From: Ruminococcus sp.
GTDB lineage: Bacteria; Bacillota; Clostridia; Oscillospirales; Ruminococcaceae
NCBI GenBank assembly: GCA_015066745.1
Contig: SVNW01000011.1
Span: forward strand, 1 to 64,000
DNA length: 64,000 bases
Direction: 5' to 3'
Within the stretch, counting starts at the first letter, position 1, and every line of letters starts with the position of its first letter. The translations under genes were made by a program, and so were the position numbers. Below, piece after piece: positions 1 to 64,000 of this stretch. The notes under the pieces were generated by a model. The model was not told the origin of the DNA, ran no database searches, and was given only the letters and a program-made list of their open reading frames with translations.

Positions 1-15
1 GATTGCTCCTTTCTA

Positions 16-44
16 TTGAATTTTTGGGGTTGGTGTGGTATAAT
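16..44 (+). promoter_or_regulatory. Sigma-A type promoter for the small membrane gene
   Basis: TTGAAT at 16-21 and TATAAT at 39-44 are separated by exactly 17 bases. The pair lies 40 bases upstream of the ATG at 84, which has its own AAAGGGG ribosome site. Read by eye only. Confidence 0.7.
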
Positions 45-83
45 GAGCTTGTCAATAATTAAGAAGTTGGAAAGGGGAATAAT

Positions 84-377
84 ATGAAAAAAATAAGTGT
101 TAAGCTGATTCTTTCATTCTTGGCTTTTTTAACTATCAATCTGTGGCTTATAGCTAAGGGAGTTACTAAAGGCAATGCTGACTTTTTTATTTCTTCAACA
201 GTAGAAGAAACTATTTTATTTATTCTTTTACAGCTATTTGTCATCGTTATTTATAATATTCAGCCACTTACAATAAAAAAGTCCAAACTAATATATTGGT
301 GTGTTTCCGAAGTATTTGTTTTTGCTACTGTTTTCTTTTGGGGGATATTTATTGTTGGACCTATATGGTTTATATAA
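84..377 (+). CDS. Small hypothetical membrane protein
   Basis: This 97-residue protein is not recognised. It has a basic N-terminus (MKK), then three hydrophobic stretches at about residues 8-25, 41-57 and 76-96, so it is probably an integral membrane protein with three passes and almost no soluble part. The start is supported by GAAAGGGGAATAAT before the ATG and by a well-formed promoter at 16-44. It converges on the GMP synthetase gene and shares the intergenic hairpin at 483-520 with it. The overlapping ORF at 296-544 in another frame has no ribosome site and is treated as a shadow. That the gene is real is likely; its function is unknown. Confidence 0.6.
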   Translation: MKKISVKLILSFLAFLTINLWLIAKGVTKGNADFFISSTVEETILFILLQLFVIVIYNIQPLTIKKSKLIYWCVSEVFVFATVFFWGIFIVGPIWFI

Positions 378-482
378 CTACAGATTTCAATATCTGTTCC
401 AACCGACCTCTCCAGCCACTTGTGACGAAGAATAACTGTACACAGCTTCCTGCTATCAATCTGTTGTCAAAAGACAAAAGAA

Positions 483-520
483 AATCCCGAAAACCTCATC
501 GTTGCGAGGTTTTCGGGATT
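483..520 (-). terminator. Intrinsic terminator of the GMP synthetase gene
   Basis: A perfect 15-bp stem AATCCCGAAAACCTC / GAGGTTTTCGGGATT encloses an 8-base loop. On the minus strand it is followed by a T-rich run (TTTTCTTTTG). It lies 8 bases after the guaA stop. It may also stop the convergent membrane-protein transcript, but the plus-strand T run is poorer. Confidence 0.85.
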
Positions 521-527
521 GATTATT

Positions 528-1505
528 TTATTCCCACTCAATAGTACCAACCGGCTTAGGTGTCAGATCATACAGAACTCTGTTGATTCCTTCAACTTCA
601 GCAGTGATACGTGCAGTGATCTTGTGAAGAAGTGCATATGGGATTTCTTCGATAGTAGCACTCATAGCGTCTGTAGTATTTACAGCACGGATAATAGCAG
701 GCCAGCCTTCGTAACGCTTGCTGTCTTTAACACCTACGCTCTTCATATCCGGAACAGCGATAAAGTACTGCCATACAGTCTTGTTAAGACCTGCGTTTTC
801 AAATTCTTCACGTAAAATAGCGTCTGCTTCACGAAGAGCGTTAAGACGATCTCTTGTGATAGCACCAAGACATCTTACGCCGAGACCCGGACCTGGGAAT
901 GGCTGACGATCAACCATGTTAGCAGGGAGGCCGAGAGCCTTACCTACAACACGTACTTCATCTTTGTAAAGGAGCTTTACAGGTTCAACGAGTTCAAACT
1001 GCATATCTTCTGGAAGTCCGCCAACGTTGTGGTGAGCCTTTACGCCGTCGCTTTCGAGGATATCAGGATAGATAGTGCCCTGAGCGAGGAAAGAAATACC
1101 TTCGAGTTTGCTTGCTTCTTCATCAAAAACTTTGATAAATTCGCCACCGATGATCTTACGTTTCTTTTCAGGTTCTGCAACATCTTTGAGAAGGTCGAGG
1201 AAACGGTCGGTAGCATCAATATATATAAGATTTGCATCAAGCTGGTTGCGGAAAACTTCGATAACCTGTTCACTTTCGCCTTTACGCATAAGACCGTGAT
1301 TTACGTGAACGCAAACGAGCTGTTTACCGATAGCCTTGATTAAGAGAGCAGCAACAACAGATGAGTCTACACCGCCTGAGAGAGCGAGGAGAACTTTTTT
1401 ATCTCCTACCTGAGCCTTTACAGTGGCTACCTGTTCGTTTATGAAAGCCTCTGCGAGTTCAGGTGTAGTAATTCTTGCCATAGATTCCGGACGTACATTT
1501 TCCAT
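528..1505 (-). CDS. guaA: GMP synthase ATP-pyrophosphatase subunit, stand-alone
   Basis: It catalyses amination of XMP to GMP, the last step of guanine nucleotide synthesis. The 325-residue protein contains only the ATP-PPase and dimerisation parts: the P-loop SGGVDSS at about residues 44-50, the XMP-binding stretch DRQPFPGPGLGVR, and the canonical C-terminus ending GTIEWE. The usual bacterial GuaA has about 510 residues with an N-terminal class I glutamine amidotransferase domain. That domain is absent here, and no amidotransferase ORF is adjacent. The start ATG follows AAAGGAATGATCAATC and a strong promoter. The split form is best known from archaea, so a partner glutaminase gene elsewhere, or ammonia as nitrogen donor, is inferred. 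Transcribed alone. Confidence 0.9.
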   Translation of the reverse strand: MENVRPESMARITTPELAEAFINEQVATVKAQVGDKKVLLALSGGVDSSVVAALLIKAIGKQLVCVHVNHGLMRKGESEQVIEVFRNQLDANLIYIDATDRFLDLLKDVAEPEKKRKIIGGEFIKVFDEEASKLEGISFLAQGTIYPDILESDGVKAHHNVGGLPEDMQFELVEPVKLLYKDEVRVVGKALGLPANMVDRQPFPGPGLGVRCLGAITRDRLNALREADAILREEFENAGLNKTVWQYFIAVPDMKSVGVKDSKRYEGWPAIIRAVNTTDAMSATIEEIPYALLHKITARITAEVEGINRVLYDLTPKPVGTIEWE

Positions 1506-1541
1506 GATTGATCATTCCTTTCGTTAATTAAAACCGATATA

Positions 1542-1570
1542 ATTATATCACGACAACGCTGATTTTTCAA
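1542..1570 (-). promoter_or_regulatory. Promoter of the GMP synthetase gene
   Basis: On the minus strand TTGAAA (1565-1570) and TATAAT (1542-1547) are spaced by 17 bases, 37 bases upstream of the ATG. No long leader exists, so there is no room for a purine riboswitch. Confidence 0.75.
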
Positions 1571-1726
1571 TAGGGAATAAGTTTAAAAAAATTTTTTGAT
1601 GAAGTTAATGGTATATTGATATATTATGTTGTTATTTTTTGTATGTGTTGCTTAAAGTAAAAACTTTCAATTTTTTGACATTTTCTATTTTTTGAAAATA
1701 TTTCAGCTTTTATCGATAAAAATAAG

Positions 1727-2860
1727 TTATTTTTCCCATTCAAACATTCTGTAGACTTTTTCATTATGCACTCTTGTGCTGAGTACAAATCCCATCATGA
1801 CATACATACTTAACAAAGCAGTTCCTCCGGCACTTACAAAGGGGAACGGAACACCGATAACCGGCAATATTTTTAGAGCCATTCCGATATTCATTACACA
1901 GTGGGCAAAAATCATTGCAAATGCACCCATACATATATTTTTACCAAGTTCTTCTCTGGTTTTTCGGCTGTCTGCTATTATTTTTATACAGATATATGCC
2001 ATAAGTGCAATAAGCGCAACACAACCGGCAAATCCGAAGACATATCCGACGTATGAAAAAATGAAGTCGTTGTGCATTTCAGGAACTTCATGGTAGTTGT
2101 CATTGCACAGACCGTTTCCGGTTATTCCGCCGGAGGCAAGGAGATTAAGTCCCAGATCCTGTTGCCATTCAATACCTTCGGGGTCGCTTCCTGGATTGAA
2201 AAGTATAAGGATACGCTCTTTATGAACTGAGCCGAGAAGATATTTCCATGCAAAGAACAAAGCAGGCGGTATGGCGATAACAGCAAGGAGTATGTAACCT
2301 ATCGATATTCCTGCCGAATATATCATCACAAGAAACATCACAAGAAATACAAGTGCTGTACCATGGTCGCCCTGTTTCATGACGATAGCTACCGGAACTG
2401 CACCGTGAAGGCATAGCAAAAGCGTATTTATAAGATTGTTCATGCTGTCCTTGACTTTATAGAGATGATATGAAAATGACAGCAGAAAAGCTATTTTTAA
2501 TATTTCCGCAGGCTGAAAGGTTATCGGTCCGAGTTTGAGCCATGCGATATCATCAGTACCGCTTACACCGACACCCATTGAAGTAAATGTCAGAATAACA
2601 GGAACTATGGCGACAGGGACATACAGAAACCAGAGTTTTGATATTTTTTTATAGTCAAAAGCGGCTATAAAAAGGCTGACAGCCAGACCTGCAAGCATTG
2701 AAAAAAGCTGAGTCCTGAAAGTATCGGGATGAAGATAATCCGTTTTTCCGAGAGAGTAGAGCAGGGCAACTCCAAGAGCTGTACACAGACTTACTGCAAG
2801 CAGTAAAAGTTTGTCAAGCTTTTTGAAATATTTTGCAATGGCATTAAAAATGGTTTTCAT
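1727..2860 (-). CDS. rodA: SEDS family protein, RodA-like peptidoglycan glycosyltransferase
   Basis: SEDS proteins polymerise lipid II into glycan strands, working with a class B penicillin-binding protein in elongation, division or sporulation. The 377-residue sequence has about ten hydrophobic segments and the family signatures WLKLGPITFQPAEILK near residue 110 and PEMHNDFIFS near residue 270, the latter containing the conserved essential aspartate. A further signature, PFVSAGGTALLS, lies near the C-terminus. The ORF-track start is a TTG that overlaps the upstream gene. The ATG at 2860 follows GAAAGGA at good spacing and is preferred. It is the last gene of a probable comM / HAD phosphatase / rodA operon, 13 bases after the HAD gene. 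Assignment to RodA rather than FtsW or SpoVE is tentative. Confidence 0.85.
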   Translation of the reverse strand: MKTIFNAIAKYFKKLDKLLLLAVSLCTALGVALLYSLGKTDYLHPDTFRTQLFSMLAGLAVSLFIAAFDYKKISKLWFLYVPVAIVPVILTFTSMGVGVSGTDDIAWLKLGPITFQPAEILKIAFLLSFSYHLYKVKDSMNNLINTLLLCLHGAVPVAIVMKQGDHGTALVFLVMFLVMIYSAGISIGYILLAVIAIPPALFFAWKYLLGSVHKERILILFNPGSDPEGIEWQQDLGLNLLASGGITGNGLCNDNYHEVPEMHNDFIFSYVGYVFGFAGCVALIALMAYICIKIIADSRKTREELGKNICMGAFAMIFAHCVMNIGMALKILPVIGVPFPFVSAGGTALLSMYVMMGFVLSTRVHNEKVYRMFEWEK

Positions 2861-2873
2861 TTTTGTATTCCTT

Positions 2874-3686
2874 TCAAAAATTTTGTTTTTCAAGTTGTGA
2901 AAGATATTCTGATATAGTTTTGGTTACGCCGTATTCGGCATTGCTTTTAGCTATGTATTTCCCGTATTTTTTCATGTCATCATTGGCATTTTCCATTACA
3001 TAGCTGTATTCTGCCTGTTCTAAAAGTGAAATGTCATTGTAAAAATCACCGAAAGCCATAGTTTCGGACCTGCTTATGCCAAGCTCTTTCTGAAGTATTG
3101 AAAGTCCGGCACCTTTGCATACACCGGGATTCATTATATCCATCCAGCAACTTCCTGATATCTGTAACTCCACAGAATCTTTAAAAAGTCTGTTAAGTAC
3201 AGGAAATGAATTTTCTGAAGGGTCTTTTTTATCGAATATAGCTATCTTGAAAATCGTGTCATTTACATCAAGCAGATCATTAAGCACAGTACGTGTAAAA
3301 TAATAAAAACCAAGTTCTTCTTCTGACTGCCTGTTAAACTCCTCCGAAATATATGTACCGTTCATTCCGCAAAGTACAAGGTGTACATCGGGGAGATATT
3401 TTTTACAGGCACTGATGATTTCCTTCAGTTTATTGTCGGGGAGACCGTTCACTCCGGTGATCTTTCCGTCAACTACATTAAATGCACCATTGTCACAGAT
3501 AAATGTCATTTTGTCTGTTCTTTCCTTAAAAAGCGGTTTTAATGCCGAATACGATCTTCCGCTTGCTACGACAAATTTGATATTGTATTTTTCAAGTTTG
3601 TCGAGTATATCAAAAAAATCCGGAGGGAAATTTTTGTCAGGGTCAAGAAGAGTGCCGTCCATATCGCTTGCTATAAGTCTTATCAT
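2874..3686 (-). CDS. Cof-type HAD superfamily phosphatase
   Basis: The 270-residue protein has the HAD motifs of the Cof/YidA group. Motif I is ASDMDGTLL at residues 6-14 with both catalytic aspartates, motif II is VVASGRS around residue 40, and the C-terminal GDFYNDISLL motif supplies the Mg2+ aspartates. Between them sits a C2-type cap. Members dephosphorylate sugar phosphates, nucleotides or flavin precursors in the cytoplasm; the substrate cannot be told from sequence. The ATG at 3686 has AAAGGA rather far upstream (about 14 bases). The gene lies 30 bases after comM and 13 bases before rodA, so all three are probably cotranscribed. Confidence 0.85.
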   Translation of the reverse strand: MIRLIASDMDGTLLDPDKNFPPDFFDILDKLEKYNIKFVVASGRSYSALKPLFKERTDKMTFICDNGAFNVVDGKITGVNGLPDNKLKEIISACKKYLPDVHLVLCGMNGTYISEEFNRQSEEELGFYYFTRTVLNDLLDVNDTIFKIAIFDKKDPSENSFPVLNRLFKDSVELQISGSCWMDIMNPGVCKGAGLSILQKELGISRSETMAFGDFYNDISLLEQAEYSYVMENANDDMKKYGKYIAKSNAEYGVTKTISEYLSQLEKQNF

Positions 3687-3716
3687 ATTAAGAGATTCAT
3701 TCCTTTGTGTAAAATA

Positions 3717-5249
3717 TCATTCTCTCTGATTCCAGTATTTCCTGTCAAGCGATCTGTACTGTACAGCCTGTGAAATATGTGATTTGTCTATTACTTCCTT
3801 GTTATCAAGATCTGCTATGGTACGTGCTACTTTAAGTATTCTGTCATAAGCTCTGGCTGAAAGACCCATTCTGTCAAACACGTTTCCTAAAAATGTTCTT
3901 GCTTTATCATCAAGTGGACAGAAATCATGAAGTTTTGATGAAGTGATCCTTGCGTTGCACGGAATGGAAGTTCCTTTAAATCTTTCAAGCTGTATTTCAC
4001 GTGCGTTTTGTACTCTTTTGCGTATAGTTTCCGAACTTTCTTCTTTTGCAGTAGACGAAAGATGTTCAAACTCTACCGGAGCAACTTCTATATGAAGATC
4101 AAGTCTGTCAAGAAGCGGACCGGAAATCTTTGAAAGATAGTTTGAGACTTGTTTTTGTGAGCATATGCATTTTTTCTTCGGGTGACCGAAAAAACCGCAG
4201 GGGCAAGGGTTCATAGCAGCGATAAGCATTATTGATGAAGGGTAAGTTATAGTACCTGCAGAACGGGAAATAGTAACTTTTTGATCTTCGAGCGGTTGTC
4301 TGAGTATTTCGAGGGTTCTTCTGTCAAATTCGGCAAGCTCATCAAGAAAAAGAAGACCGTTGTGTGCAAGTGATATTTCTCCGGGGTGAGGAACGCTTCC
4401 GCCACCTGCCAGTCCGGCAGATGAAATAGTGTGGTGAGGAGAACGGAAAGGTCTTACCGTTACAAGCGGAGTATCTTTGTCAAGAAGTCCTGAAATAGAG
4501 TGAATGTTGGTTGTTTCTATAGATTCTTCAAATGTCATCAGAGGCAGAATAGAAGGTAGTCTTTTTGAAAGCATACTTTTTCCGCTTCCGGGGCTTCCGA
4601 TAAGCAGTGCATTGTGACCTCCTGCAGCGGCTATTTCCAGAGCAAGCTTTGCTGCGTGCTGTCCTTTTATATCGCTGAAATCAGCGGCAGAGCAGTAGTG
4701 AGTGTCACGAGGCTTGTATTTTTTCTGAACCGGAATTTTATTTCCGCCTTTGAAATGTTCGATGACATCCATAATAGATTTTACACCATAAACATTGATT
4801 TCGTCAACTACTGATGCTTCAAATGCATTGTCATACGGAACAAATGCGTGCTTAATGTTATTTTTCTGAGCTACAAGTATCATAGGTAAAACTCCGTTTA
4901 CGTGTCGTATATTACCATTTAACGATACCTCACCGATAAAACAGCAATCATCGGTGTTTTCGGTGATATAGCCCATTGCTTTTAAGATTCCCATAAAAAT
5001 TGCCAGATCATGAACAGAACCGCTTTTTTTCGTATCAGCAGGAGCAAGATTCATCATTACTCTTGCGTTAGGAAATTTTATTCCGCCTGAACGCATTGCT
5101 GATTTTATACGTTCACGACTTTCTTTTACTACCATATCAGGAAGACCTACTATCTCAAAAGATGGTTGACCCATACTTATATCGGTTTCTACATCTACCG
5201 GAAAAGCATTTAATCCGAATAATCCCAGAGTATTAATTTTTGAAAACAT
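3717..5249 (-). CDS. comM: YifB/ComM family Mg-chelatase-like AAA+ ATPase
   Basis: The 510-residue protein matches the ComM/YifB family. It has an N-terminal Lon-protease-like domain (about residues 1-170), then an AAA+ ATPase with Walker A GSPGSGKSMLSKRLP near residue 218 and a Walker B-like LLFLDELAEFDR. It also has cysteines in CPCGFFGHPKKKCIC and the C-terminal Mg-chelatase domain with sensor arginines. In Gram-negative naturally competent bacteria ComM is a hexameric branch-migration helicase that extends heteroduplex during transformation. The role in Clostridia is not established, and no other competence genes are in this window. It is the first gene of an operon with a promoter at 5304-5332 and ribosome site GAAAGGAC. 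Confidence 0.9.
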   Translation of the reverse strand: MFSKINTLGLFGLNAFPVDVETDISMGQPSFEIVGLPDMVVKESRERIKSAMRSGGIKFPNARVMMNLAPADTKKSGSVHDLAIFMGILKAMGYITENTDDCCFIGEVSLNGNIRHVNGVLPMILVAQKNNIKHAFVPYDNAFEASVVDEINVYGVKSIMDVIEHFKGGNKIPVQKKYKPRDTHYCSAADFSDIKGQHAAKLALEIAAAGGHNALLIGSPGSGKSMLSKRLPSILPLMTFEESIETTNIHSISGLLDKDTPLVTVRPFRSPHHTISSAGLAGGGSVPHPGEISLAHNGLLFLDELAEFDRRTLEILRQPLEDQKVTISRSAGTITYPSSIMLIAAMNPCPCGFFGHPKKKCICSQKQVSNYLSKISGPLLDRLDLHIEVAPVEFEHLSSTAKEESSETIRKRVQNAREIQLERFKGTSIPCNARITSSKLHDFCPLDDKARTFLGNVFDRMGLSARAYDRILKVARTIADLDNKEVIDKSHISQAVQYRSLDRKYWNQRE

Positions 5250-5303
5250 AATTTTATTGTCCTTTCTTAAAATATTTATTTACAAAACCATATTTATGAA
5301 ATA

Positions 5304-5332
5304 ATAATATCATATTATGGATAAAAAATCAA
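5304..5332 (-). promoter_or_regulatory. Promoter of the comM / HAD / rodA operon
   Basis: On the minus strand TTGATT (5327-5332) and TATTAT (5304-5309) are 17 bases apart, about 55 bases upstream of the comM ATG. Confidence 0.6.
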
Positions 5333-5366
5333 TAGTTGTAAAGGGAGTTTTTTGAAAAAATAAAAA

Positions 5367-5404
5367 ATCTCATATTTCAGACAAAAAAATCTGAAGTATG
5401 AGAT
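5367..5404 (-). terminator. Orphan intrinsic terminator between comM and rpoB
   Basis: Arms ATCTCATATTTCAGA and TCTGAAGTATGAGAT (15 bp with one non-Watson-Crick pair) close an A-rich 8-base loop. The run of T needed for termination (TTTTTTATTTTTTC) follows on the minus strand, yet no minus-strand gene lies upstream of it. It sits just behind the comM promoter and may insulate comM from antisense transcription through the rpoB leader. The 443 bases between comM and rpoB otherwise hold only the two promoters and the rpoB leader. Confidence 0.6.
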
Positions 5405-5501
5405 CAATGATATTTAAAAATAAATACTCTATCCGATAAATCAAAAAACGTTGAAGATTTGATAAAAAAACCGTTTGTTATTACAAAAATATTTTAAGCC
5501 A

Positions 5502-5530
5502 TTGACACCTTGGATTGATTGTAGTATAAT
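5502..5530 (+). promoter_or_regulatory. Promoter of rpoBC
   Basis: TTGACA (5502-5507) and TATAAT (5525-5530) are spaced by 17 bases, a full consensus match. It predicts a leader of about 155 bases before rpoB that ends in a small TGTCA/TGACA hairpin (about 5637-5656) and the AAAGGAGG ribosome site. Confidence 0.8.
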
Positions 5531-5692
5531 TATATAATGTATCAAAATGGCTATTTATATACTTGTTTTATAACAGTATCAGTATAACATATAAGTGTTA
5601 AAATAGCAATAGTTTCAGATTAATTCCTGTATTATTGTCATTTTTTACAGTGACAGTTGCAGGTCATCAACACAAAGGAGGACCAGACACCT

Positions 5693-8600
5693 ATGGTGAA
5701 TGTCAAGCCTAAACAGCTCGGAAAAAATGTAAGAATGAGCTTCGGTAAAATAAACGAGGCTTTAGAGATGCCAAATCTTATTGAAGTGCAGAAAAATTCC
5801 TACAAATGGTTCAAAGAGGAGGGACTGAAAGAGGTTTTTCATGATGTAGCAGCAATTACTGACTACAACGGAAATTTAGTTCTGAATTTTACAGGATACA
5901 AAATTGACGAAACGCCTAAGTATTCTATTGCTGAATGTAAAGAGCGTGATGTTACTTATGCAGCACCATTGAGAGTTACTGCAACACTGTGGAACAAGGA
6001 AACCGGCGATGTTAAGGAAAGCGAAATTTTCATGGGCGATTTTCCGCTTATGACTGACAGCGGTACTTTTGTAATCAACGGTGCAGAACGTGTTATTGTT
6101 TCTCAGCTTGTCAGATCTCCGGGTGTTTACTACTCGTTTGAAAAGGATAAGACAGGTAAGAACCTTTACAAGTCCACTGTTATTCCGAACCGTGGTGCAT
6201 GGCTTGAATACGAGATGGACTCCAATGACGTAGTATATGTACGTATAGATAAAAACAGAAAAATACCGCTTACTACATTTATAAGAGCACTTGGTGTAAG
6301 TACTGACGAAGAAATCGAAGATATGTTCGGTTATGACGAAAGACTTTATCAGACAATGACTCAGAAAGACGGTACCAAAAACAACTCTGATGCGCTTATT
6401 GATGTTTACAAGAAGTTGCGTCCGGGTGAACCGCCTACGGTAGAAAGCGCTCTGTCACATATTAATAATCTTTTCTTTGACGCAAAGAGATATGATCTTT
6501 GTAAGTTCGGAAGATACAAGTACAACAAAAAACTTGGTATAGCATCAAGACTTGCAGGTCATAAGCTTTCAAGACCTGTTGTAAATTCACTTACAGGTGA
6601 ATTTATGGCTGATGAGGGAGAATTCATAAACTATGAGAAGGCTTGTGAGATCGAGCAGGCTGGTGTATCAGAAGCCTTTGTAAATGTTGAAGTAAAGGAA
6701 GATTACACAACTCCTTTAGGCGAAAAGAAGGTAAGACTTGTTGAAAAAGAAGTAAAGATCATCGGTAACGGTATGGTTGATATCACAAAGTATGTAAACT
6801 TTGATGTAGAAAAGTATGATATCAACGAAAAAGTTTACTTCAAAGTTCTCAAGGATATCCTTGAAAATTCCGCCAATGAAGAAGAAATCGAAGAAAATGT
6901 AAAGAAGAGAGTGGAAGAACTCGTTCCTAAGCACATTATTCTCGATGATATATACGCTACAATAAGCTATTTCCTCAACCTTTGTTCAGGTATAGGAACA
7001 GTTGACGATATCGACCATCTTGGAAACAGAAGAATCCGTTCTGTAGGTGAACTTCTCCAGAACCAGTTCAGAATCGGTTTTGCAAGAATGGAAAGAGTTA
7101 TCCGTGAAAGAATGAACCTTCAGACTCAGGATGTTGATACAATAACACCTCAGTCACTTGTAAATATCCGTCCTATCACAGCGGCTATAAAAGAATTTTT
7201 CGGTTCATCACCACTTTCACAGTTCATGGATCAGACAAACCCTCTGGCTGAACTTACACATAAGAGACGTCTTTCAGCTCTCGGTCCTGGCGGTCTTTCA
7301 AGAGACAGAGCCGGATTTGAGGTTCGTGACGTTCACTACAGCCACTACGGAAGAATGTGTCCTATCGAAACACCTGAAGGTCCTAACATCGGTCTTATCT
7401 CATATCTTGCTACATTTGCAAGAATCAATAAATACGGATTTATCGAAGCTCCTTATCGTAAAGTTGATAAAGAGACAGGTGTGGTTACAAATGAAGTTGT
7501 ATATATGACAGCTGATGTTGAAGACAACTTTGTAGTTGCACAGGCTAATGAACCGCTTACAGAAGACGGAAAATTTGCAAGAGTAAGAGTAAATGCACGT
7601 TACAGAGACAAGATCCTCGAATGTGAAAGAGAAATCGTTGATTACATGGACGTTTCACCTAAGATGGTTGTTTCTGTTGCTACAGCCATGATTCCGTTCC
7701 TTGAGAACGATGACGCTAACCGTGCGCTTATGGGATCAAACATGCAGCGACAGGCTGTACCGCTTCTCAAGACAGAAAGCCCTATCGTAGGAACAGGTAT
7801 GGAATACAAGGCAGCTGTTGACTCAGGTGTGTGTATTGTGGCTGACTGTAATGGTGTTGTTACCGGTGTTTGCGCTGATGAGATCGTAGTAAAAGACGAA
7901 AACATGATCGAACATAAGTACAAACTTACAAAGTTCAAGCGTTCAAACCAGGGTACATGTACAAACCAGCGTCCTATAGTAAATGTCGGTGAAAAGATAA
8001 CTGCAGGTCAGGTTCTTGCTGACGGTCCTGCTACATGTGACGGTGAAATATCACTTGGTAAAAACGCACTCATCGGATTTATGACATGGGAAGGTTATAA
8101 CTACGAAGACGCCGTACTTCTTAACGAAAGAGTTGTACGTGAAGATATATATACATCTATCCATATTGAAGAATATGAAATAGAAGCAAGAGATACAAAG
8201 CTCGGACCTGAAGAGATCACAAGAGATATTCCTAACGTGGGCGATGATGCTCTCAAGGATCTTGATGAAAACGGTATTATCCGTATCGGTGCTGAAGTTC
8301 ATGCAGGCGATATACTTGTTGGTAAGGTAACACCTAAGGGTGAAACTGAACTTACAGCAGAAGAAAGACTTCTCAGAGCAATATTCGGTGAAAAGGCAAG
8401 AGAAGTACGTGATAATTCTCTTAAAGTACCTCATGGTGAAGCCGGTGTTATTGTTGACGTAAAGATATTTACAAGAGAAAACTGTGATGAACTCAGTCCC
8501 GGTGTAAATATGCTCGTTCGTTGCTATATCGCTCAGAAGAGAAAGATCTCTGTCGGAGACAAGATGGCCGGTCGTCATGGTAACAAGGGTGTCGTTTCAC

Positions 8601-9544
8601 GTATACTCCCTCAGGAAGATATGCCATTCCTTGCTGACGGTACACCACTTGATATCGTTCTTAACCCTCTCGGTGTTCCTTCACGTATGAACATCGGACA
8701 GGTACTTGAAGTACATCTTGGTATTGCGGCTAAGGCACTTGGCTGGAAGATAATGACTCCGGTATTTGACGGTGCGCACGAAGAAGATATACGTGCTTGT
8801 TTCAGAGCAGCTGATGAACATCTCAAGAAGGTTGATGATCCTGATATGCTCTTTAACGGCGTTGACTTCAACGAAGACGGTAAGTTTACGCTTTATGACG
8901 GAAGAACAGGTGAACCTTTTGATAACAAGGTTACAGTTGGTTATATGTATTACCTCAAACTCCATCATCTCGTTGACGATAAGATCCATGCACGTTCAGT
9001 AGGTCCTTACTCACTTGTTACACAGCAGCCTCTCGGCGGTAAGGCACAGTTCGGTGGACAGAGATTCGGTGAAATGGAAGTTTGGGCACTTGAAGCTTAT
9101 GGTGCTGCATATACACTTCAGGAAATCCTTACAGTTAAGTCTGACGATACTGTAGGACGTGTAAACACATATGAAGCTATTGTTAAGGGACAGAACGTTC
9201 CTAAGCCGAGCTTCCCTGAAGCATTCAAGGTTCTTATCAAGGAACTCCAGTCACTTGGTCTCGATGTAAGAGTTCTTGATGCTGAAGAAAATGAAATAGA
9301 TCTTAAACAGACTTTTGATGATGATGATATCATACCTCAGCCGGTTTCAGCAGCAGATGACACAGCTATGCCGCTAACCGATGATTATTATGATTCAGCA
9401 GAAGCAGAAGATTCAGGTATGGCCATAGAAGAAAATGACGATGATTCTGATATGTTAGGCATGGATGATGACGACGAATTTAACGATATGGATGACAGTG
9501 ATTTTAATTACGATGATCTTGCTTCTGATGAAGACGATATGTAA
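5693..9544 (+). CDS. rpoB: DNA-directed RNA polymerase beta subunit
   Basis: Beta forms one side of the active-centre cleft of RNA polymerase. The 1283-residue protein is full length. It shows the fork/rifampicin region [20 protein letters not shown] with the aspartate, histidine and serine positions of sensitive enzymes intact. Catalytic-region motifs [13 protein letters not shown] and [20 protein letters not shown] are also present. The ORF track begins at a TTG at 5657; the ATG at 5693 directly follows AAAGGAGG and is preferred. The last roughly 75 residues are a strongly acidic tail rich in Asp. Unusually, the ribosomal protein genes rplJ-rplL do not precede it; it has its own promoter and a divergent comM operon behind it. 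Confidence 0.98.
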
Positions 9545-9585
9545 TTGTAATAACGTTTGATTTAGTTTAAGATAGGAGTTAAGTA

Positions 9586-9632
9586 GTAAAGAGAGAACAG
9601 CTCTCTTTACATCTTGCCTCCGGTGTGGGAGG
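9586..9632 (+). promoter_or_regulatory. rpoB-rpoC intercistronic hairpins covering the rpoC ribosome site
   Basis: A perfect 10-bp stem GTAAAGAGAG / CTCTCTTTAC with a 5-base loop lies between the genes. Directly after it, CCTCC (9617-9621) can pair with GGAGG (9628-9632), which is the ribosome-binding site of rpoC. The arrangement suggests RNA processing or translational tuning of rpoC relative to rpoB. This is inferred from pairing only. Confidence 0.5.
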
Positions 9633-9640
9633 ATAATGCT

Positions 9641-12600
9641 TTGGAATTTAACGAATTCAAATCTATAAAAATAGGGCTTGCTTCACCTGATCAGATTCGT
9701 ACATGGTCATATGGTGCGGTTGAACGTCCTGAAACTATAAACTACAGAACACAGAAGCCTGAACGTGACGGTCTTTTCTGTGAAAAGATTTTTGGACCTA
9801 CTAAAGACTGGGAATGTCACTGTGGTAAGTTCAAGAAGATAAGATTTAAAGGTAAAGTCTGCGATCGTTGTGGTGTTGAAGTCACAAGAGCAAAAGTAAG
9901 ACGTGAAAGAATGGGACACATAGAGCTTGCAGCTCCTGTATCACATATCTGGTATTTCAAAGGTACACCTTCCAGAATAGGTCAGGTGCTTGAAGTTTCA
10001 CAGAAACGTCTTGAAGAAATACTTTACTTTACTAAATATATTGTTGTCGATCCGGGCAATACAACAGAGCTTATTAAAAAGCAGCTCCTTTCAGAAAAGG
10101 AATATCTTGATGCGCTTGAAAAATACGGCGATGATTTTTATGCTGATATGGGTGCTGAAGCAATAAAAGAGCTTCTTGAAGAGTACGATCCGGGAAGATA
10201 TGATGAATATATTACACAGCATATCGAACAGTTTGCAAAGGTAACAGGCATAAGTGAGAGAGAAATAATAGATTATCTTTCAAAGAGAATCTATATAATC
10301 ACTGATAACGGCGGAAATCCTGATTATGAGGAAGGCCAGGTCGTAAAAAGATCAGTATTCCTTCACAAGGTAATGCGTTACAACAGAGAACAGGAAGAGT
10401 ACGGAAGTCCTATCAGAATAAAAGTAAAAACAGGTTCTGAATATATTGAAGAACTTTTCAATAAAAATATAGCCGACGCAAATGTAAACGGTGAATTTGA
10501 TGAAATAGCAAACAAGGATAACTGGATAAACAGCCTTGTATGGCTTGCAAATGAACTCAAAGCTGAGCTTAAAGATCTTCCTGCAGGTCAGAAGAAGATA
10601 AAGCTTTTAAAAAGACTTGAAATAATAGAAGCTTTCAGACTTTCAGGTAACAAGCCTCACTGGATGGTTCTTGATGTTGTTCCGGTAATTCCTCCGGATA
10701 TCCGTCCGATGGTTATGCTTGATGGTGGCAGATATGCTACATCAGACCTTAATGATCTCTACAGAAGAGTTATAAACAGAAACAATCGTCTTAAGAGAAT
10801 GCTCACTCTTGAAGCTCCTGATATCATTATCAGAAACGAAAAACGTATGCTTCAGGAAGCTGTAGACGCACTTATAGATAACGGCAGACACGGCAGACCT
10901 GTTACAGGTCCTAATAACAGAGCTTTAAAATCTCTTTCTGATATGCTCAAAGGTAAGCAGGGTCGTTTCAGACAGAACCTTCTCGGTAAGCGTGTTGACT
11001 ACTCAGGACGTTCGGTTATCGTTGTAGGACCTGAACTCAAGATGTATCAGTGCGGTCTTCCTAAGGAAATGGCACTTGAACTTTTCAAACCTTTTGTTTT
11101 AAAGAGACTTGTTGATACAAAGGTAATTGCTAATATAAAGAGTGCAAGAAAACTCGTTGACAGAGCAAGAACAGAAGTATGGGACGCTCTTGAAAATGTA
11201 ATCAAGGATCACCCTGTTCTTCTTAACCGTGCCCCCACACTTCACAGACTTGGTATTCAGGCTTTTGAACCAATCCTTGTTGAAGGTCGTGCACTTAAAC
11301 TTCATCCGCTCGTATGTACAGCATATAACGCTGACTTTGACGGTGACCAGATGGCTGTACATCTTCCGCTTTCAGCAGAAGCTCAGGCAGAAGCAAGATT
11401 CCTTATGCTTGCCGCTAACAACCTTCTTAAACCATCAGACGGTAAGCCGGTTGCTGTTCCTACACAGGATATGGTACTCGGTTCATACTACCTCACAATG
11501 CAAAAAGATGGTGAGCCGGGCGAAGGAAAGGTATTCAGAGATGAAAATGAAGCTCTTATGGCTTACAATGAACACGCAGTATCTCTCCATGCCGCTATTA
11601 AAGTAAGAATAACAAGAGAAATCGCAGGAAGAAAAGTTTCAAAGATAATTGACTGTACAGTCGGAAGACTTATATTCAATGAAAATATTCCTCAGGATCT
11701 CGGATATGTTGACAGAACTGATTCTGAAAAACAGTTTGATCTTGAAGTAGCATTCCTTGTAGGTAAGAAACAGCTTTCTGATATTATAGAACGTTGTATC
11801 CGTATTCATGGTACAACAACAACTTCAGAAGTTCTTGATAAGGTAAAAGCACTTGGATTTAAGTATTCCACAAAGGCAGCTATCACAGTTGCTGTATGTG
11901 ATGCGGTTATTCCGCCTCAGAAGAAAGAAATACTTGATACTGCTCAGGGTAAGATCGATATTATCACAGAACAGTTTGAGTATGGATATATTTCAGGTGC
12001 AGAAAAATCCAAGAAGGTTATCGAAATCTGGAACAAGGCTACAGATGACGTAACAAAGGCTCTTAAATCGAACCTTGACAAATACAATCCTATCTTCATG
12101 ATGGCTGACTCAGGTGCCCGTGGTAGTATCAACCAGATAAGACAGCTCGCAGGTATGCGTGGACTTATAGCCAATACATCAGGTACAACTATCGAGATCC
12201 CGATCAGAGCTAACTACCGTGAAGGTCTTAACATTCTCGAATACTTCATTTCATCTCGTGGTGCCCGTAAAGGTCTTGCCGATACAGCGCTCAGAACTGC
12301 CGACTCAGGTTACCTTACAAGACGTCTTGTTGACGTATCACAGGATGTTATCATTCACGAAACAGACTGTGAATCAAATGATGGTCTTGAAGTATACGAA
12401 ATCAGAGAAGGAAACGAAAAGATCGAACCACTTTCAGAACGTCTTCTCGGACGTTACCTTGTTGATAATCTCTGTGATCCGCAGACAGGCGAAGTTATAG
12501 TGCCTAAGACAAAGCTTATGACAGAAGAAGATGTAAACAAGGTTGTAGGTCTTGGCGTAGAACGTGTTAAGATCCGTTCAGTTCTCCATTGTAAATCAAA

Positions 12601-13540
12601 ACAGGGTGTATGTGCTAAGTGTTATGGTGCAAACCTTGCTAACGGAAACCTTGTATCTGTCGGTGAAGCAGTTGGTATCATTGCGGCTCAGTCTATCGGT
12701 GAACCTGGTACACAGCTTACAATGAGAACGTTCCATACAGGTGGTATCGCTTCAGCAGAAGATATCACACAGGGTCTCCCTCGTGTTGAAGAACTCTTTG
12801 AAAGCCGTCGTCCTAAGAACGCAGCTATAATCGCAAGAATCGCAGGACGCGTTCATATTGAAGAAGTAAAGACTACTAAGAAGGTATTTATAGTAGACGA
12901 AGAGACAGGAGAACAGGAAGAATATATGATTCCTTGGAACCTCAGACTTAAAGTACGTGATAACGAACTTATCGAAAAGGGTACAAGAATCACAGAAGGT
13001 AACTGTTATCCTGCAGATATACTTGCAGTACAGGGAACAGAACATGTACAGAACTATATCATCAGTGAAGTACAGAAAGTTTACCGTTTGCAGGGTGTTG
13101 ATATCAACGATAAGCATATCGAAGTTATCGTAAGACAGATGCTCAGAAAGATAAAGGTTGAAGACAGTGGCAGCAGTTATCTCCTTCCTGGTTCACTTGT
13201 TGACAGAAAGGAAATCGATACTATCAATGCAGAACTTCAGGAAAGAATCGATGCCGGTGAATTCGGTATTTCACTCGTTACAACCGTTCCTGTTCTTCAG
13301 GGTATCACAAAGGCATCTTCAAGTTCAGACAGCTTCCTCTCAGCAGCATCATTCCAGGAAACTACAAAGGCTCTTACAGATGCAGCTATCAGAGGAAAGA
13401 GCGATAATCTCCTCGGACTTAAAGAAAATGTTATTATTGGTAAGCTTGTTCCTGCCGGAACAGGTATGGAAATGTATAATAAGGTTAAGGTTGTTAAAAA
13501 CGACAAGCCTGAAACATTTTCAGCTGATAATGTGATCTGA
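9641..13540 (+). CDS. rpoC: DNA-directed RNA polymerase beta-prime subunit
   Basis: Beta-prime carries the catalytic Mg2+ of RNA polymerase. The 1299-residue protein has the N-terminal zinc site [20 protein letters not shown] (about residues 60-80), the clamp arginine-rich [19 protein letters not shown], the active-site [12 protein letters not shown] near residue 570, the trigger-loop region, and a second zinc site with [13 protein letters not shown]. The ORF-track start at 9614 precedes the ribosome site. GGGAGGATAATGC followed by TTG at 9641 gives the expected start [16 protein letters not shown], so a TTG start is chosen. It follows rpoB by 96 bases and ends in a strong terminator. rpsL-rpsG-fusA do not follow, unlike many Firmicutes. 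Confidence 0.97.
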
Positions 13541-13559
13541 TAAAAGATATCAAAAAAAT

Positions 13560-13591
13560 ATGTCCTCCGAAAATCCGGAGGACATTTTTTT
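13560..13591 (+). terminator. rpoBC terminator
   Basis: ATGTCCTCCG / CGGAGGACAT form a perfect 10-bp stem with a 6-base loop followed by six T, 20 bases after the rpoC stop. Confidence 0.9.
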
Positions 13592-13619
13592 GATGTTAAG
13601 GTTATTTTACATGATATCT

Positions 13620-15344
13620 TTATACATTTGAAGCCGAAGCATAAAGATTATAGTAAAATCCCTGCTTCTTCATTAATTCTTTATGGTTGCCTTGTTCGAT
13701 TATATTACCGTCTTTCATAACAAGTATAAGGTCTGTGTTTCTTATAGTAGAAAGTCGGTGTGCTATGATAAAGCTGGTTTTACCTTTCATGAGTTTTTCA
13801 AAAGCTTTCTGGATCTGTACTTCAGTACGGATATCTATGTTACTTGTTGCTTCATCAAGTATGAGCATAGGTGGATTTGTGAGCATTATACGGGCTATGG
13901 TGAGAAGCTGTTTCTGACCTTGTGAAAGGTTTCCGCCGTTTTCGTCTATGATGGTGTTGTATCCGTCAGGTAGTCTTTTTATAAAGCTGTGTGCATGAGC
14001 AGCTTTTGCAGCTTCTATTATTTCATTTTCTGTTGCATCAGGTTTTCCGTAAGAAATATTGTCAGATACCGTTCCTTTGAAAAGCCATGTTTCCTGCAGT
14101 ACCATTCCGAAACAGCTTCTTAAACTGTTTCTCTGAACTTCCCTGACATCATGTCCGGAAATCACTACATCGCCGTCAGTAGTGTCGTAAAATCTCATCA
14201 GAAGATTTATAAGAGTTGTCTTTCCGCAACCTGTAGGTCCGACTATAGCAATACGCTGACCGGGAGTAATGCTGATGTTGATATTCTGAAGCAAAGGTTT
14301 TTGCGGTACATATGAAAAGCTTACGTTTTCAAAGCGTACAGAACCGTCTGATTTTTCGATTACAGCAAGTTTGCTGTCATCACTTTCATTTTCAGCCGAT
14401 ATTACATCAAATACTCTGCGGGCGCAGGCAAGGGCGTTCTGCAGTTCTGATATAACGCCTGAGATCTCATTGAAGGGTTTTGTGTACTGATTTGCATATG
14501 ACAGAAAACTTACAAGAGTACCTACCGATATGTGTCCGTTTATAACTCTGCTTGCACCGTACATTGCTACAAAGGCATAGATTATTCCGTTTATAAATCT
14601 TGTGAGCGGATTTGAAACAGATGAGAAAAATGTTGCCTTAAAACCGCTTGCTCTGTACTGTGAGTTGAGCTTGTCAAAATATTCCTGTGCATCATCTTCG
14701 TATGAAAAAGCTTTTACGATGGACTGGTTTTTTATCATCTCATCTGTAAATCCCGAAAGTTTTCCTCTTATTTCGGATTGTTCGGTAAATGCCTTATGTG
14801 AAGCTTTTGCTACACCTGCAGCGGCTACAAGAGAGAGTGGGGTAAGAAGAATAACTATGAGAGCTATCTTGACATCTATTATCAGCATCAGAATGAGTGT
14901 TCCGAGAATGGTTATTATACCGGTAAAAAACTGTGTAAAACACTGTGTAAGAGCGTCAGAGACAGTTTCTATATCATTTGTTGCACGGCTGATAAGGTCA
15001 CCTTTTGAATGTTTGTCAATAAAGCTTATAGGTACTTTATTAAGCTTTACAAAGAAATCTTTTCGTATATCGCATGAAGTGAGATATGAGAGACGATTTG
15101 TACTTCTTGTCATGATCCATTGTGAAAATGCACTTATTATTACTGCAAGACATAAAAATATGAGCGTTTTTGAAACTGACTTAAAGTCAACATTTCCCTT
15201 TCCGATGATATAGTCTATAGCTTTACCTGTAAGGATAGGTGTTATAAGTGAACCGGCTACACCGATAACAGCAAAGATTATTGTAACAGCAAGGTCTTTG
15301 CTGTATTTTTTTGTGTAAGAGAAGATTTTCTTTAGTATATCCAT
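13620..15344 (-). CDS. Heterodimeric ABC exporter, catalytically competent half
   Basis: The 574-residue protein has an ABC type I exporter membrane domain with six hydrophobic segments (about residues 15-310) followed by a nucleotide-binding domain. The latter has Walker A GPTGCGKTT, a modified signature LSQGQKQ, Walker B LILDEATSNID with the catalytic glutamate, and an intact switch histidine in IIAHRLST. It starts 3 bases after the stop of its partner at 15348-17063, so both are translated together. The residue pattern fits a dimer with one working and one degenerate ATP site, as in the BmrCD and LmrCD multidrug exporters. The cargo is unknown; multidrug, peptide or lipid export are all possible. 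Confidence 0.9.
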   Translation of the reverse strand: MDILKKIFSYTKKYSKDLAVTIIFAVIGVAGSLITPILTGKAIDYIIGKGNVDFKSVSKTLIFLCLAVIISAFSQWIMTRSTNRLSYLTSCDIRKDFFVKLNKVPISFIDKHSKGDLISRATNDIETVSDALTQCFTQFFTGIITILGTLILMLIIDVKIALIVILLTPLSLVAAAGVAKASHKAFTEQSEIRGKLSGFTDEMIKNQSIVKAFSYEDDAQEYFDKLNSQYRASGFKATFFSSVSNPLTRFINGIIYAFVAMYGASRVINGHISVGTLVSFLSYANQYTKPFNEISGVISELQNALACARRVFDVISAENESDDSKLAVIEKSDGSVRFENVSFSYVPQKPLLQNINISITPGQRIAIVGPTGCGKTTLINLLMRFYDTTDGDVVISGHDVREVQRNSLRSCFGMVLQETWLFKGTVSDNISYGKPDATENEIIEAAKAAHAHSFIKRLPDGYNTIIDENGGNLSQGQKQLLTIARIMLTNPPMLILDEATSNIDIRTEVQIQKAFEKLMKGKTSFIIAHRLSTIRNTDLILVMKDGNIIEQGNHKELMKKQGFYYNLYASASNV

Positions 15345-15347
15345 ATT

Positions 15348-17063
15348 TTATTCACCGGCTTTCTGTATTTCAACTATTTCGCTGTAGACTTCGCAGTTTT
15401 CGCAGAGATAATCGTGAGTACCAAAGCCTACTGCTTTACCGTCTTCAAGAACGAGGATCTTATCTGCATTTTTCAGTGAAGTGGCACGCTGGGATATCAT
15501 TATGACAACCGGATTTTCGGGAAGGTCTGCAATAGCTCTTCTGAGGTTTAAGTCAGTTGTCATATCAAGTGCGCTTGTACTGTCATCAAGTATAAGGATC
15601 TCCGGTTTTGCGGCAATGGCTCTGGCAATCGTAAGACGCTGTTTTTGTCCGCCCGAAAAGTTTTTTCCGCCCTGGAGTACAGGTGCATTTATTTTGTCAG
15701 GAAGCTTTTCTATAAATTCGTATGCCTGAGCGGTTTTAAGTGCATCTATCACTTCGTCATCTGTTGCAGATTTGTTTCCCATTCTTATATTTTCGGCTAC
15801 TGTTCCCGAAATAACGGATACCTTCTGAGGAACAGAAGCGATCATTTTACGAATACTGCTTATCTTGTATTCTTTTATATTTTTTCCATAGATTTTTATT
15901 TCTCCGCTTGTTACATCAAAAAATCTTGGAATGATATTTGCTATAGTAGTTTTACCACTGCCTGTACCACCGATAATTCCGAGAGTTTCTCCTTTTTTTA
16001 GTGTAAATGATATATTGCTTACAGATTCTTCTGAAGCGTCAGGATATCTGAATGATACATCGGAAAATTCAAGTACAGTGTCACCTGTCGCAACGATATC
16101 TTCCTTTCCGTCAGTAAGTGAGGAGTTTATATTGAAAATTTCAGTTATACGGTTAGCGCCTGCTGCGGCTTTGTTGAAAAATACGATAAGATTTGCAAGT
16201 ACAACAAGTGAAAGTGAGATCTGTGTCATGTAGTTTATCAGGGCAGTTATTTCACCTTGTGTCAGACTGCCTGTATCTACTCGTATTCCGCCAAACCATA
16301 TTATCAATGCGGCGGCAAGATTAAGTATCATAAAGTTTGCAGGGTTTAAAACTGCGGATATTTTGCTTACTATGACTGCGTGTTTGCTCAGATCATCCGA
16401 TGTTGAGGAAAATTCGTCTATTTCTTCCTTTTGTCTTGAAAATGCTCTTATAACACGGGTTCCTTCAAGATTTTCGCTTGTAAGAAGTGATACTTTGTCA
16501 AGTCGTTTTTGATTCTGTTTATACATCGGAATAGATTTTGACATTACTTTGTATACGATAAAAGCTATTATCGGAGCGGCACCAATGGGTATAAGCGAGA
16601 GTTTCAGGTCTATTGATACAGCCATTATGACAGCACCGATAATCAGAAAAGGAGAACGGGTAGCAAGTCGTATGCCCATATTTACACCGGTCTGTACAGC
16701 ATTTGTATCATTTGTAAGTCGTGTTATCAGTGTCGACGCACCGAGTTTGTTTATTTCTGCGTGGGAGAGAGTATTTATATGTTTGTAAAGAGATTTTCTG
16801 AGTGACGTTGCATATCCGTATGCACATTTAGCAGCAAAAAACTGGCATGTGAGGGCAAAAGCGAGTCCCGATATTCCGAGGAGTATCATGACTCCGCCCA
16901 TTTTTATTATATAATCCTTGTCATTGTTCCCGATACCTGTGTCAATGATCTTAGCGGTTACAAGAGGAACTATCAGCTCAAATATCGCTTCGAGCAGTTT
17001 AAAGAAAGGGCCGAGAAAGAGGTATTTTTTATATCCGTCAAAATATTTTAGTAAACTTTTCAT
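15348..17063 (-). CDS. Heterodimeric ABC exporter, half with degenerate ATP site
   Basis: A 571-residue half-transporter with a six-helix membrane domain and a C-terminal ATPase. Walker A is GGTGSGKTT, the signature is intact (FSGGQKQ), but Walker B reads LILDDSTSALD (Asp for catalytic Glu). The switch histidine is replaced by Gln in MISQRATS. Together with the LSQGQ signature of the partner, these changes all fall in the same composite ATP site. The ORF-track start is a TTG; the ATG at 17063 follows AAAGGAGAATTTGCTG and is chosen. The gene lies downstream of the tyrS terminator and upstream of its partner. No regulator or accessory gene is attached. Confidence 0.9.
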   Translation of the reverse strand: MKSLLKYFDGYKKYLFLGPFFKLLEAIFELIVPLVTAKIIDTGIGNNDKDYIIKMGGVMILLGISGLAFALTCQFFAAKCAYGYATSLRKSLYKHINTLSHAEINKLGASTLITRLTNDTNAVQTGVNMGIRLATRSPFLIIGAVIMAVSIDLKLSLIPIGAAPIIAFIVYKVMSKSIPMYKQNQKRLDKVSLLTSENLEGTRVIRAFSRQKEEIDEFSSTSDDLSKHAVIVSKISAVLNPANFMILNLAAALIIWFGGIRVDTGSLTQGEITALINYMTQISLSLVVLANLIVFFNKAAAGANRITEIFNINSSLTDGKEDIVATGDTVLEFSDVSFRYPDASEESVSNISFTLKKGETLGIIGGTGSGKTTIANIIPRFFDVTSGEIKIYGKNIKEYKISSIRKMIASVPQKVSVISGTVAENIRMGNKSATDDEVIDALKTAQAYEFIEKLPDKINAPVLQGGKNFSGGQKQRLTIARAIAAKPEILILDDSTSALDMTTDLNLRRAIADLPENPVVIMISQRATSLKNADKILVLEDGKAVGFGTHDYLCENCEVYSEIVEIQKAGE

Positions 17064-17111
17064 CAGCAAATTCTCCTTTGAAAATAAATGTTGTGATGAT
17101 TTTTCTGCTTT

Positions 17112-17143
17112 ATAAAAACAAGACCCTCATAGTGAAGGCCTTG
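17112..17143 (-). terminator. tyrS terminator
   Basis: On the minus strand, arms CAAGGCCTTC and GAGGGTCTTG (10 bp with two G-U pairs) are followed by TTTTTAT, 22 bases after the tyrS stop. Confidence 0.75.
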
Positions 17144-17165
17144 CTTTTGTACATATAAAAAGTTT

Positions 17166-18383
17166 TTATCCTTTTACAACCTTGTGGAATGTTTTCTTAC
17201 CTTTTTTGAGGATAACATCACCATCGATCTTTATAAGGGCTGACGGATCAGTTACTTTCTGATCGTTTACTGAAAGACCGCCCTGAGTAACTGTTCTTCT
17301 TGCGTCACCGTTTGAAGTAGCAAGTCCTGTCTTTACCATAAGTGTGAGAACACCGATCTCGCCGTTTGTGAGGTCTTCTTCGCCAAGTGTTGTTGTTGGC
17401 ATATCAGCACTGTTACCGCTTCCTGAGAATACAGCCTTTGCTGCTGCGTCAGCCTTATCAGCTTCTTCTTTGCCGTGAACAAGTTTTGTAAGTTCATAAG
17501 CAAGAAGTTCCTTTGCTTTGTTGAACTGAGCGCCTTCCATAGTTTTTTCCATTTCTTCTATTTCTTCAACAGGAACAAAAGTGAGCATCTTAAGGCACTT
17601 GATAACGTCAGCGTCACTTACATTTCTCCAGTACTGGTAGAAGTCATACGGGCTTGTCTTTGCAGGGTCAAGCCATACAGCTCCCTTTTCTGTTTTACCC
17701 ATCTTCTTACCTTCTGAGTTGAGAAGAAGTGTAATAGTCATTGCGTGTGCGTCTTTTCCGAGTTTCTTTCTGATAAGCTCTGTACCGCCGAGCATATTTG
17801 CCCACTGGTCATCTCCGCCGAACTGCATATTACAGCCGTACTTCTGGTAAAGCATATAGAAGTCATAACTCTGCATTATCATGTAGTTAAATTCGAGGAA
17901 AGTAAGACCTCTTTCCATTCTCTGCTTGTAACATTCAAAAGTAAGCATCTTGTTTACTGAGAAGCATGCACCTACTTCACGAAGTACATCTACATAGTTG
18001 AGGTCAAGCAACCAGTCGCCGTTGTTTACAACGATAGCCTTGTCTTCCGAAAAGTCGATAAAGTTGCTCATCTGTTTTTTGAAACATTCAACGTTGTGGT
18101 CGATAGTTTCTTTTGTCATCATTTTTCTCATATCTGTTTTACCGGAAGGGTCTCCGATCATTGCAGTACCGCCACCGATAAGAACTATTGGCTTGTTTCC
18201 AGCCATCTGAAGTCTTTTCATAAGACAGAGAGCCATAAAGTGTCCTACATGGAGAGAATCAGCTGTAGGGTCAAATCCGATATAAAAAGTAGCTTTTCCT
18301 TCATTTATAAGATTTTTGATTTCATCTTCATCAGTAAGCTGTGCAAGAAGACCTCTTCTTTTAAGTTCTTCAAATAATGTCAT
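17166..18383 (-). CDS. tyrS: Tyrosyl-tRNA synthetase
   Basis: It charges tRNA-Tyr in the cytoplasm. The 405-residue protein has the class I HIGH-type motif HVGHFMA near residue 43, the tyrosine-binding segment YDFYMLY, the KMSKS-type loop KMGKTEKGAVW near residue 230, and a C-terminal S4 RNA-binding domain (TVTQGGLSVNDQKV). The ORF track begins upstream of the promoter region; the ATG at 18383 follows TTGGAGGAAG and gives the expected MTLFEELKRRG. The transcript leader is only about 40 bases, so there is no T-box, although T-boxes often control tyrS in Firmicutes. It has its own promoter and terminator and is monocistronic. Confidence 0.97.
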   Translation of the reverse strand: MTLFEELKRRGLLAQLTDEDEIKNLINEGKATFYIGFDPTADSLHVGHFMALCLMKRLQMAGNKPIVLIGGGTAMIGDPSGKTDMRKMMTKETIDHNVECFKKQMSNFIDFSEDKAIVVNNGDWLLDLNYVDVLREVGACFSVNKMLTFECYKQRMERGLTFLEFNYMIMQSYDFYMLYQKYGCNMQFGGDDQWANMLGGTELIRKKLGKDAHAMTITLLLNSEGKKMGKTEKGAVWLDPAKTSPYDFYQYWRNVSDADVIKCLKMLTFVPVEEIEEMEKTMEGAQFNKAKELLAYELTKLVHGKEEADKADAAAKAVFSGSGNSADMPTTTLGEEDLTNGEIGVLTLMVKTGLATSNGDARRTVTQGGLSVNDQKVTDPSALIKIDGDVILKKGKKTFHKVVKG

Positions 18384-18431
18384 AAAAATTCTTCCTCCAA
18401 AATAATAAAAACTTTCGTCAATAACATTAAA

Positions 18432-18460
18432 ATAGTAGCACAAACCCATGATAATGTCAA
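18432..18460 (-). promoter_or_regulatory. tyrS promoter
   Basis: Minus strand TTGACA (18455-18460) and TACTAT (18432-18437) with a 17-base spacer, about 50 bases before the tyrS ATG. Confidence 0.8.
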
Positions 18461-18489
18461 GGGCTTTTTCAGTTTATCGGTATAAAAGG

Positions 18490-19497
18490 TCAAAATACAG
18501 TATTGGCTCTGTAATTTTTGGCTTCCTGTGAGGATTTTATACCACGTATGTCCTTGCCTATAAATTTAAGATGTGTATAAGTGAGGACTATTCTTGAGGT
18601 GATACGCGGTTCATATTTTGCAGATATCTCATCAGGTGTAAGGTTTGTGCTTACGATGGTAGGGATTCCTTTGTTTATACGGGTATTGAGTATGTTGTAG
18701 AGAGTCGACCTGTAAAAATCAGTTGTATTTTCTGTGCCAAGATCGTCAAGTATGAGAAGGTCTGCATTTACAACAGTTTCATATGTGTCTATGTCTGTTT
18801 CGATACGTCCGAAGTGTTCTTTTTCTATTTTTATCAGAAAGTTTACAGTAGAGTCGTAAAGAACGTTTACTCCCTTGTTAAGAAGCTGTTCTGCTATCGC
18901 AAGGGAGAGATGTGTTTTACCGAGACCCGGATTTCCGTACATAAGAAGATTTTTTGAATCTTGAGAAAATGTATTTGCGTACTGCTTGCAGTATTCGAGA
19001 TTTTTTGACATGGTAACAAAGCAGTTTTCGTTTTCCTCAGAAATTATATTTTTATAGTACGAAAGATCAAAAGAATCAAAACTGCAGAGTGTAATTCGTG
19101 AAGATGCATTTAAGTGGTCTACTGATACTTTTCCGATAAGTTCTTCAAAGCAGTTGCACATTTTTCCGTTGTGATATCCTGTGTCACTGCATTTTTCGCA
19201 ATTGTATCTGAGTTCAAGGTAGTCATGCGGATATCCGTTTCTGACAAGGAGAGAAGCTATCATTTCCTGTGCTTGTCTGTTCTGATTTTCAAGACTTTTT
19301 ATTTTTTGCTGGATATCTTCGCCTTTGCGTATAATTTTGATGAGATTTATTCCTGTAGTAGAAAGTATACGGTTTATTTCTGCTATTTCGGGGATTTTCT
19401 GTTCTATTTCGGCATTTCGTCTGTCATTTTCGGCTATAGCTGAAAGACGGCGTGTATTCATCATTTCTGATGCTCTGGCAAATATATTTTTATTCAT
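18490..19497 (-). CDS. DnaC/DnaI-like helicase-loader AAA+ ATPase
   Basis: Helicase loaders place the replicative helicase on origin DNA. The 335-residue protein has an N-terminal helical region with predicted coiled coil (about residues 20-90). A cysteine cluster CEKCSDTGYHNGKMCNC near residue 110 is probably zinc-binding, as in DnaI. The AAA+ core has Walker A YGNPGLGKTHLS near 190, Walker B DLLILDDLGTE, and sensor residues. It lies 5 bases after the DnaD-domain gene, forming the usual pair of primosome proteins. An IstB-type transposition helper has a similar ATPase, but the zinc cluster and the neighbour argue for a replication role. The tyrS promoter begins 30 bases after its stop. Confidence 0.88.
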   Translation of the reverse strand: MNKNIFARASEMMNTRRLSAIAENDRRNAEIEQKIPEIAEINRILSTTGINLIKIIRKGEDIQQKIKSLENQNRQAQEMIASLLVRNGYPHDYLELRYNCEKCSDTGYHNGKMCNCFEELIGKVSVDHLNASSRITLCSFDSFDLSYYKNIISEENENCFVTMSKNLEYCKQYANTFSQDSKNLLMYGNPGLGKTHLSLAIAEQLLNKGVNVLYDSTVNFLIKIEKEHFGRIETDIDTYETVVNADLLILDDLGTENTTDFYRSTLYNILNTRINKGIPTIVSTNLTPDEISAKYEPRITSRIVLTYTHLKFIGKDIRGIKSSQEAKNYRANTVF

Positions 19498-19502
19498 TTG
19501 TA

Positions 19503-20531
19503 TTAGATTCCTTTATTTGTATTTTCGGTGAGTGTAATGGCAAGATCTCTTGTAAATTCGGAAACGTCATACTGGGATTCAGGCTTCTTTTTAAAATTTT
19601 TACTTTCCTGCTGAGCCTGTTCAAGTGTGGTAATTCCTTTTTTACGCCAGTTTTCAAGTATTCCGTTTACATAATTTACAGTAAGTTTTTTTCCTGTGTC
19701 TATCATTTTTTCGCAGGCAAAGTTGATAAGGTCGGTGCTGTAGCCTTTCATACGCCACTGGTCAAAAAATTTCTTCTGATTTTCAGTAGGTTCTCTTGTG
19801 AGTCCGAATGATTTGTACACTTCACGATTGAAAGTATTTACTTTTGAAATGCGTTCGATTTCATTCTGTGCTTTTTCAAGAGTGTTGATATCATTTTTAT
19901 ACCAGTCTATTGCTATGGTGTCTATATAGGCGATATTTGCTTTCTGAATTGATGAACAGTATGTGAGAAGCATAAGTATTACATCAATATTGAGCCCTAA
20001 GTATTCGTGTTGCCATATAAGTGAACGTGTCATGGTATTGTTTATCATTCCGCCAAGGCAATTTTGTGCTACTTCAAGAAGATTTTTTATATCTCTTGAT
20101 TCATTCTTCATTTTTTCTATTTCTGACGGCAGTATGTTAAAAGTTGAGCTAGAAAGTTTTACAGGGGCTTGTTTTGGTGGTGTTTTTTGTGCTTCTCCTG
20201 TTTTTTCTTTTATTTCCTGTTTTTCTGTTTTTTCGGTAACAGGAGCAGGTGGCTGAACTTGTATGTCTGATTTGCTTTCTTTCTTTTCGTGAGTAAGAGT
20301 GCCGAGGATACCGACTTCCTGCCAGAAGTTAAAAGCATCTTTTACATCATCTTCGTTTATATTTATAGCGGTGCATATTTCAGAGATGTTGATTTGCTTT
20401 CCGTTGTTTCTGAGTATGTAGAGCAGTACTTTTACTGCATTTCCCGATGCAAGTTTTATATAGTTGTCAACAACGGCATTTGGTACGGCAAATATAGACC
20501 CCCACGGGCCTGCATTTAAGAAGTAATCCAT
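19503..20531 (-). CDS. DnaD/DnaB domain replication initiation protein
   Basis: The 342-residue protein starts with a winged-helix-like region containing GPWGSIFAVPNAVVDNYI, typical of DnaD-type primosome proteins. It then has a low-complexity Lys/Glu/Pro linker (about residues 90-130) and two DnaD-like C-terminal modules. The second ends with the conserved YVNGILENWRKKGI motif (YxxxIxxxW). In Firmicutes DnaD and DnaB recruit the helicase-loader complex to DnaA or PriA. The gene is directly followed by the DnaC/DnaI-like ATPase, which supports this role. GGAG with 8-base spacing favours the ATG at 20531 over the one six bases upstream. Confidence 0.85.
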   Translation of the reverse strand: MDYFLNAGPWGSIFAVPNAVVDNYIKLASGNAVKVLLYILRNNGKQINISEICTAININEDDVKDAFNFWQEVGILGTLTHEKKESKSDIQVQPPAPVTEKTEKQEIKEKTGEAQKTPPKQAPVKLSSSTFNILPSEIEKMKNESRDIKNLLEVAQNCLGGMINNTMTRSLIWQHEYLGLNIDVILMLLTYCSSIQKANIAYIDTIAIDWYKNDINTLEKAQNEIERISKVNTFNREVYKSFGLTREPTENQKKFFDQWRMKGYSTDLINFACEKMIDTGKKLTVNYVNGILENWRKKGITTLEQAQQESKNFKKKPESQYDVSEFTRDLAITLTENTNKGI

Positions 20532-20662
20532 ATTCATTTCTCCAAAAAAATAAAGTCATTTTAAAAAATCCATAAAATAAGAATAACATATTTTTCAGCT
20601 AAAAACAAGGGGAGTGATGTGGTGTAAAACAGGTAAAAAATATGGAGTGAATTTTCAGATGA

Positions 20663-20691
20663 TTGACAATAAAATAACCTAATGGTATAAT
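20663..20691 (+). promoter_or_regulatory. Full-consensus promoter of the accessory gene pair
   Basis: TTGACA (20663-20668), 17-base spacer, TATAAT (20686-20691): a perfect sigma-A consensus, about 70 bases upstream of the ATG at 20762. The remaining bases between 20532 and 20662 show no other feature. Confidence 0.8.
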
Positions 20692-20761
20692 GTATTGGTT
20701 ATCGAATTTTAATAATATTTTGGATACGATGATAATAATAATCACAAGGAGATTAAAAGTA

Positions 20762-21050
20762 ATGATCAAAAGGAATGTAACTTCTAAGATTACTGCTACA
20801 ATAACAAGCACAGCTATGTTGCTATCATATTGTAACTTGTCAGCTTAGAATTGTTGCTGAAAACGAATTTAAAGCTACAACAGATAGTTACTCTTGGCTT
20901 TATGATCTCATAACAGACATTAAGGATTCTTCTGATGATGCTTGCCAAGGAACTATAAATATAGTTAATATAGTTAAAGGCATCGCAAATAGATACGGAA
21001 AAATACTTATTTGCGAGCCGTATTATGATGGAGCAAAGGTTAATGTATGA
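20762..21050 (+). pseudogene. Frameshifted gene for a small secreted protein
   Basis: An ATG at 20762 with AAGGAG upstream opens a 28-residue signal-peptide-like ORF (MIKRNVTSK... ...LLSYCNLSA) that ends at TAG 20846-20848. One base on, another frame stays open for 67 codons (RIVAENEFKATTD...GAKVNV) and ends with a TGA overlapping the next ATG as ATGA. Removing a single T in the CTT at 20844-20846 joins the two into a 95-residue secreted protein. The perfect promoter, ribosome site and coupling to the next gene argue that this was or is a real gene. It may be a true mutation, a sequencing error, or programmed frameshifting. No family recognised. Confidence 0.6.
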
Positions 21051-21535
21051 TGTTACAAAAGCAACTTAAACATTATAAAACTAAAAATGAAAGTTCTCTT
21101 TCGAGAATCTGGGTTGATATTGGCATACTAATAATCATTTTTTTTGTGGAAGTGGGTGTTGATGTCAAACGAAAGGTGAATATAACTAATGAATTACCAA
21201 AACTTATATCAATAAATCCATTTTCCGCTTTGATTCTTTTTATTCTGTTCCATATCATATTTTTAATTATAAAATCTGTTATTTATAACAAGAGGAAACA
21301 AAATATAATGGAACATGGTAATGTAATTGAAGGCGTAATAACAGGCACAATAAACATTAAGGTTTTAAGTCGAACTCCCGGAGCTACATATAATTATAAG
21401 TATCACGTTCAGCTAAGTGATGGAAGAACAGTTAATACCGAAGTTTATTACGAAGACTTTGTTAAGAATGATAGTATAAGTAGCTGTACAGTTTATGAAT
21501 ATAATAGCCATTATTATTTCACGGATTTCAGATAA
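21047..21535 (+). CDS. Hypothetical two-pass membrane protein
   Basis: The 162-residue protein is not recognised with certainty. It has hydrophobic segments at about residues 22-36 and 58-78, then a soluble C-terminal part of about 75 residues with alternating beta-type pattern. This contains VIEGVITGTI and YHVQLSDGRTV and is reminiscent of DUF3592-like domains. Its ATG overlaps the stop of the broken secreted-protein gene (ATGA), so translation is probably coupled. The first two codons are both ATG and the exact start is ambiguous. Composition is more AT-rich than the housekeeping neighbours, and the pair may be a recent insertion between the replication genes and the diguanylate cyclase. 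Confidence 0.55.
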   Translation: MMLQKQLKHYKTKNESSLSRIWVDIGILIIIFFVEVGVDVKRKVNITNELPKLISINPFSALILFILFHIIFLIIKSVIYNKRKQNIMEHGNVIEGVITGTINIKVLSRTPGATYNYKYHVQLSDGRTVNTEVYYEDFVKNDSISSCTVYEYNSHYYFTDFR

Positions 21536-21567
21536 GGGTAGAAAACAAAGCATAAAATAAATCAATC

Positions 21568-21594
21568 CTAATAAATCAAAGTTTGCTTTATTAG
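21568..21594 (+). other. AT-rich hairpin after the accessory pair
   Basis: CTAATAAA / TTTATTAG form an 8-bp stem that can extend through CAA/TTG. No T run follows, so it is a weak terminator candidate at best. A 12-base palindrome ATTCCATGGAAT lies shortly downstream. Confidence 0.3.
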
Positions 21595-21683
21595 TATACC
21601 ACAATAACAAATATTCCATGGAATCGAACATACAATGCACTTTGTGGTTTTTGTATATATCGTATAAAACGAAACATTATATA

Positions 21684-21712
21684 TTGACATAATTATAAAT
21701 AAATGATATAAT
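21684..21712 (+). promoter_or_regulatory. Promoter of the diguanylate cyclase gene
   Basis: TTGACA (21684-21689) and TATAAT (21707-21712) with 17-base spacing. The octamer GATATAAT occurs again at about 21727, and ATCAA/TTGAT form a small inverted repeat just downstream. Confidence 0.75.
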
Positions 21713-21750
21713 CAATATAATAGTTGATATAATTATGATGGGAGGGTTGT

Positions 21751-23679
21751 ATGTTGGAACAAAGAAAGTGTATAGCTGTCATTACAGCAGAGCCGGACGG
21801 AAAATGTCAGCAGATGCTTATAAAAGGGGTTCGTGATAAAGCTTTTGAAGAAAATATGAATGTTGCGGTTTTCTGTACTGCTACTAACAATAGTTGTTTT
21901 GATGAGTATAGCGAGACGGAAGAACAGGTATATTATATACCTGATTTTGATAAATTGTATGGTATTGTATACGCTCCGGATATGATATTATTTGCAGGTA
22001 TAGATAAGATAACAGAACGTTACAGAAATGCAGGTTGTCCTGTGATATGTGTCGATGTTGAAAAAGAAGGCTTTATAAATCTTATCGGAACAGATGACAG
22101 AGTTGTGCGTGAATCTATAAATCATCTGTACTATGAACATGGCTGTCGTGATATAGCTTATATGACAGGAATAAAAGATTATCCTCATGCAGAGATGCGA
22201 CTCCAGAGTTATCGTGACGCAATGCGTGACCTAGGGCTTAATGTCACTGAGGACAGGATTTTTTACGGTGACTTCTGGTATAATAAAGGCGGAGAATTTG
22301 TACAACAGCTACTTGAAAGTCAGAAAGGTCTTCCGCAGGCTATAGCGTGTGCAAGTGACAGAATGGCACATAGTGTATGTGAGGCATTAAAAAGCCTTGG
22401 ATATAGGATTCCGGAAGACGTACTTGTTACAGGGTACTGGGAAAATGATCCGACATTATCATATATTACGGGAATGGGGAAAAATCCGGCAACAGTAGGA
22501 TACAGAGCTGTGGAAATGATATGCGAAATAGCAAGAGGGAAAAAATATAAGAAAGATACATACTATGTAGAGTGTGTTGCGAATAAAAACATATCATACA
22601 GCTGTGGTTGCGTGGACGAAAGTTCAAAAATGATGTTCGGTGCAGTTCTTGATATATTTCAAGAATCCGGTGGATTTTTTTCACCTTATAATAAAATGTC
22701 CGAACATTTATATGAAGTGGACGGATTTAATGATTTATTCTGGAAAGTGGACTGGTATACAAATTTTATAAAGCCTTTTGAATGTATGAATGTATGTTTG
22801 TGTGAAGGCTGGGACAAATCGCAGGATAATTCAAAACTTACTGAAAATATCTATCTTGTTTATGAAAGTGACAGAGTAGATGGTGATGAATACGCAAGAT
22901 CAGTTGACTTTGAGAGAACGTTTCATGTTTCTGAGATGTCGCCTGCACTCTGGAAAGAATCAAAGGAACCTACTGTATTTTATTTTTTTCCTGTTTTCAC
23001 AAAGAAAAGGAGCTATGGATATATAGTTTTATCTTATGGAAACGGCTACATAATAGACGGTCTTGTGCATAAGTTCTGGTTGAGAAATTTTCAGCTTGCT
23101 CTTGAGTCGCAAAGGAGATTTATGGAGATAAAATTTTTGTATTCTGCAATGGAGAAAAATGCAGTTATTGATTCTATGACAGGTCTGTACAACAGAAATG
23201 GTTTTAATATGTATTCTAAAGAATTACTTGATGATGCTGTAGCGGAAAAACGAAAATTTGCGGTTATTATGGCAGATCTTAACTGCCTTAAATATATAAA
23301 TGACGTATTCGGGCATTATGCAGGTGACGATGCTATATGTACAGCAGGCAAGGCGATATCATACTCGACTTGTCCGAAAGCCTTAAAGGAAAGAAACTTC
23401 CGTATGGGCGGTGACGAATATCTGAAGATCATAGTCGGTGATATAAGCAGTGAAGACGTGGAAGAATGTATAAAAGAAGTAAATAAATATCTTGCAAAGA
23501 GAAATAACAGAAGTGATGTAAAATATCCTGTCATAGTAAGTATGGGATATGCCATAGATGACGCTGATAAGATAGAATCTCTCAACGAATTTATAATTAC
23601 AGCCGATGAACGTATGATCAAAAATAAAATTGAAGTCAAGAAAAAAACAGGTTTTGATCATAAGCGTAATGAAAAATAA
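21751..23679 (+). CDS. Cytoplasmic diguanylate cyclase with LacI-type ligand-binding domain
   Basis: The 642-residue protein starts with a LacI/periplasmic-binding-protein-like sensor (about residues 5-285; see GIKDYPHAEMRLQSYRDAM and AIACASDRMAHSVCEAL). It lacks the usual N-terminal helix-turn-helix, signal peptide and membrane helices. A middle domain of about 170 residues may be GAF-like. The C-terminal GGDEF domain (about 475-640) keeps DSMTGLYNRNGF and the active motif RMGGDEY at 551-557, so it probably makes cyclic di-GMP from GTP. No RxxD inhibitory site precedes the motif. The start ATG follows GGGAGGG. The inferred role is coupling an intracellular sugar or related ligand to c-di-GMP output; the ligand is unknown. 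Confidence 0.85.
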   Translation: MLEQRKCIAVITAEPDGKCQQMLIKGVRDKAFEENMNVAVFCTATNNSCFDEYSETEEQVYYIPDFDKLYGIVYAPDMILFAGIDKITERYRNAGCPVICVDVEKEGFINLIGTDDRVVRESINHLYYEHGCRDIAYMTGIKDYPHAEMRLQSYRDAMRDLGLNVTEDRIFYGDFWYNKGGEFVQQLLESQKGLPQAIACASDRMAHSVCEALKSLGYRIPEDVLVTGYWENDPTLSYITGMGKNPATVGYRAVEMICEIARGKKYKKDTYYVECVANKNISYSCGCVDESSKMMFGAVLDIFQESGGFFSPYNKMSEHLYEVDGFNDLFWKVDWYTNFIKPFECMNVCLCEGWDKSQDNSKLTENIYLVYESDRVDGDEYARSVDFERTFHVSEMSPALWKESKEPTVFYFFPVFTKKRSYGYIVLSYGNGYIIDGLVHKFWLRNFQLALESQRRFMEIKFLYSAMEKNAVIDSMTGLYNRNGFNMYSKELLDDAVAEKRKFAVIMADLNCLKYINDVFGHYAGDDAICTAGKAISYSTCPKALKERNFRMGGDEYLKIIVGDISSEDVEECIKEVNKYLAKRNNRSDVKYPVIVSMGYAIDDADKIESLNEFIITADERMIKNKIEVKKKTGFDHKRNEK

Positions 23680-23691
23680 ATATATCAGAAC

Positions 23692-23732
23692 ATACAGTCA
23701 GACGTAAAAAAATCTGGCTGTATTATTTTTTT
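23692..23732 (+). terminator. Terminator of the diguanylate cyclase gene
   Basis: ATACAGTCAGA / TCTGGCTGTAT (11 bp, one G-U pair) with an A-rich loop, followed by TATTTTTTT. Confidence 0.85.
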
Positions 23733-23735
23733 CTA

Positions 23736-23764
23736 TTGTAAATGCAGTGATTTTGTGGTATGAT
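23736..23764 (+). promoter_or_regulatory. miaB promoter
   Basis: TTGTAA (23736-23741), 17 bases, TATGAT (23759-23764). It begins immediately after the upstream terminator. Confidence 0.6.
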
Positions 23765-23812
23765 TGTAATGTTAGTGATTTGAATACTATTGATTTGTCT
23801 GGAGGAATTTTT

Positions 23813-25186
23813 TTGTCATCTTATATAGAAAAAATAAAGTCTTTAAATGAGAAAAGAGAAGCACCGCCACTTGCGCATATTCATAATTACGGGTGTCAGC
23901 TCAATGTAACAGACGGTGAAAAACTCAAAGGTTTATTGTTGAATATGGGATATGGCATTACCGAAATTCCCGAACAGGCCGATCTCGTTATCTTCAATAC
24001 TTGTGCGGTTCGTGAAAATGCCGAGGAACGTGTTTTTGGAAATCTCGGCTTTTTAAAACAATACAAGGAAAAGAATAAGGAAATGATAATATGCGTCTGT
24101 GGCTGTATGACAGAACAGTCGTGTATAGTTGAAAAAATAAAAAGTTCATACAAATATGTTGATATAGTTTTCGGCACAAATGCTTTTGATAAATTTCCTT
24201 CATATGTGTATAATATAATCGAAGGACAAAAGCGTGTCTATGATACCTCAGGACCTGACGAGACGATTCATGAAGGACTTACTCAGGTACGCAGTTGTAA
24301 ATTCAAAGCATCTGTTCCGATAATGTATGGCTGTAACAACTTCTGTACCTATTGTATAGTGCCATACGTAAGAGGACGTGAACGCAGTCGTGCACCCAAA
24401 CTTATACTTGACGAAGTACGCAGTCTTGTAAATGACGGTTGTAAGGAAATAATGCTTTTGGGGCAAAACGTAAATTCATACGGAAATGACCTTGACAAAG
24501 ATATAAATTTCCCATGGCTTTTAAGACAGATAAATGCGATAGAGGGTGACTTTATCATAAGATTTATGTCATCGCACCCTAAAGATGCAAGCAAAGAGCT
24601 TATTGATGCTATTTACGAATGTGAAAAAGTCGGAAAACATCTGCACCTTCCTGTTCAGTCTGGAAATGACGACGTTTTAAATCGCATGAACAGAAAATAT
24701 ACAGCGCAGAAATATCTTGAGATAATTTCTTATGCACGAGAAAAAATGCCTGATTTTTCATTTTCAAGTGATATACTTATCGGATTTCCGAATGAAACCG
24801 AAGAAGAATTTCTTGATACACTTGACATCGTAAAAAAAGTAAGGTACAGCAATATCTACAGTTTTATATATTCAAAAAGAACAGGCACAAAAGCTGCGCT
24901 TATCGATGATAAGATAACATATGAGGAAAAGCAGGGTCGTATGCAGAGACTTCTTGACCTGCAACGTGAGATAACCACAGAAGATTATAAAAAACTGGTG
25001 GGTAAAAAACTCAGAGTACTTGTTGAAGCAAACTCAAAAGGCGGAGAGGGTACGCTTACAGGAAAGAGCAGTGAATTTGTCATAGTAAACTTTGACGGCG
25101 ACAGCTCGCTTATAGGTACTTTTGTGAATGTTGAAGTAACAGGTGCAAGGAACTGGGCAGTTGACGGAAAAATATGTACCACATAA
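23813..25186 (+). CDS. miaB: tRNA-2-methylthio-N6-dimethylallyladenosine synthase
   Basis: MiaB adds a methylthio group to i6A37 of tRNAs reading UNN codons. The 457-residue protein has the N-terminal UPF0004 domain, whose cluster cysteines lie in NYGCQLN, FNTCAVRENAEERV and CGCMTEQ. The radical SAM domain has CNNFCTYCIVPYVRGRERSR near residue 180, and a C-terminal TRAM RNA-binding domain follows. The ORF track starts 66 bases upstream, ahead of the ribosome site. GGAGG followed after 7 bases by TTG at 23813 gives MSSYIEKIKSLNEKRE and is chosen. MiaA, which makes the substrate base, is encoded five genes further on, so the modification pathway is clustered with mismatch repair. Confidence 0.96.
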   Translation: MSSYIEKIKSLNEKREAPPLAHIHNYGCQLNVTDGEKLKGLLLNMGYGITEIPEQADLVIFNTCAVRENAEERVFGNLGFLKQYKEKNKEMIICVCGCMTEQSCIVEKIKSSYKYVDIVFGTNAFDKFPSYVYNIIEGQKRVYDTSGPDETIHEGLTQVRSCKFKASVPIMYGCNNFCTYCIVPYVRGRERSRAPKLILDEVRSLVNDGCKEIMLLGQNVNSYGNDLDKDINFPWLLRQINAIEGDFIIRFMSSHPKDASKELIDAIYECEKVGKHLHLPVQSGNDDVLNRMNRKYTAQKYLEIISYAREKMPDFSFSSDILIGFPNETEEEFLDTLDIVKKVRYSNIYSFIYSKRTGTKAALIDDKITYEEKQGRMQRLLDLQREITTEDYKKLVGKKLRVLVEANSKGGEGTLTGKSSEFVIVNFDGDSSLIGTFVNVEVTGARNWAVDGKICTT

Positions 25187-25190
25187 AAAC

Positions 25191-25219
25191 TTGACAAGAA
25201 AGAAACCTCGTGATATCAT
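25191..25219 (+). promoter_or_regulatory. Promoter of the YlbF-family gene
   Basis: TTGACA (25191-25196), 17 bases, TATCAT (25214-25219), starting just after the miaB stop. Confidence 0.7.
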
Positions 25220-25260
25220 TAAAAGAGTTGAAAATAAAGTAAAACCGGAGGAAATAAAAA

Positions 25261-25665
25261 ATGGATATAATCAAGATGACAAGAGAACTCGGAAAAGCGA
25301 TACAGCAGGATGAAAGATATATCGCATATTTTGCCGCCAAGGATAAGAACGACAAGGATTCAGATCTTCAGAAGCTTATCGGTGAGTTTAATATAAAGCG
25401 TCTGGAACTTAACAACGAAATGACCAAAGACGACAAGGACGCAGAGAAGCTCAAGGAACTTGATGTTACTATAAAGGATATGTACACAAAGATAATGGGA
25501 AATGAAAGCATGATGGCGTTTAACATAGCTAAAAATGATATGGATGCACTTCTTTCAGAAATAAACAACATAATCACTATGTGTGCAAACGGAGAAGATC
25601 CGGATACATGTATGCCGGAACAGTCATGCAGCGGAAGCTGTGCATCATGCAGCGGATGCCATTAA
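25261..25665 (+). CDS. YlbF/YmcA family regulatory protein with cysteine-rich tail
   Basis: The 134-residue protein is mostly helical and fits the YlbF/YmcA family (MTRELGKAIQQDERY at the start, then a long heptad-rich helix). In Bacillus subtilis YlbF, YmcA and YaaT form a complex that carries iron-sulfur clusters and steers RNase Y; this is known of the family, not seen here. Here the last 30 residues hold six cysteines, with CSGSCASCSGC at the very end, so a metal or iron-sulfur site is plausible. The start has CCGGAGG upstream. It has its own promoter and a terminator before mutS, though read-through into mutS is possible. Confidence 0.8.
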   Translation: MDIIKMTRELGKAIQQDERYIAYFAAKDKNDKDSDLQKLIGEFNIKRLELNNEMTKDDKDAEKLKELDVTIKDMYTKIMGNESMMAFNIAKNDMDALLSEINNIITMCANGEDPDTCMPEQSCSGSCASCSGCH

Positions 25666-25686
25666 GATCGAGTTTACAGATTTGGC

Positions 25687-25731
25687 AATGAGTACGGGGA
25701 TTTTTTATCCATGTACTCATTTGTATTTTTA
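25687..25731 (+). terminator. Terminator between the YlbF-family gene and mutS
   Basis: AATGAGTAC / GTACTCATT form the outer stem and GGAT / ATCC an inner one around a T-rich loop. The sequence TTGTATTTTTAT follows. mutS has no obvious promoter of its own after it, so termination may be partial. Confidence 0.7.
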
Positions 25732-25759
25732 TAAAGTATTTAAAGAAAGAATGTGAAAT

Positions 25760-28387
25760 ATGCTATTAAAAGATATTGACAGAGAAAAAATATCGCCAAT
25801 GATGCGTCAGTACTGTGATATTAAGGATAAGTATCCCGATTATATACTTTTTTTCAGACTCGGTGATTTTTACGAGATGTTTTTTGATGACGCAATAACT
25901 GTTTCACGAGCATTGGAACTCACACTTACAGGCAGAGACTGCGGACTTGAAGAAAGAGCACCGATGTGCGGAGTGCCTTTTCACAGCAGTGATGTTTATA
26001 CCAAAAAGCTTATAGAAGCAGGATATAAGGTAGCTATATGCGAACAGCTTACAGATCCTTCAGAATCAAAGGGAATAGTTGTACGTGATGTTGTTCGTAT
26101 AGTAACTCCCGGAACGCTTATAGAGAGCAGTATGCTTGATGATTCGGCAAATAACTACATAGGTTGTGCTTTTTACAGTGATGGTGAGTGTGCTCTGTGT
26201 TTTGCCGACCTTTCGACAGGCGAAGCGGCTGTATCGTTAAAAAGCGGAAAAGAACTTGAAAATGATATAATAAATGATATTTCAAGATATCATCCCTCAG
26301 AGATGATCTTCAATCATGATTTTGCCGGACTTAAATCAGTAAATGAATTTATAAAAGATAAACTTGAATGTGCTTTTTCTGTTCGCAAAGATGAATGTTT
26401 TGAGCCTGATATGAAAGAAGAGATCGTATTTGCACAGTTTTCAGTTTCATCTTTTGAAGAGCTTTATCTTGAAAAAAATGATATACGTGTAAAGAGCGTA
26501 TGCGGACTTTTTGATTATTTTTATGAGACACAACGCTCACTTACAGGCCGTTTTACTAAAATAGATATAGTCGGCGAAAATGCCTATATGGGTATTGATC
26601 TTTCTGCAAGAAGAAATCTTGAACTCTGCGAAACACTAAGAAATAAGGAGAAAAAAGGCTCACTTCTCTGGGTAATGGATAAAACCGAAACTTCGATGGG
26701 AAAAAGACTTCTCAAGTCCTATATAGAACAGCCTCTTCTCAGTCCTGCACGTATCATAGAAAGACTTGATGCAGTTGAGATACTTACCAAAAATTCACTT
26801 ACACTTATGGAACTGCGTGACCTTCTTGATAAAGTGTATGATATAGAAAGACTTATGACAAGGGTAATGTACAAGACTGCTACGCCTCGTGACCTTAAAG
26901 CATTGTCAGCTACATCGCTCATGCTTCCCGATATAAAAAAACAGCTTGAAAATGTGTCTGATTCAAAGCTTCTCAGTTCTCTTAATAAAGATATATTTAC
27001 TCTTGATGAAATAGCAAATCTTATAGAAAACTCAATAGTTGACGAGCCTCCTGTCGCTGTAAAGGACGGCGGAGTAATAAAGGACGGCTTTAATGCTCAG
27101 CTTGATGAGTTAAGAGGGATAATGTCAGGCGGAACGGATATAATAAGCGGAATAGAAGAAAGAGAAAAGGAACGTACAGGAATAAAGGGTCTTAAGATCG
27201 GTTATAACAGAGTTTTCGGCTATTATATCGAAGTTACACGTTCTTATTATAAACTTGTTCCTGATGATTATATAAGAAAGCAGACGCTTACAAACTGCGA
27301 GAGATTTATAACACAGGAACTTAAAAATGTTGAAAATACCATTCTCGGAGCAAAAGATAAGATACTTGTTCTTGAAGCGGATATATTCAATGAAATAAGG
27401 GATTTTGTTGCGTCAAAGCTTGATGAAGTTCAGAAAACTGCGTCAGCTGTAGCCATACTCGATGTAATGTGTTCTTTTGCACAGACAGCTATAGACAACA
27501 GATATACCAAGCCTGATATAGCCATAGACGGAACTATCGAAATAAAAGACGGCAGACACCCTGTTGTTGAACTTATGCTTTGTGATGAAGTGTTTGTTCC
27601 TAATGATACATACATAGATACAAAGTCTAACCGTATGTCTGTTATAACAGGTCCTAATATGTCAGGTAAATCAACATATATGCGACAGGTAGCACTGATA
27701 ACTCTTATGGCTCAGATGGGTTCTTTTGTACCTGCGGCATATGCGAGAGTATCTGTTGTTGATAAAATATTTACCCGAATAGGAGCATCTGATGACCTTA
27801 CTTCAGGCCAGAGTACGTTTATGGTTGAAATGAAGGAAGTCGCAGAAATTTTAAAACATGCAACAAAGCAAAGCCTTGTTATACTTGATGAAGTCGGCAG
27901 AGGTACGTCAACTTTTGACGGAATAAGTATTGCAAGAGCAGTTGCCGAGCATATCTGTACAGGAAAAAATCTTGGCTGTAAGACATTGTTTGCAACACAC
28001 TATCATGAACTTATAGGACTTGAAAATGAGCTTGACGGAGTGAAAAATTATAGTATAGCTGTAAGAAAACATGGCGACAGCATACGTTTCTTAAGAAAAA
28101 TAGTTCCCGGTGGAGTTGATGACAGTTACGGTATAGAAGTTGCAAGGCTTGCAGGAGTACCGTCAAAGGTAATAAACAGAGCAAAGGCATTGCTTTCCGA
28201 ACTTGAGCAGAATACAAAAAAACAGCAGGAAATAATGGAGAAGTACAGCAGTCAGGATCAGCAGATAAGTTTTGACAGTATAAACAGGGAAAATGCACTT
28301 GACAGACTGAAAAAGACGAATATAGCAGAACTTTCAGACAGTGAGTGCCGTGAACTTCTTGAAGATATGTATACGATGCTCAGTTAA
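25760..28387 (+). CDS. mutS: DNA mismatch repair protein MutS
   Basis: MutS recognises mismatches and recruits MutL. The 875-residue protein has the N-terminal mismatch-binding domain with the Phe-x-Glu wedge in FFRLGDFYEMFFDDA (residues about 28-42), clamp and lever domains, and the ATPase with Walker A GPNMSGKSTYMRQ near residue 630. It also has Walker B LVILDEVGRGTSTFDG, the ATHYHEL motif, and a C-terminal dimerisation tail. Length and motifs match MutS1. The ribosome site is a weak AAAGAAAG. mutL begins 28 bases later, so the two are in one operon. Confidence 0.98.
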   Translation: MLLKDIDREKISPMMRQYCDIKDKYPDYILFFRLGDFYEMFFDDAITVSRALELTLTGRDCGLEERAPMCGVPFHSSDVYTKKLIEAGYKVAICEQLTDPSESKGIVVRDVVRIVTPGTLIESSMLDDSANNYIGCAFYSDGECALCFADLSTGEAAVSLKSGKELENDIINDISRYHPSEMIFNHDFAGLKSVNEFIKDKLECAFSVRKDECFEPDMKEEIVFAQFSVSSFEELYLEKNDIRVKSVCGLFDYFYETQRSLTGRFTKIDIVGENAYMGIDLSARRNLELCETLRNKEKKGSLLWVMDKTETSMGKRLLKSYIEQPLLSPARIIERLDAVEILTKNSLTLMELRDLLDKVYDIERLMTRVMYKTATPRDLKALSATSLMLPDIKKQLENVSDSKLLSSLNKDIFTLDEIANLIENSIVDEPPVAVKDGGVIKDGFNAQLDELRGIMSGGTDIISGIEEREKERTGIKGLKIGYNRVFGYYIEVTRSYYKLVPDDYIRKQTLTNCERFITQELKNVENTILGAKDKILVLEADIFNEIRDFVASKLDEVQKTASAVAILDVMCSFAQTAIDNRYTKPDIAIDGTIEIKDGRHPVVELMLCDEVFVPNDTYIDTKSNRMSVITGPNMSGKSTYMRQVALITLMAQMGSFVPAAYARVSVVDKIFTRIGASDDLTSGQSTFMVEMKEVAEILKHATKQSLVILDEVGRGTSTFDGISIARAVAEHICTGKNLGCKTLFATHYHELIGLENELDGVKNYSIAVRKHGDSIRFLRKIVPGGVDDSYGIEVARLAGVPSKVINRAKALLSELEQNTKKQQEIMEKYSSQDQQISFDSINRENALDRLKKTNIAELSDSECRELLEDMYTMLS

Positions 28388-28415
28388 GAAAAGTTAAGAA
28401 AAAGGGAGTGAGTTT

Positions 28416-30440
28416 GTGCCGGCAATAAATCTTTTAAGCAAAGAAATTTCCGAACTTATTGCAGCAGGTGAAGTTATTGAAAGACCGTCATCTGTTATAA
28501 AAGAACTTATCGAAAATTCCATAGATGCAGGTGCGACGCATATAACTGTTGAGATAAAACGTGGCGGTTCTACTTTTATACGAGTTACGGATGATGGTTG
28601 CGGTATAGCATTTGATGATGTTCCGAAGGCATTTTTAAGACATGCGACAAGCAAGATAACGTCAAGGGAAGACCTTAACAGTATTCTTACTCTGGGTTTC
28701 AGAGGCGAGGCGCTTGCATCGGTGTGTGCCGTATCAAAAGTGGAGATAATGACAAAACAAAAAGATGATGAACTCGGAACACATTACATAACAGAAGGTT
28801 CACAGGAAGTGATGCATGAAAAAACAGGCTGTCCTGACGGTACGACAATAATAATACGAGATCTTTTCTACAACGTTCCTGCCAGACAGAAGTTTATGAA
28901 AAAGGACACTGTTGAGGGAAATATGGTCAGCAGTATAGTTGACAAGATAGCGCTTTCCCACCCCGAAATATCATTTCGTATGATAAGGGACAACAAAGCA
29001 GAACTCAGTACGTCAGGTGACGGAAATCTGTATTCGTCTATATTTGCCGTATACGGAAAAAATTTTGCGGCAGATATGATAGAAGTGGATTATGAACTTG
29101 ATGGTATAAGAGTGAGTGGTTATTGTGTAAAACCACTGTATTCCAAGGCAAACAGAGTTTTTCAGAATTTTTTTGTAAACGAGAGATATATAAAATCACA
29201 GGTGTGTGCATCGGCGCTTGAGGAAGCATATAAAGGCGTCATAATGGTGGGAAAATTTCCTGCTTGTGTACTGAAAATCGGGCTTGCACCCGATACGGTA
29301 GATGTAAATGTTCATCCTGCAAAGGTTGAAGTGCGTTTTTCAGATGATAAGCCTATTTATAACTGCATTTATTTTGCTGTAAAGTCAGCACTTATGAAGG
29401 CAGGTATGATATATGATTTTGAACTTGAAAAGACCGCATTTTCAAAAAGCTCTGCAAGCGAGAGTGAAAAAGAAGAAGTTTATCAGCCTCAAATCCCTGT
29501 AGTACCTGAAAAATCTGAAAAACCGCCTTTACAGAATGTTGTTTCTGATATTTCAAAAGAAGTTTTCAAAGAAAATAAGGCAGAGCAGTCACAGCAGACT
29601 GTTGATGAAGTTTCTGTATGCAATAATACTAAGCCCGAAAAGCCTGAAAACCTGTTTGAAAATAATAATGTCAGACCACAAAATCTTTCGGCAGTACCTG
29701 CATATACAGCTGTTATAAAAGAAAACCCTCCCATAAAACCGATTGTTCACAGCCGTATAGAAGAACCTGTAAAAAATGAAGAAAAAGTTGAAAACTTTAG
29801 CTATATAAACAGAGCATCACTTCAAAAAACAGAGCCTGCACCTGAAAAAACCTTTAAGCCGGCTGAGGAGAAAAAAGAACTTCGTTATATAGGCGAAGCT
29901 TTTAAAGGATATATTATTTCGGAAATAGATGACAAAATAGTTATCGTTGACAAGCATGCGGCTCATGAACGTATAATATTTGAAAGACTTAAAAAACAGG
30001 GATATGAATCAAGCCAGCTTATAATGTGTGCAGAAGGCATACTGCTGTCGCTTGATGAAGCAGATGCACTTTCTGAAAATCGTGAGCTACTTGAAAAAAT
30101 GGGATTTTCTCTTGATCTTACAAACAGTCCGTATGTAACAGTCAAGGCTTTACCGTCTATTATCGCACATCTTAATCCCGATGAGCTTATTCCTGAACTT
30201 GCGGAAAACTTCAGAAAAAACAAGCTTGACCCGCGTCCCGAAGCCATAGATGATATACTTCATACAGTAGCGTGCAAAGCCGCAATAAAAATGAACGACA
30301 AAAACAGTTCTCTTGAACTTGAAAAACTGGTAAATGATGTGTATAACGATGAAAATATAAGACATTGTCCTCATGGCAGACCGGTAATGTTTGTGATAAC
30401 AAAATATGAACTTGAAAAACAGTTCAGACGAAAAGTGTAG
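28416..30440 (+). CDS. mutL: DNA mismatch repair protein MutL, endonuclease type
   Basis: The 674-residue protein has the GHKL ATPase domain (ENSIDAGAT, DDGCGI, GFRGEALAS) in the first 330 residues. A variable linker rich in Glu, Lys and Pro follows (about 335-480), then a C-terminal dimerisation domain. That domain keeps the nicking-endonuclease motifs: DKHAAHERIIFE, matching the DQHA(x)2E(x)4E pattern with Lys for Gln, an ACKAAIK motif, and CPHGRP. This fits bacteria without MutH, where MutL itself nicks the new strand. Translation starts at GTG 28416 after AAAGGGAG. miaA follows 11 bases after the stop. Confidence 0.97.
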   Translation: MPAINLLSKEISELIAAGEVIERPSSVIKELIENSIDAGATHITVEIKRGGSTFIRVTDDGCGIAFDDVPKAFLRHATSKITSREDLNSILTLGFRGEALASVCAVSKVEIMTKQKDDELGTHYITEGSQEVMHEKTGCPDGTTIIIRDLFYNVPARQKFMKKDTVEGNMVSSIVDKIALSHPEISFRMIRDNKAELSTSGDGNLYSSIFAVYGKNFAADMIEVDYELDGIRVSGYCVKPLYSKANRVFQNFFVNERYIKSQVCASALEEAYKGVIMVGKFPACVLKIGLAPDTVDVNVHPAKVEVRFSDDKPIYNCIYFAVKSALMKAGMIYDFELEKTAFSKSSASESEKEEVYQPQIPVVPEKSEKPPLQNVVSDISKEVFKENKAEQSQQTVDEVSVCNNTKPEKPENLFENNNVRPQNLSAVPAYTAVIKENPPIKPIVHSRIEEPVKNEEKVENFSYINRASLQKTEPAPEKTFKPAEEKKELRYIGEAFKGYIISEIDDKIVIVDKHAAHERIIFERLKKQGYESSQLIMCAEGILLSLDEADALSENRELLEKMGFSLDLTNSPYVTVKALPSIIAHLNPDELIPELAENFRKNKLDPRPEAIDDILHTVACKAAIKMNDKNSSLELEKLVNDVYNDENIRHCPHGRPVMFVITKYELEKQFRRKV

Positions 30441-30451
30441 GAGGCTTTTTT

Positions 30452-31393
30452 ATGAAAACCAATATACTTGTTATAACAGGGCCTACAGCTTCAGGAAAGA
30501 CTGCTCTCGGAGTAGAAATGGCAAAAAGACTTGACGGTGAAGTTATATCAGCTGATTCTATGCAGATATACAAGGGTATGGATATAGCTACCGCAAAGCC
30601 TGCAAAAGATGAGATGAGTGAAGTGCCTCATCATCTTATAGGTTTTCTTGACAGGACAGAAAGTTTTTCTGTTGCTGATTATGTGGAAATGGCAAATGCT
30701 GTGGCAGAAGATATTATTTCAAGAGGTAAAAAGCCGATAATCGTAGGCGGAACAGGGCTTTATATTTCATCATTTATAAATAATGTTCAGTTTGCCGATA
30801 TAAAAAGCGATGAAAGTGTAAGGGCACGTTTAAAAGAAGAGGCACAGCTTTACGGAAACGAATATCTTTTAAGCAAGCTTTCAGAGTGCGATCCAGAAAC
30901 CGCATCTGAACTGCATCATAATAATCTTTCAAGAGTTATACGTGCTCTTGAAGTATATGAAGTTACAGGAAAGAAACTCAGTGACTACAAAAAAGAGAGC
31001 CTTTCACAAAAATCACCATATGATTTTACAGTGACCGCACTTACTTACACCGACCGTCAGCATCTGTATGACAGAATAAACAGACGTGTCGATATCATGC
31101 TTGAAAACGGTCTGCTTGATGAGGCATATGAAGTTTATAAAGAGAGCGGAAAAATAAAAACTGCACATCAGGCGATAGGTTGCAAGGAACTGATACCATA
31201 TTTTGAAAATACTGCGACTCTTGATGAGTGTATAGAAAAGATAAAGCAGGAAACACGCAGATACGCCAAAAGACAGCTTACATGGTTTCGAAATAAACCT
31301 GATGTGAACTGGATAGAAGCGGACGAAAATTCAGATATAAATTTTTTTATAAAAAAATGTGAAAATATTATAGCCAAACAGAGAAATATATGA
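30452..31393 (+). CDS. miaA: tRNA dimethylallyltransferase
   Basis: MiaA transfers a dimethylallyl group to A37 of tRNA, giving i6A, the substrate of MiaB. The 313-residue protein has the P-loop GPTASGKTAL at residues 10-19, the DSMQIYKGMDIATAKP segment, GGTGLYISS near residue 98, and the tRNA-recognition region ending RRYAKRQLTWFRNK. All are typical of the family, and the length is normal. The ribosome site is AGGAGGC. It sits in the mutS-mutL-miaA operon. An extended -10 element for hfq overlaps its stop codon. Confidence 0.97.
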   Translation: MKTNILVITGPTASGKTALGVEMAKRLDGEVISADSMQIYKGMDIATAKPAKDEMSEVPHHLIGFLDRTESFSVADYVEMANAVAEDIISRGKKPIIVGGTGLYISSFINNVQFADIKSDESVRARLKEEAQLYGNEYLLSKLSECDPETASELHHNNLSRVIRALEVYEVTGKKLSDYKKESLSQKSPYDFTVTALTYTDRQHLYDRINRRVDIMLENGLLDEAYEVYKESGKIKTAHQAIGCKELIPYFENTATLDECIEKIKQETRRYAKRQLTWFRNKPDVNWIEADENSDINFFIKKCENIIAKQRNI

Positions 31394-31399
31394 TATAAT
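31391..31399 (+). promoter_or_regulatory. Extended -10 promoter, probable hfq promoter
   Basis: TGATATAAT is an extended -10 element at the miaA stop codon; no good -35 box is visible. It would give a leader of about 130 bases before hfq. That leader contains CTTTTGCAGA and TCTGCAAAG, which could pair over a long loop. Confidence 0.45.
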
Positions 31400-31533
31400 A
31401 AAAGATGTGTAGTCACACAACAAAGAAAATATATTAATTTCTTTGGCAGAAATTTCAATCGGTCTTTTGCAGAGGACATGATTTTAGATTTAATTTATTT
31501 TATTTTTTATCTGCAAAGAATGGAGTTATATTT

Positions 31534-31785
31534 ATGAACAAGCAGTTGAACTTACAGGACGTATTTTTAAATCAGGCAAGAAAAGAAAAGATAATGATTA
31601 CAATTTATCTTACAAACGGCTTCCAGTTTAAAGGAGTAGTAAAAGGCTTTGACAGTTATATAGTTATACTTGATTGTGAAGGCAGACAGCAGATGGTTTA
31701 CAAGCATGCAATATCAACAATAATGCCATCAAGACATATTTCAATACTTGACAGTAGCGCTTCACAGTCTGAAAAGGCAGAATAA
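31534..31785 (+). CDS. hfq: RNA chaperone Hfq
   Basis: Hfq is a hexameric Sm-like protein that promotes small RNA-mRNA pairing. The 83-residue sequence carries the Sm1 motif ([21 protein letters not shown] with the proximal-face glutamine) and Sm2 motif [10 protein letters not shown] with the key Tyr-Lys-His. The C-terminal tail is short, as in Firmicutes. GGAG lies upstream. The gene is at its usual place after miaA. Its TAA overlaps the next ATG (TAATG), so the HlyD-like gene is translationally coupled to it. Confidence 0.96.
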
Positions 31786-33035
31786 TGAATACCCGTACTG
31801 CAAAGCTGCTGTTGGCGATTCTTGTCTTATTTATGACATTGACTGTGATAAATGTTGTGATTCATCTTTTTGAAAATGACTATGTAACAGAAACGGCTGT
31901 AGCTGTTTCATCGTCACATTCAATTAATTTTAAGGGCATATATGTCAGAGATGAAGAAGTCCTTTATTATGACGGAAACGGTGTTGTAAGCTATGCGGTA
32001 GAAGATGGCGGAAGAGTCAGTATAGGCGAAACAGTGGCATATGTTTATGCAGATGATAAGCAGATACAGTTAAATCAAAGAATAGAAGCCATAGATTCCG
32101 AGATAGCTGTATTAAATAAGATACAAAATCCCGGAACACAGGAAATATCACAGCCGGCATACCTTTCTTCACTTATTGAACAGGCATATCAGAGCATGAT
32201 GTTCAATAAAGAAGGGAAAAAATTTACGGCACTTAGTAATACAAAGGAAGAAATGCTCATTTATATGAGTACACTTCAGTATGTAACTGATGAGATAGAT
32301 TCTTTATCGGACAAGATAGCCGGACTTGAAGCAGAAAAGTATGAACTTGAAAATCAGCTGAAATCGCCAAATGATGTCATAGAGGTTCCTTATTCTGCGT
32401 ATTTTTCAAGCAGAGTCGATGGCTATGAAGGATATCTTGACTATGAACAATCTCAGAAACTTACTTCTTCACAGATAGAAAGTATAAGTGACAGTATAGA
32501 AAGTACAAATGAACAGAGTGGTAATAAAGTACCGGTCGGAAAACTTATTAAAGGTTACAAATGGTATATAGTAGGAATAGTAGAAACTACGGACTGGCTT
32601 TCACTCGGTGATACTGTAAATCTATACTTTCCATCAAGTGACAACAAACTTGATGCTAAGATAGAAAGCATACGTGACAGTGATGATGGAAATGAAAAAA
32701 TTATAACACTTGTATGCACAGATATGTCGCATGATTTTGTACAGCACAGGGTCGAAAACGTAGAAATTCAGGATGAAGAGTATAAGGGAATCAGAATTTC
32801 TCGTGAAGCGATACAGGTAAAAGACATGGAACAGGAAGTAGAAGAAAACGGTGTAAAGTCACTTCAGGTAGTTCCTGTAAAAGGTGTTTATGTAAAGCAT
32901 GGCGAGAAAGTTATCTTCAAGAAAATAGATCCTGTTTTCAGCGCTGATGATTATGTTGTTTCAAAAATAGTTCCAGACAGCGATTATGTTCAGCTTTACG
33001 ATGATACTATTGTGGGAGGTATGTCCTTAAAATGA
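31785..33035 (+). CDS. HlyD-like membrane fusion/adaptor protein
   Basis: The 416-residue protein has one N-terminal membrane segment (about residues 8-27) and a predicted outside domain. A split lipoyl-like half (YDGNGVVSYAVEDGGRVSIGETVAYVYAD) is followed by a helical hairpin (about 100-190) and a beta-rich C-terminal half. This resembles periplasmic-adaptor/HlyD proteins, but no ABC transporter is encoded nearby. The position between hfq and yggS-sepF-divIVA suggests a link with the cell envelope or division. It overlaps hfq at its start by one base and yggS at its end (ATGA), so it is embedded in the operon. The function is unassigned. Confidence 0.7.
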   Translation: MNTRTAKLLLAILVLFMTLTVINVVIHLFENDYVTETAVAVSSSHSINFKGIYVRDEEVLYYDGNGVVSYAVEDGGRVSIGETVAYVYADDKQIQLNQRIEAIDSEIAVLNKIQNPGTQEISQPAYLSSLIEQAYQSMMFNKEGKKFTALSNTKEEMLIYMSTLQYVTDEIDSLSDKIAGLEAEKYELENQLKSPNDVIEVPYSAYFSSRVDGYEGYLDYEQSQKLTSSQIESISDSIESTNEQSGNKVPVGKLIKGYKWYIVGIVETTDWLSLGDTVNLYFPSSDNKLDAKIESIRDSDDGNEKIITLVCTDMSHDFVQHRVENVEIQDEEYKGIRISREAIQVKDMEQEVEENGVKSLQVVPVKGVYVKHGEKVIFKKIDPVFSADDYVVSKIVPDSDYVQLYDDTIVGGMSLK

Positions 33036-33727
33036 AAACACAATTTAACTATATTGATGAAAATTACAAAAGGATAGTATTTAATCTCAATGAAGCTAAA
33101 GAAAAATACAATCGTTCCGGAGAAAATATCGATATAATGGCGGTTACTAAAACAATAGCGCCTGAGGTAGTAAATTATGCGATATCTTCATGCGGTATAA
33201 AAATACTCGGCGAAAACAGGGTACAGGAATACCTTTCAAAAAAAGAGTTGTATTCTCCCGCCTCTGTTCACTTTATAGGCCAGTTACAGACAAATAAAGT
33301 AAAATACATAGTTGACAGCGTTGATATGATACAGTCGGTAGACAGTAAAAAACTTGCTCTTGAAATAAACAAGCATGCCGAGCGTGCAAAAAAAATACAG
33401 AATATTCTTGTAGAAGTAAATATTGCAGGTGAAGAAGCAAAAGGCGGAGTATCTCCCGATGAGCTTACAGAACTGCTTTATGAACTTTCAGAGCTAAGCA
33501 ATATCAAGGTTTGCGGGCTTATGACAGTTCCTCCTGTTTTTGAGTCAGAAAAATTTTTATATGATATGCAAAAAATATATATTGACATTTCAGAGAAAAA
33601 AATAGATAATATTAATATGAGTCTTTTATCGATGGGAATGTCAGGCGATTATGAAACAGCGGTCAGATACGGTTCAAATATGATACGTATCGGCAGTGCG
33701 CTTTTCGGTGCACGAGTATATAAGTGA
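33032..33727 (+). CDS. YggS/PLPBP family PLP homeostasis protein
   Basis: The 231-residue protein is a single-domain alanine-racemase-fold protein. The PLP lysine lies in MAVTKTI near residue 37. ILGENRVQEYL, HFIGQLQTNK, SVDSKKLA, GLMTVPP and SMGMSGDYETAVRYGSNMIRIG are all family signatures. It binds pyridoxal phosphate and buffers its level but has no known racemase activity. In Firmicutes (YlmE) it sits upstream of sepF, as here. Its start overlaps the HlyD-like stop. An imperfect hairpin (GCTTTTTATCAT / ATGATAAAAGC) lies in the 109 bases before sepF. Confidence 0.93.
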   Translation: MKTQFNYIDENYKRIVFNLNEAKEKYNRSGENIDIMAVTKTIAPEVVNYAISSCGIKILGENRVQEYLSKKELYSPASVHFIGQLQTNKVKYIVDSVDMIQSVDSKKLALEINKHAERAKKIQNILVEVNIAGEEAKGGVSPDELTELLYELSELSNIKVCGLMTVPPVFESEKFLYDMQKIYIDISEKKIDNINMSLLSMGMSGDYETAVRYGSNMIRIGSALFGARVYK

Positions 33728-33836
33728 CATTTTTTAAAATTGTTTGTATGGCTTTTTATCATTTGGTCGCACATGATGATAAAAGCAGGTTATAAATTCT
33801 CTATTTATTTTATGTGCGAGGAAAGGAAAAAATGTA

Positions 33837-34301
33837 ATGAAGCTTTTAGATAGTTTGAAGGATTTCTTTTTACCACCTGAGCAGGAGGACGATTATCAGC
33901 CTGAAACACCAAAGCAGGAGATGCAGCCAGCGGCAACGCACCAGATACATCAGCCTCAGCCAAGCGAGATGATCGAAACACCTGATGAGAAGAGGAATAA
34001 AGTAGTGAACATTCAAGCGACAGCACAGTTACAAGTAGTTCTGGTTAAACCGGAAGTTTTTACAGATGCAAAACAGATAGCAGATCACCTTATAGCAAAG
34101 AAGACAGTTGTTTTAAACCTTGAAACAGCATCTTCTGAAAACAAGAGAAGAATCATAGATTTTCTTGTTGGTGTTGCATATGCAAACGGCGGAAGTCTCA
34201 AGCCGGTAGCAAATCTTACTTATATAATCACACCTTACAATGTTGGTTTTATAGGTGAAGATCTTGTTGGTGAGCTTGAAAATAACGGTGTAATTATTTA
34301 A
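33837..34301 (+). CDS. sepF: Cell division protein SepF
   Basis: SepF anchors and bundles FtsZ filaments at the septum. The 154-residue protein has an amphipathic N-terminal helix (MKLLDSLKDFFLPP) of the membrane-binding type and a Gln/Pro-rich linker to about residue 65. The conserved core contains KTVVLNLE, RRIIDFLVGVAYANGG and YIITPYNVGFIGED. Length is normal. AGGAAAGGAAAA precedes the ATG. It is followed by divIVA; ylmG and ylmH, often found between them, are absent. Confidence 0.94.
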   Translation: MKLLDSLKDFFLPPEQEDDYQPETPKQEMQPAATHQIHQPQPSEMIETPDEKRNKVVNIQATAQLQVVLVKPEVFTDAKQIADHLIAKKTVVLNLETASSENKRRIIDFLVGVAYANGGSLKPVANLTYIITPYNVGFIGEDLVGELENNGVII

Positions 34302-34370
34302 GCTGCATAATATTTTTTGAGTTTCCTGCGCAAATGGAAATGATATCAAATTTAAGAGGTGATAGAGTTG

Positions 34371-35105
34371 ATGAAGGCAAGTGACATAAACAGTCAAAAA
34401 TTTGAAAAAGCAGCATTCGGATATAAACAGGAAGATGTTGACGGATTTCTTAATGAACTCGCTGCTGATTATTCTCAACTTGAAAAGGATAATGAAGAGA
34501 TAAACACAAAACTTCAGGTTCTTGCTGATAAAGTAAGAGAATACAGAAAAGACGAAGACGCAGTAAAAGATGCACTTCTTTTTGCACAAAAAGAAGGACA
34601 TCGTGTTGTTACTGAAGCAAATACAAAGGCTGAAGAAATAATCTCCAAAGCCAAGCGTGAAAGTGAAAAGATAATAAGCGATGCGACAATGGATTCCAAG
34701 AAAGCTGTTGAAGAAGTAAGAGCAGAACTGAAAAAAGAACAGGAAAATCTCTCCTACATGCAAAAACAGGTATCAGAATTCAAGAAAAATCTCTTTGATA
34801 TGTACAAATCGCATCTGGAAATGATATCATCTATGCCTCAGACAGAAGATGATGATATAGATGAAGACGAAGATGAAGATGAATCAGTTGTTGAAGAAAT
34901 TCCGGCAGTTTCAGAAAAAGAGGAAAAAGTATCTGAACCTGTAAAACAGCCTGCATCACCTTCCCCTTCATATGCACCGGTAAATCCGGAACCTGTTGAA
35001 AAACCTGATCCGTTCAGAACACAGTCTATACCTGTAATAGGCGCAGGTACAGGCGATAACAAGTATGCTGAACTTCAGTTCGGACAGCAGAATAATAATA
35101 AGTAA
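34371..35105 (+). CDS. divIVA: DivIVA domain protein
   Basis: DivIVA proteins bind negatively curved membrane and recruit partners to poles and septa. The 244-residue protein begins with MKASDINSQKFEKAAFGYKQ and EDVDGFLNELAADY, the typical membrane-binding crossed-loop domain. A long coiled coil extends to about residue 145, then an acidic stretch (DDDIDEDEDEDE) and a Pro-rich tail that may be disordered. The ORF track starts at a GTG 12 bases upstream; AGAGGTGAT before the ATG at 34371 makes that the better start. The gene is in the sepF-divIVA-ileS order usual for Firmicutes. Confidence 0.92.
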   Translation: MKASDINSQKFEKAAFGYKQEDVDGFLNELAADYSQLEKDNEEINTKLQVLADKVREYRKDEDAVKDALLFAQKEGHRVVTEANTKAEEIISKAKRESEKIISDATMDSKKAVEEVRAELKKEQENLSYMQKQVSEFKKNLFDMYKSHLEMISSMPQTEDDDIDEDEDEDESVVEEIPAVSEKEEKVSEPVKQPASPSPSYAPVNPEPVEKPDPFRTQSIPVIGAGTGDNKYAELQFGQQNNNK

Positions 35106-35146
35106 CATAAATTTATATATGATAACCAGTAAAGGAAGATTATAAA

Positions 35147-37957
35147 ATGTCTCAGGATTATAACAATACTTTAAATTTACCTAAGACAGACTTCCCTATG
35201 AGAGGAAATCTGCCTACAAAAGAACCGGAAACTTTGAAAAAGTGGGAGTCTGAAAGACTTTACTACAAAATGATTGAGAAAAATGAAGGTAAGCCACTTT
35301 ACATACTTCATGACGGACCTCCGTATGCAAACGGTGAGATCCACCTTGGAACAGCTCTTAACAAGATTCTCAAGGATTTTATAATAAAGTACAAAAATAT
35401 GAGCGGTTTCTGCGCTCCATATGTTCCCGGTTGGGATACTCACGGACTTCCTATCGAACTCAAGGCACTCAAAGCTATTGGCGTTGAAAATGGTGCGGTT
35501 TCTCCGGCAGAACTCAGAAAACACTGCAGAGACTTTGCCATGAGTCATGTAAAAAATCAGATGAACCAGTTCAAGAGAATCGGTAGCATCGGTAATTATG
35601 ACGATCCATATCTTACACTCAAGCCTGAGTATGAGGCAAGACAGATAGAAGTCTTTGGAAAGATGGCTACAGAAGGATATATGTATAAAGGTCTTAAGCC
35701 TGTTTACTGGTGTCCTGACTGTAAGACAGCTCTTGCAGAAGCAGAGATCGAATATTCAAATGATGATTGTCACTCAATCTATGTAAAGTTCAATGTTACA
35801 GATGACAAGGGTGTTTTCTCAGCTGCAGGTGTTGATCCTTCAAAGGTTTATTTTGTAATATGGACAACAACTACATGGACTATTCCTGGTAACCTTGCAG
35901 TTTGTCTCGGACCTGAATATGACTATACACTTGTAAAGGTAAACGATGAGTACTATGTAATGGCAGAAGAACTCGTTGCTGCTACAATGAAAGCTGCAGG
36001 TATTGAAGAATACGAAACTCAGGGCAGATTTACAGGTAAAGAACTTGAATACATAAAGACAAAGCACCCTCTCTTTGACAGAGTTTCTCCTATTATCGTA
36101 GGTGATCACGTAACTCTTGAAAGTGGTACAGGTTGTGTTCACACAGCACCTGGTCACGGTGTAGAAGACTATGAAGTATGCCGTAACTATCCTGAAATCG
36201 GAATAATAGTTCCTGTTGACGCAAACGGAAAGCTTACAGATGAAGCAGGCGAGTTTAGCGGAATGGACACAAATGAAGCAAACAAGGCGATCGCAGCAAA
36301 GCTTGAAGAAGTAAATGCACTTCTGGCTATTGAAAAGATCGTTCACCAGTATCCACACTGCTGGAGATGTAACAGCCCGATAATCTTCAGAGCAACTTCA
36401 CAGTGGTTCTGTTCAGTAAACGGCTTTAAGGATAAAGCTATAAAGGCTATCGAAGACGTAAACTGGATCCCTGGCTGGGGCGAAGAAAGAATAAAGGGAA
36501 TGGTACGTGACAGAAGTGACTGGTGTATCTCACGTCAGAGAACATGGGGCGTTCCTATTCCGATCATATACTGTAAAGAATGTAATGAACCAATAGTAAC
36601 AGAAGAAACTATTGCAGCTATTTCTGATACATTCAGAAAAGAAGGCGCAGATTCATGGTGGACAAAGGAAGTTTCCGAAATAATTCCTTCAACTGTAAAG
36701 TGTAAGTGCGGTTGTTCCGAGTTTACAAAGGAATATGACATCATGGACGTATGGTTTGACAGTGGTGTTTCACATTCTGCTGTTATGGAAGAATATGACG
36801 AACTTCAGTGGCCTGCTGATCTCTACCTTGAAGGTGCAGACCAGTACAGAGGCTGGTTCCAGTCATCACTTCTTACTTCAGTTGTATATAAGGGCAAGGC
36901 TCCTTATAAAAACGTATGCACTCATGGCTGGGTCGTTGACGGTCAGGGCAAGAAGATGTCCAAGTCACTCGGCAACGGTATCATGCCTGATGAAATCGTA
37001 AAAGAATTTGGTGCAGATATTTTAAGACTCTGGGTAGCATCTTCAGACTACCATTCAGATATCAGAATATCCAAGGATATTTTAAAACAGCTTTCAGAAG
37101 CTTATAAGAAAATAAGAAATACAGCAAGATTTATTCTCGGTAACATCTCAAACGGTGACGGATTCGATCCTGATACTGATGCAGTTTCCGATGATAAGCT
37201 TACAGAAATAGATAAGTGGGCAATTACAAGACTTGATGCACTTATCGATAAGGTAAATGCAGGTTATGAAAGTTTTGAATTCCACATAGTATTCCATGCT
37301 ATCCATAACTTCTGTGTAACTGAAATGTCCAACTTCTATCTTGATATTATCAAGGACAGACTCTACTGTACAGGTGAGAAGTCAGAAGAAAGACGTGCAG
37401 CACAGACTGCTATGTACAGAATACTCAGCGGTGTTGCAAGACTTGTTGCACCTATCACATCATTTACAGCAGAGGAAATCTGGAGCTATATGCCACATTG
37501 TGAAGGCGAAGATACAACAAGTATTTACCTTAATCAGATGCCTGCAAAGAGCGGTATAGAAGTTACACCTGAATTTGAAGCAAAGTGGAATCTTATTTAT
37601 GATCTTCGTCAGTCTGTAAATAAGGCGCTCGAAATCAAGAGAAACGAAAAGGTTATAGGTAAATCACTTGAAGCTTCCGTTAAGCTTTACTGTGGAAGTA
37701 ACTTTGAAACTGTAAACGCTATGGTAAGTGAACTTGCTGAGATATTCATCGTTTCAAAAGTAGAAGTATTTGCAGACGGAAACGGAGAGTTTGATGCACA
37801 GACACTTGGTGCAAGCGGACAGGCATCAGATATCACAGTAACTGTTGAAAAGGCAACAGGTGAAAAATGTGAAAGATGCTGGACATATTCCGAAACAGTA
37901 GGAAAATGTGCAGAACACGCAACTCTTTGTGCACGTTGTGCATCAGTTGTAAAATAA
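35147..37957 (+). CDS. ileS: Isoleucyl-tRNA synthetase
   Basis: It charges tRNA-Ile and edits valine. The 936-residue protein has the class I HIGH motif in PPYANGEIHLGTALNK (about residue 59), GWDTHGLPIE, the editing domain with TTTTWTIPGN and HTAPGHGVEDY, the KMSKSLGN loop near residue 605, and a C-terminal zinc site (CERCW and CARC). This is the common bacterial type. Only 41 bases separate it from divIVA, so there is no T-box, although Firmicutes ileS often has one. It follows the division genes, and lspA starts 98 bases downstream with its own promoter. Confidence 0.98.
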   Translation: MSQDYNNTLNLPKTDFPMRGNLPTKEPETLKKWESERLYYKMIEKNEGKPLYILHDGPPYANGEIHLGTALNKILKDFIIKYKNMSGFCAPYVPGWDTHGLPIELKALKAIGVENGAVSPAELRKHCRDFAMSHVKNQMNQFKRIGSIGNYDDPYLTLKPEYEARQIEVFGKMATEGYMYKGLKPVYWCPDCKTALAEAEIEYSNDDCHSIYVKFNVTDDKGVFSAAGVDPSKVYFVIWTTTTWTIPGNLAVCLGPEYDYTLVKVNDEYYVMAEELVAATMKAAGIEEYETQGRFTGKELEYIKTKHPLFDRVSPIIVGDHVTLESGTGCVHTAPGHGVEDYEVCRNYPEIGIIVPVDANGKLTDEAGEFSGMDTNEANKAIAAKLEEVNALLAIEKIVHQYPHCWRCNSPIIFRATSQWFCSVNGFKDKAIKAIEDVNWIPGWGEERIKGMVRDRSDWCISRQRTWGVPIPIIYCKECNEPIVTEETIAAISDTFRKEGADSWWTKEVSEIIPSTVKCKCGCSEFTKEYDIMDVWFDSGVSHSAVMEEYDELQWPADLYLEGADQYRGWFQSSLLTSVVYKGKAPYKNVCTHGWVVDGQGKKMSKSLGNGIMPDEIVKEFGADILRLWVASSDYHSDIRISKDILKQLSEAYKKIRNTARFILGNISNGDGFDPDTDAVSDDKLTEIDKWAITRLDALIDKVNAGYESFEFHIVFHAIHNFCVTEMSNFYLDIIKDRLYCTGEKSEERRAAQTAMYRILSGVARLVAPITSFTAEEIWSYMPHCEGEDTTSIYLNQMPAKSGIEVTPEFEAKWNLIYDLRQSVNKALEIKRNEKVIGKSLEASVKLYCGSNFETVNAMVSELAEIFIVSKVEVFADGNGEFDAQTLGASGQASDITVTVEKATGEKCERCWTYSETVGKCAEHATLCARCASVVK

Positions 37958-37963
37958 ATTTTT

Positions 37964-37991
37964 TTGCAAAGAGCTTGTCGTTTTGTATAAT
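37964..37991 (+). promoter_or_regulatory. Probable lspA promoter inside a hairpin-forming spacer
   Basis: TTGCAA (37964-37969), 16 bases, TATAAT (37986-37991). The same region forms a hairpin (GAGCTTGTCG pairs with CGGCAAGCTT, extended by TGCAAA/TTTGCA) that lacks a T run and is a weak terminator candidate for ileS. Confidence 0.5.
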
Positions 37992-38055
37992 CAAAGAGCG
38001 GCAAGCTTCTTTTGCAGACAGTAAAGATTTACAGCTAAACAGATGAGGTGAACAA

Positions 38056-38553
38056 ATGATAATAATTGTTATGATAATTGTTACGGCGATACTCGTCTGC
38101 GTGGATCAGATGATAAAAATCTGGGCTGTAGGGGAACTTGCAGCAAAAGGGATATCAAAGCCGTTTATAAAATTCGCAGATACGGAAATTATAAATTTGA
38201 CTTATACAGAAAATACCGGTGCAGCTTTCGGCATAATGAGTGACAAGCAGTGGTTTACGATAGGAGTAGCTTCTGTCGGTCTTATTGCTTTTACTGTATA
38301 TATGCTGAAGTGTTACAACAAATCAAAGTTTGCCATGATAGTAAGTGCAATGGTCATAAGCGGAGGCATCGGAAATCTTATCGACAGAATACGTTGCGGT
38401 TATGTTGTGGATTATCTTGAAGTAAAGATATTTGATTTTGCTATATTTAATTTTGCGGATGTATGTGTTACAGTAGGTGTTGTACTTCTTTTGATTTATT
38501 TTCTTTTCTTTGCAGAATCAGAAAATGAAAAATCAAAGATCAGGAGAAGATAA
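38056..38553 (+). CDS. lspA: Lipoprotein signal peptidase
   Basis: Signal peptidase II cleaves prolipoproteins before the lipidated cysteine. The 165-residue protein has four hydrophobic segments. Its conserved blocks are VDQMIKIWA, LTYTENTGAAFGI, the catalytic-Asp block GGIGNLIDRIRCGYVVDYLE near residue 115, and FNFADVCVTVG with the second aspartate. The ribosome site GAGGTG is well placed. It overlaps the pseudouridine synthase start. A substrate candidate is the sugar-binding lipoprotein at 60197-61615. Confidence 0.96.
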   Translation: MIIIVMIIVTAILVCVDQMIKIWAVGELAAKGISKPFIKFADTEIINLTYTENTGAAFGIMSDKQWFTIGVASVGLIAFTVYMLKCYNKSKFAMIVSAMVISGGIGNLIDRIRCGYVVDYLEVKIFDFAIFNFADVCVTVGVVLLLIYFLFFAESENEKSKIRRR

Positions 38554-39470
38554 TGATGCCTTCAGAGAAAGTTTATACTGCATATGAAGATGCTGTCGGC
38601 GAAAGGATAGATAAGTGGATATGTTCTCAGAACGATGAACTTACAAGAAATTCTGTCCAGAAGATGATAAATGACAAAATGGTCGCAGTAAACGGAAAAA
38701 CAGTTTCTAAAAATTATAAAATGTCACTCGGAGATGAAGTGTTGCTTATTATTCCCGAACCTGTGGAACTTTCAGCAAAACCTGAAAATATTCCGGTGGA
38801 TATTGTCTATGAAGATGATGATCTTCTTGTAGTAAACAAGCCCAAAGGAATGGTGGTTCACCCTGCGGCTGGAAACTACGACGGCACACTTGTAAATGCA
38901 CTGTTGTATCATTGCAAGGGAAGACTGTCATCGATAAACGGAGTTATCCGTCCCGGAATAGTTCATCGCATTGATAAAAATACAAGCGGACTTCTGATAG
39001 TCGCCAAAAATGATTTTTCTCATGCAGGACTTGCGCAACAGATCAAAGAACATTCGTTTACAAGAGAATACGAAGCTGTAGTATGCGGAAAGTTCAAAGA
39101 ATATGAGGGTACAGTAAACGCTCCTATAGGTCGTCATAAGACTGACCGAAAGAAGATGTGTGTGACAGAGCTTAATTCCAAAGAAGCAGTGACACATTTT
39201 CGTGTTATAGAGCAATACGAAAAATATGCTCATCTCAGATTAAAACTTGAAACAGGCCGTACTCACCAGATAAGAGTGCATATGAAGTACATAGGTCATC
39301 CGGTTCTCGGTGATGATGTTTACGGTACCGAATACAAGGGCATTGACGGGCAGTGTCTGCATGCAAAAAAGATTGGATTTATTCACCCAAGAACAGGTGA
39401 ATATCTTGAATTTGACAGTGAATTGCCGGAGTATTTCGGCGATATACTAAATAAACTTAAAAACATTTAA
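38553..39470 (+). CDS. RluD-family ribosomal pseudouridine synthase
   Basis: The 305-residue protein has an N-terminal S4 domain (about residues 15-75: ERIDKWICSQ, TRNSVQKMINDKMVAVNGK) and a catalytic domain with the HRIDKNTSGLLIVAKN motif containing the essential aspartate near residue 140. LETGRTHQIRVHMKYIGHPVLGD is present too. This is the RluA/RluD group that modifies 23S rRNA; in Bacillus the lspA-linked paralogue is YlyB. The exact target uridine cannot be told. Its start overlaps the lspA stop (TAATG), so the two are cotranslated. Confidence 0.93.
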   Translation: MMPSEKVYTAYEDAVGERIDKWICSQNDELTRNSVQKMINDKMVAVNGKTVSKNYKMSLGDEVLLIIPEPVELSAKPENIPVDIVYEDDDLLVVNKPKGMVVHPAAGNYDGTLVNALLYHCKGRLSSINGVIRPGIVHRIDKNTSGLLIVAKNDFSHAGLAQQIKEHSFTREYEAVVCGKFKEYEGTVNAPIGRHKTDRKKMCVTELNSKEAVTHFRVIEQYEKYAHLRLKLETGRTHQIRVHMKYIGHPVLGDDVYGTEYKGIDGQCLHAKKIGFIHPRTGEYLEFDSELPEYFGDILNKLKNI

Positions 39471-39496
39471 AATATTTCTAAAAAGGAGATTTTTTT

Positions 39497-40339
39497 ATGG
39501 ATGCTACAATAAAAAAACAACTTGAGATTACAGCTGCAAAAGTAAGAATGGGCGTAATCGAAGGAACATTTAATGCAAAATCCGGTCATCCGGGCGGATC
39601 ATTATCAATATGTGATCTTATGACATATCTTTACTGGGTAAAGATGAATGTTGATCCAAAAAACCCTGATATGGAGCAGAGAGACAGATTTGTACTCTCA
39701 AAAGGTCACTGCGCACCTGCTCTTTATTCTATACTCGCAGAAAAAGGATTTTTTGACAAGGAAGAACTCAAGTCATTAAGACATATCGGAGCACTTCTTC
39801 AGGGACATCCATGTATACATATCCCCGGTGTCGATATGAGCAGTGGTTCACTTGGTCAGGGAATTTCAGTTGCATGTGGAATGGCACTTGCAGGAAAGAC
39901 AAGCAATGCTGACTATAAGGTATACACAGTACTCGGTGACGGTGAAATTGAAGAAGGTCAGGTATGGGAAGCAGCAATGTTCGCAGCTCATTACAAACTT
40001 GATAATCTCGTTGCAGTAGTTGACAATAATGGTCTTCAGATAGACGGTGCAATAACAGAAGTTTGTTCACCTGAACCTATAACAGACAAATTTGCAGCAT
40101 TTGGCTGGCATGTTATCACTATGGACGCACATGATTTTGATTCAATTGAAAAAGCATTTGACGAAGCAGAAAAAATTTCAGGAAAACCTGTTGCAATTAT
40201 TCAGAAGAGCGTAAAGGGTAAAGGCGTTTCCTTTATGGAAAATAAGTGTTCATGGCATGGAACAGCTCCTAACAAGGAACAGTATGATCAGGCTATGGAA
40301 GAATTAAACGCTCGTATTGCAGAGCTTGAATCCAAGTAA
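39497..40339 (+). CDS. Transketolase N-terminal subunit
   Basis: Transketolase moves two-carbon units in the pentose phosphate pathway using thiamine diphosphate. The 280-residue protein corresponds to the N-terminal, cofactor-binding third. It contains SGHPGGSLSICDL, KGHCAPALY, GSLGQGIS, and the Mg-ThDP motif GDGEIEEGQVWEAAMFAAHYKLDNLVAVVDNN near residue 150. The C-terminal half is a separate gene 24 bases downstream, the split arrangement common in Clostridia and archaea. AAAAAGGAGA precedes the ATG. Confidence 0.96.
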   Translation: MDATIKKQLEITAAKVRMGVIEGTFNAKSGHPGGSLSICDLMTYLYWVKMNVDPKNPDMEQRDRFVLSKGHCAPALYSILAEKGFFDKEELKSLRHIGALLQGHPCIHIPGVDMSSGSLGQGISVACGMALAGKTSNADYKVYTVLGDGEIEEGQVWEAAMFAAHYKLDNLVAVVDNNGLQIDGAITEVCSPEPITDKFAAFGWHVITMDAHDFDSIEKAFDEAEKISGKPVAIIQKSVKGKGVSFMENKCSWHGTAPNKEQYDQAMEELNARIAELESK

Positions 40340-40363
40340 TGATTGAGAAAGGAATGAATAATT

Positions 40364-41317
40364 ATGGCAGAAGTAATAAAAAAAGCTACACGTGAAAGCT
40401 ATGGTGAAGCATTGAAGGAACTTGCGGCTGAATGTGAAGATCTCGTAGTACTTGACGCTGACCTTGCAGAAGCTACAAAGACAGTTATGTTCAAAAAAGA
40501 ATATCCTGAAAGATTTTTTGACTGCGGTATTGCAGAAGCAAATATGATGGGCGTTGCAGCAGGTCTTGCAGCTTGTGGCAAGATACCGTTTGCAAGTAGT
40601 TTTGCAATGTTTGCTGCAGGACGTGCTTTTGAAATAGTAAGAAACTCTATCGGTTATCCTCATCTTAACGTTAAAATAGGTGCAACACACGCAGGTATAT
40701 CTGTTGGTGAAGATGGTGCAACACATCAGTGTAACGAAGATATAGCTCTTATGAGAACTATCCCGGGAATGACGATCATAAATCCGGCTGACGGTGTTGA
40801 AGCTAAAGCCGCTGTAAAAGCAGCAGCTGCTTACAACGGTCCGGTATACCTTCGTTTTGGCAGACTCGCAACACCTATATTCAATGACGAAGCTTCATAC
40901 AAGTTTGAAATAGGCAAAGGCATTACTCTCAAAGAAGGCAATGATGTTACTATAATCGCAACAGGCCTTATGGTAAATGAAGCTATGCAGGCAGCAAAAC
41001 AGCTTGAAGCAGATGGTATCAATGCAAGAGTAATAAATATCCATACTATAAAACCACTTGATACAGAGATAGTTTGCAAGGCTGCAAAAGAAACAGGTCT
41101 TATCATAACAGCAGAAGAACACAGCGTTATCGGAGGACTCGGTTCAGCTGTATCAGAAGCTGTAACTCAGTGCTGTCCTGTTCCGGTTATAAAGATCGGT
41201 GTAAATGATGAATACGGATACAGCGGACCTGCTGTAGACCTTCTCAAAAAATTCGGACTTTGTGCTGACAATATCGTTTCCAAGACAAAAGAAGCTGTTG
41301 AGAAGTTCAAAAAATAA
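40364..41317 (+). CDS. Transketolase C-terminal subunit
   Basis: The 317-residue protein supplies the pyrimidine-binding and C-terminal domains of transketolase. It contains VVLDADLAEATKT, CGIAEANMMGVAAGLAACGKIPFASSFAMF with the catalytic glutamate, the GATHAGISVGEDGATHQCNEDIALMR segment, and TAEEHSVIGGLGSAVSE near the C-terminus. It forms a heterotetramer with the preceding gene product. DXS-like proteins share the fold, but the split format and partner identify transketolase. A strong terminator follows the stop. Confidence 0.96.
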   Translation: MAEVIKKATRESYGEALKELAAECEDLVVLDADLAEATKTVMFKKEYPERFFDCGIAEANMMGVAAGLAACGKIPFASSFAMFAAGRAFEIVRNSIGYPHLNVKIGATHAGISVGEDGATHQCNEDIALMRTIPGMTIINPADGVEAKAAVKAAAAYNGPVYLRFGRLATPIFNDEASYKFEIGKGITLKEGNDVTIIATGLMVNEAMQAAKQLEADGINARVINIHTIKPLDTEIVCKAAKETGLIITAEEHSVIGGLGSAVSEAVTQCCPVPVIKIGVNDEYGYSGPAVDLLKKFGLCADNIVSKTKEAVEKFKK

Positions 41318-41333
41318 AAATATAGTTTAAATA

Positions 41334-41383
41334 AAACAAATCGTTTGTATAATCTATTGGTTATACAGACGGTTTGTTTTTTT
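41334..41383 (+). terminator. Transketolase operon terminator
   Basis: A 19-bp stem (AAACAAATCGTTTGTATAA with TTATACAGACGGTTTGTTT, two G-U pairs) with an 8-base loop, followed by a T run. Confidence 0.9.
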
Positions 41384-41429
41384 ATGATAAAAAATGTGCA
41401 TCTGAAATTTTATATTTATAAAAAAGGTA

Positions 41430-41458
41430 TTGATTAATCATAATTTTATCGATATAAT
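41430..41458 (+). promoter_or_regulatory. Promoter of the dockerin esterase gene
   Basis: TTGATT (41430-41435), 17 bases, TATAAT (41453-41458), about 50 bases before the ATG. Confidence 0.7.
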
Positions 41459-41508
41459 TAATACAGTGATTATAGTTTCCGACTTATTTAAAATTAGGAG
41501 TGAAAAAT

Positions 41509-43422
41509 ATGGTAAAGAAAGCGAAACGAATGATAAGCGGATTATTGGCAATGATTACTGCTGTTAATATGTCATGCTTTATTCAGATCGAAAATGTCAG
41601 TGCATCATCTGAACTACTCAGAAGTACGTTTGAGGGAAATAATGATGGCTGGACTGCCCGTGGAAACGCAACAGTGGAATATACCGACAAAACAGCGTAT
41701 GAGGGCGGTTATTCGTTATATGTATCCGGAAGAACTGCCTCATGGAATGGTGCTATGATCGGGCTTGGTGCTGATTTTAAGGCAGGAAAGTCTTATGATT
41801 TCAGCGGTGCTGTTATGTATGATACAGGTGAAGCAACTGAAGAAATTTCTATGACTATGCAGTATAACAATGCGTCAGGTGAAGTGATATACGATCATCT
41901 TGCTACAGTCAGTGTGGAAAAAAATAAATGGACAACTGTTCTTGCAGAGAACTATACTGTTCCTTCGGGTGCAACTGATATTATATTGTACTTTGAAACT
42001 CCTGAAAGCACTATAGATTTTTACATTGATGAAGTAGTTGCATATGGTGAAAAGTCTCAGTCGGTTACACCGACTAAGAGAGGTCCCGGAGATATAAACG
42101 GTGACGGATATATAAATATAGTTGATCTTATTTATTTAAAACAAGGTATCATGGGTGAATTGAGTTTTGCTGATTTCAGTTATTATGCTGACCTTGACGG
42201 AAATAAAATTATAAGCTCAGCAGATATGACTTATATGGTGAAGTATCTTTTCGGTCAGATATCGGAGTTCCCTGCAACGTCTATGCCCGGAAATGAACCG
42301 CCGGTTGATGATAATTATGATGACAGTTATTCTGAAAATCTTGATGCAAAGACTTTGAAGATGTGTCAGGATTCCCTTTACCGTGTAGGTAATACCAAAA
42401 GACTTCTTGATAAGATACAGAAAGCAAAATCAGGAGAAAATGTGACAGTAGGTTATATAGGCGGATCAATAACAGAAGGCTCAAATGCCGGAGCACAGCT
42501 TTGCTACGCTAAACTTTCCCATCAGTATTTTGCAGATACATTCGGAACAGGAAGTAATGTCGGATATGTAAATGCAGGATTATCAGGTACTTCTTCAGTT
42601 CTTGGAGTACTCAGAGCAAAGAGGGATCTTCTGTCAAAATCTCCTGATGTGATATTTGTTGAGTATTCTGTAAACGATCAGGGAAGTCTGCCATATCAGA
42701 AATCGTTTGAGTCACTTGTGAAAAAATGTCTTATGCAGGAAAATGAACCGGCTGTTATAGTACTTGTTACACGTTCTCAGAGTGGTGGTTCATGTCAGCC
42801 TCAGATGGTTGCAGTAGCAGAAAATTATGACCTTGGTGTAATAAGTGTTGACAATGCTGTTTCAAATGCTCTTAAAACGGGTGTTATGACATGGGGCGAT
42901 TATGCAAGTGACCAGTATCACCCTCATAAAGAGGGGCACAAGCTTGTAGCGGAGTTTATAGGATATTATTACCGACAGGCACAGCTTAGTAAAAATCGCA
43001 GTACATCATATGAAATACCATCAACTGTAGTATATGGTGATGAATATGCAACTGCTGAAATGGTAAGTGTATCAGAACTTAAAGATTTCAATGCAGGTTC
43101 ATTCAAAAGCGGTACAAGTATAAGTTCATTCAGAGACGGCTGGACACACAGTAAAAATGGAAATACACCGATGACATTCAGTGTGGAAGGCAGAGGAATA
43201 TTCCTGATGTTCAAGTCAAATCAGACAGCATCTATGGGAACAGCGATAGTTGATGTAAACGGCAAACAATCAAAAGTAAGCAGTAATAAATTATATACAT
43301 GGGGCGGACCTGATGCAGATCTTGCGTATATTCAGGACAAGTCTGAAACTCTTAATGTATCTATATCTCTTGAGTCTGTATCAAGTGATTTTGAACTTCT
43401 TGGAATAGGCGTTATCAGATAA
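41509..43422 (+). CDS. Secreted CBM-dockerin-SGNH esterase (cellulosomal)
   Basis: The 637-residue protein has a Sec signal peptide ending near VSA-SS (residue 32), then a beta-sandwich carbohydrate-binding module of CBM22/CBM4_9 type (about 38-180). A type I dockerin follows (194-250: GDINGDGYINIVDLIYLKQG and a second EF-like repeat ADLDGNKIISSADM). Next come a linker and an SGNH/GDSL hydrolase domain (about 311-480) with the nucleophile block GGSITEG at S320, NAGLSGTSS, EYSVNDQ, and the Asp/His block DQYHPHKEGH. A C-terminal beta-rich domain of about 150 residues ends it. The likely task is deacetylation of xylan or related polymers while bound to a cellulosome scaffold. The ATG at 41509 after TTAGGAG is preferred to the GTG three codons earlier. 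The gene is monocistronic. Confidence 0.9.
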   Translation: MVKKAKRMISGLLAMITAVNMSCFIQIENVSASSELLRSTFEGNNDGWTARGNATVEYTDKTAYEGGYSLYVSGRTASWNGAMIGLGADFKAGKSYDFSGAVMYDTGEATEEISMTMQYNNASGEVIYDHLATVSVEKNKWTTVLAENYTVPSGATDIILYFETPESTIDFYIDEVVAYGEKSQSVTPTKRGPGDINGDGYINIVDLIYLKQGIMGELSFADFSYYADLDGNKIISSADMTYMVKYLFGQISEFPATSMPGNEPPVDDNYDDSYSENLDAKTLKMCQDSLYRVGNTKRLLDKIQKAKSGENVTVGYIGGSITEGSNAGAQLCYAKLSHQYFADTFGTGSNVGYVNAGLSGTSSVLGVLRAKRDLLSKSPDVIFVEYSVNDQGSLPYQKSFESLVKKCLMQENEPAVIVLVTRSQSGGSCQPQMVAVAENYDLGVISVDNAVSNALKTGVMTWGDYASDQYHPHKEGHKLVAEFIGYYYRQAQLSKNRSTSYEIPSTVVYGDEYATAEMVSVSELKDFNAGSFKSGTSISSFRDGWTHSKNGNTPMTFSVEGRGIFLMFKSNQTASMGTAIVDVNGKQSKVSSNKLYTWGGPDADLAYIQDKSETLNVSISLESVSSDFELLGIGVIR

Positions 43423-43457
43423 TAAATACAGAAAACAAAAAATATTTTATATCTTCG

Positions 43458-43495
43458 AATAAAACGGATGTTTAATGTGTCCGTTTTATTTTTTT
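43458..43495 (+). terminator. Terminator of the dockerin esterase gene
   Basis: AATAAAACGGA / TCCGTTTTATT, 11-bp perfect stem, followed by TTTTT. Confidence 0.9.
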
Positions 43496-43561
43496 AGAAA
43501 TTTTTTTAGACAAATATTGACACTACACAAACTGTAAATCATATTTTTTGTTAAAATAGAC

Positions 43562-43590
43562 TTGCAGTTTAACTGAAAATATGTTAAAAT
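43562..43590 (+). promoter_or_regulatory. Promoter of the Ddl-like / MurI-like / DUF1934 operon
   Basis: TTGCAG (43562-43567), 17 bases, TAAAAT (43585-43590). A further TTGACA at 43517 has only a poor -10 partner. Confidence 0.55.
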
Positions 43591-43631
43591 AAATAAATAA
43601 ATTGTTATTGATAAAGATAGGGGGGACTCCG

Positions 43632-44702
43632 ATGTCCAGAATAAGAGTGGCTGTAATTTTCGGCGGAGTTTCAAATGAATATGAAACATCGCTTCTGGCG
43701 GCGTCGTCAGTTATAAATAATATTGATAAAGAAGAATATGAAACGATCTGCATAGGAATAACCCGAAAGGGCAGATGGCTTTATTATCCGGGTACAGCAG
43801 AAGAAATACAGTATGACAGATGGAGTGAGAACTCTGATTGTATACCTGTAGCTATTTCACCTGATCCGAACAGAAAAGGTATCATAAAGCTTGAGAACGG
43901 AGAAGCATCATTTTCAAAAGTTGATGTTATTTTTCCTTTGCTGTACGGCAAAAACGGTGAAGACGGAACAATTGCAGGAATACTCAGGTGTACAGGTATT
44001 CCTTTTGTCGGAAGTGAGCTTATGGCATCAGCAGCCTGCATGGATAAGACTTACACACGAATGGTTCTCGGTTATAACGGAATAAAAACTTCAAACTGGC
44101 GTATGATGTTCAGAAACGAATTAAACGAACTTGACAGCAAGTGTCGTCAGTACTGCGATGAACTGTCATATCCTATCATGGTAAAACCGGCTAATTTCGG
44201 TTCATCTGAAATGCTCAGAACAGCAAACGATTACGATACTTTAAAAAATGCTATCAAACTTGCGCTTGCGCAAGATGAAAAAGTAGTTATTGAAGAATAC
44301 GTAGAAGGAAAAGAACTGCAGATTGCGGTTACAGGATACGAAAGACTTACAGTATCAGAACCGGGTGAAGTTATAGTAAAAAAAGACGACTTTGACTTCA
44401 ATGATATGTTCAGTCGAAGAGAATACATTATTCCTGCGGATATAAGCTGTGAAGTTGCAGAATCATTAAAACAGCTTTCAGTAAAAGTATATAAGCTTAT
44501 GGGCTGTACGGGAATGGCACGTATTGATTTTTATAAAACAGACAATGACGAAATAGTAATAAGTCAGATAAATACAGTTCCCGAAATTTCTGAAGGAAGT
44601 ATGTTCGTGAAGTTAATGGCTCTTTCCGGATATAATTTTACAGAACTTATAACAGAACTTATAACACAGGCTATAGTCAACTACGAAGGCAAGTCAGTGT
44701 AA
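43632..44702 (+). CDS. Divergent D-alanine--D-alanine ligase family protein
   Basis: The 356-residue protein has the complete Ddl fold pattern: GGVSNEYETSL near residue 11, YGKNGEDGTIAG, SAACMDKT with the ATP lysine, IMVKPANFGSSE, VVIEEYVEGKELQ, GMARIDFY and ISQINTVPEIS. Compared from memory with E. coli DdlB, several active positions differ. The His of HGxxGEDG is Tyr105, the GSSVG loop reads GSSEM, and the Lys-Tyr of the omega loop aligns with Met259-Phe260. The Mg2+ Glu of ExN is Gln312, and the Gly of the following PG is Glu318. It is therefore a poor candidate for the main cell-wall Ddl and may be a pseudoenzyme or use another substrate. The ATG at 43632 follows GGGGGGA. First gene of a three-gene operon. 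Confidence 0.8.
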   Translation: MSRIRVAVIFGGVSNEYETSLLAASSVINNIDKEEYETICIGITRKGRWLYYPGTAEEIQYDRWSENSDCIPVAISPDPNRKGIIKLENGEASFSKVDVIFPLLYGKNGEDGTIAGILRCTGIPFVGSELMASAACMDKTYTRMVLGYNGIKTSNWRMMFRNELNELDSKCRQYCDELSYPIMVKPANFGSSEMLRTANDYDTLKNAIKLALAQDEKVVIEEYVEGKELQIAVTGYERLTVSEPGEVIVKKDDFDFNDMFSRREYIIPADISCEVAESLKQLSVKVYKLMGCTGMARIDFYKTDNDEIVISQINTVPEISEGSMFVKLMALSGYNFTELITELITQAIVNYEGKSV

Positions 44703-44728
44703 ATCCTGAAAAATGAGGTAAAAATTTT

Positions 44729-45523
44729 ATGAAAGAATACTCTATCGGAGTTTTTGACTGCACAGTAGGCGGTCTTGCTCTGGTAAATGAACTGAACTTA
44801 CTGCTGCCTTCCGAAAAAGTAATATATTTTTCAGAAAAACTTAAATCTGATGCTACAGCAGATGAAAAAGAATCTTTAAAAAATTGCACTATTGATAAGA
44901 TAGATTTTATTAAAAAATATAATGTAAAAGCAGTAGTTTCATGCTGTAGTGATATAAATTCCGCATGGGGCATGAAAATGCCTTTGACGGATATAACATA
45001 TTCGGGTACTTTTCTTCCGGCAGCTCAGTCAGCGTGTGCCGTTACAAGAAACAACAAGATCGCAGTTATGGGTTCTTCAAAGATAATAAAAAAAGGTTGC
45101 TATGCAAAGATAATCAAAAATATCAGACAAAATATTACTGTTATGGGTGTAGCGTGTCCATATCTTAGCGGTATGGAAGAAGATGATACCAACTTTATAA
45201 ATAAAGAGGATTTTATAAAGTCAACATCTGATATATTTGAGAAACTTCGTGAAGAAAAAGTTGATGTTGTTATAGTGGCAGATGGTTATTATCATCTTAT
45301 AACAGACGAGATAAAAAAACTTGCAGAAGGTTCTTTTGAACTTATATCTCCCTATGAAGAAACAGCAAAGAAGATATATAATGACTTGCTTGGGGAAGAT
45401 TTGCTGACAGACAGTGAAGAAACTGCTGATAATATAATTTATTTTGATGAAAATGAAGCTCTGCATAAAAAAGCAGTTTCATTTTTCCTCAAAAGAACTA
45501 CAGAATTAAAACCTATAGATTAA
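44729..45523 (+). CDS. Divergent glutamate racemase (MurI) family protein
   Basis: The 264-residue protein aligns along the whole MurI fold: IGVFDCTVGGL at residues 6-16, LPSEKVIYF, VKAVVSCCSD with a cysteine at the first catalytic position (Cys73), IAVMGSSKIIKKGCY, and VACPYLSGMEE. The aspartate of the FDSGVGG motif is kept, but Ser is Cys. The GDxxxxPYG substrate motif is lost, and the second catalytic block GCTHYP reads ADGYYH (184-189), so the second cysteine is missing. Two-base racemisation by the normal mechanism appears impossible. It may be a pseudoenzyme or a regulator; some MurI proteins moonlight on gyrase, which is family knowledge. Located 26 bases after the Ddl-like gene. Confidence 0.75.
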   Translation: MKEYSIGVFDCTVGGLALVNELNLLLPSEKVIYFSEKLKSDATADEKESLKNCTIDKIDFIKKYNVKAVVSCCSDINSAWGMKMPLTDITYSGTFLPAAQSACAVTRNNKIAVMGSSKIIKKGCYAKIIKNIRQNITVMGVACPYLSGMEEDDTNFINKEDFIKSTSDIFEKLREEKVDVVIVADGYYHLITDEIKKLAEGSFELISPYEETAKKIYNDLLGEDLLTDSEETADNIIYFDENEALHKKAVSFFLKRTTELKPID

Positions 45524-45549
45524 TGTGAAAGAAGCAGGACAGTAAAAAA

Positions 45550-45984
45550 ATGAAAGAAAAGTTTGACAAAGTTATCATAGAAATGAAAAGTGTTCAGTCC
45601 TCAGATGATGATACAGACAAAATGGAACTTATAACCGAGGGCAGATTTGCTTTTGAAGGGCTAAGATATGTTATAGAGTATAATGATTCGGAAGCTACAG
45701 GATTTGAAGATTCTGTTACTACTATAGAGGTCATAAGCGACAGCATGGCAATGATAAAAAGAACAGGAAAGTCTTCTTCCAATCTCGTGATAGAATCAGG
45801 CAAAAAGCATCATTGTCATTATGAAACTCCGTATGGTGATATGATGATCGGTGTTTATACTCACGAAATAAATAATCAGCTTGATATTACAGGCGGAACA
45901 TTATATATGAAATATACAATAGATATAAATTCGTCTTATGTTTCTGATAATGAGATATTTTTAAAAGTAAAGAAAGTAATATAG
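45550..45984 (+). CDS. DUF1934 (YwiB-like) protein
   Basis: The 144-residue protein matches the small calycin-like DUF1934/YwiB family. It has alternating beta strands, the RFAFEGLRYVIEYNDSEATG region near residue 36, the central MIKRTGKSSSNLVIESGKKH segment, and the C-terminal GTLYMKYTIDINSSYVSDNEI. No catalytic residues are known; the family has a lipocalin-like barrel and may bind a ligand. It lacks a signal peptide and is probably cytoplasmic. It starts 26 bases after the MurI-like gene and ends the operon. A weak hairpin TTCCATG / CATGGAA follows the stop without a T run. Confidence 0.75.
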   Translation: MKEKFDKVIIEMKSVQSSDDDTDKMELITEGRFAFEGLRYVIEYNDSEATGFEDSVTTIEVISDSMAMIKRTGKSSSNLVIESGKKHHCHYETPYGDMMIGVYTHEINNQLDITGGTLYMKYTIDINSSYVSDNEIFLKVKKVI

Positions 45985-46176
45985 TCTTTTTTCCATGGCA
46001 AGCATGGAATGTAAAATTGTATTATTTTAGGCATAATTTATAAAAAAGAATTGTAAAACACTCGTAATATTTGGTTTTAAAATGATGGTCTTGTGAATAA
46101 TAAACAAGAAAATACCGTGAAAAACGCTATTGTTCACAGTTTATTAACAACTAAAGTACGAAAATGTGGTACAATC

Positions 46177-46208
46177 TGTTATAATAGTAGTTTGATAAAT
46201 TTTATCAA
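46177..46208 (+). promoter_or_regulatory. Extended -10 promoter with perfect palindrome
   Basis: TGTTATAAT (46177-46185) is an extended -10 element. Seven bases on lies TTGATAAA-T-TTTATCAA (46192-46208), a perfect 17-base palindrome at the likely transcription start, 47 bases before the PucR/CdaR-type ATG. It looks like an operator, possibly for autoregulation. The rest of the 271-base gap from 45985 shows only a weak hairpin. Confidence 0.5.
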
Positions 46209-46255
46209 TTGTTCGCGAAAATATTTTAAAATCAAATGTAGAAAGGGATAATGTT

Positions 46256-47341
46256 ATGGCAAATAGATTATTTCAGGGTTTGGTTCATCAGATGTACGAA
46301 ACTATCGGTGCAACCATAGGTGTTGTTGATGAAACTGCAACAATTATTGCCTGCAGTGACTTTACTAAGATAGGTACTACAAACGAATTTGTTTCACTTG
46401 ACTTAAACGGCTCATCAGATGTGTTTGTACGTGACGGATTTACATACAAGCCGTTTGGTTCAAACATCAAGAACGATTATGCTGTTTTTGTTGAAGGTGC
46501 AGATGAAACAGCTGCAAAGTATGCAAATATTCTCTCTATCACTCTTACAAATATCAAGCAGTATTATGATGAGAAGTATGACAGAAACAACTTTATCAAA
46601 AACGTAGTACTTGATAATGTACTTCCGGGTGATATCGTAATAAAGGCAAGAGAGCTTCACTTTAATGCAGAGATAAGCAGAGTAGTTCTTCTTATCCGTA
46701 TAGTATCTGCAAATGATATATCAGCTTATGATGTTATACAGAATCTTTTCCCTGACAAGAGCAAGGATTTTGTCTTCAATATCACAGAAACTGATATAGT
46801 TCTCGTAAAAGAAGTAAAGAGCGGTGTTGACTCCAAGGATCTCGAAAAGCTTGCACGTTCAATTGCCGATACTCTCAGTGGCGAATTCTACACAAGAGTA
46901 AATGTAGGTATAGGAAATGTTGTAGTAGGCGTAAAGGATCTGGCACGTTCCTTCAAGGAAGCGCAGACAGCTCTTGAAGTAGGTAAGGTATTTGATACAG
47001 ACAAGGTTATCGTAAGCTATGACAATCTCGGAATAGCAAGACTTGTTTATCACCTCCCTACAACACTTTGTGAAACATTCCTTCACGAAGTATTCAAGAG
47101 AGGCAGTATAGAATCTCTTGATCACGAAACACTCTTTACTATTCAGAGATTTTTTGAAAATAACCTTAATGTGTCTGAAACATCAAGAAAACTTTTCGTA
47201 CACCGAAATACTCTTGTTTACAGACTTGAAAAAATCAAAAAACTTACAGGTCTTGACCTTAGAGAATTTGACCATGCGATTATTTTCAAGATCGCACTTA
47301 TGGTTAAGAAATATCTTTCAGCAAATCCTATCAAGTTCTGA
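46256..47341 (+). CDS. PucR/CdaR-type transcriptional regulator
   Basis: The 361-residue protein has an N-terminal sensor-like region (about residues 1-120), a central GGDEF-like CdaR domain (about 140-270), and a C-terminal PucR-type helix-turn-helix. The HTH contains FFENNLNVSETSRKLFVHRNTLVYRLEKIKKLTGLDLR at about residues 300-338. Regulators of this type respond to sugar acids, purine breakdown or amino acid signals, but the ligand here is unknown. AAAGGGAT precedes the ATG. The gene stands directly before ftsE; a hairpin lies between them. The palindrome upstream is a candidate binding site. Confidence 0.85.
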   Translation: MANRLFQGLVHQMYETIGATIGVVDETATIIACSDFTKIGTTNEFVSLDLNGSSDVFVRDGFTYKPFGSNIKNDYAVFVEGADETAAKYANILSITLTNIKQYYDEKYDRNNFIKNVVLDNVLPGDIVIKARELHFNAEISRVVLLIRIVSANDISAYDVIQNLFPDKSKDFVFNITETDIVLVKEVKSGVDSKDLEKLARSIADTLSGEFYTRVNVGIGNVVVGVKDLARSFKEAQTALEVGKVFDTDKVIVSYDNLGIARLVYHLPTTLCETFLHEVFKRGSIESLDHETLFTIQRFFENNLNVSETSRKLFVHRNTLVYRLEKIKKLTGLDLREFDHAIIFKIALMVKKYLSANPIKF

Positions 47342-47390
47342 TAAAAAAATGCTGATTTTTCAAAACTAGAATAAGATTATTAAGTTATAG

Positions 47391-47423
47391 CGCTTGCCTT
47401 ATATACAGGATATAAGGCAAGCG
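47391..47423 (+). terminator. Hairpin between the PucR/CdaR-type gene and ftsE
   Basis: A perfect 14-bp stem CGCTTGCCTTATAT / ATATAAGGCAAGCG with a 5-base loop. The following TTAATAAAAAT is a poor T run, so termination may be partial. Confidence 0.6.
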
Positions 47424-47454
47424 TTAATAAAAATACTTCTGAGGCGGTGTTCAT

Positions 47455-48153
47455 GTGGTTGAACTAAAAAATGTATCCGTTGCATATAACAAAGGTCAGA
47501 ACGTAATAAAGGGTATTGACATAAAAATAGAAGACGGTGATTTTACATTTATCGTTGGTGCGTCAGGTGCAGGTAAGAGTACTCTTATCAAGTTGCTTCT
47601 CAAAGAGGTAGATGCTTCTGACGGAACAGTTATGGTGAACGGTTACAATCTTAGGACGTTGAAAAGAGCACGTATACCTAAGTTCAGAAGAACGATAGGC
47701 GTTGTTTTTCAGGACTTCAGACTTATACCGACTATGACGGTATATGAAAATATCGCATTTGTTCTTCGTGTTATAAATGCACCAAGATCCTACATAAAAA
47801 AGAGAGTTTCTTACGTTATAGGTCTTGTCGGACTTCAGAATAAGACAAAGTCCTATCCTACAGAACTTTCGGGCGGTGAACAGCAACGTGTTGCGCTTGC
47901 AAGAGCACTTGTAAATGACCCGAAACTTCTTATAGCAGATGAGCCTACAGGAAACGTTGACCCTGAGTTATCACATGAAATAGTAGGATTGCTCAAGGCC
48001 ATAAATCAGTGCGGTACAACTGTAGTTATGGTTACACATGAGCATGAATTGGTAAAGCATTTCGGAGGTCGTCTGATAAATATTAATCAAGGTACAGTTA
48101 TCTATGATGATATTATAGACGGAGACGACTCATATATGGAGGAAGACGTATAA
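47455..48153 (+). CDS. ftsE: Cell division ATP-binding protein FtsE
   Basis: FtsE is the ATPase of the FtsEX complex that activates cell-wall hydrolases outside the membrane. The 232-residue protein has Walker A GASGAGKST near residue 35, the FtsE-type VFQDFRLIPTMTVYENIAF Q-loop segment, signature LSGGEQQRVALARAL, Walker B LLIADEPTGNVD and switch THEHEL. The start is GTG at 47455 after GAGGCGG; an out-of-frame ATG overlaps it. ftsX follows after an unusually long gap with two hairpins, and the presumed target hydrolase is the M23 protein next to it. Confidence 0.96.
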   Translation: MVELKNVSVAYNKGQNVIKGIDIKIEDGDFTFIVGASGAGKSTLIKLLLKEVDASDGTVMVNGYNLRTLKRARIPKFRRTIGVVFQDFRLIPTMTVYENIAFVLRVINAPRSYIKKRVSYVIGLVGLQNKTKSYPTELSGGEQQRVALARALVNDPKLLIADEPTGNVDPELSHEIVGLLKAINQCGTTVVMVTHEHELVKHFGGRLININQGTVIYDDIIDGDDSYMEEDV

Positions 48154-48162
48154 AATTTGATT

Positions 48163-48216
48163 ATCCGTCACCTGACGGATATATTGCTATGCCTTGATGT
48201 TTATCTGAGGGCATAG
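48163..48216 (+). promoter_or_regulatory. Two hairpins in the ftsE-ftsX gap
   Basis: ATCCGTCA-CC-TGACGGAT (48163-48180) and CTATGCC / GGCATAG (48187-48216) follow each other. ftsE and ftsX usually overlap, so a structured gap of about 115 bases (to the extended ftsX reading frame) is unusual. Confidence 0.5.
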
Positions 48217-48329
48217 ATGTAACAGCATTTATACGTGTGTTTTTTGGTTGAGAGGAGAAGTGATTCTGTATAGGTAGTTTATTTTATCTTATCGGACAGG
48301 GATTTAAAAACATATGGCATAACAGGGTA

Positions 48330-49169
48330 ATGGGAGTAGCAACAGCGTGTGTACTTACCGTATCTTTATTGCTTGTCGGTGTTTTTTCTCTGTTTGCGAT
48401 GAATGTCGAAATACTCCTTACTTCTATTGAAAGTAAAAATGAGATAGTGTTATTTTTAAAGGACGATGTTGTTGGTGAGGATATTATATCTGCCGAACAG
48501 GCGATAAAAAATCTGCCAAATGTATCAGTAACCGAATATTATCCGAGAGAGCAGGCTCTTGAGGATTATATAAAGCAGATGGAAGGCTATGAAAATATTT
48601 TTGAAGAACTCAGAAATGACAATCCTTTGCCAAATGCTTTTAATATTCAGATCAAAGATACAACGCTTATAACAGAAACTGTAAATCAGATGACTTCGTT
48701 TGAGTTTACAGAGTCTGTAAAAGCACCAACTGATTTTGCGAAGATTTTAAACAAACTGAAAAATGTGGTTTCGGTTATATCGATCGTACTGCTTGTTGCA
48801 CTTATAGCTGTTTCGATAGTAATGATATCAAATTCTACTAAAGCGAGTGTATACACAAGAAGACGTGAGATAAATATCATGAAGTATGTAGGTGCTACAA
48901 ACTCATTTATACGTACACCGTTTTTCTTTGAAGGACTTTTTACAGGTCTGGTGTCAGGTATAGGTGCATCGGTTATTACATATTTCGGATATACGGCTCT
49001 TATGGATATCATAACTAATGATATATCATTCTGGGAAATTATAGGTGTTGTTGAACCGTTACCTTTTGACAATATAAAATATATTGTTTTTGCAGTTTAT
49101 TTATGCATTGGCTCAGTGATCGGTGCTATAGGAAGTGTGGTAAGTACCACTAAGCATCTTAAAGTGTAA
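48330..49169 (+). CDS. ftsX: Cell division protein FtsX (start unclear)
   Basis: FtsX is the membrane partner of FtsE. The listed 279 residues hold the first membrane helix, the extracellular domain (about 30-140), and three more helices, with RRREINIMKYVGATNSFIRTPF typical of the family. The first ATG opens directly at helix 1. Upstream, the same frame from 48264 encodes GSLFYLIGQGFKNIWHNRV, the conserved FtsX N-terminus. However, no ATG, GTG, TTG or CTG exists between the TGA at 48261 and 48330. AGAGGAG at 48251 points to a start near 48264-48270, where the only candidate is ATA. The real gene may use a rare start codon or carry a frameshift. The extended length of about 299 fits the family. 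Confidence 0.88.
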   Translation: MGVATACVLTVSLLLVGVFSLFAMNVEILLTSIESKNEIVLFLKDDVVGEDIISAEQAIKNLPNVSVTEYYPREQALEDYIKQMEGYENIFEELRNDNPLPNAFNIQIKDTTLITETVNQMTSFEFTESVKAPTDFAKILNKLKNVVSVISIVLLVALIAVSIVMISNSTKASVYTRRREINIMKYVGATNSFIRTPFFFEGLFTGLVSGIGASVITYFGYTALMDIITNDISFWEIIGVVEPLPFDNIKYIVFAVYLCIGSVIGAIGSVVSTTKHLKV

Positions 49170-49271
49170 AAAAAATTAGTGTTGCTGTCGTTTGGGTTTA
49201 TAGAACGTACAGTAACACTTAAAAAATAATATCGGGTGAAAATGAAAAATTCTGAAAGGATATAAAGAAAT

Positions 49272-50792
49272 ATGAATAAAAGCTTAAAGGCTAAGATTTT
49301 AGCATTTTCGATTATAGGACTTATTTCGATTAATTCTTACGTACATAGTGATAACATTAAAAACACAACTCATATCAGCGCAACACAGACAATAGAAGAA
49401 CTAGAAGCATTAAAGGCTGAAAATGAAAAGAAAATCAAACAATTGCAGGAAGAGATAAAAAAGTCTCAGGAAAAGTATGCGACCATCGTAGAAGATGAGA
49501 AAGCCAAACTTGAATATCAGGAAACACTTAATGAAAAAATAGCACTGCAAAATCAGAATATTGATTATGTGGTAAATCAGATAAAACAGATCGATGATGA
49601 TATAACAGAAAATAAAAATCGTATTCTTGTTATAGAGTCTGATATATTTATAAAAAAAGCAGAAATTGAACGCAGTATGCAACTTTTTAAGCAAAGACTC
49701 AGAGTATCATATATGTCAGGAAATGATAATCTGGCAGCAGTTCTGACAGGTTCGGCAGATTTTTATGATTTGCTTGCAAAGATGGAACTGGTGTCAAAGA
49801 TAGCAGAGCGTGATGATGAAATGATAGACACACTCTGTACTCAGCTTGAGGAACTTGATGAGCTTAATAAGGCACTTGCGGCAAAGCAGAATGAGCTTGA
49901 GACAAGTATGGCAGAATCTGAAGACAAAAAAGCAGAGTTTGATGTTTTACTTGAACAGCTTATAAAGGATAATGAAAAGACTCAGCAGGAACTTGACTCA
50001 CTGCAGACTGACAAGCAGGAAATACAGGTTGATATAGAAGCTAAGGAAAGTGCTATTGCACAGAAGGAAAAAGAACATGAAAAGTTCATGGCTGATATAG
50101 CAGCGGCACAGGAAGCTATACGTATCGAACAGTCAAAGAAAGCTGAAGAATCACGAAAACTTGAAGAGTCAAGAAAGGCCGAAGAATCAAAACGTGCCGA
50201 AGAGTCAAGACGTGCAGAGGAATCACGAAAAGCCGAAGAATCAAAGCTTGCAGCACAGCAGAGTCAGAAACCGGCAGTTACAGCACCTCCTGCAACTCAG
50301 GCACCGCCTCCTGTTGCGACAACACCTGCTACAACACAGGCTGTATCGTCATCACAAGGTTTTGTATGGCCTGTTCCGGGTTATTATCTGCCACCTACAA
50401 GTTATTATGGTTATAGAAGTTTTGATAACAGCTTCCATAAGGGTATAGACTTAGGACAGGCAGGAATAGCAGGTGCAGCTATAGTAGCGATAGCCGATGG
50501 TGTAGTTGTAACTGCAAAGAGTGGTTGTACGCATAACTGGAGTAAAAACTACAGCTGTGGATGTGGCGGTGGATACGGAAATTATGTAACTATTGCACAC
50601 AGTGACGGTACATATTCTTCATTGTATGCTCATTGTCAGTCTATATGTGTTTCTTCGGGACAGTATGTTACACAGGGACAGACTATAGGATATGTTGGTA
50701 CTACAGGATATTCTACAGGAAATCATCTCCATTTTGAAATTCATAAAAACGGCAGTACAGTGGACCCATTGTCTTTAGTAAGTCCATATTAA
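49272..50792 (+). CDS. Secreted coiled-coil M23 peptidoglycan hydrolase (EnvC/PcsB-like role)
   Basis: The 506-residue protein has a signal-like N-terminus (about residues 1-26) and a long coiled coil (about 40-290). Six repeats of [KR][AL]EES[RK] follow (about 290-325), then a Pro/Ala/Thr linker, and a C-terminal LytM/M23 domain. The zinc ligands are in FHKGIDLG and HLHFEIH. A cysteine-bearing loop CTHNWSKNYSCGCGGGYG is inserted in the domain. The position after ftsEX and the coiled-coil plus hydrolase layout match hydrolases or activators controlled by FtsEX. This task is inferred. AAAGGAT precedes the ATG, and a strong terminator follows. Confidence 0.9.
   Translation: MNKSLKAKILAFSIIGLISINSYVHSDNIKNTTHISATQTIEELEALKAENEKKIKQLQEEIKKSQEKYATIVEDEKAKLEYQETLNEKIALQNQNIDYVVNQIKQIDDDITENKNRILVIESDIFIKKAEIERSMQLFKQRLRVSYMSGNDNLAAVLTGSADFYDLLAKMELVSKIAERDDEMIDTLCTQLEELDELNKALAAKQNELETSMAESEDKKAEFDVLLEQLIKDNEKTQQELDSLQTDKQEIQVDIEAKESAIAQKEKEHEKFMADIAAAQEAIRIEQSKKAEESRKLEESRKAEESKRAEESRRAEESRKAEESKLAAQQSQKPAVTAPPATQAPPPVATTPATTQAVSSSQGFVWPVPGYYLPPTSYYGYRSFDNSFHKGIDLGQAGIAGAAIVAIADGVVVTAKSGCTHNWSKNYSCGCGGGYGNYVTIAHSDGTYSSLYAHCQSICVSSGQYVTQGQTIGYVGTTGYSTGNHLHFEIHKNGSTVDPLSLVSPY
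50139..50246 (+). repeat. Six 18-base coding repeats in the M23 hydrolase gene
   Basis: Six tandem copies of an 18-base unit encode KAEESR, KLEESR, KAEESK, RAEESR, RAEESR and KAEESK. Codons vary between copies, so the repeat is maintained as protein rather than as a fresh DNA expansion. Confidence 0.85.
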
Positions 50793-50808
50793 GAATCAAT
50801 AAACTAAA

Positions 50809-50858
50809 AATACATCATGTTAGCAGACAGATCAGAAGTTCTGCTGACATGATGTATT
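50809..50858 (+). terminator. Terminator after the M23 hydrolase gene
   Basis: AATACATCATGTTAGCAGA pairs with TCTGCTGACATGATGTATT (19 bp, one G-U). Only TTG and an A run follow, so release may be incomplete, and ctpA begins 10 bases later. Confidence 0.75.
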
Positions 50859-50867
50859 TGTTAAAAA

Positions 50868-52058
50868 ATGAAAAGAAAGTCAGTTGATATTATGAAAAAA
50901 ACAAGAACAGTTCCTGTTTATGTAGCAGTAATGCTCATAATCGTTATTGCATCAATGACATTTTCACTGACATATTTTTTTATGAGCAGGAGTTATTATA
51001 AAAAATATAAGACTTATGAGCTTATGGCAGAAATAGAATATCTGATAAACAAGCATTATTACGAAGAACCTGAGGATATCGGAGAACTTGTTGATATGGC
51101 GCTTACAGGTTATGTTGCAGGTCTCGGAGATGTTTACTCATGTTACAACGATATCGAAGACACTAAGGAAGCCGATAATAATCATGCAGGTTTTTATGTA
51201 GGTATTGGTATAACTGTAACTATGTCCGCAGAAGGATATATAGAGATAATAGAGATACCGCAAAATTCACCGTCACTTGAAGCAGGTCTTCAGGTCGGGG
51301 ATATAATAACAGCCATAGACGGTAAAGACGTACTTTCAACAGGATATCAGGAATCTGTTGAAAGTGTAAAAGGTGACGTAAACACTGAAGTTACACTAAC
51401 AGTAAAACGTGGTGATACCGTAAGTGATTATAAAGTAACACGTAAAACATTTGATATCGTTACTGTTGAAGGTAAAATGCTTGAAGACAATATAGGCTAT
51501 ATATCTATTTCACAGTTTAACGGAAAAACATATGAACAGTTTCAGGAAAAGCTTGACAGTCTTCTTTCTGACGGAGCAAAGGGGTTAGTGTTTGATGTCA
51601 GAAATAATGGTGGCGGTCTTGTATACTCTGTAGAAGATTGTCTTGATCCGTTGCTTCCTGAAGGTGAGATAGCTGTTGCTATTTACCGGGATGAAAAATC
51701 AGAAACGATAGTTGAATCTGATAAAAAAGAACTCGATATTCCTATGACAGTTCTTATAAACGGTGGTTCGGCAAGCGGAGCAGAACTTTTCGCCGCATCA
51801 CTGAGAGATTTTAAAGATGCACCTCTCATAGGTACTAAATCATACGGAAAAGGAGTTATGCAGGATACATTTACTTTAAGTGATAAAAGTACGGTTGTAC
51901 TTACTGTAGCAAAATACAAAACAACAAAATCAGATTGTTATCACAAAGTAGGTCTTATCCCCGATATCGAAATAGAACCCGATAATGAAAATGACGGTGA
52001 CGAGCAGCTTGATAAGGCTGTCGAATTTATCAGATCAGAAATCAAAGAAGTGTCATAG
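50868..52058 (+). CDS. Carboxy-terminal processing protease, S41 family
   Basis: The 396-residue protein has one N-terminal membrane anchor (about residues 14-38) and a PDZ domain (about 110-190: NSPSLEAGLQVGDIITAIDGKDV). The S41 protease core has the nucleophile serine in NGGSASGAELFAASL near residue 305 and the lysine base in TKSYGKGVMQ. CtpA-type proteases cleave outside the membrane, often controlling wall hydrolases, which suits the M23 neighbour. No good ribosome site precedes the first ATG, which lies just after the hairpin. An in-frame ATG at 50892 is an alternative start. Confidence 0.92.
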   Translation: MKRKSVDIMKKTRTVPVYVAVMLIIVIASMTFSLTYFFMSRSYYKKYKTYELMAEIEYLINKHYYEEPEDIGELVDMALTGYVAGLGDVYSCYNDIEDTKEADNNHAGFYVGIGITVTMSAEGYIEIIEIPQNSPSLEAGLQVGDIITAIDGKDVLSTGYQESVESVKGDVNTEVTLTVKRGDTVSDYKVTRKTFDIVTVEGKMLEDNIGYISISQFNGKTYEQFQEKLDSLLSDGAKGLVFDVRNNGGGLVYSVEDCLDPLLPEGEIAVAIYRDEKSETIVESDKKELDIPMTVLINGGSASGAELFAASLRDFKDAPLIGTKSYGKGVMQDTFTLSDKSTVVLTVAKYKTTKSDCYHKVGLIPDIEIEPDNENDGDEQLDKAVEFIRSEIKEVS

Positions 52059-52088
52059 AAAAAATTACATTTAAGTTTGCTAACACAA

Positions 52089-52117
52089 TTGACAACCTTG
52101 AAATGTTGTAATATAAT
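52089..52117 (+). promoter_or_regulatory. greA-lysS promoter
   Basis: TTGACA (52089-52094), 17 bases, TATAAT (52112-52117), about 70 bases before the greA ATG. Confidence 0.8.
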
Positions 52118-52188
52118 ATAATAGTATGGCTAGAGATAGTTTTCTTAAAGAAATTAAAAAAATAAATCTTGTATGAGGAGAGTATATT

Positions 52189-52662
52189 ATGGCTGAAAAG
52201 AAACAGATGTCCCGTGAGGGCTACGAAAAACTGGAACAGGAGCTTGCGTATCTTATAACTGTACGAAGAGCGGAAGTTGCACAGAAACTTAAAGAAGCAA
52301 GATCATTTGGTGACTTGTCTGAAAACGCTGAATATGATGAAGCAAAGAACGAGCAGGGTATCCTTGAAGCACAGATCGCTGAAATGGAAAACACACTTGC
52401 AAATGCCGAAGTTGTTGATGATGAAGATATCTCTGTACATGAAGTAGGTGTTGGTTCTACTATAGAGATCAAGAGAACAGACAGGGATAAAGTAGAAAAG
52501 TTCAAGATAGTAGGTACAACAGAAGCAGATCCTCTTGAAGGTAAGATCTCTGATGATTCACCTATCGGCAAAGCTGCTATGAAGAAAAAAGTAGGCGACA
52601 GATTTACAGTTGAAGCACCTGTAGGCGAACTTGAGTTCGAAATATTATCAATTTCAAAGTAA
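52189..52662 (+). CDS. greA: Transcription elongation factor GreA
   Basis: GreA rescues stalled RNA polymerase by stimulating RNA cleavage. The 157-residue protein has the N-terminal coiled coil with acidic tip (ARSFGDLSENAEYDEAKNEQ near residue 40) and the C-terminal FKBP-like domain (ISDDSPIGKAAMKKKVGD). Length and order are normal. TGAGGAGAG precedes the ATG. lysS starts 20 bases after its stop, a linkage common in bacteria. Confidence 0.97.
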   Translation: MAEKKQMSREGYEKLEQELAYLITVRRAEVAQKLKEARSFGDLSENAEYDEAKNEQGILEAQIAEMENTLANAEVVDDEDISVHEVGVGSTIEIKRTDRDKVEKFKIVGTTEADPLEGKISDDSPIGKAAMKKKVGDRFTVEAPVGELEFEILSISK

Positions 52663-52682
52663 GAAAGGCAAGGTTTTTTTTA

Positions 52683-54200
52683 ATGAGCGAAAATCAGACA
52701 AATGAACAGATGCAAGAAGAAGTTATTGAACAGGACATAAATATTCTTAAAAAAGTAAGAATAGAAAAACTTGAAGAGCTCAAGAAAAATAATAAAAATC
52801 CATACGAGATAACCAAGTATGAAACAACAGCAAAGAACATAGATATCAGAGAAAAGTTTGAAGAAATGGAAAATCAGACTGTTTCTATCGCCGGAAGAAT
52901 AATGAGCTGGCGTGATATGGGTAAAGCTAACTTTATAGATGTTCGTGATGATACAGACAGAATGCAGGTTTATATCAGAATGAACGATATCGGTGAAGAT
53001 GTTTTCTCCGAATTCAAAAAATGGGATATCGGTGATATCGTAGGTGTTGAAGGTTTTGTTTTCCGTACAAGAAAAGGTGAAATATCCGTTCATGCGCAGA
53101 AAATAGTTCTTCTTTCAAAATCACTTCTTCCACTTCCTGAAAAGTGGCATGGTCTTAAAGATCAGGATATGAGATATCGTCAGCGCTATGTTGATCTTAT
53201 CTGCAATCCGGGCGTTAAGGATACATTTGTAAAGAGAAGTCTTATTCTTAAAGAAGTAAGACAGTATCTTGACAATCTCGGATATCTGGAAGTTGATACA
53301 CCTGTACTTCATACACTTGAGATCGGTGCTGCCGCAAGACCTTTCATTACACATCACAACGCACTTGATCTTGATATGTATCTGAGAATCGAAACAGAAC
53401 TTTACTTAAAACGTCTTATAGTAGGCGGTTTCAATAAGGTATACGAAGTAGGACGTATTTTCAGAAATGAAGGTATGGACACATCACATAACCCTGAATT
53501 TACTACTATCGAAATGTATCAGGCATATACAGACTATTTTGGAATGATGGATCTTATAGAAGATATGTATGTACAGATCACAAAGAAAATATGTGGCAGT
53601 GATGTTATTACATATCAGGGAACAGAGATCAATATGGCTGCTCCATGGGAAAGACTTACTATGGTTGAAGCAGTTAAGAAATACGCAGGAGTTGACTACA
53701 ACGACTGGAAATCAGATGAAGAAGCAAGAGCTTGTGCAAAGGCTCATAACGTTGAAGTTGAAGAAGGCGCATCTGCAACTAAGGGTCATGTTCTTATTGC
53801 ATTTTTTGACGAATTTGTTGAGAAGAAACTTATACAGCCTACAATAATCTATGATTATCCTGTTGAAAACTCACCGCTTGCAAAGAGAAAACCATCAGAT
53901 CCTGCATTTACAGAGAGATTTGAATACTTTATCTATGCAAGAGAAATGGGTAATGCATTCTCCGAGCTTAACGATCCAATCGATCAGAGAGAACGTTTTG
54001 TTAAACAGGTTGAAGCAAAACGTGCGCAGGGCGGTAACAACGCACAGGTTGACGAAGACTTCGTTACAGCACTCGAATACGGTATGCCGCCTACAGGTGG
54101 TCTTGGTTTCGGTCTTGACCGTCTTGTTATGCTCCTTACAGACAGCGCATCTATAAGAGATGTACTGCTCTTCCCGACAATGAAACCACTCGAACAGTAA
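52683..54200 (+). CDS. lysS: Lysyl-tRNA synthetase, class II
   Basis: The 505-residue protein has the N-terminal OB anticodon-binding domain (SIAGRIMSWRDMGKANFIDVRD, about residues 65-90). The class II catalytic domain has motif 1 near IEKVDTPVLH-like residues, motif 2 FRNEGMDTSHNPEFTTIE near 260, and motif 3 GLGFGLDRLVMLLTD near 480. It charges tRNA-Lys. Only 20 bases separate it from greA, so there is no separate leader or T-box. A terminator hairpin follows the stop. Confidence 0.97.
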   Translation: MSENQTNEQMQEEVIEQDINILKKVRIEKLEELKKNNKNPYEITKYETTAKNIDIREKFEEMENQTVSIAGRIMSWRDMGKANFIDVRDDTDRMQVYIRMNDIGEDVFSEFKKWDIGDIVGVEGFVFRTRKGEISVHAQKIVLLSKSLLPLPEKWHGLKDQDMRYRQRYVDLICNPGVKDTFVKRSLILKEVRQYLDNLGYLEVDTPVLHTLEIGAAARPFITHHNALDLDMYLRIETELYLKRLIVGGFNKVYEVGRIFRNEGMDTSHNPEFTTIEMYQAYTDYFGMMDLIEDMYVQITKKICGSDVITYQGTEINMAAPWERLTMVEAVKKYAGVDYNDWKSDEEARACAKAHNVEVEEGASATKGHVLIAFFDEFVEKKLIQPTIIYDYPVENSPLAKRKPSDPAFTERFEYFIYAREMGNAFSELNDPIDQRERFVKQVEAKRAQGGNNAQVDEDFVTALEYGMPPTGGLGFGLDRLVMLLTDSASIRDVLLFPTMKPLEQ

Positions 54201-54214
54201 TTTTTTTTCAGAAT

Positions 54215-54249
54215 AAAGCAGGAGGGGAATGTTCAGACCTTCCTGCTTT
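54215..54249 (+). terminator. greA-lysS terminator
   Basis: AAAGCAGGA / TCCTGCTTT with extra G-C pairs inside the loop, then GTTATTGT. A run of eight T also directly follows the lysS stop. Confidence 0.65.
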
Positions 54250-54278
54250 GTTATTGTATAAGAAAGGCGATATTTTAT

Positions 54279-55160
54279 ATGAGCAACGAAAAAAAAGAAG
54301 AAAAAAATAATACAAAAGAAAAAAGCATACTTGAAACGATAAAAGAAGTAAATCAAAAAGAAAAAATGGAAAAAATGCAGCGTATGGCCGAGGAGCAAAA
54401 AAAACTGCATGAAAAAGAAGAAAAGGAAAGAGAAGTTTATAACAATAAGCTTATGCAGGACAAGGTAGAGCTTATAAAGATGAAGCAGGGCATGAGCGAC
54501 AAAGATATGTCGGCTAAGGAAGAAGAAAAGAAAAACTACACTATAAAAGAAAAAATAGGAAACTTTATTTATCACAATAAACTTTGGATAATAATGTTTG
54601 TTATTTTTGGAGGCATGGCAGGATTTATGGTACACGATTATGTAACCAAGGATAATCCCGATATGACTATTATGGTACTTGTTGACGATTATGAGCTTTC
54701 TATGAAATCAGACAAGATAGAAGAAATCTTGAATGAATATATCGAAGATGTAAATGAAAACGGAGAAGCTCATGTAACTGTTTACTATATGCCTGTTTCC
54801 GAGGACCTTGATCCATATACACTTCAGGCAAATTCGACAAAGTTTTTTGCTTTGATGCAAGACGGTGAAACCATGATGGTGATGGCAGACTCTGTTATAG
54901 CAGAAAGACTTATGCCCGAACAGACTCTTGAAGATCTGTCACAACATTTTCCTGAAAATGAAAATGTAAAAGGTTATGGTTTTTACTTGTCAGAAACTGA
55001 TTTTGCAAAAGAAATAGAGTATCCCGAAGAATTTTCCGATGATATTTATATAGGTATCAGAAAAGTAAAAGAAGGCGTAAAGTACAGCAAGGAAATGCAG
55101 GAAAATTATGATGTAGCGTATAAGGTACTTGAAAAACTTATCGAAAGATACAGCAAATAA
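54279..55160 (+). CDS. Hypothetical single-pass membrane protein with charged coiled coil
   Basis: The 293-residue protein is not recognised. Residues 1-95 are extremely rich in Lys and Glu and look like a cytoplasmic coiled coil. A membrane helix follows at about 102-120 (LWIIMFVIFGGMAGFMV), and the remaining 170 residues are probably outside the membrane, with no cysteine and an acidic character. There is no signal peptide, so the topology is N-in/C-out. GAAAGGCG precedes the ATG. It stands between lysS and another single-pass protein with the same topology at 55279; the two could be functionally linked. Confidence 0.7.
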   Translation: MSNEKKEEKNNTKEKSILETIKEVNQKEKMEKMQRMAEEQKKLHEKEEKEREVYNNKLMQDKVELIKMKQGMSDKDMSAKEEEKKNYTIKEKIGNFIYHNKLWIIMFVIFGGMAGFMVHDYVTKDNPDMTIMVLVDDYELSMKSDKIEEILNEYIEDVNENGEAHVTVYYMPVSEDLDPYTLQANSTKFFALMQDGETMMVMADSVIAERLMPEQTLEDLSQHFPENENVKGYGFYLSETDFAKEIEYPEEFSDDIYIGIRKVKEGVKYSKEMQENYDVAYKVLEKLIERYSK

Positions 55161-55192
55161 AAAAAGTAAAAGATGAAAATGCTGTGAAGTAG

Positions 55193-55221
55193 TTGACATT
55201 GTACAAAAAATACGTTAATAT
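55193..55221 (+). promoter_or_regulatory. Promoter of the zinc-ribbon membrane protein gene
   Basis: TTGACA (55193-55198), 17 bases, TAATAT (55216-55221), about 50 bases before the ATG. Confidence 0.65.
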
Positions 55222-55278
55222 TAATATGTAAATTGTTGAAATAAAGCAACTTATCTGAAACGAAAGGGTAAATATTTT

Positions 55279-56016
55279 ATGAGTAAACTTTGTAAATTTT
55301 GTGGCGCAGAAATGGACGATGAAGCTTTTGAATGTCCTGAGTGCCTGAAAAAAATTCCCGGTGCTGAACTTCTGGCAAAACAAAAAGCTATAGAAAAGAA
55401 ACAAAAATTAAAATCAAGACTTACGACAGCAGGTATTGTTCTCGGTGGAATTGCTATTATTACCGCACTTGTGGCTATAGTTACAACTTTAAATAAAAAA
55501 CCGTCTGATCTGTACGGAAAGCCGATAGAAACATACATAGAAAGCTGTGTTGAAAATAATTATAAGAAACATATGTCAGCATTTACAGGATATATGGGAA
55601 CATTTCTTGCACAGCAGTATTCTTATTATGTTATGGGACAGATTCCCGAAGATGATACAAAAGTTCAGACAGCGGCTATTCTCTACCTTGATGCTTATTA
55701 TCAGGATCTTATTGCCAAGTACGGAACAGATGTTGAAATAACATATGATATAAATGATGAGAAACGATATACTGCTGAAGAACTTCAGAAGTATCAGGAA
55801 GAATATATAAGCTTTTATAAAGATGGTCTTGCAGGTACAGTATTCAGTGATGGATATGAGCTTGTTCTGACATTTCATATCGATGGTATGCTTGCAAAGA
55901 ATACCATCGTAGAGCCTGGATTTCAGGTTTTTGAAATAGATGACGAGTGGTATATTATGAGAACAGTTGATTTCTTCTATGAAGAAGAAGCACCTGACGT
56001 AGAAACATACAAATAA
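55279..56016 (+). CDS. Zinc-ribbon single-pass membrane protein
   Basis: The 245-residue protein begins with a zinc ribbon (CKFCGAEMDDEAFECPEC, residues 5-22) and a basic stretch. A membrane helix follows at about 49-69, then an outside domain of about 175 residues with aromatic-rich segments. The zinc ribbon is in the cytoplasm by the positive-inside rule. Many Clostridia encode proteins of this layout with unknown function, sometimes with NTF2-like or DUF4878-like outer domains; none can be named here. It has its own promoter and a terminator shared with the convergent phosphoesterase gene. Confidence 0.7.
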   Translation: MSKLCKFCGAEMDDEAFECPECLKKIPGAELLAKQKAIEKKQKLKSRLTTAGIVLGGIAIITALVAIVTTLNKKPSDLYGKPIETYIESCVENNYKKHMSAFTGYMGTFLAQQYSYYVMGQIPEDDTKVQTAAILYLDAYYQDLIAKYGTDVEITYDINDEKRYTAEELQKYQEEYISFYKDGLAGTVFSDGYELVLTFHIDGMLAKNTIVEPGFQVFEIDDEWYIMRTVDFFYEEEAPDVETYK

Positions 56017-56020
56017 AAAA

Positions 56021-56066
56021 ATAAATGCATCATATCTGTTTTTTGGATACGATGCATTATTTTTAT
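56021..56066 (+). terminator. Convergent terminator
   Basis: AATGCATC / GATGCATT with an inner TATC / GATA stem and a T-rich loop is followed by ATTTTTATCC. The hairpin lies between two convergent genes and may serve both, since A-rich sequence precedes it. Confidence 0.75.
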
Positions 56067-56731
56067 CCTTCAAGCCTTATTACGTTGTCAAAAAGTGCAT
56101 AAAACTTTTGTGGAATAATTTTGTTCATATGACATTTTCCGAAAAACCATTTGTCAAATTTACATTCGGAAAGTATCTGTTCAAAGAAAGTATCTGTTTC
56201 AAGTCGGTGAAGCATATCGAGATCAAGGCATTTTTTCAGTGAATGCGGTGGCTCGTGTGTAATAATATAATCAACTTTTCCATCATGGGCAAGAAGATTT
56301 TTTACACCTTCCTCAACTTCTTCTATGGTTGGCTGTTCTTCTTCAAACCATGTGTTTGTTTCACGTCTTATATCAATGTCCTGACTGTGACCTCCGCCGA
56401 AGGTAAAGAACTTTTTGCCTTCTATAGTGTACACCTGACCTCTTTTAAGATGTACAAGCTTTCCGCCTATGGCACGGGCTGTTCCGCCGTTCCATTGTAT
56501 TTCAGGATATTCGGAAAGAAGTTTAAAGTTTTCATGACAACCGTCTATAAAAGCAACAGTGTATTTTAGTTCGCCGATTTTTTTTAGTATCTGCTTTTCA
56601 GCTTTGTCGCCGTTCCATATAAATCCGAAATCACCGCAAACAATGAGTGTATCGCCTTTTTTTATTTTTCTTGTCGTAGAATCTTTAAATCTTGAAAAAT
56701 CCCCGTGAGTATCACCTGTAATATATATCAT
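56063..56731 (-). CDS. Metallophosphoesterase with altered metal motif
   Basis: The 222-residue protein has the calcineurin-like phosphoesterase order: DTHGD at residues 7-11, CGDFGFIW near 33, FIDGCHENF near 64, ITHEPPH near 158, and GKCHMN near 198. The usual third motif is GNH[DE]; here the metal-ligand asparagine is replaced by cysteine (GCHE, codon TGT). Substrates of this subgroup are unknown. The gene is monocistronic on the minus strand, convergent to the zinc-ribbon gene and divergent from the carboxypeptidase-like gene. It may still bind metals through cysteine. Confidence 0.85.
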   Translation of the reverse strand: MIYITGDTHGDFSRFKDSTTRKIKKGDTLIVCGDFGFIWNGDKAEKQILKKIGELKYTVAFIDGCHENFKLLSEYPEIQWNGGTARAIGGKLVHLKRGQVYTIEGKKFFTFGGGHSQDIDIRRETNTWFEEEQPTIEEVEEGVKNLLAHDGKVDYIITHEPPHSLKKCLDLDMLHRLETDTFFEQILSECKFDKWFFGKCHMNKIIPQKFYALFDNVIRLEG

Positions 56732-56876
56732 GTTACCACCTGTTTTATTTCAAAAATATAATAGGAAAAAAATTATCCTTAAAATATATTTTATCATAAA
56801 AAACACTTCACGTAAATATTTTATTTAAAATTTGTGAATTTTTTTATTCAAACCTCTTTTAAATGTCCTGAAAATT

Positions 56877-56885
56877 TGCTATAAT
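56877..56885 (+). promoter_or_regulatory. Extended -10 promoter of the carboxypeptidase-like gene
   Basis: TGCTATAAT, an extended -10 element about 40 bases before the ATG; the -35 region is poor. Confidence 0.45.
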
Positions 56886-56925
56886 AATTATGTATGAAAA
56901 AATAAATTTTTGGAGAGGGAAATAA

Positions 56926-58302
56926 ATGAAAAAGTTTTTAAGCGTTTTAACAGTAATTATCATTTTTCTCAGCATGATCCCTGCAGAAAGTGCTGAAGCC
57001 ATATCGTTCAATCCGTCCAAGACGATATACAGTGATTCGGCTATACTGTACAATCTGGACACTGAAACGATAGTTTATGAAAAAAAAGCTGATGACATAA
57101 AGCCCCCTGCGCAGTTGATACAGATAATGACAGCTATTATCGTACTTGAGAGACAGGAAGATCTTTCAGAAGTTGTAGAAGTTCCGTCATCTATCTTTGA
57201 AGAATTTACAGCATACAGGGAAAAGTATACTGAAGAAGAGTATCCGTACAGTGAAGTAACCACCTGTTACATTGACGAAGGCGAGCAGATGACTATCGAA
57301 AGTCTTCTGTATGCAATGATGCTCAGATCTTCATGTGAAGCGGCAAGCACGCTTGCATATATTGTAGGTGAAGGAAGCATACAGAACTTTGTAAGTATGA
57401 TGAATGAGAAAGCAAAGGAAATAGGCGCAGTAAACACAAAGTTTACAAATCCTCACGGACTCTATGATGAAAATCAGGTATCTACAGCACGTGATCTTAT
57501 GCTTATTACACGCTATGCACTTAATGTTCCCGGATTTTCAGAAATATCATCAACATATTTTTACAATACAGGTGCAACAAATATTCATGAGTCAGGCATA
57601 GACCTTGAAAACGTAAATATCATGATGGACTCTGAAAGCTCACACTATTATCCCGGAACAAAGGGTATAAAAACAGGTAACTCTAATCAGTCAGGACGTT
57701 GTCTTATCACAAAAGCTTCCAAGGACGGTCAGAACTATCTTCTCGTACTTATGAATTCTCCGCTTGAAATATCAGGTGAGACAAAGTTTACACATCTTAT
57801 GGACGCAGCTTCTATCTTTGACTGGGCGTTTGATACTATATCCTACAGAGTAGTAGTAGAAGAAAATAACGAAATAGCTACAGTAGAAATAAATTATGCA
57901 AAAGACAGAGATTTTATAAATCTCAAACCTGCAAAAGAAGTGTGGAGCATATGGCCTAAAAATGTAGATACAAAAAATATTGATTCGGAAGTACAGCTTT
58001 ACTATGAGGAACTCAATGCACCTCTTAAAGCAGGCGAAGTTATCGGAAGTGTAAAATTTACATATCAGGGTAACGAAATAGATACAGTAGACCTTGTTGC
58101 ATATAACGATGTTGAAGTATCAGAAATAAAATATGCTACAGCTGTACTGGAAACTTACTTTAAGTCGTCTGCTTTTAAACAGGCAATAAAGATAGCAATT
58201 GGTTTGTCGGTTATATATATTGTTGTTGTTATCTATGTAATAAATCTTCGTGCTAAGAAACGTCGTGAAATGCGTGCTGCGCAGAGAAGAAACATAAAGT
58301 AA
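56926..58302 (+). CDS. D-alanyl-D-alanine carboxypeptidase-like protein without Ser-x-x-Lys
   Basis: The 458-residue protein has the full layout of a class C low-mass PBP (DacA/DacF type): signal peptide to about residue 25, peptidase S11 domain to about 300, C-terminal beta domain, a membrane helix (about 418-440) and a basic cytoplasmic tail. KTG is intact at 249-251 (GIKTGNSNQSG), as is FTNPHGLYDENQVSTARDL. However, the nucleophile motif, normally PASTTKIMTA, reads PAQLIQIMTA: Ser and Lys are Gln63 and Gln66 (codons CAG and CAG). The SxN motif is SSC. It should not form an acyl-enzyme, so it is probably a pseudoenzyme that binds muropeptides or partners. Ribosome site GGAGAGG; own promoter and terminator. 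Confidence 0.85.
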   Translation: MKKFLSVLTVIIIFLSMIPAESAEAISFNPSKTIYSDSAILYNLDTETIVYEKKADDIKPPAQLIQIMTAIIVLERQEDLSEVVEVPSSIFEEFTAYREKYTEEEYPYSEVTTCYIDEGEQMTIESLLYAMMLRSSCEAASTLAYIVGEGSIQNFVSMMNEKAKEIGAVNTKFTNPHGLYDENQVSTARDLMLITRYALNVPGFSEISSTYFYNTGATNIHESGIDLENVNIMMDSESSHYYPGTKGIKTGNSNQSGRCLITKASKDGQNYLLVLMNSPLEISGETKFTHLMDAASIFDWAFDTISYRVVVEENNEIATVEINYAKDRDFINLKPAKEVWSIWPKNVDTKNIDSEVQLYYEELNAPLKAGEVIGSVKFTYQGNEIDTVDLVAYNDVEVSEIKYATAVLETYFKSSAFKQAIKIAIGLSVIYIVVVIYVINLRAKKRREMRAAQRRNIK

Positions 58303-58316
58303 AAAAATGAAAAAAC

Positions 58317-58365
58317 AATGCGGAAAATAGGTTTACATCAAGTAAATCATATTTTCCGCATTTTT
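58317..58365 (+). terminator. Terminator after the carboxypeptidase-like gene
   Basis: AATGCGGAAAATA / TATTTTCCGCATT plus an inner GTTTAC / GTAAAT stem, followed by TTTTT. T-rich sequence also lies on the other side, so it may work for the convergent DUF2185 gene as well. Confidence 0.9.
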
Positions 58366-58425
58366 CATAAATGGTAACAAATCGATGACAAAACAAAAAA
58401 AATCACTATAAATAATTATAAATAC

Positions 58426-58454
58426 TTGACTATTTTATAAAAATGTTATATAAT
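58426..58454 (+). promoter_or_regulatory. Promoter-like sequence antisense to the DUF2185 gene
   Basis: TTGACT (58426-58431), 17 bases, TATAAT (58449-58454) on the plus strand. It points into the 3' end of a minus-strand gene. It may make an antisense RNA, or be chance in AT-rich DNA. Confidence 0.4.
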
Positions 58455-58774
58455 TAATTTTGTTGATTTGCTTTTACATATGCTTTTTCATCAGGTAATC
58501 TTGCGATTATCCATTTGGCATTTTTGTTCTTTCTTTTAGCAAAGTGCCCTACGGGCATATCACAAAGCTCTTCAAGGCTGGGATCAAGTTCACAGAGTTC
58601 GCCGATAGTTATTATAACAGCGTCGGCATCTGTATGAGTTGAACTGCATGAAAACTGCCAGTTGTTATCGTCAAAATGATGAGTTACAAATGTGATCGGT
58701 TTGTTGTCCTCAAGAACGTGGGTGCAAGTGAAAACAAGCATTCCGCTTCTTTCAGAAAAAGGATAATAAGACAT
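58454..58774 (-). CDS. DUF2185/Imm33-like protein
   Basis: The 106-residue protein resembles the DUF2185 family (also listed among immunity proteins as Imm33). Conserved features are an early FTCTHVL segment, the central HHFDDNNWQFSCSS with Trp-Gln-Phe near residue 39, LCELDPSLEELCDMPVGHFAKR, and a late W followed by R. It is probably a soluble cytoplasmic protein. Although the family occurs in polymorphic toxin loci, no toxin gene is adjacent, and solitary copies are frequent in Clostridia. GGAGGT precedes the ATG at good distance. The family assignment is from memory of motifs and moderate. Confidence 0.65.
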   Translation of the reverse strand: MSYYPFSERSGMLVFTCTHVLEDNKPITFVTHHFDDNNWQFSCSSTHTDADAVIITIGELCELDPSLEELCDMPVGHFAKRKNKNAKWIIARLPDEKAYVKANQQN

Positions 58775-58873
58775 TTTACGTACCTCCGTAGATTTTTTAC
58801 AAGTCTATTATACTACAAAGGAAACATATATTCAAGTAAAGGCTTTATTAGCAGGATACTATGAATAAAAAAT

Positions 58874-58953
58874 CTTTGTAATGACTTTAAAAAAACGGAG
58901 TAGTGACATTATTACAAAGGAATTTTAACCGTTTTGTTATTTTTTAATTTTTT
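58874..58953 (+). other. Alternative hairpins in the gap before the LacI gene
   Basis: The 340-base gap 58775-59114 holds two overlapping inverted repeats: CTTTGTAAT (58874-58882) with ATTACAAAG (58911-58919), and AAAACGG (58892-58898) with CCGTTTT (58929-58935). GTTATTTTTTAATTTTTTC follows the second. They exclude each other and the second looks like a plus-strand terminator. No known riboswitch is recognised. Confidence 0.4.
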
Positions 58954-59040
58954 CTTCAATTTCTATAGTGATAATGCACTAAAAACAAATCATTTGGTTG
59001 TGAAAAATATTCAATAAAGATAACAATTTTGTATTATTCA

Positions 59041-59103
59041 TTGACTTTCACTCGATTTCAGCGTATATTATTATATAAGATAAACATTAAAAAAAAGTTT
59101 ATC
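59041..59103 (+). promoter_or_regulatory. LacI-gene promoter and downstream inverted repeat
   Basis: TTGACT (59041-59046), 17 bases, TATATT (59064-59069). GATAAAC (59079-59085) and GTTTATC (59097-59103) form an inverted repeat with an A-rich 11-base centre at the transcription start, directly before the ribosome site GGAG. It is a candidate operator for autoregulation or a hairpin limiting translation. Confidence 0.6.
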
Positions 59104-59114
59104 CGGAGTTGAAC

Positions 59115-60131
59115 ATGGTTTCTATAAAAGATGTTGCAAAAAAATGCGGTGTGTCGGTTGCGACAGTGAGCAAGGCATTAAATGATTGCTCGGACATAAG
59201 TCAGGCAACCAAGAAGAAAGTCAGGGACGTGGCTAAGGAACTTGGTTATTTTCCTAACTCTCAGGCAAAGGCACTAAAAACAAGCCGTACAAATACGATC
59301 GGTATTATTTACGCCGATAAGTTTGGCAACGGACTCAGTCAGAATTATTTCTCAGCTGTTATCGACAGTTTCAAGGTAGCGGTCGAGAGAAAAGGATATG
59401 ATATTATTTTTATCGGGTCTCAGACCGTTGACGGAAATAAATTATCATATTATGAGCATTGCAGATACAGAAATGTTGAAGGCGTGCTTGTGGCTTGTGT
59501 TGACTTTTATGACAGAGACGTATGTACTCTCCTAAGAAGTGATCTTCCGGTAGTTTCACTTGATTTCTTCTCGAAGCGTGATTATTCGGTTTACTCTGAT
59601 AACCGTCAGGGAATGAGAGATATCATAGAATATGTTTATGATATGGGACACAGGAAGATAGGTTATATTTACGGTGACACTTCGCAGGTTACAACGATAA
59701 GACTTGATACATACATCGAAACGATGAAACAGTTAGGTCTTTCGGTAGAAGTCGATTATGTCAGACAGGGACGATATAATGACATCGAGCTTGCAAAGAA
59801 ACTGACTAAAGAAATGCTGTCGCTTTATGAACCGCCCACTTGTCTTATAATGCCTGATGATATTGCTTCATTCGGTGCTTTTATGGCGGCAGGTGATATG
59901 GGTCTGAAGCTTCCGGACGATTTGTCCGTAGTGGGATATGACGGTATTCAGATAGGACAGATAATGGAACCAAATATAACTACAGTGTATCAGGATACAA
60001 AGCTTCTCGGAATAAAATCGGCAGAGTTACTTCTGAAGAGAATAAACGGTGAAGAAATAACTGATATCAACAAGCAGGTGGTTATAGAAACCAGACTGCT
60101 GAAAGGTCAGACGGTAAAAGCTCTGACGTGA
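59115..60131 (+). CDS. LacI family transcriptional regulator
   Basis: The 338-residue protein has the LacI helix-turn-helix and hinge at residues 1-60 (SIKDVAKKCGVSVATVSKALND, LGYFPNSQAKALKTSRT). A periplasmic-binding-protein-like effector domain follows, with DLPVVSLDFFSKRDYSVYSDN, GHRKIGYIYGD and PDDLSVVGYDGIQIGQIM. It probably represses the adjacent sugar ABC importer until a sugar binds; the ligand is unknown. The ORF track starts at TTG 59109, but GGAG with 6-base spacing favours ATG 59115. It lies 65 bases upstream of the binding-protein gene. Confidence 0.93.
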   Translation: MVSIKDVAKKCGVSVATVSKALNDCSDISQATKKKVRDVAKELGYFPNSQAKALKTSRTNTIGIIYADKFGNGLSQNYFSAVIDSFKVAVERKGYDIIFIGSQTVDGNKLSYYEHCRYRNVEGVLVACVDFYDRDVCTLLRSDLPVVSLDFFSKRDYSVYSDNRQGMRDIIEYVYDMGHRKIGYIYGDTSQVTTIRLDTYIETMKQLGLSVEVDYVRQGRYNDIELAKKLTKEMLSLYEPPTCLIMPDDIASFGAFMAAGDMGLKLPDDLSVVGYDGIQIGQIMEPNITTVYQDTKLLGIKSAELLLKRINGEEITDINKQVVIETRLLKGQTVKALT

Positions 60132-60143
60132 CGTTTATATGCC

Positions 60144-60170
60144 TATTATATTTTATATTTAAATATAATA
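60144..60170 (+). other. AU-only hairpin before the sugar-binding protein gene
   Basis: TATTATATTT and AAATATAATA form a perfect 10-bp stem around TATATTT. It is too weak for a normal terminator, but it is immediately upstream of the AAGGAGG ribosome site. Confidence 0.4.
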
Positions 60171-60196
60171 CAATCATTAAGGAGGAAAATTTAGAA

Positions 60197-61615
60197 ATGA
60201 AAAATTTAAAGAAAACTTTAGCATTACTTGCAGCTCTTGCAATGTCAGCAACAGCTCTCTACGGTTGTGGCGATGAAAAGGAATCATCAACTGCTAACAA
60301 CTCAAGCTCAAAGGTTGAAGAATCAAAGGACGATTCAAAGGCTGATGACTCATCTAAGGAAGATAACGACGGCGACGCTGAAGGCGATCAGCTCACAATC
60401 CTTTGCTGGAACGCTAACGACAGTAAGCCAATGGTAGACCTCTTCTGCGAAAAGACAGGTCACGATCCTTCAGAAATCAACATCAAGAACTTTGACTGCC
60501 AGGGTGGTGAAGCTGCTGAACTCTACGAACAGTATCTTTCAGAAGCGGCTAACGACGCTGATATCATGTTCCTCGAAGCTGACTGGGCTCTCAAGTTTAT
60601 AAACGACGATTCACAGACAATGGCTCTCAGCGAAATCGGTATCGACGAAAGCTCACTCGGTGATATATATGATTACGTTCTCGAAATCGGTAAGTCAACA
60701 GTTGACGGTACACTCAAGGGTATCTCATGGCAGGCTGCTGCAGGTGGTTACTGCTACAGAGAAGACCTCGCTAAGGAGTACCTCGGCGTAGAAACACCTG
60801 AACAGATGCAGGAAAAGGTTAAGGACTGGGATACATTCCTTGAAACAGCTAAAGAATACAAGGCTGCTAAGGGTGACAAGGCTGCTATGGCTGCTACACT
60901 CGGCGGTGTATGGCAGGTATATGGTGGTTCACGTGGTTCAGCATGGCTTACATCTGACAACAAGCTTGCTGTAGATGATTACTGCAAGAACTATGCTGAA
61001 TTTGCAAAGACTCTCTGGAGCGAAGGTTATGTAACAAACGTTAATCAGTGGGGTGACGAATGGTATGCACTCGGTGCAACAGATGACGTTTTAGGTTACT
61101 TCGTATCAACATGGGGCTTTGGTGACACAATTCTTGCTAAGGCTGCAGGCGGCGAAGGCGGTGCTACTTTCGGTAAGTGGAAATGTGTAGTTGGTCCAGC
61201 AGAATTCTACTGGGGCGGTACATGGCTTGCACCTGCAACAAGATGCAACAGCAAGGATCTTGCTAAGGAATTCATCGAATTCTTCACAACAAACAAAGAC
61301 GGTGCTGAAGCATACGCTCTCAAGCAGGGTGAATACATGTCTAACTCAGCAGTTATGGAAAAAATCATTGCTGACGGCGAATACAAGGGTGCTCCTGTTC
61401 TCGGCGATCAGAACCACTTCGAAGTACTTAACGAAGTTGCTAAGGGCATCGACATGGCTGGAAAGATTACTCCATATGACTCAACAATCAAGACAGCATT
61501 TAACGATGCAGTAAACGCTTACTGTGAAGGTACACTTGGTTCTGTTGAAGAAACAATGGGCGATTTCGAAACAAGAGTTATGGAAGCACTTCCAACTCAG
61601 CTTAACTGGGAATAA
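60197..61615 (+). CDS. Sugar ABC transporter solute-binding lipoprotein
   Basis: The 472-residue protein has a lipoprotein signal peptide with lipobox LYGC (Cys about residue 24). A Ser/Asp/Glu-rich linker (to about 60) is followed by a family 1 extracellular solute-binding fold (LTILCWNANDSKPMVDLFCEKTG at its start). It captures an oligo- or monosaccharide outside the membrane for the two permeases downstream. AAGGAGG precedes the ATG at 60197; the ORF-track start lies upstream of this site. Codons differ from the neighbours, with more C-ending codons such as CTC, GAC and AAC, which suggests very high expression. The sugar cannot be told. Confidence 0.93.
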   Translation: MKNLKKTLALLAALAMSATALYGCGDEKESSTANNSSSKVEESKDDSKADDSSKEDNDGDAEGDQLTILCWNANDSKPMVDLFCEKTGHDPSEINIKNFDCQGGEAAELYEQYLSEAANDADIMFLEADWALKFINDDSQTMALSEIGIDESSLGDIYDYVLEIGKSTVDGTLKGISWQAAAGGYCYREDLAKEYLGVETPEQMQEKVKDWDTFLETAKEYKAAKGDKAAMAATLGGVWQVYGGSRGSAWLTSDNKLAVDDYCKNYAEFAKTLWSEGYVTNVNQWGDEWYALGATDDVLGYFVSTWGFGDTILAKAAGGEGGATFGKWKCVVGPAEFYWGGTWLAPATRCNSKDLAKEFIEFFTTNKDGAEAYALKQGEYMSNSAVMEKIIADGEYKGAPVLGDQNHFEVLNEVAKGIDMAGKITPYDSTIKTAFNDAVNAYCEGTLGSVEETMGDFETRVMEALPTQLNWE

Positions 61616-61653
61616 TTTATAACTGATTGAAAATTTTATAAATTAATATACTT

Positions 61654-61691
61654 CACACAACCTATAGAGTAGTTATGCTCTATAGGTGTGT
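61654..61691 (+). promoter_or_regulatory. Intercistronic hairpin after the binding-protein gene
   Basis: CCTATAGAG / CTCTATAGG with an extended CACACA/TGTGTG part (one bulged A) forms a stem of about 15 bp. Such hairpins protect the upstream binding-protein mRNA or lower read-through to the permeases. A weak T run follows at some distance. Confidence 0.65.
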
Positions 61692-61741
61692 GTCGTGTTA
61701 ATTCTGTTTTTATTAAATTAATTCTGGGAGGGCTTTTGAGA

Positions 61742-62770
61742 ATGAAATCGAGTGCGCAAAATAGAATTCGTTCTATAAGTTATGCGAAATATGGATACTT
61801 TTTTATACTGCCTTTTTTTATAGTGTATTTCATTTTTCAGCTTTATCCGCTTTTTAACACATTCAAACTTAGTTTGTATGGAAACGCTACCAATCCGGAG
61901 GCTTTTGTAAAGTTAGATAATTTTAAGACTTTGATTTTTGGAGAGAGTGATATTATTGCTTCAAAAGCAGCGGCGACACAGAGTAAAGCTCTTTTCAGAG
62001 CATTTGGAAATACACTTATACTGTGGTTTGGTAACTTTATACCGCAGATTTGTCTTTCATTGCTTCTGGCAGTATGGTTTACAGATCTTAATTTAAAGAT
62101 CAAGGGCAAAACATTCTTTAAAGTAGTAATGTACATGCCAAATATAGTTACAGCAGCTTCAGTAGCAGCTTTATTCTTGATGTTATTCTCAAGATCTGAC
62201 TACGGTCCTATAAACTCATTTCTTATGGAGAACTTTGGTTTAGAAAAACCTATTGACTTTATAAGGGACAAATGGATTTCACGTGGAGTTGTTATGTTCA
62301 TACAGACGTGGATGTGGTTTGGTAATACTATGATTATGCTTATGGCAGCTATCATGGGTATCAGTCCGTCACTCTTTGAGGCTGCTGATATCGACGGTGC
62401 CAACAGCAGACAGGTATTTACAAAAGTAACACTTCCTCTGCTTCGTCCAATGGTTGTCTACACAATGATTACTTCCATGATTGGTGGTCTTCAGATGTGG
62501 GATATCCCGTACCTCTACAAAATTGGTACATCTTTCAATGATAATATAAAGACTATAGCAGTATTTATTTACAATAACTTCCATGGAATGAATCCAAACT
62601 ATGGTTATTCTGCTGCTGCCTCTGTTGCACTCTTTATTCTTACTTCTATTCTTGGTTCATTCTGCTTTGCTATGAACAGAGACAAGGATGCTGCAAAGAG
62701 AAAGAAACAGATAAAAGAAGCTAAGAAGAAAATGAAAGAGCAGAACAAAGCAACATTTGGAGGGTTTTGA
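61742..62770 (+). CDS. Sugar ABC transporter permease, MalF/UgpA type
   Basis: The 342-residue protein is a carbohydrate (CUT1) permease with six predicted helices. The cytoplasmic EAA loop is EAADIDGANSRQVFTKVTLPLLRP near residue 215, which contacts the ATPase. GGGAGGG with 9-base spacing supports ATG 61742 over the track start. The second permease begins 2 bases after its stop. The operon has no ATPase; a shared MsmK/UgpC-type ATPase encoded elsewhere is inferred, as is common in Firmicutes CUT1 systems. The C-terminal tail is very Lys-rich. Confidence 0.94.
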   Translation: MKSSAQNRIRSISYAKYGYFFILPFFIVYFIFQLYPLFNTFKLSLYGNATNPEAFVKLDNFKTLIFGESDIIASKAAATQSKALFRAFGNTLILWFGNFIPQICLSLLLAVWFTDLNLKIKGKTFFKVVMYMPNIVTAASVAALFLMLFSRSDYGPINSFLMENFGLEKPIDFIRDKWISRGVVMFIQTWMWFGNTMIMLMAAIMGISPSLFEAADIDGANSRQVFTKVTLPLLRPMVVYTMITSMIGGLQMWDIPYLYKIGTSFNDNIKTIAVFIYNNFHGMNPNYGYSAAASVALFILTSILGSFCFAMNRDKDAAKRKKQIKEAKKKMKEQNKATFGGF

Positions 62771-62772
62771 TT

Positions 62773-63654
62773 ATGAATAATGTTAAAGACAGTTACGCAG
62801 CTAAGGTGCGTGCAAAATCCATAGGTGTTATGATTGTTCTCGTAATTCTTGCTTTGATCTGTTTATTGCCTATATGGATACTTTTTGTAAACGCCACACG
62901 TGATACACAGGATATTATGACAAACGGTCTCTCTTTTATACCCGATACTCATTTTTTTGCTAATATTAAGGAAACTATAAGACTTAATTCTGAGGGCAAG
63001 ATTACATATGATGCGTTTATAGGTTACAGGAACAGTTTTATTATTACAATATCGGCTACTGTATTGACTGTGTTTTTCTCAGCACTTACTGCATACGGTC
63101 TTGTAGTATATGATTTTAAAGCAAGCGGACCGGCTTATACCTTTATTCTTATGGTAATGATGGTACCTGTTCAGGTTACATCAGTTGGTTTCGTACAGTT
63201 TATGTCACAGATTAAATTGACAGATACATATGTTCCGCTTATCGTACCTGCAGTAGCAGCTCCGGCGATAGTGTTCTATATGCGTCAGTATATGAAGTCA
63301 TCATTCCCGCTTGACATTGTTGAAGCGGCGCGTATCGATGGTACAGGAGAGTTCAGAACATTCCTTACAATCGGTCTTCCTATGATGAAACCTGCTATCG
63401 GTGTACAGGCTATATTTGCATTTATTGCTAACTGGAATAACTTCTATACACCATCCATGGTTCTTATTTCAAGAGACCCAAGTAAGTATACAATGCCTAT
63501 GATGATCAATTCAATTCTTTCTAACGATAAGCTTAGTGACCTCGGTGTAAAATATACATCTATCATGCTTTCAATCTTACCTGTTATGGTTATCTACATT
63601 CTTCTTTCCAAGACTATCGTTGAAGGCGTTGCTGAAGGTGGCGTTAAGGAATAA
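62773..63654 (+). CDS. Sugar ABC transporter permease, MalG/UgpE type
   Basis: The 293-residue partner permease has six predicted helices and the EAA loop EAARIDGTGEFRTFLTIGLPMMKPA near residue 193. It ends with TIVEGVAEGGVKE, typical of CUT1 permeases of the MalG/UgpE group. GGAGGG with 8-base spacing supports ATG 62773. It forms the heterodimeric channel with the preceding gene product. A terminator follows; no glycoside hydrolase or kinase gene is linked, so the substrate remains open. Confidence 0.95.
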   Translation: MNNVKDSYAAKVRAKSIGVMIVLVILALICLLPIWILFVNATRDTQDIMTNGLSFIPDTHFFANIKETIRLNSEGKITYDAFIGYRNSFIITISATVLTVFFSALTAYGLVVYDFKASGPAYTFILMVMMVPVQVTSVGFVQFMSQIKLTDTYVPLIVPAVAAPAIVFYMRQYMKSSFPLDIVEAARIDGTGEFRTFLTIGLPMMKPAIGVQAIFAFIANWNNFYTPSMVLISRDPSKYTMPMMINSILSNDKLSDLGVKYTSIMLSILPVMVIYILLSKTIVEGVAEGGVKE

Positions 63655-63701
63655 TATTTCCGAAAAAACAATCGAAGATTATAATATTTTATTTATAAAA
63701 A

Positions 63702-63733
63702 AATACGACAGTTTTAAGCTGTCGTATTTTTTT
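63702..63733 (+). terminator. Sugar importer operon terminator
   Basis: AATACGACAG / CTGTCGTATT, 10-bp perfect stem, followed by TTTTT. Confidence 0.9.
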
Positions 63734-63737
63734 ATGT

Positions 63738-63769
63738 AAAAAAGACTCTCATCAAAAAAGATGAGAGTC
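63738..63769 (-). terminator. Terminator of the metal-type permease gene
   Basis: Minus strand GACTCTCATC / GATGAGAGTC around a T-rich loop, followed by TTTTTT; it lies 7 bases after the permease stop. Confidence 0.9.
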
Positions 63770-63775
63770 AGAATG

Positions 63776-64000
63776 TTATTTTTTAAGTATCTTTTCTGCT
63801 GTAAAAGCCAGTATAAGCATGAAGAGATTTATAATTACTATAGTAGAACCTGCAGGAGTATCTATACTGTAAGAGAGTCCAAGACCGACAATAAAGCATA
63901 GTGTAGAAACAAGTGATGAGGATATTACAACAGACTTGAAGCTTCTGCAGAGTCGCATAGAAGTAATAGCAGGGAATATAAGAAGGCTTGACATAAGCAA
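63776..64000 (-). CDS. ABC-3 type metal permease, C-terminal part (cut by window end)
   Basis: The 74 residues visible are the end of a zinc/manganese-type ABC-3 permease (ZnuB/TroC/MntB group). LLIFPAITSMRLCRSFKSVV is followed by a membrane helix, GLGLSYSIDTPAGSTIVII with the conserved Ser-Tyr...Asp-Pro-Gly-like pattern, a last helix and a basic end. The ORF-track methionine is not the real start, because the gene continues beyond base 64000. The ion cannot be told from this piece. The gene is convergent to the sugar importer and has its own terminator. Confidence 0.8.
   Translation of the reverse strand: MLMSSLLIFPAITSMRLCRSFKSVVISSSLVSTLCFIVGLGLSYSIDTPAGSTIVIINLFMLILAFTAEKILKK

Follow-up and report, generated by a model that had tools for sequence, protein, structure and literature searches.

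PBP5-type proteins and the pseudoenzymes of wall metabolism are both well known. Low-molecular-mass penicillin-binding proteins are generally assumed to matter through the trimming of stem peptides, and in Escherichia coli PBP5 the replacement of Ser44 alone abolishes penicillin binding and activity (PMC2909392). The same study found that PBP5(S44G) does not complement, loses its septal localisation and is spread evenly; an anchorless PBP5(S44G) avoids septa, which the authors tentatively ascribe to a weaker affinity for substrate (PMC2909392). Other wall proteins work without catalysis. Bacillus subtilis PBP2B with an inactivated site still fulfils a crucial structural role (PMC5656894), and DipM (an inactive LytM protein) and CwlM (an amidase homolog) are wall-enzyme folds that act as regulators (PMC10336132, PMC4946905). 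In the open-licence literature we found no description of a naturally inactive S11 clade that has a single origin and extends over many genera, which is weak evidence of absence. Here we describe a gene from a window of 64,000 nucleotides of Ruminococcus sp. DNA, the whole stretch that was analysed. We consider it probable, at roughly 70%, that its product is an ancient and conserved non-catalytic homolog of the PBP5-type D,D-carboxypeptidases, i.e., a pseudoenzyme that works by binding and not by cutting.

A PBP5-type protein with an altered SxxK site

The gene is an uninterrupted open reading frame on the plus strand (56926-58302) that encodes 458 residues. A signal-peptide-like N-terminus is followed by an S11 (beta-lactamase-like) domain at residues 32-278 (57019-57759, plus strand; Pfam PF00768, 2.2e-41) and a beta-rich PBP5_C domain at residues 310-397 (57853-58116, plus strand; PF07943, 4.1e-12). 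The C-terminal helix, modelled at residues 415-457 (58168-58296, plus strand), has a hydrophobic stretch and a basic tail and reads as a transmembrane anchor. The AlphaFold2 model, computed from an alignment of 68 sequences from the window and public genomes, has the PBP5 fold with a mean pLDDT of 92.7. Its best solved structural matches are E. coli PBP5 and PBP6, Pseudomonas aeruginosa PBP5, B. subtilis DacB and the Streptomyces K15 transpeptidase, with a best Foldseek E value of 5.7e-30 and a VIA-align Z of about 36 for PBP5, PBP6 and DacB. An earlier note on this DNA had described a DacA-type architecture of signal peptide, S11 domain, KTG and anchor, and had proposed a structure prediction; Pfam, the sequence and the model all agree with that description.

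The active site is where the protein departs from this pattern. Aligned with active homologs, the protein has QLIQ at exactly the SxxK position, SSC at SxN and KTGN at KTGx. The SxxK position reads Q63-L-I-Q66 (CAG TTG ATA CAG, 57112-57123, plus strand), so that the nucleophilic serine is replaced by Q63 (codon 57112-57114) and the lysine by Q66 (codon 57121-57123), both encoded by CAG, just as the earlier note had read them. The model has a helix starting at residue 62, with Q63 and Q66 close to its N-terminus, the expected position in an SxxK helix. The KTG motif is intact, as K249-T250-G251 followed by N252 (57670-57681, plus strand). The SxN position reads S135-S136-C137 (57328-57336, plus strand). 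The earlier note was right to read SSC here but wrong to count it towards inactivation: SxC is the norm among sister orthologs that have the lysine, and 41/59 lysine-containing relatives carry SAC or SGC, hence a cysteine is normal for this branch. We therefore rejected SSC as a mark of inactivation. Because both essential residues of SxxK are gone, we strongly infer that catalysis has been lost.

Single origin and selection of the clade without the lysine

Eleven genomes of the genus were examined, and all 10 orthologs found carry Q-x-x-Q (QLIQ, QLVQ or QTVQ), including those as distant as 53% identity; the remaining genome, an 87%-complete assembly, gave no ortholog match. A search for serine and lysine among near relatives, which the earlier note had proposed as a check, thus found neither in the genus. 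At the family level, 47 orthologs lack the SxxK lysine, drawn from nine genera plus three public records that include Ruminococcus flavefaciens XPD3002. The family sample was taken from the top-scoring orthologs, and the proportion of inactive forms in it is therefore no estimate for the family. In trees computed with the motif columns left out, the sequences without the lysine are monophyletic, with SH-aLRT support of 99 in a quick tree of 106 rows. In a second tree of 76 rows, 43 of them without the lysine, the clade has support of 100/99 and is present in all 200 bootstrap trees. Its sister orthologs are all S-x-x-K. On these trees, the loss of the catalytic residues is inherited as one clade: it happened once, in an ancestor, and has persisted in nine or more genus-level groups of a single family, the relatives of Ruminococcus.

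Within the 47-member clade, the lysine site is Q in 29 sequences, N in 16, D in two and never K, and a restriction to amides and aspartate would be unlike free drift. The serine site still holds Ser in 14 sequences and is otherwise Q, P, H or A. Read most simply, the lysine was lost first and once, and the serine then changed several times; elsewhere in the clade, the 14 members with Ser may have residual chemistry. Two further sites have switched: Ser has replaced Ala at residue 136 in 45/47 sequences, and Asn has replaced Thr at residue 252 in 42/47. S135, K249 and T250 are invariant (47/47). Some further Clostridia S11 homologs also have altered motifs (YLAQ with KAS, AITN, ALAK and AATK among L027, L066, L095 and L099). 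These are less similar than the members of the clade and are not among the sequences in its tree; they are possibly independent losses.

The gene is intact and under purifying selection. By simple counting estimates, for which dS is high in many pairs, dN/dS is 0.087 over residues 28-400 against an 84%-identical ortholog and 0.02-0.09 in most other measurable pairs of the clade, with one pair at 0.20. The two domains differ in how far they have been released. The median ratio of S11 to PBP5_C divergence is about 0.65 in active orthologs vs 0.9 in the clade without the lysine (sister pairs, p = 0.005), and mean site entropy in that clade is 0.36 bit higher for the S11 domain, against a change of -0.06 for PBP5_C. 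Thus, the catalytic domain is partly relaxed, and PBP5_C is as constrained as in active relatives. The central claim of the earlier note, that SxxK chemistry was lost while a PBP5-like fold was kept, is in this way strongly supported and extends to a whole clade under purifying selection.

Genomic setting and other altered wall-synthesis genes

A possible promoter (TTTAAA-16-TATAAT) and the Shine-Dalgarno sequence GGAGAGGG precede the ATG (56858-56919, plus strand), though these are consensus matches only, and promoter-like matches in the region occur in about the number expected by chance. An intrinsic terminator follows directly after the stop codon (58317-58366, plus strand), with a stem of -23.1 kcal/mol (z -9.0 vs shuffles) and then a T run. 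Given this strong terminator of its own, the gene appears to be monocistronic. Upstream lies a divergent calcineurin-like phosphoesterase gene (56063-56731, minus strand; PF00149), which in the neighbourhood comparison is the sole recurrent neighbour outside the genus and, across the family, adjoins active orthologs in some cases and inactive ones in others. Its presence beside both kinds supports positional orthology, and we do not propose it as a partner. The same comparison found no conserved partner gene adjoining the S11 gene, and an operon partner was rejected in view of the terminator and of a recurrent neighbour that also stands beside active orthologs. At the threshold used, almost every family genome has one copy of the gene, so the change looks like the conversion of an ortholog and not of a spare duplicate.

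The genome has two canonical S11 proteins (STTK/SGN/KTG), and canonical paralogs (S-x-x-K/SGN/KTG) were present in 9/9 genomes checked with PF00768, this one and eight others. A canonical D-Ala-D-Ala ligase gene adjoins murF, so D-Ala-D-Ala ends are presumably made.

Other wall-synthesis genes of the genome are altered as well. The window contains a second D-Ala-D-X ligase paralog (43632-44702, plus strand; best PDB match 4fu0) that matches VanG and Ddl models below their equivalog cut-offs. Its metal-site motif NEINTxPGF has become SQIN-x-VPE in eleven genus members (SQID in one), and all outgroup orthologs sampled have the canonical motif; going by these motifs, it is a probable second pseudoenzyme of wall synthesis. 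Adjoining it is a glutamate-racemase-like gene (44729-45523, plus strand) in which the second catalytic cysteine motif, GCTH, reads ADGYY; the four genus members seen share ADG-x-Y. PF01177 has no match in the genome, and the D-amino-acid transaminase matches there are all below cut-off. Elsewhere in the genome, an S11 paralog (L002; G000:C54:9583-10242, minus strand) has AVNK, NAN and KAS for SxxK, SxN and KTG, and the serine is also gone from its relatives in other genomes (L224, L225, L228 and L232). There thus seems to be a second, different inactive S11 line, judging from these motifs.

What the protein may do, and how it compares with known systems

The fold, part of the cleft and the C-terminal domain are kept under purifying selection, which speaks for a binding role; it is probably for this, and not for cutting, that the protein has been retained. 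A non-catalytic role is plausible given the precedents of PBP2B, DipM and CwlM, which we counted in favor of this explanation. The tree shows a single loss of the SxxK lysine, to an amide, in an ancestral single-copy S-L-T-K enzyme; the serine was then free to change and became Gln in this genus. The protein is predicted to cross the membrane and to stay anchored to its outer face, where PBP5_C and the anchor may hold it among the wall-synthesis machinery. Its S11 cleft, with the invariant KTG Lys-Thr and SxN Ser, may accommodate the ends of stem peptides or bind a partner enzyme, and such binding would position or restrain peptidoglycan remodelling. Trimming would be left to the canonical S11 paralogs. 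We give about equal weight to the binding of peptide ends by the cleft and to the binding of a partner protein.

The strongest competitor is a narrower form of this same explanation, so that their probabilities overlap: the protein may be a pure scaffold with a vestigial S11 cleft, in which the fold surface, PBP5_C and the anchor bind another wall enzyme. We rate this somewhat below an even chance. The confinement of relaxation to the S11 domain speaks for it, as do the variation of positions 63, 177, 251, 254 and 255 across the wider clade and the failure of PBP5(S44G) to localise to septa. However, a vestigial cleft fits poorly with the invariance of K249, T250 and S135, with a position 66 limited to Q, N or D, and with an SxN helix that is not relaxed in the clade; in addition, H177 and Q63 are fixed within this genus. 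For the binding explanation as a whole, the relaxation of H177, G251 and positions 63, 254 and 255 in the wider clade, together with the mislocalised PBP5(S44G), means that retained substrate binding should not be assumed for this protein. The Ser kept in 14 clade members and the lack of a conserved partner gene next to it also weigh against this explanation.

It is possible that the protein senses D-Ala-D-Ala, which the earlier note had suggested alongside a scaffold role. The invariance of K249, T250 and S135 would allow this, but the PBP5(S44G) data argue against it, as the behavior of that protein, by analogy, would speak against simple substrate holding. In a more specific version, linked switches (of K66 to an amide, of A136 to Ser and of T252 to Asn, with KT and the SxN Ser kept) would have turned the cleft into a non-hydrolysing receptor for the D-Ala-D-Ala ends of stem peptides. 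Such a protein would be a wall sensor anchored in the membrane, which beta-lactams would be unable to acylate and which was kept across the family. We put this forward tentatively and regard it as less likely than not.

Far less probable is a remodelled enzyme, in which S135 or the newly fixed S136 would serve, with K249, as the nucleophile for a different hydrolase or transferase activity. The switch of S136 from Ala and the invariance of S135 and K249 would suit such an enzyme, but S135 and K249 are just as invariant in ordinary S11 enzymes, and we know of no S11 enzyme in which the SxN Ser is the nucleophile. That the protein is still a working penicillin-binding carboxypeptidase despite Q63 and Q66 is very improbable: the fold and KTG are intact, but serine and lysine are both gone, and the loss of the serine alone is enough to kill E. 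coli PBP5 (PMC2909392). A local mutation, pseudogene or sequencing error, for which we found no supporting point, was rejected as next to impossible: 10 genus assemblies share Q-x-x-Q, the frames are intact, dN/dS is low and the clade has 47 members.

If the protein is indeed a binding pseudoenzyme, at least nine genus-level groups have kept the protein and discarded its chemistry, and the protein body itself would be useful. The clade would then be a natural system for telling structural from catalytic roles. The gene would be misannotated by an automatic label of D-alanyl-D-alanine carboxypeptidase, and counts of beta-lactam targets in these gut bacteria would be wrong to include it.

Among known systems, E. 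coli PBP5 and PBP6 (DacA and DacC) and B. subtilis DacB share with the window protein the fold, the domain order, the KTG Lys-Thr and the first Ser of SxN. Unlike them, it lacks the SxxK Ser and Lys, has SSC for SxN and ends in an anchor that is longer, helical and of the transmembrane type and that carries a basic tail. The active orthologs of its own family (SLTK / SAC / KTGT) are its one-to-one counterparts at about 36-42% identity, and some of them adjoin the divergent phosphoesterase gene; in contrast to the window protein, they keep S-x-x-K and T252, and their S11 domain is more constrained. PBP2B, DipM and CwlM are more distant comparisons. PBP2B is a class B transpeptidase whose inactive form is a laboratory mutant and no natural pseudoenzyme, and DipM and CwlM, whose partners are known, have unrelated folds.
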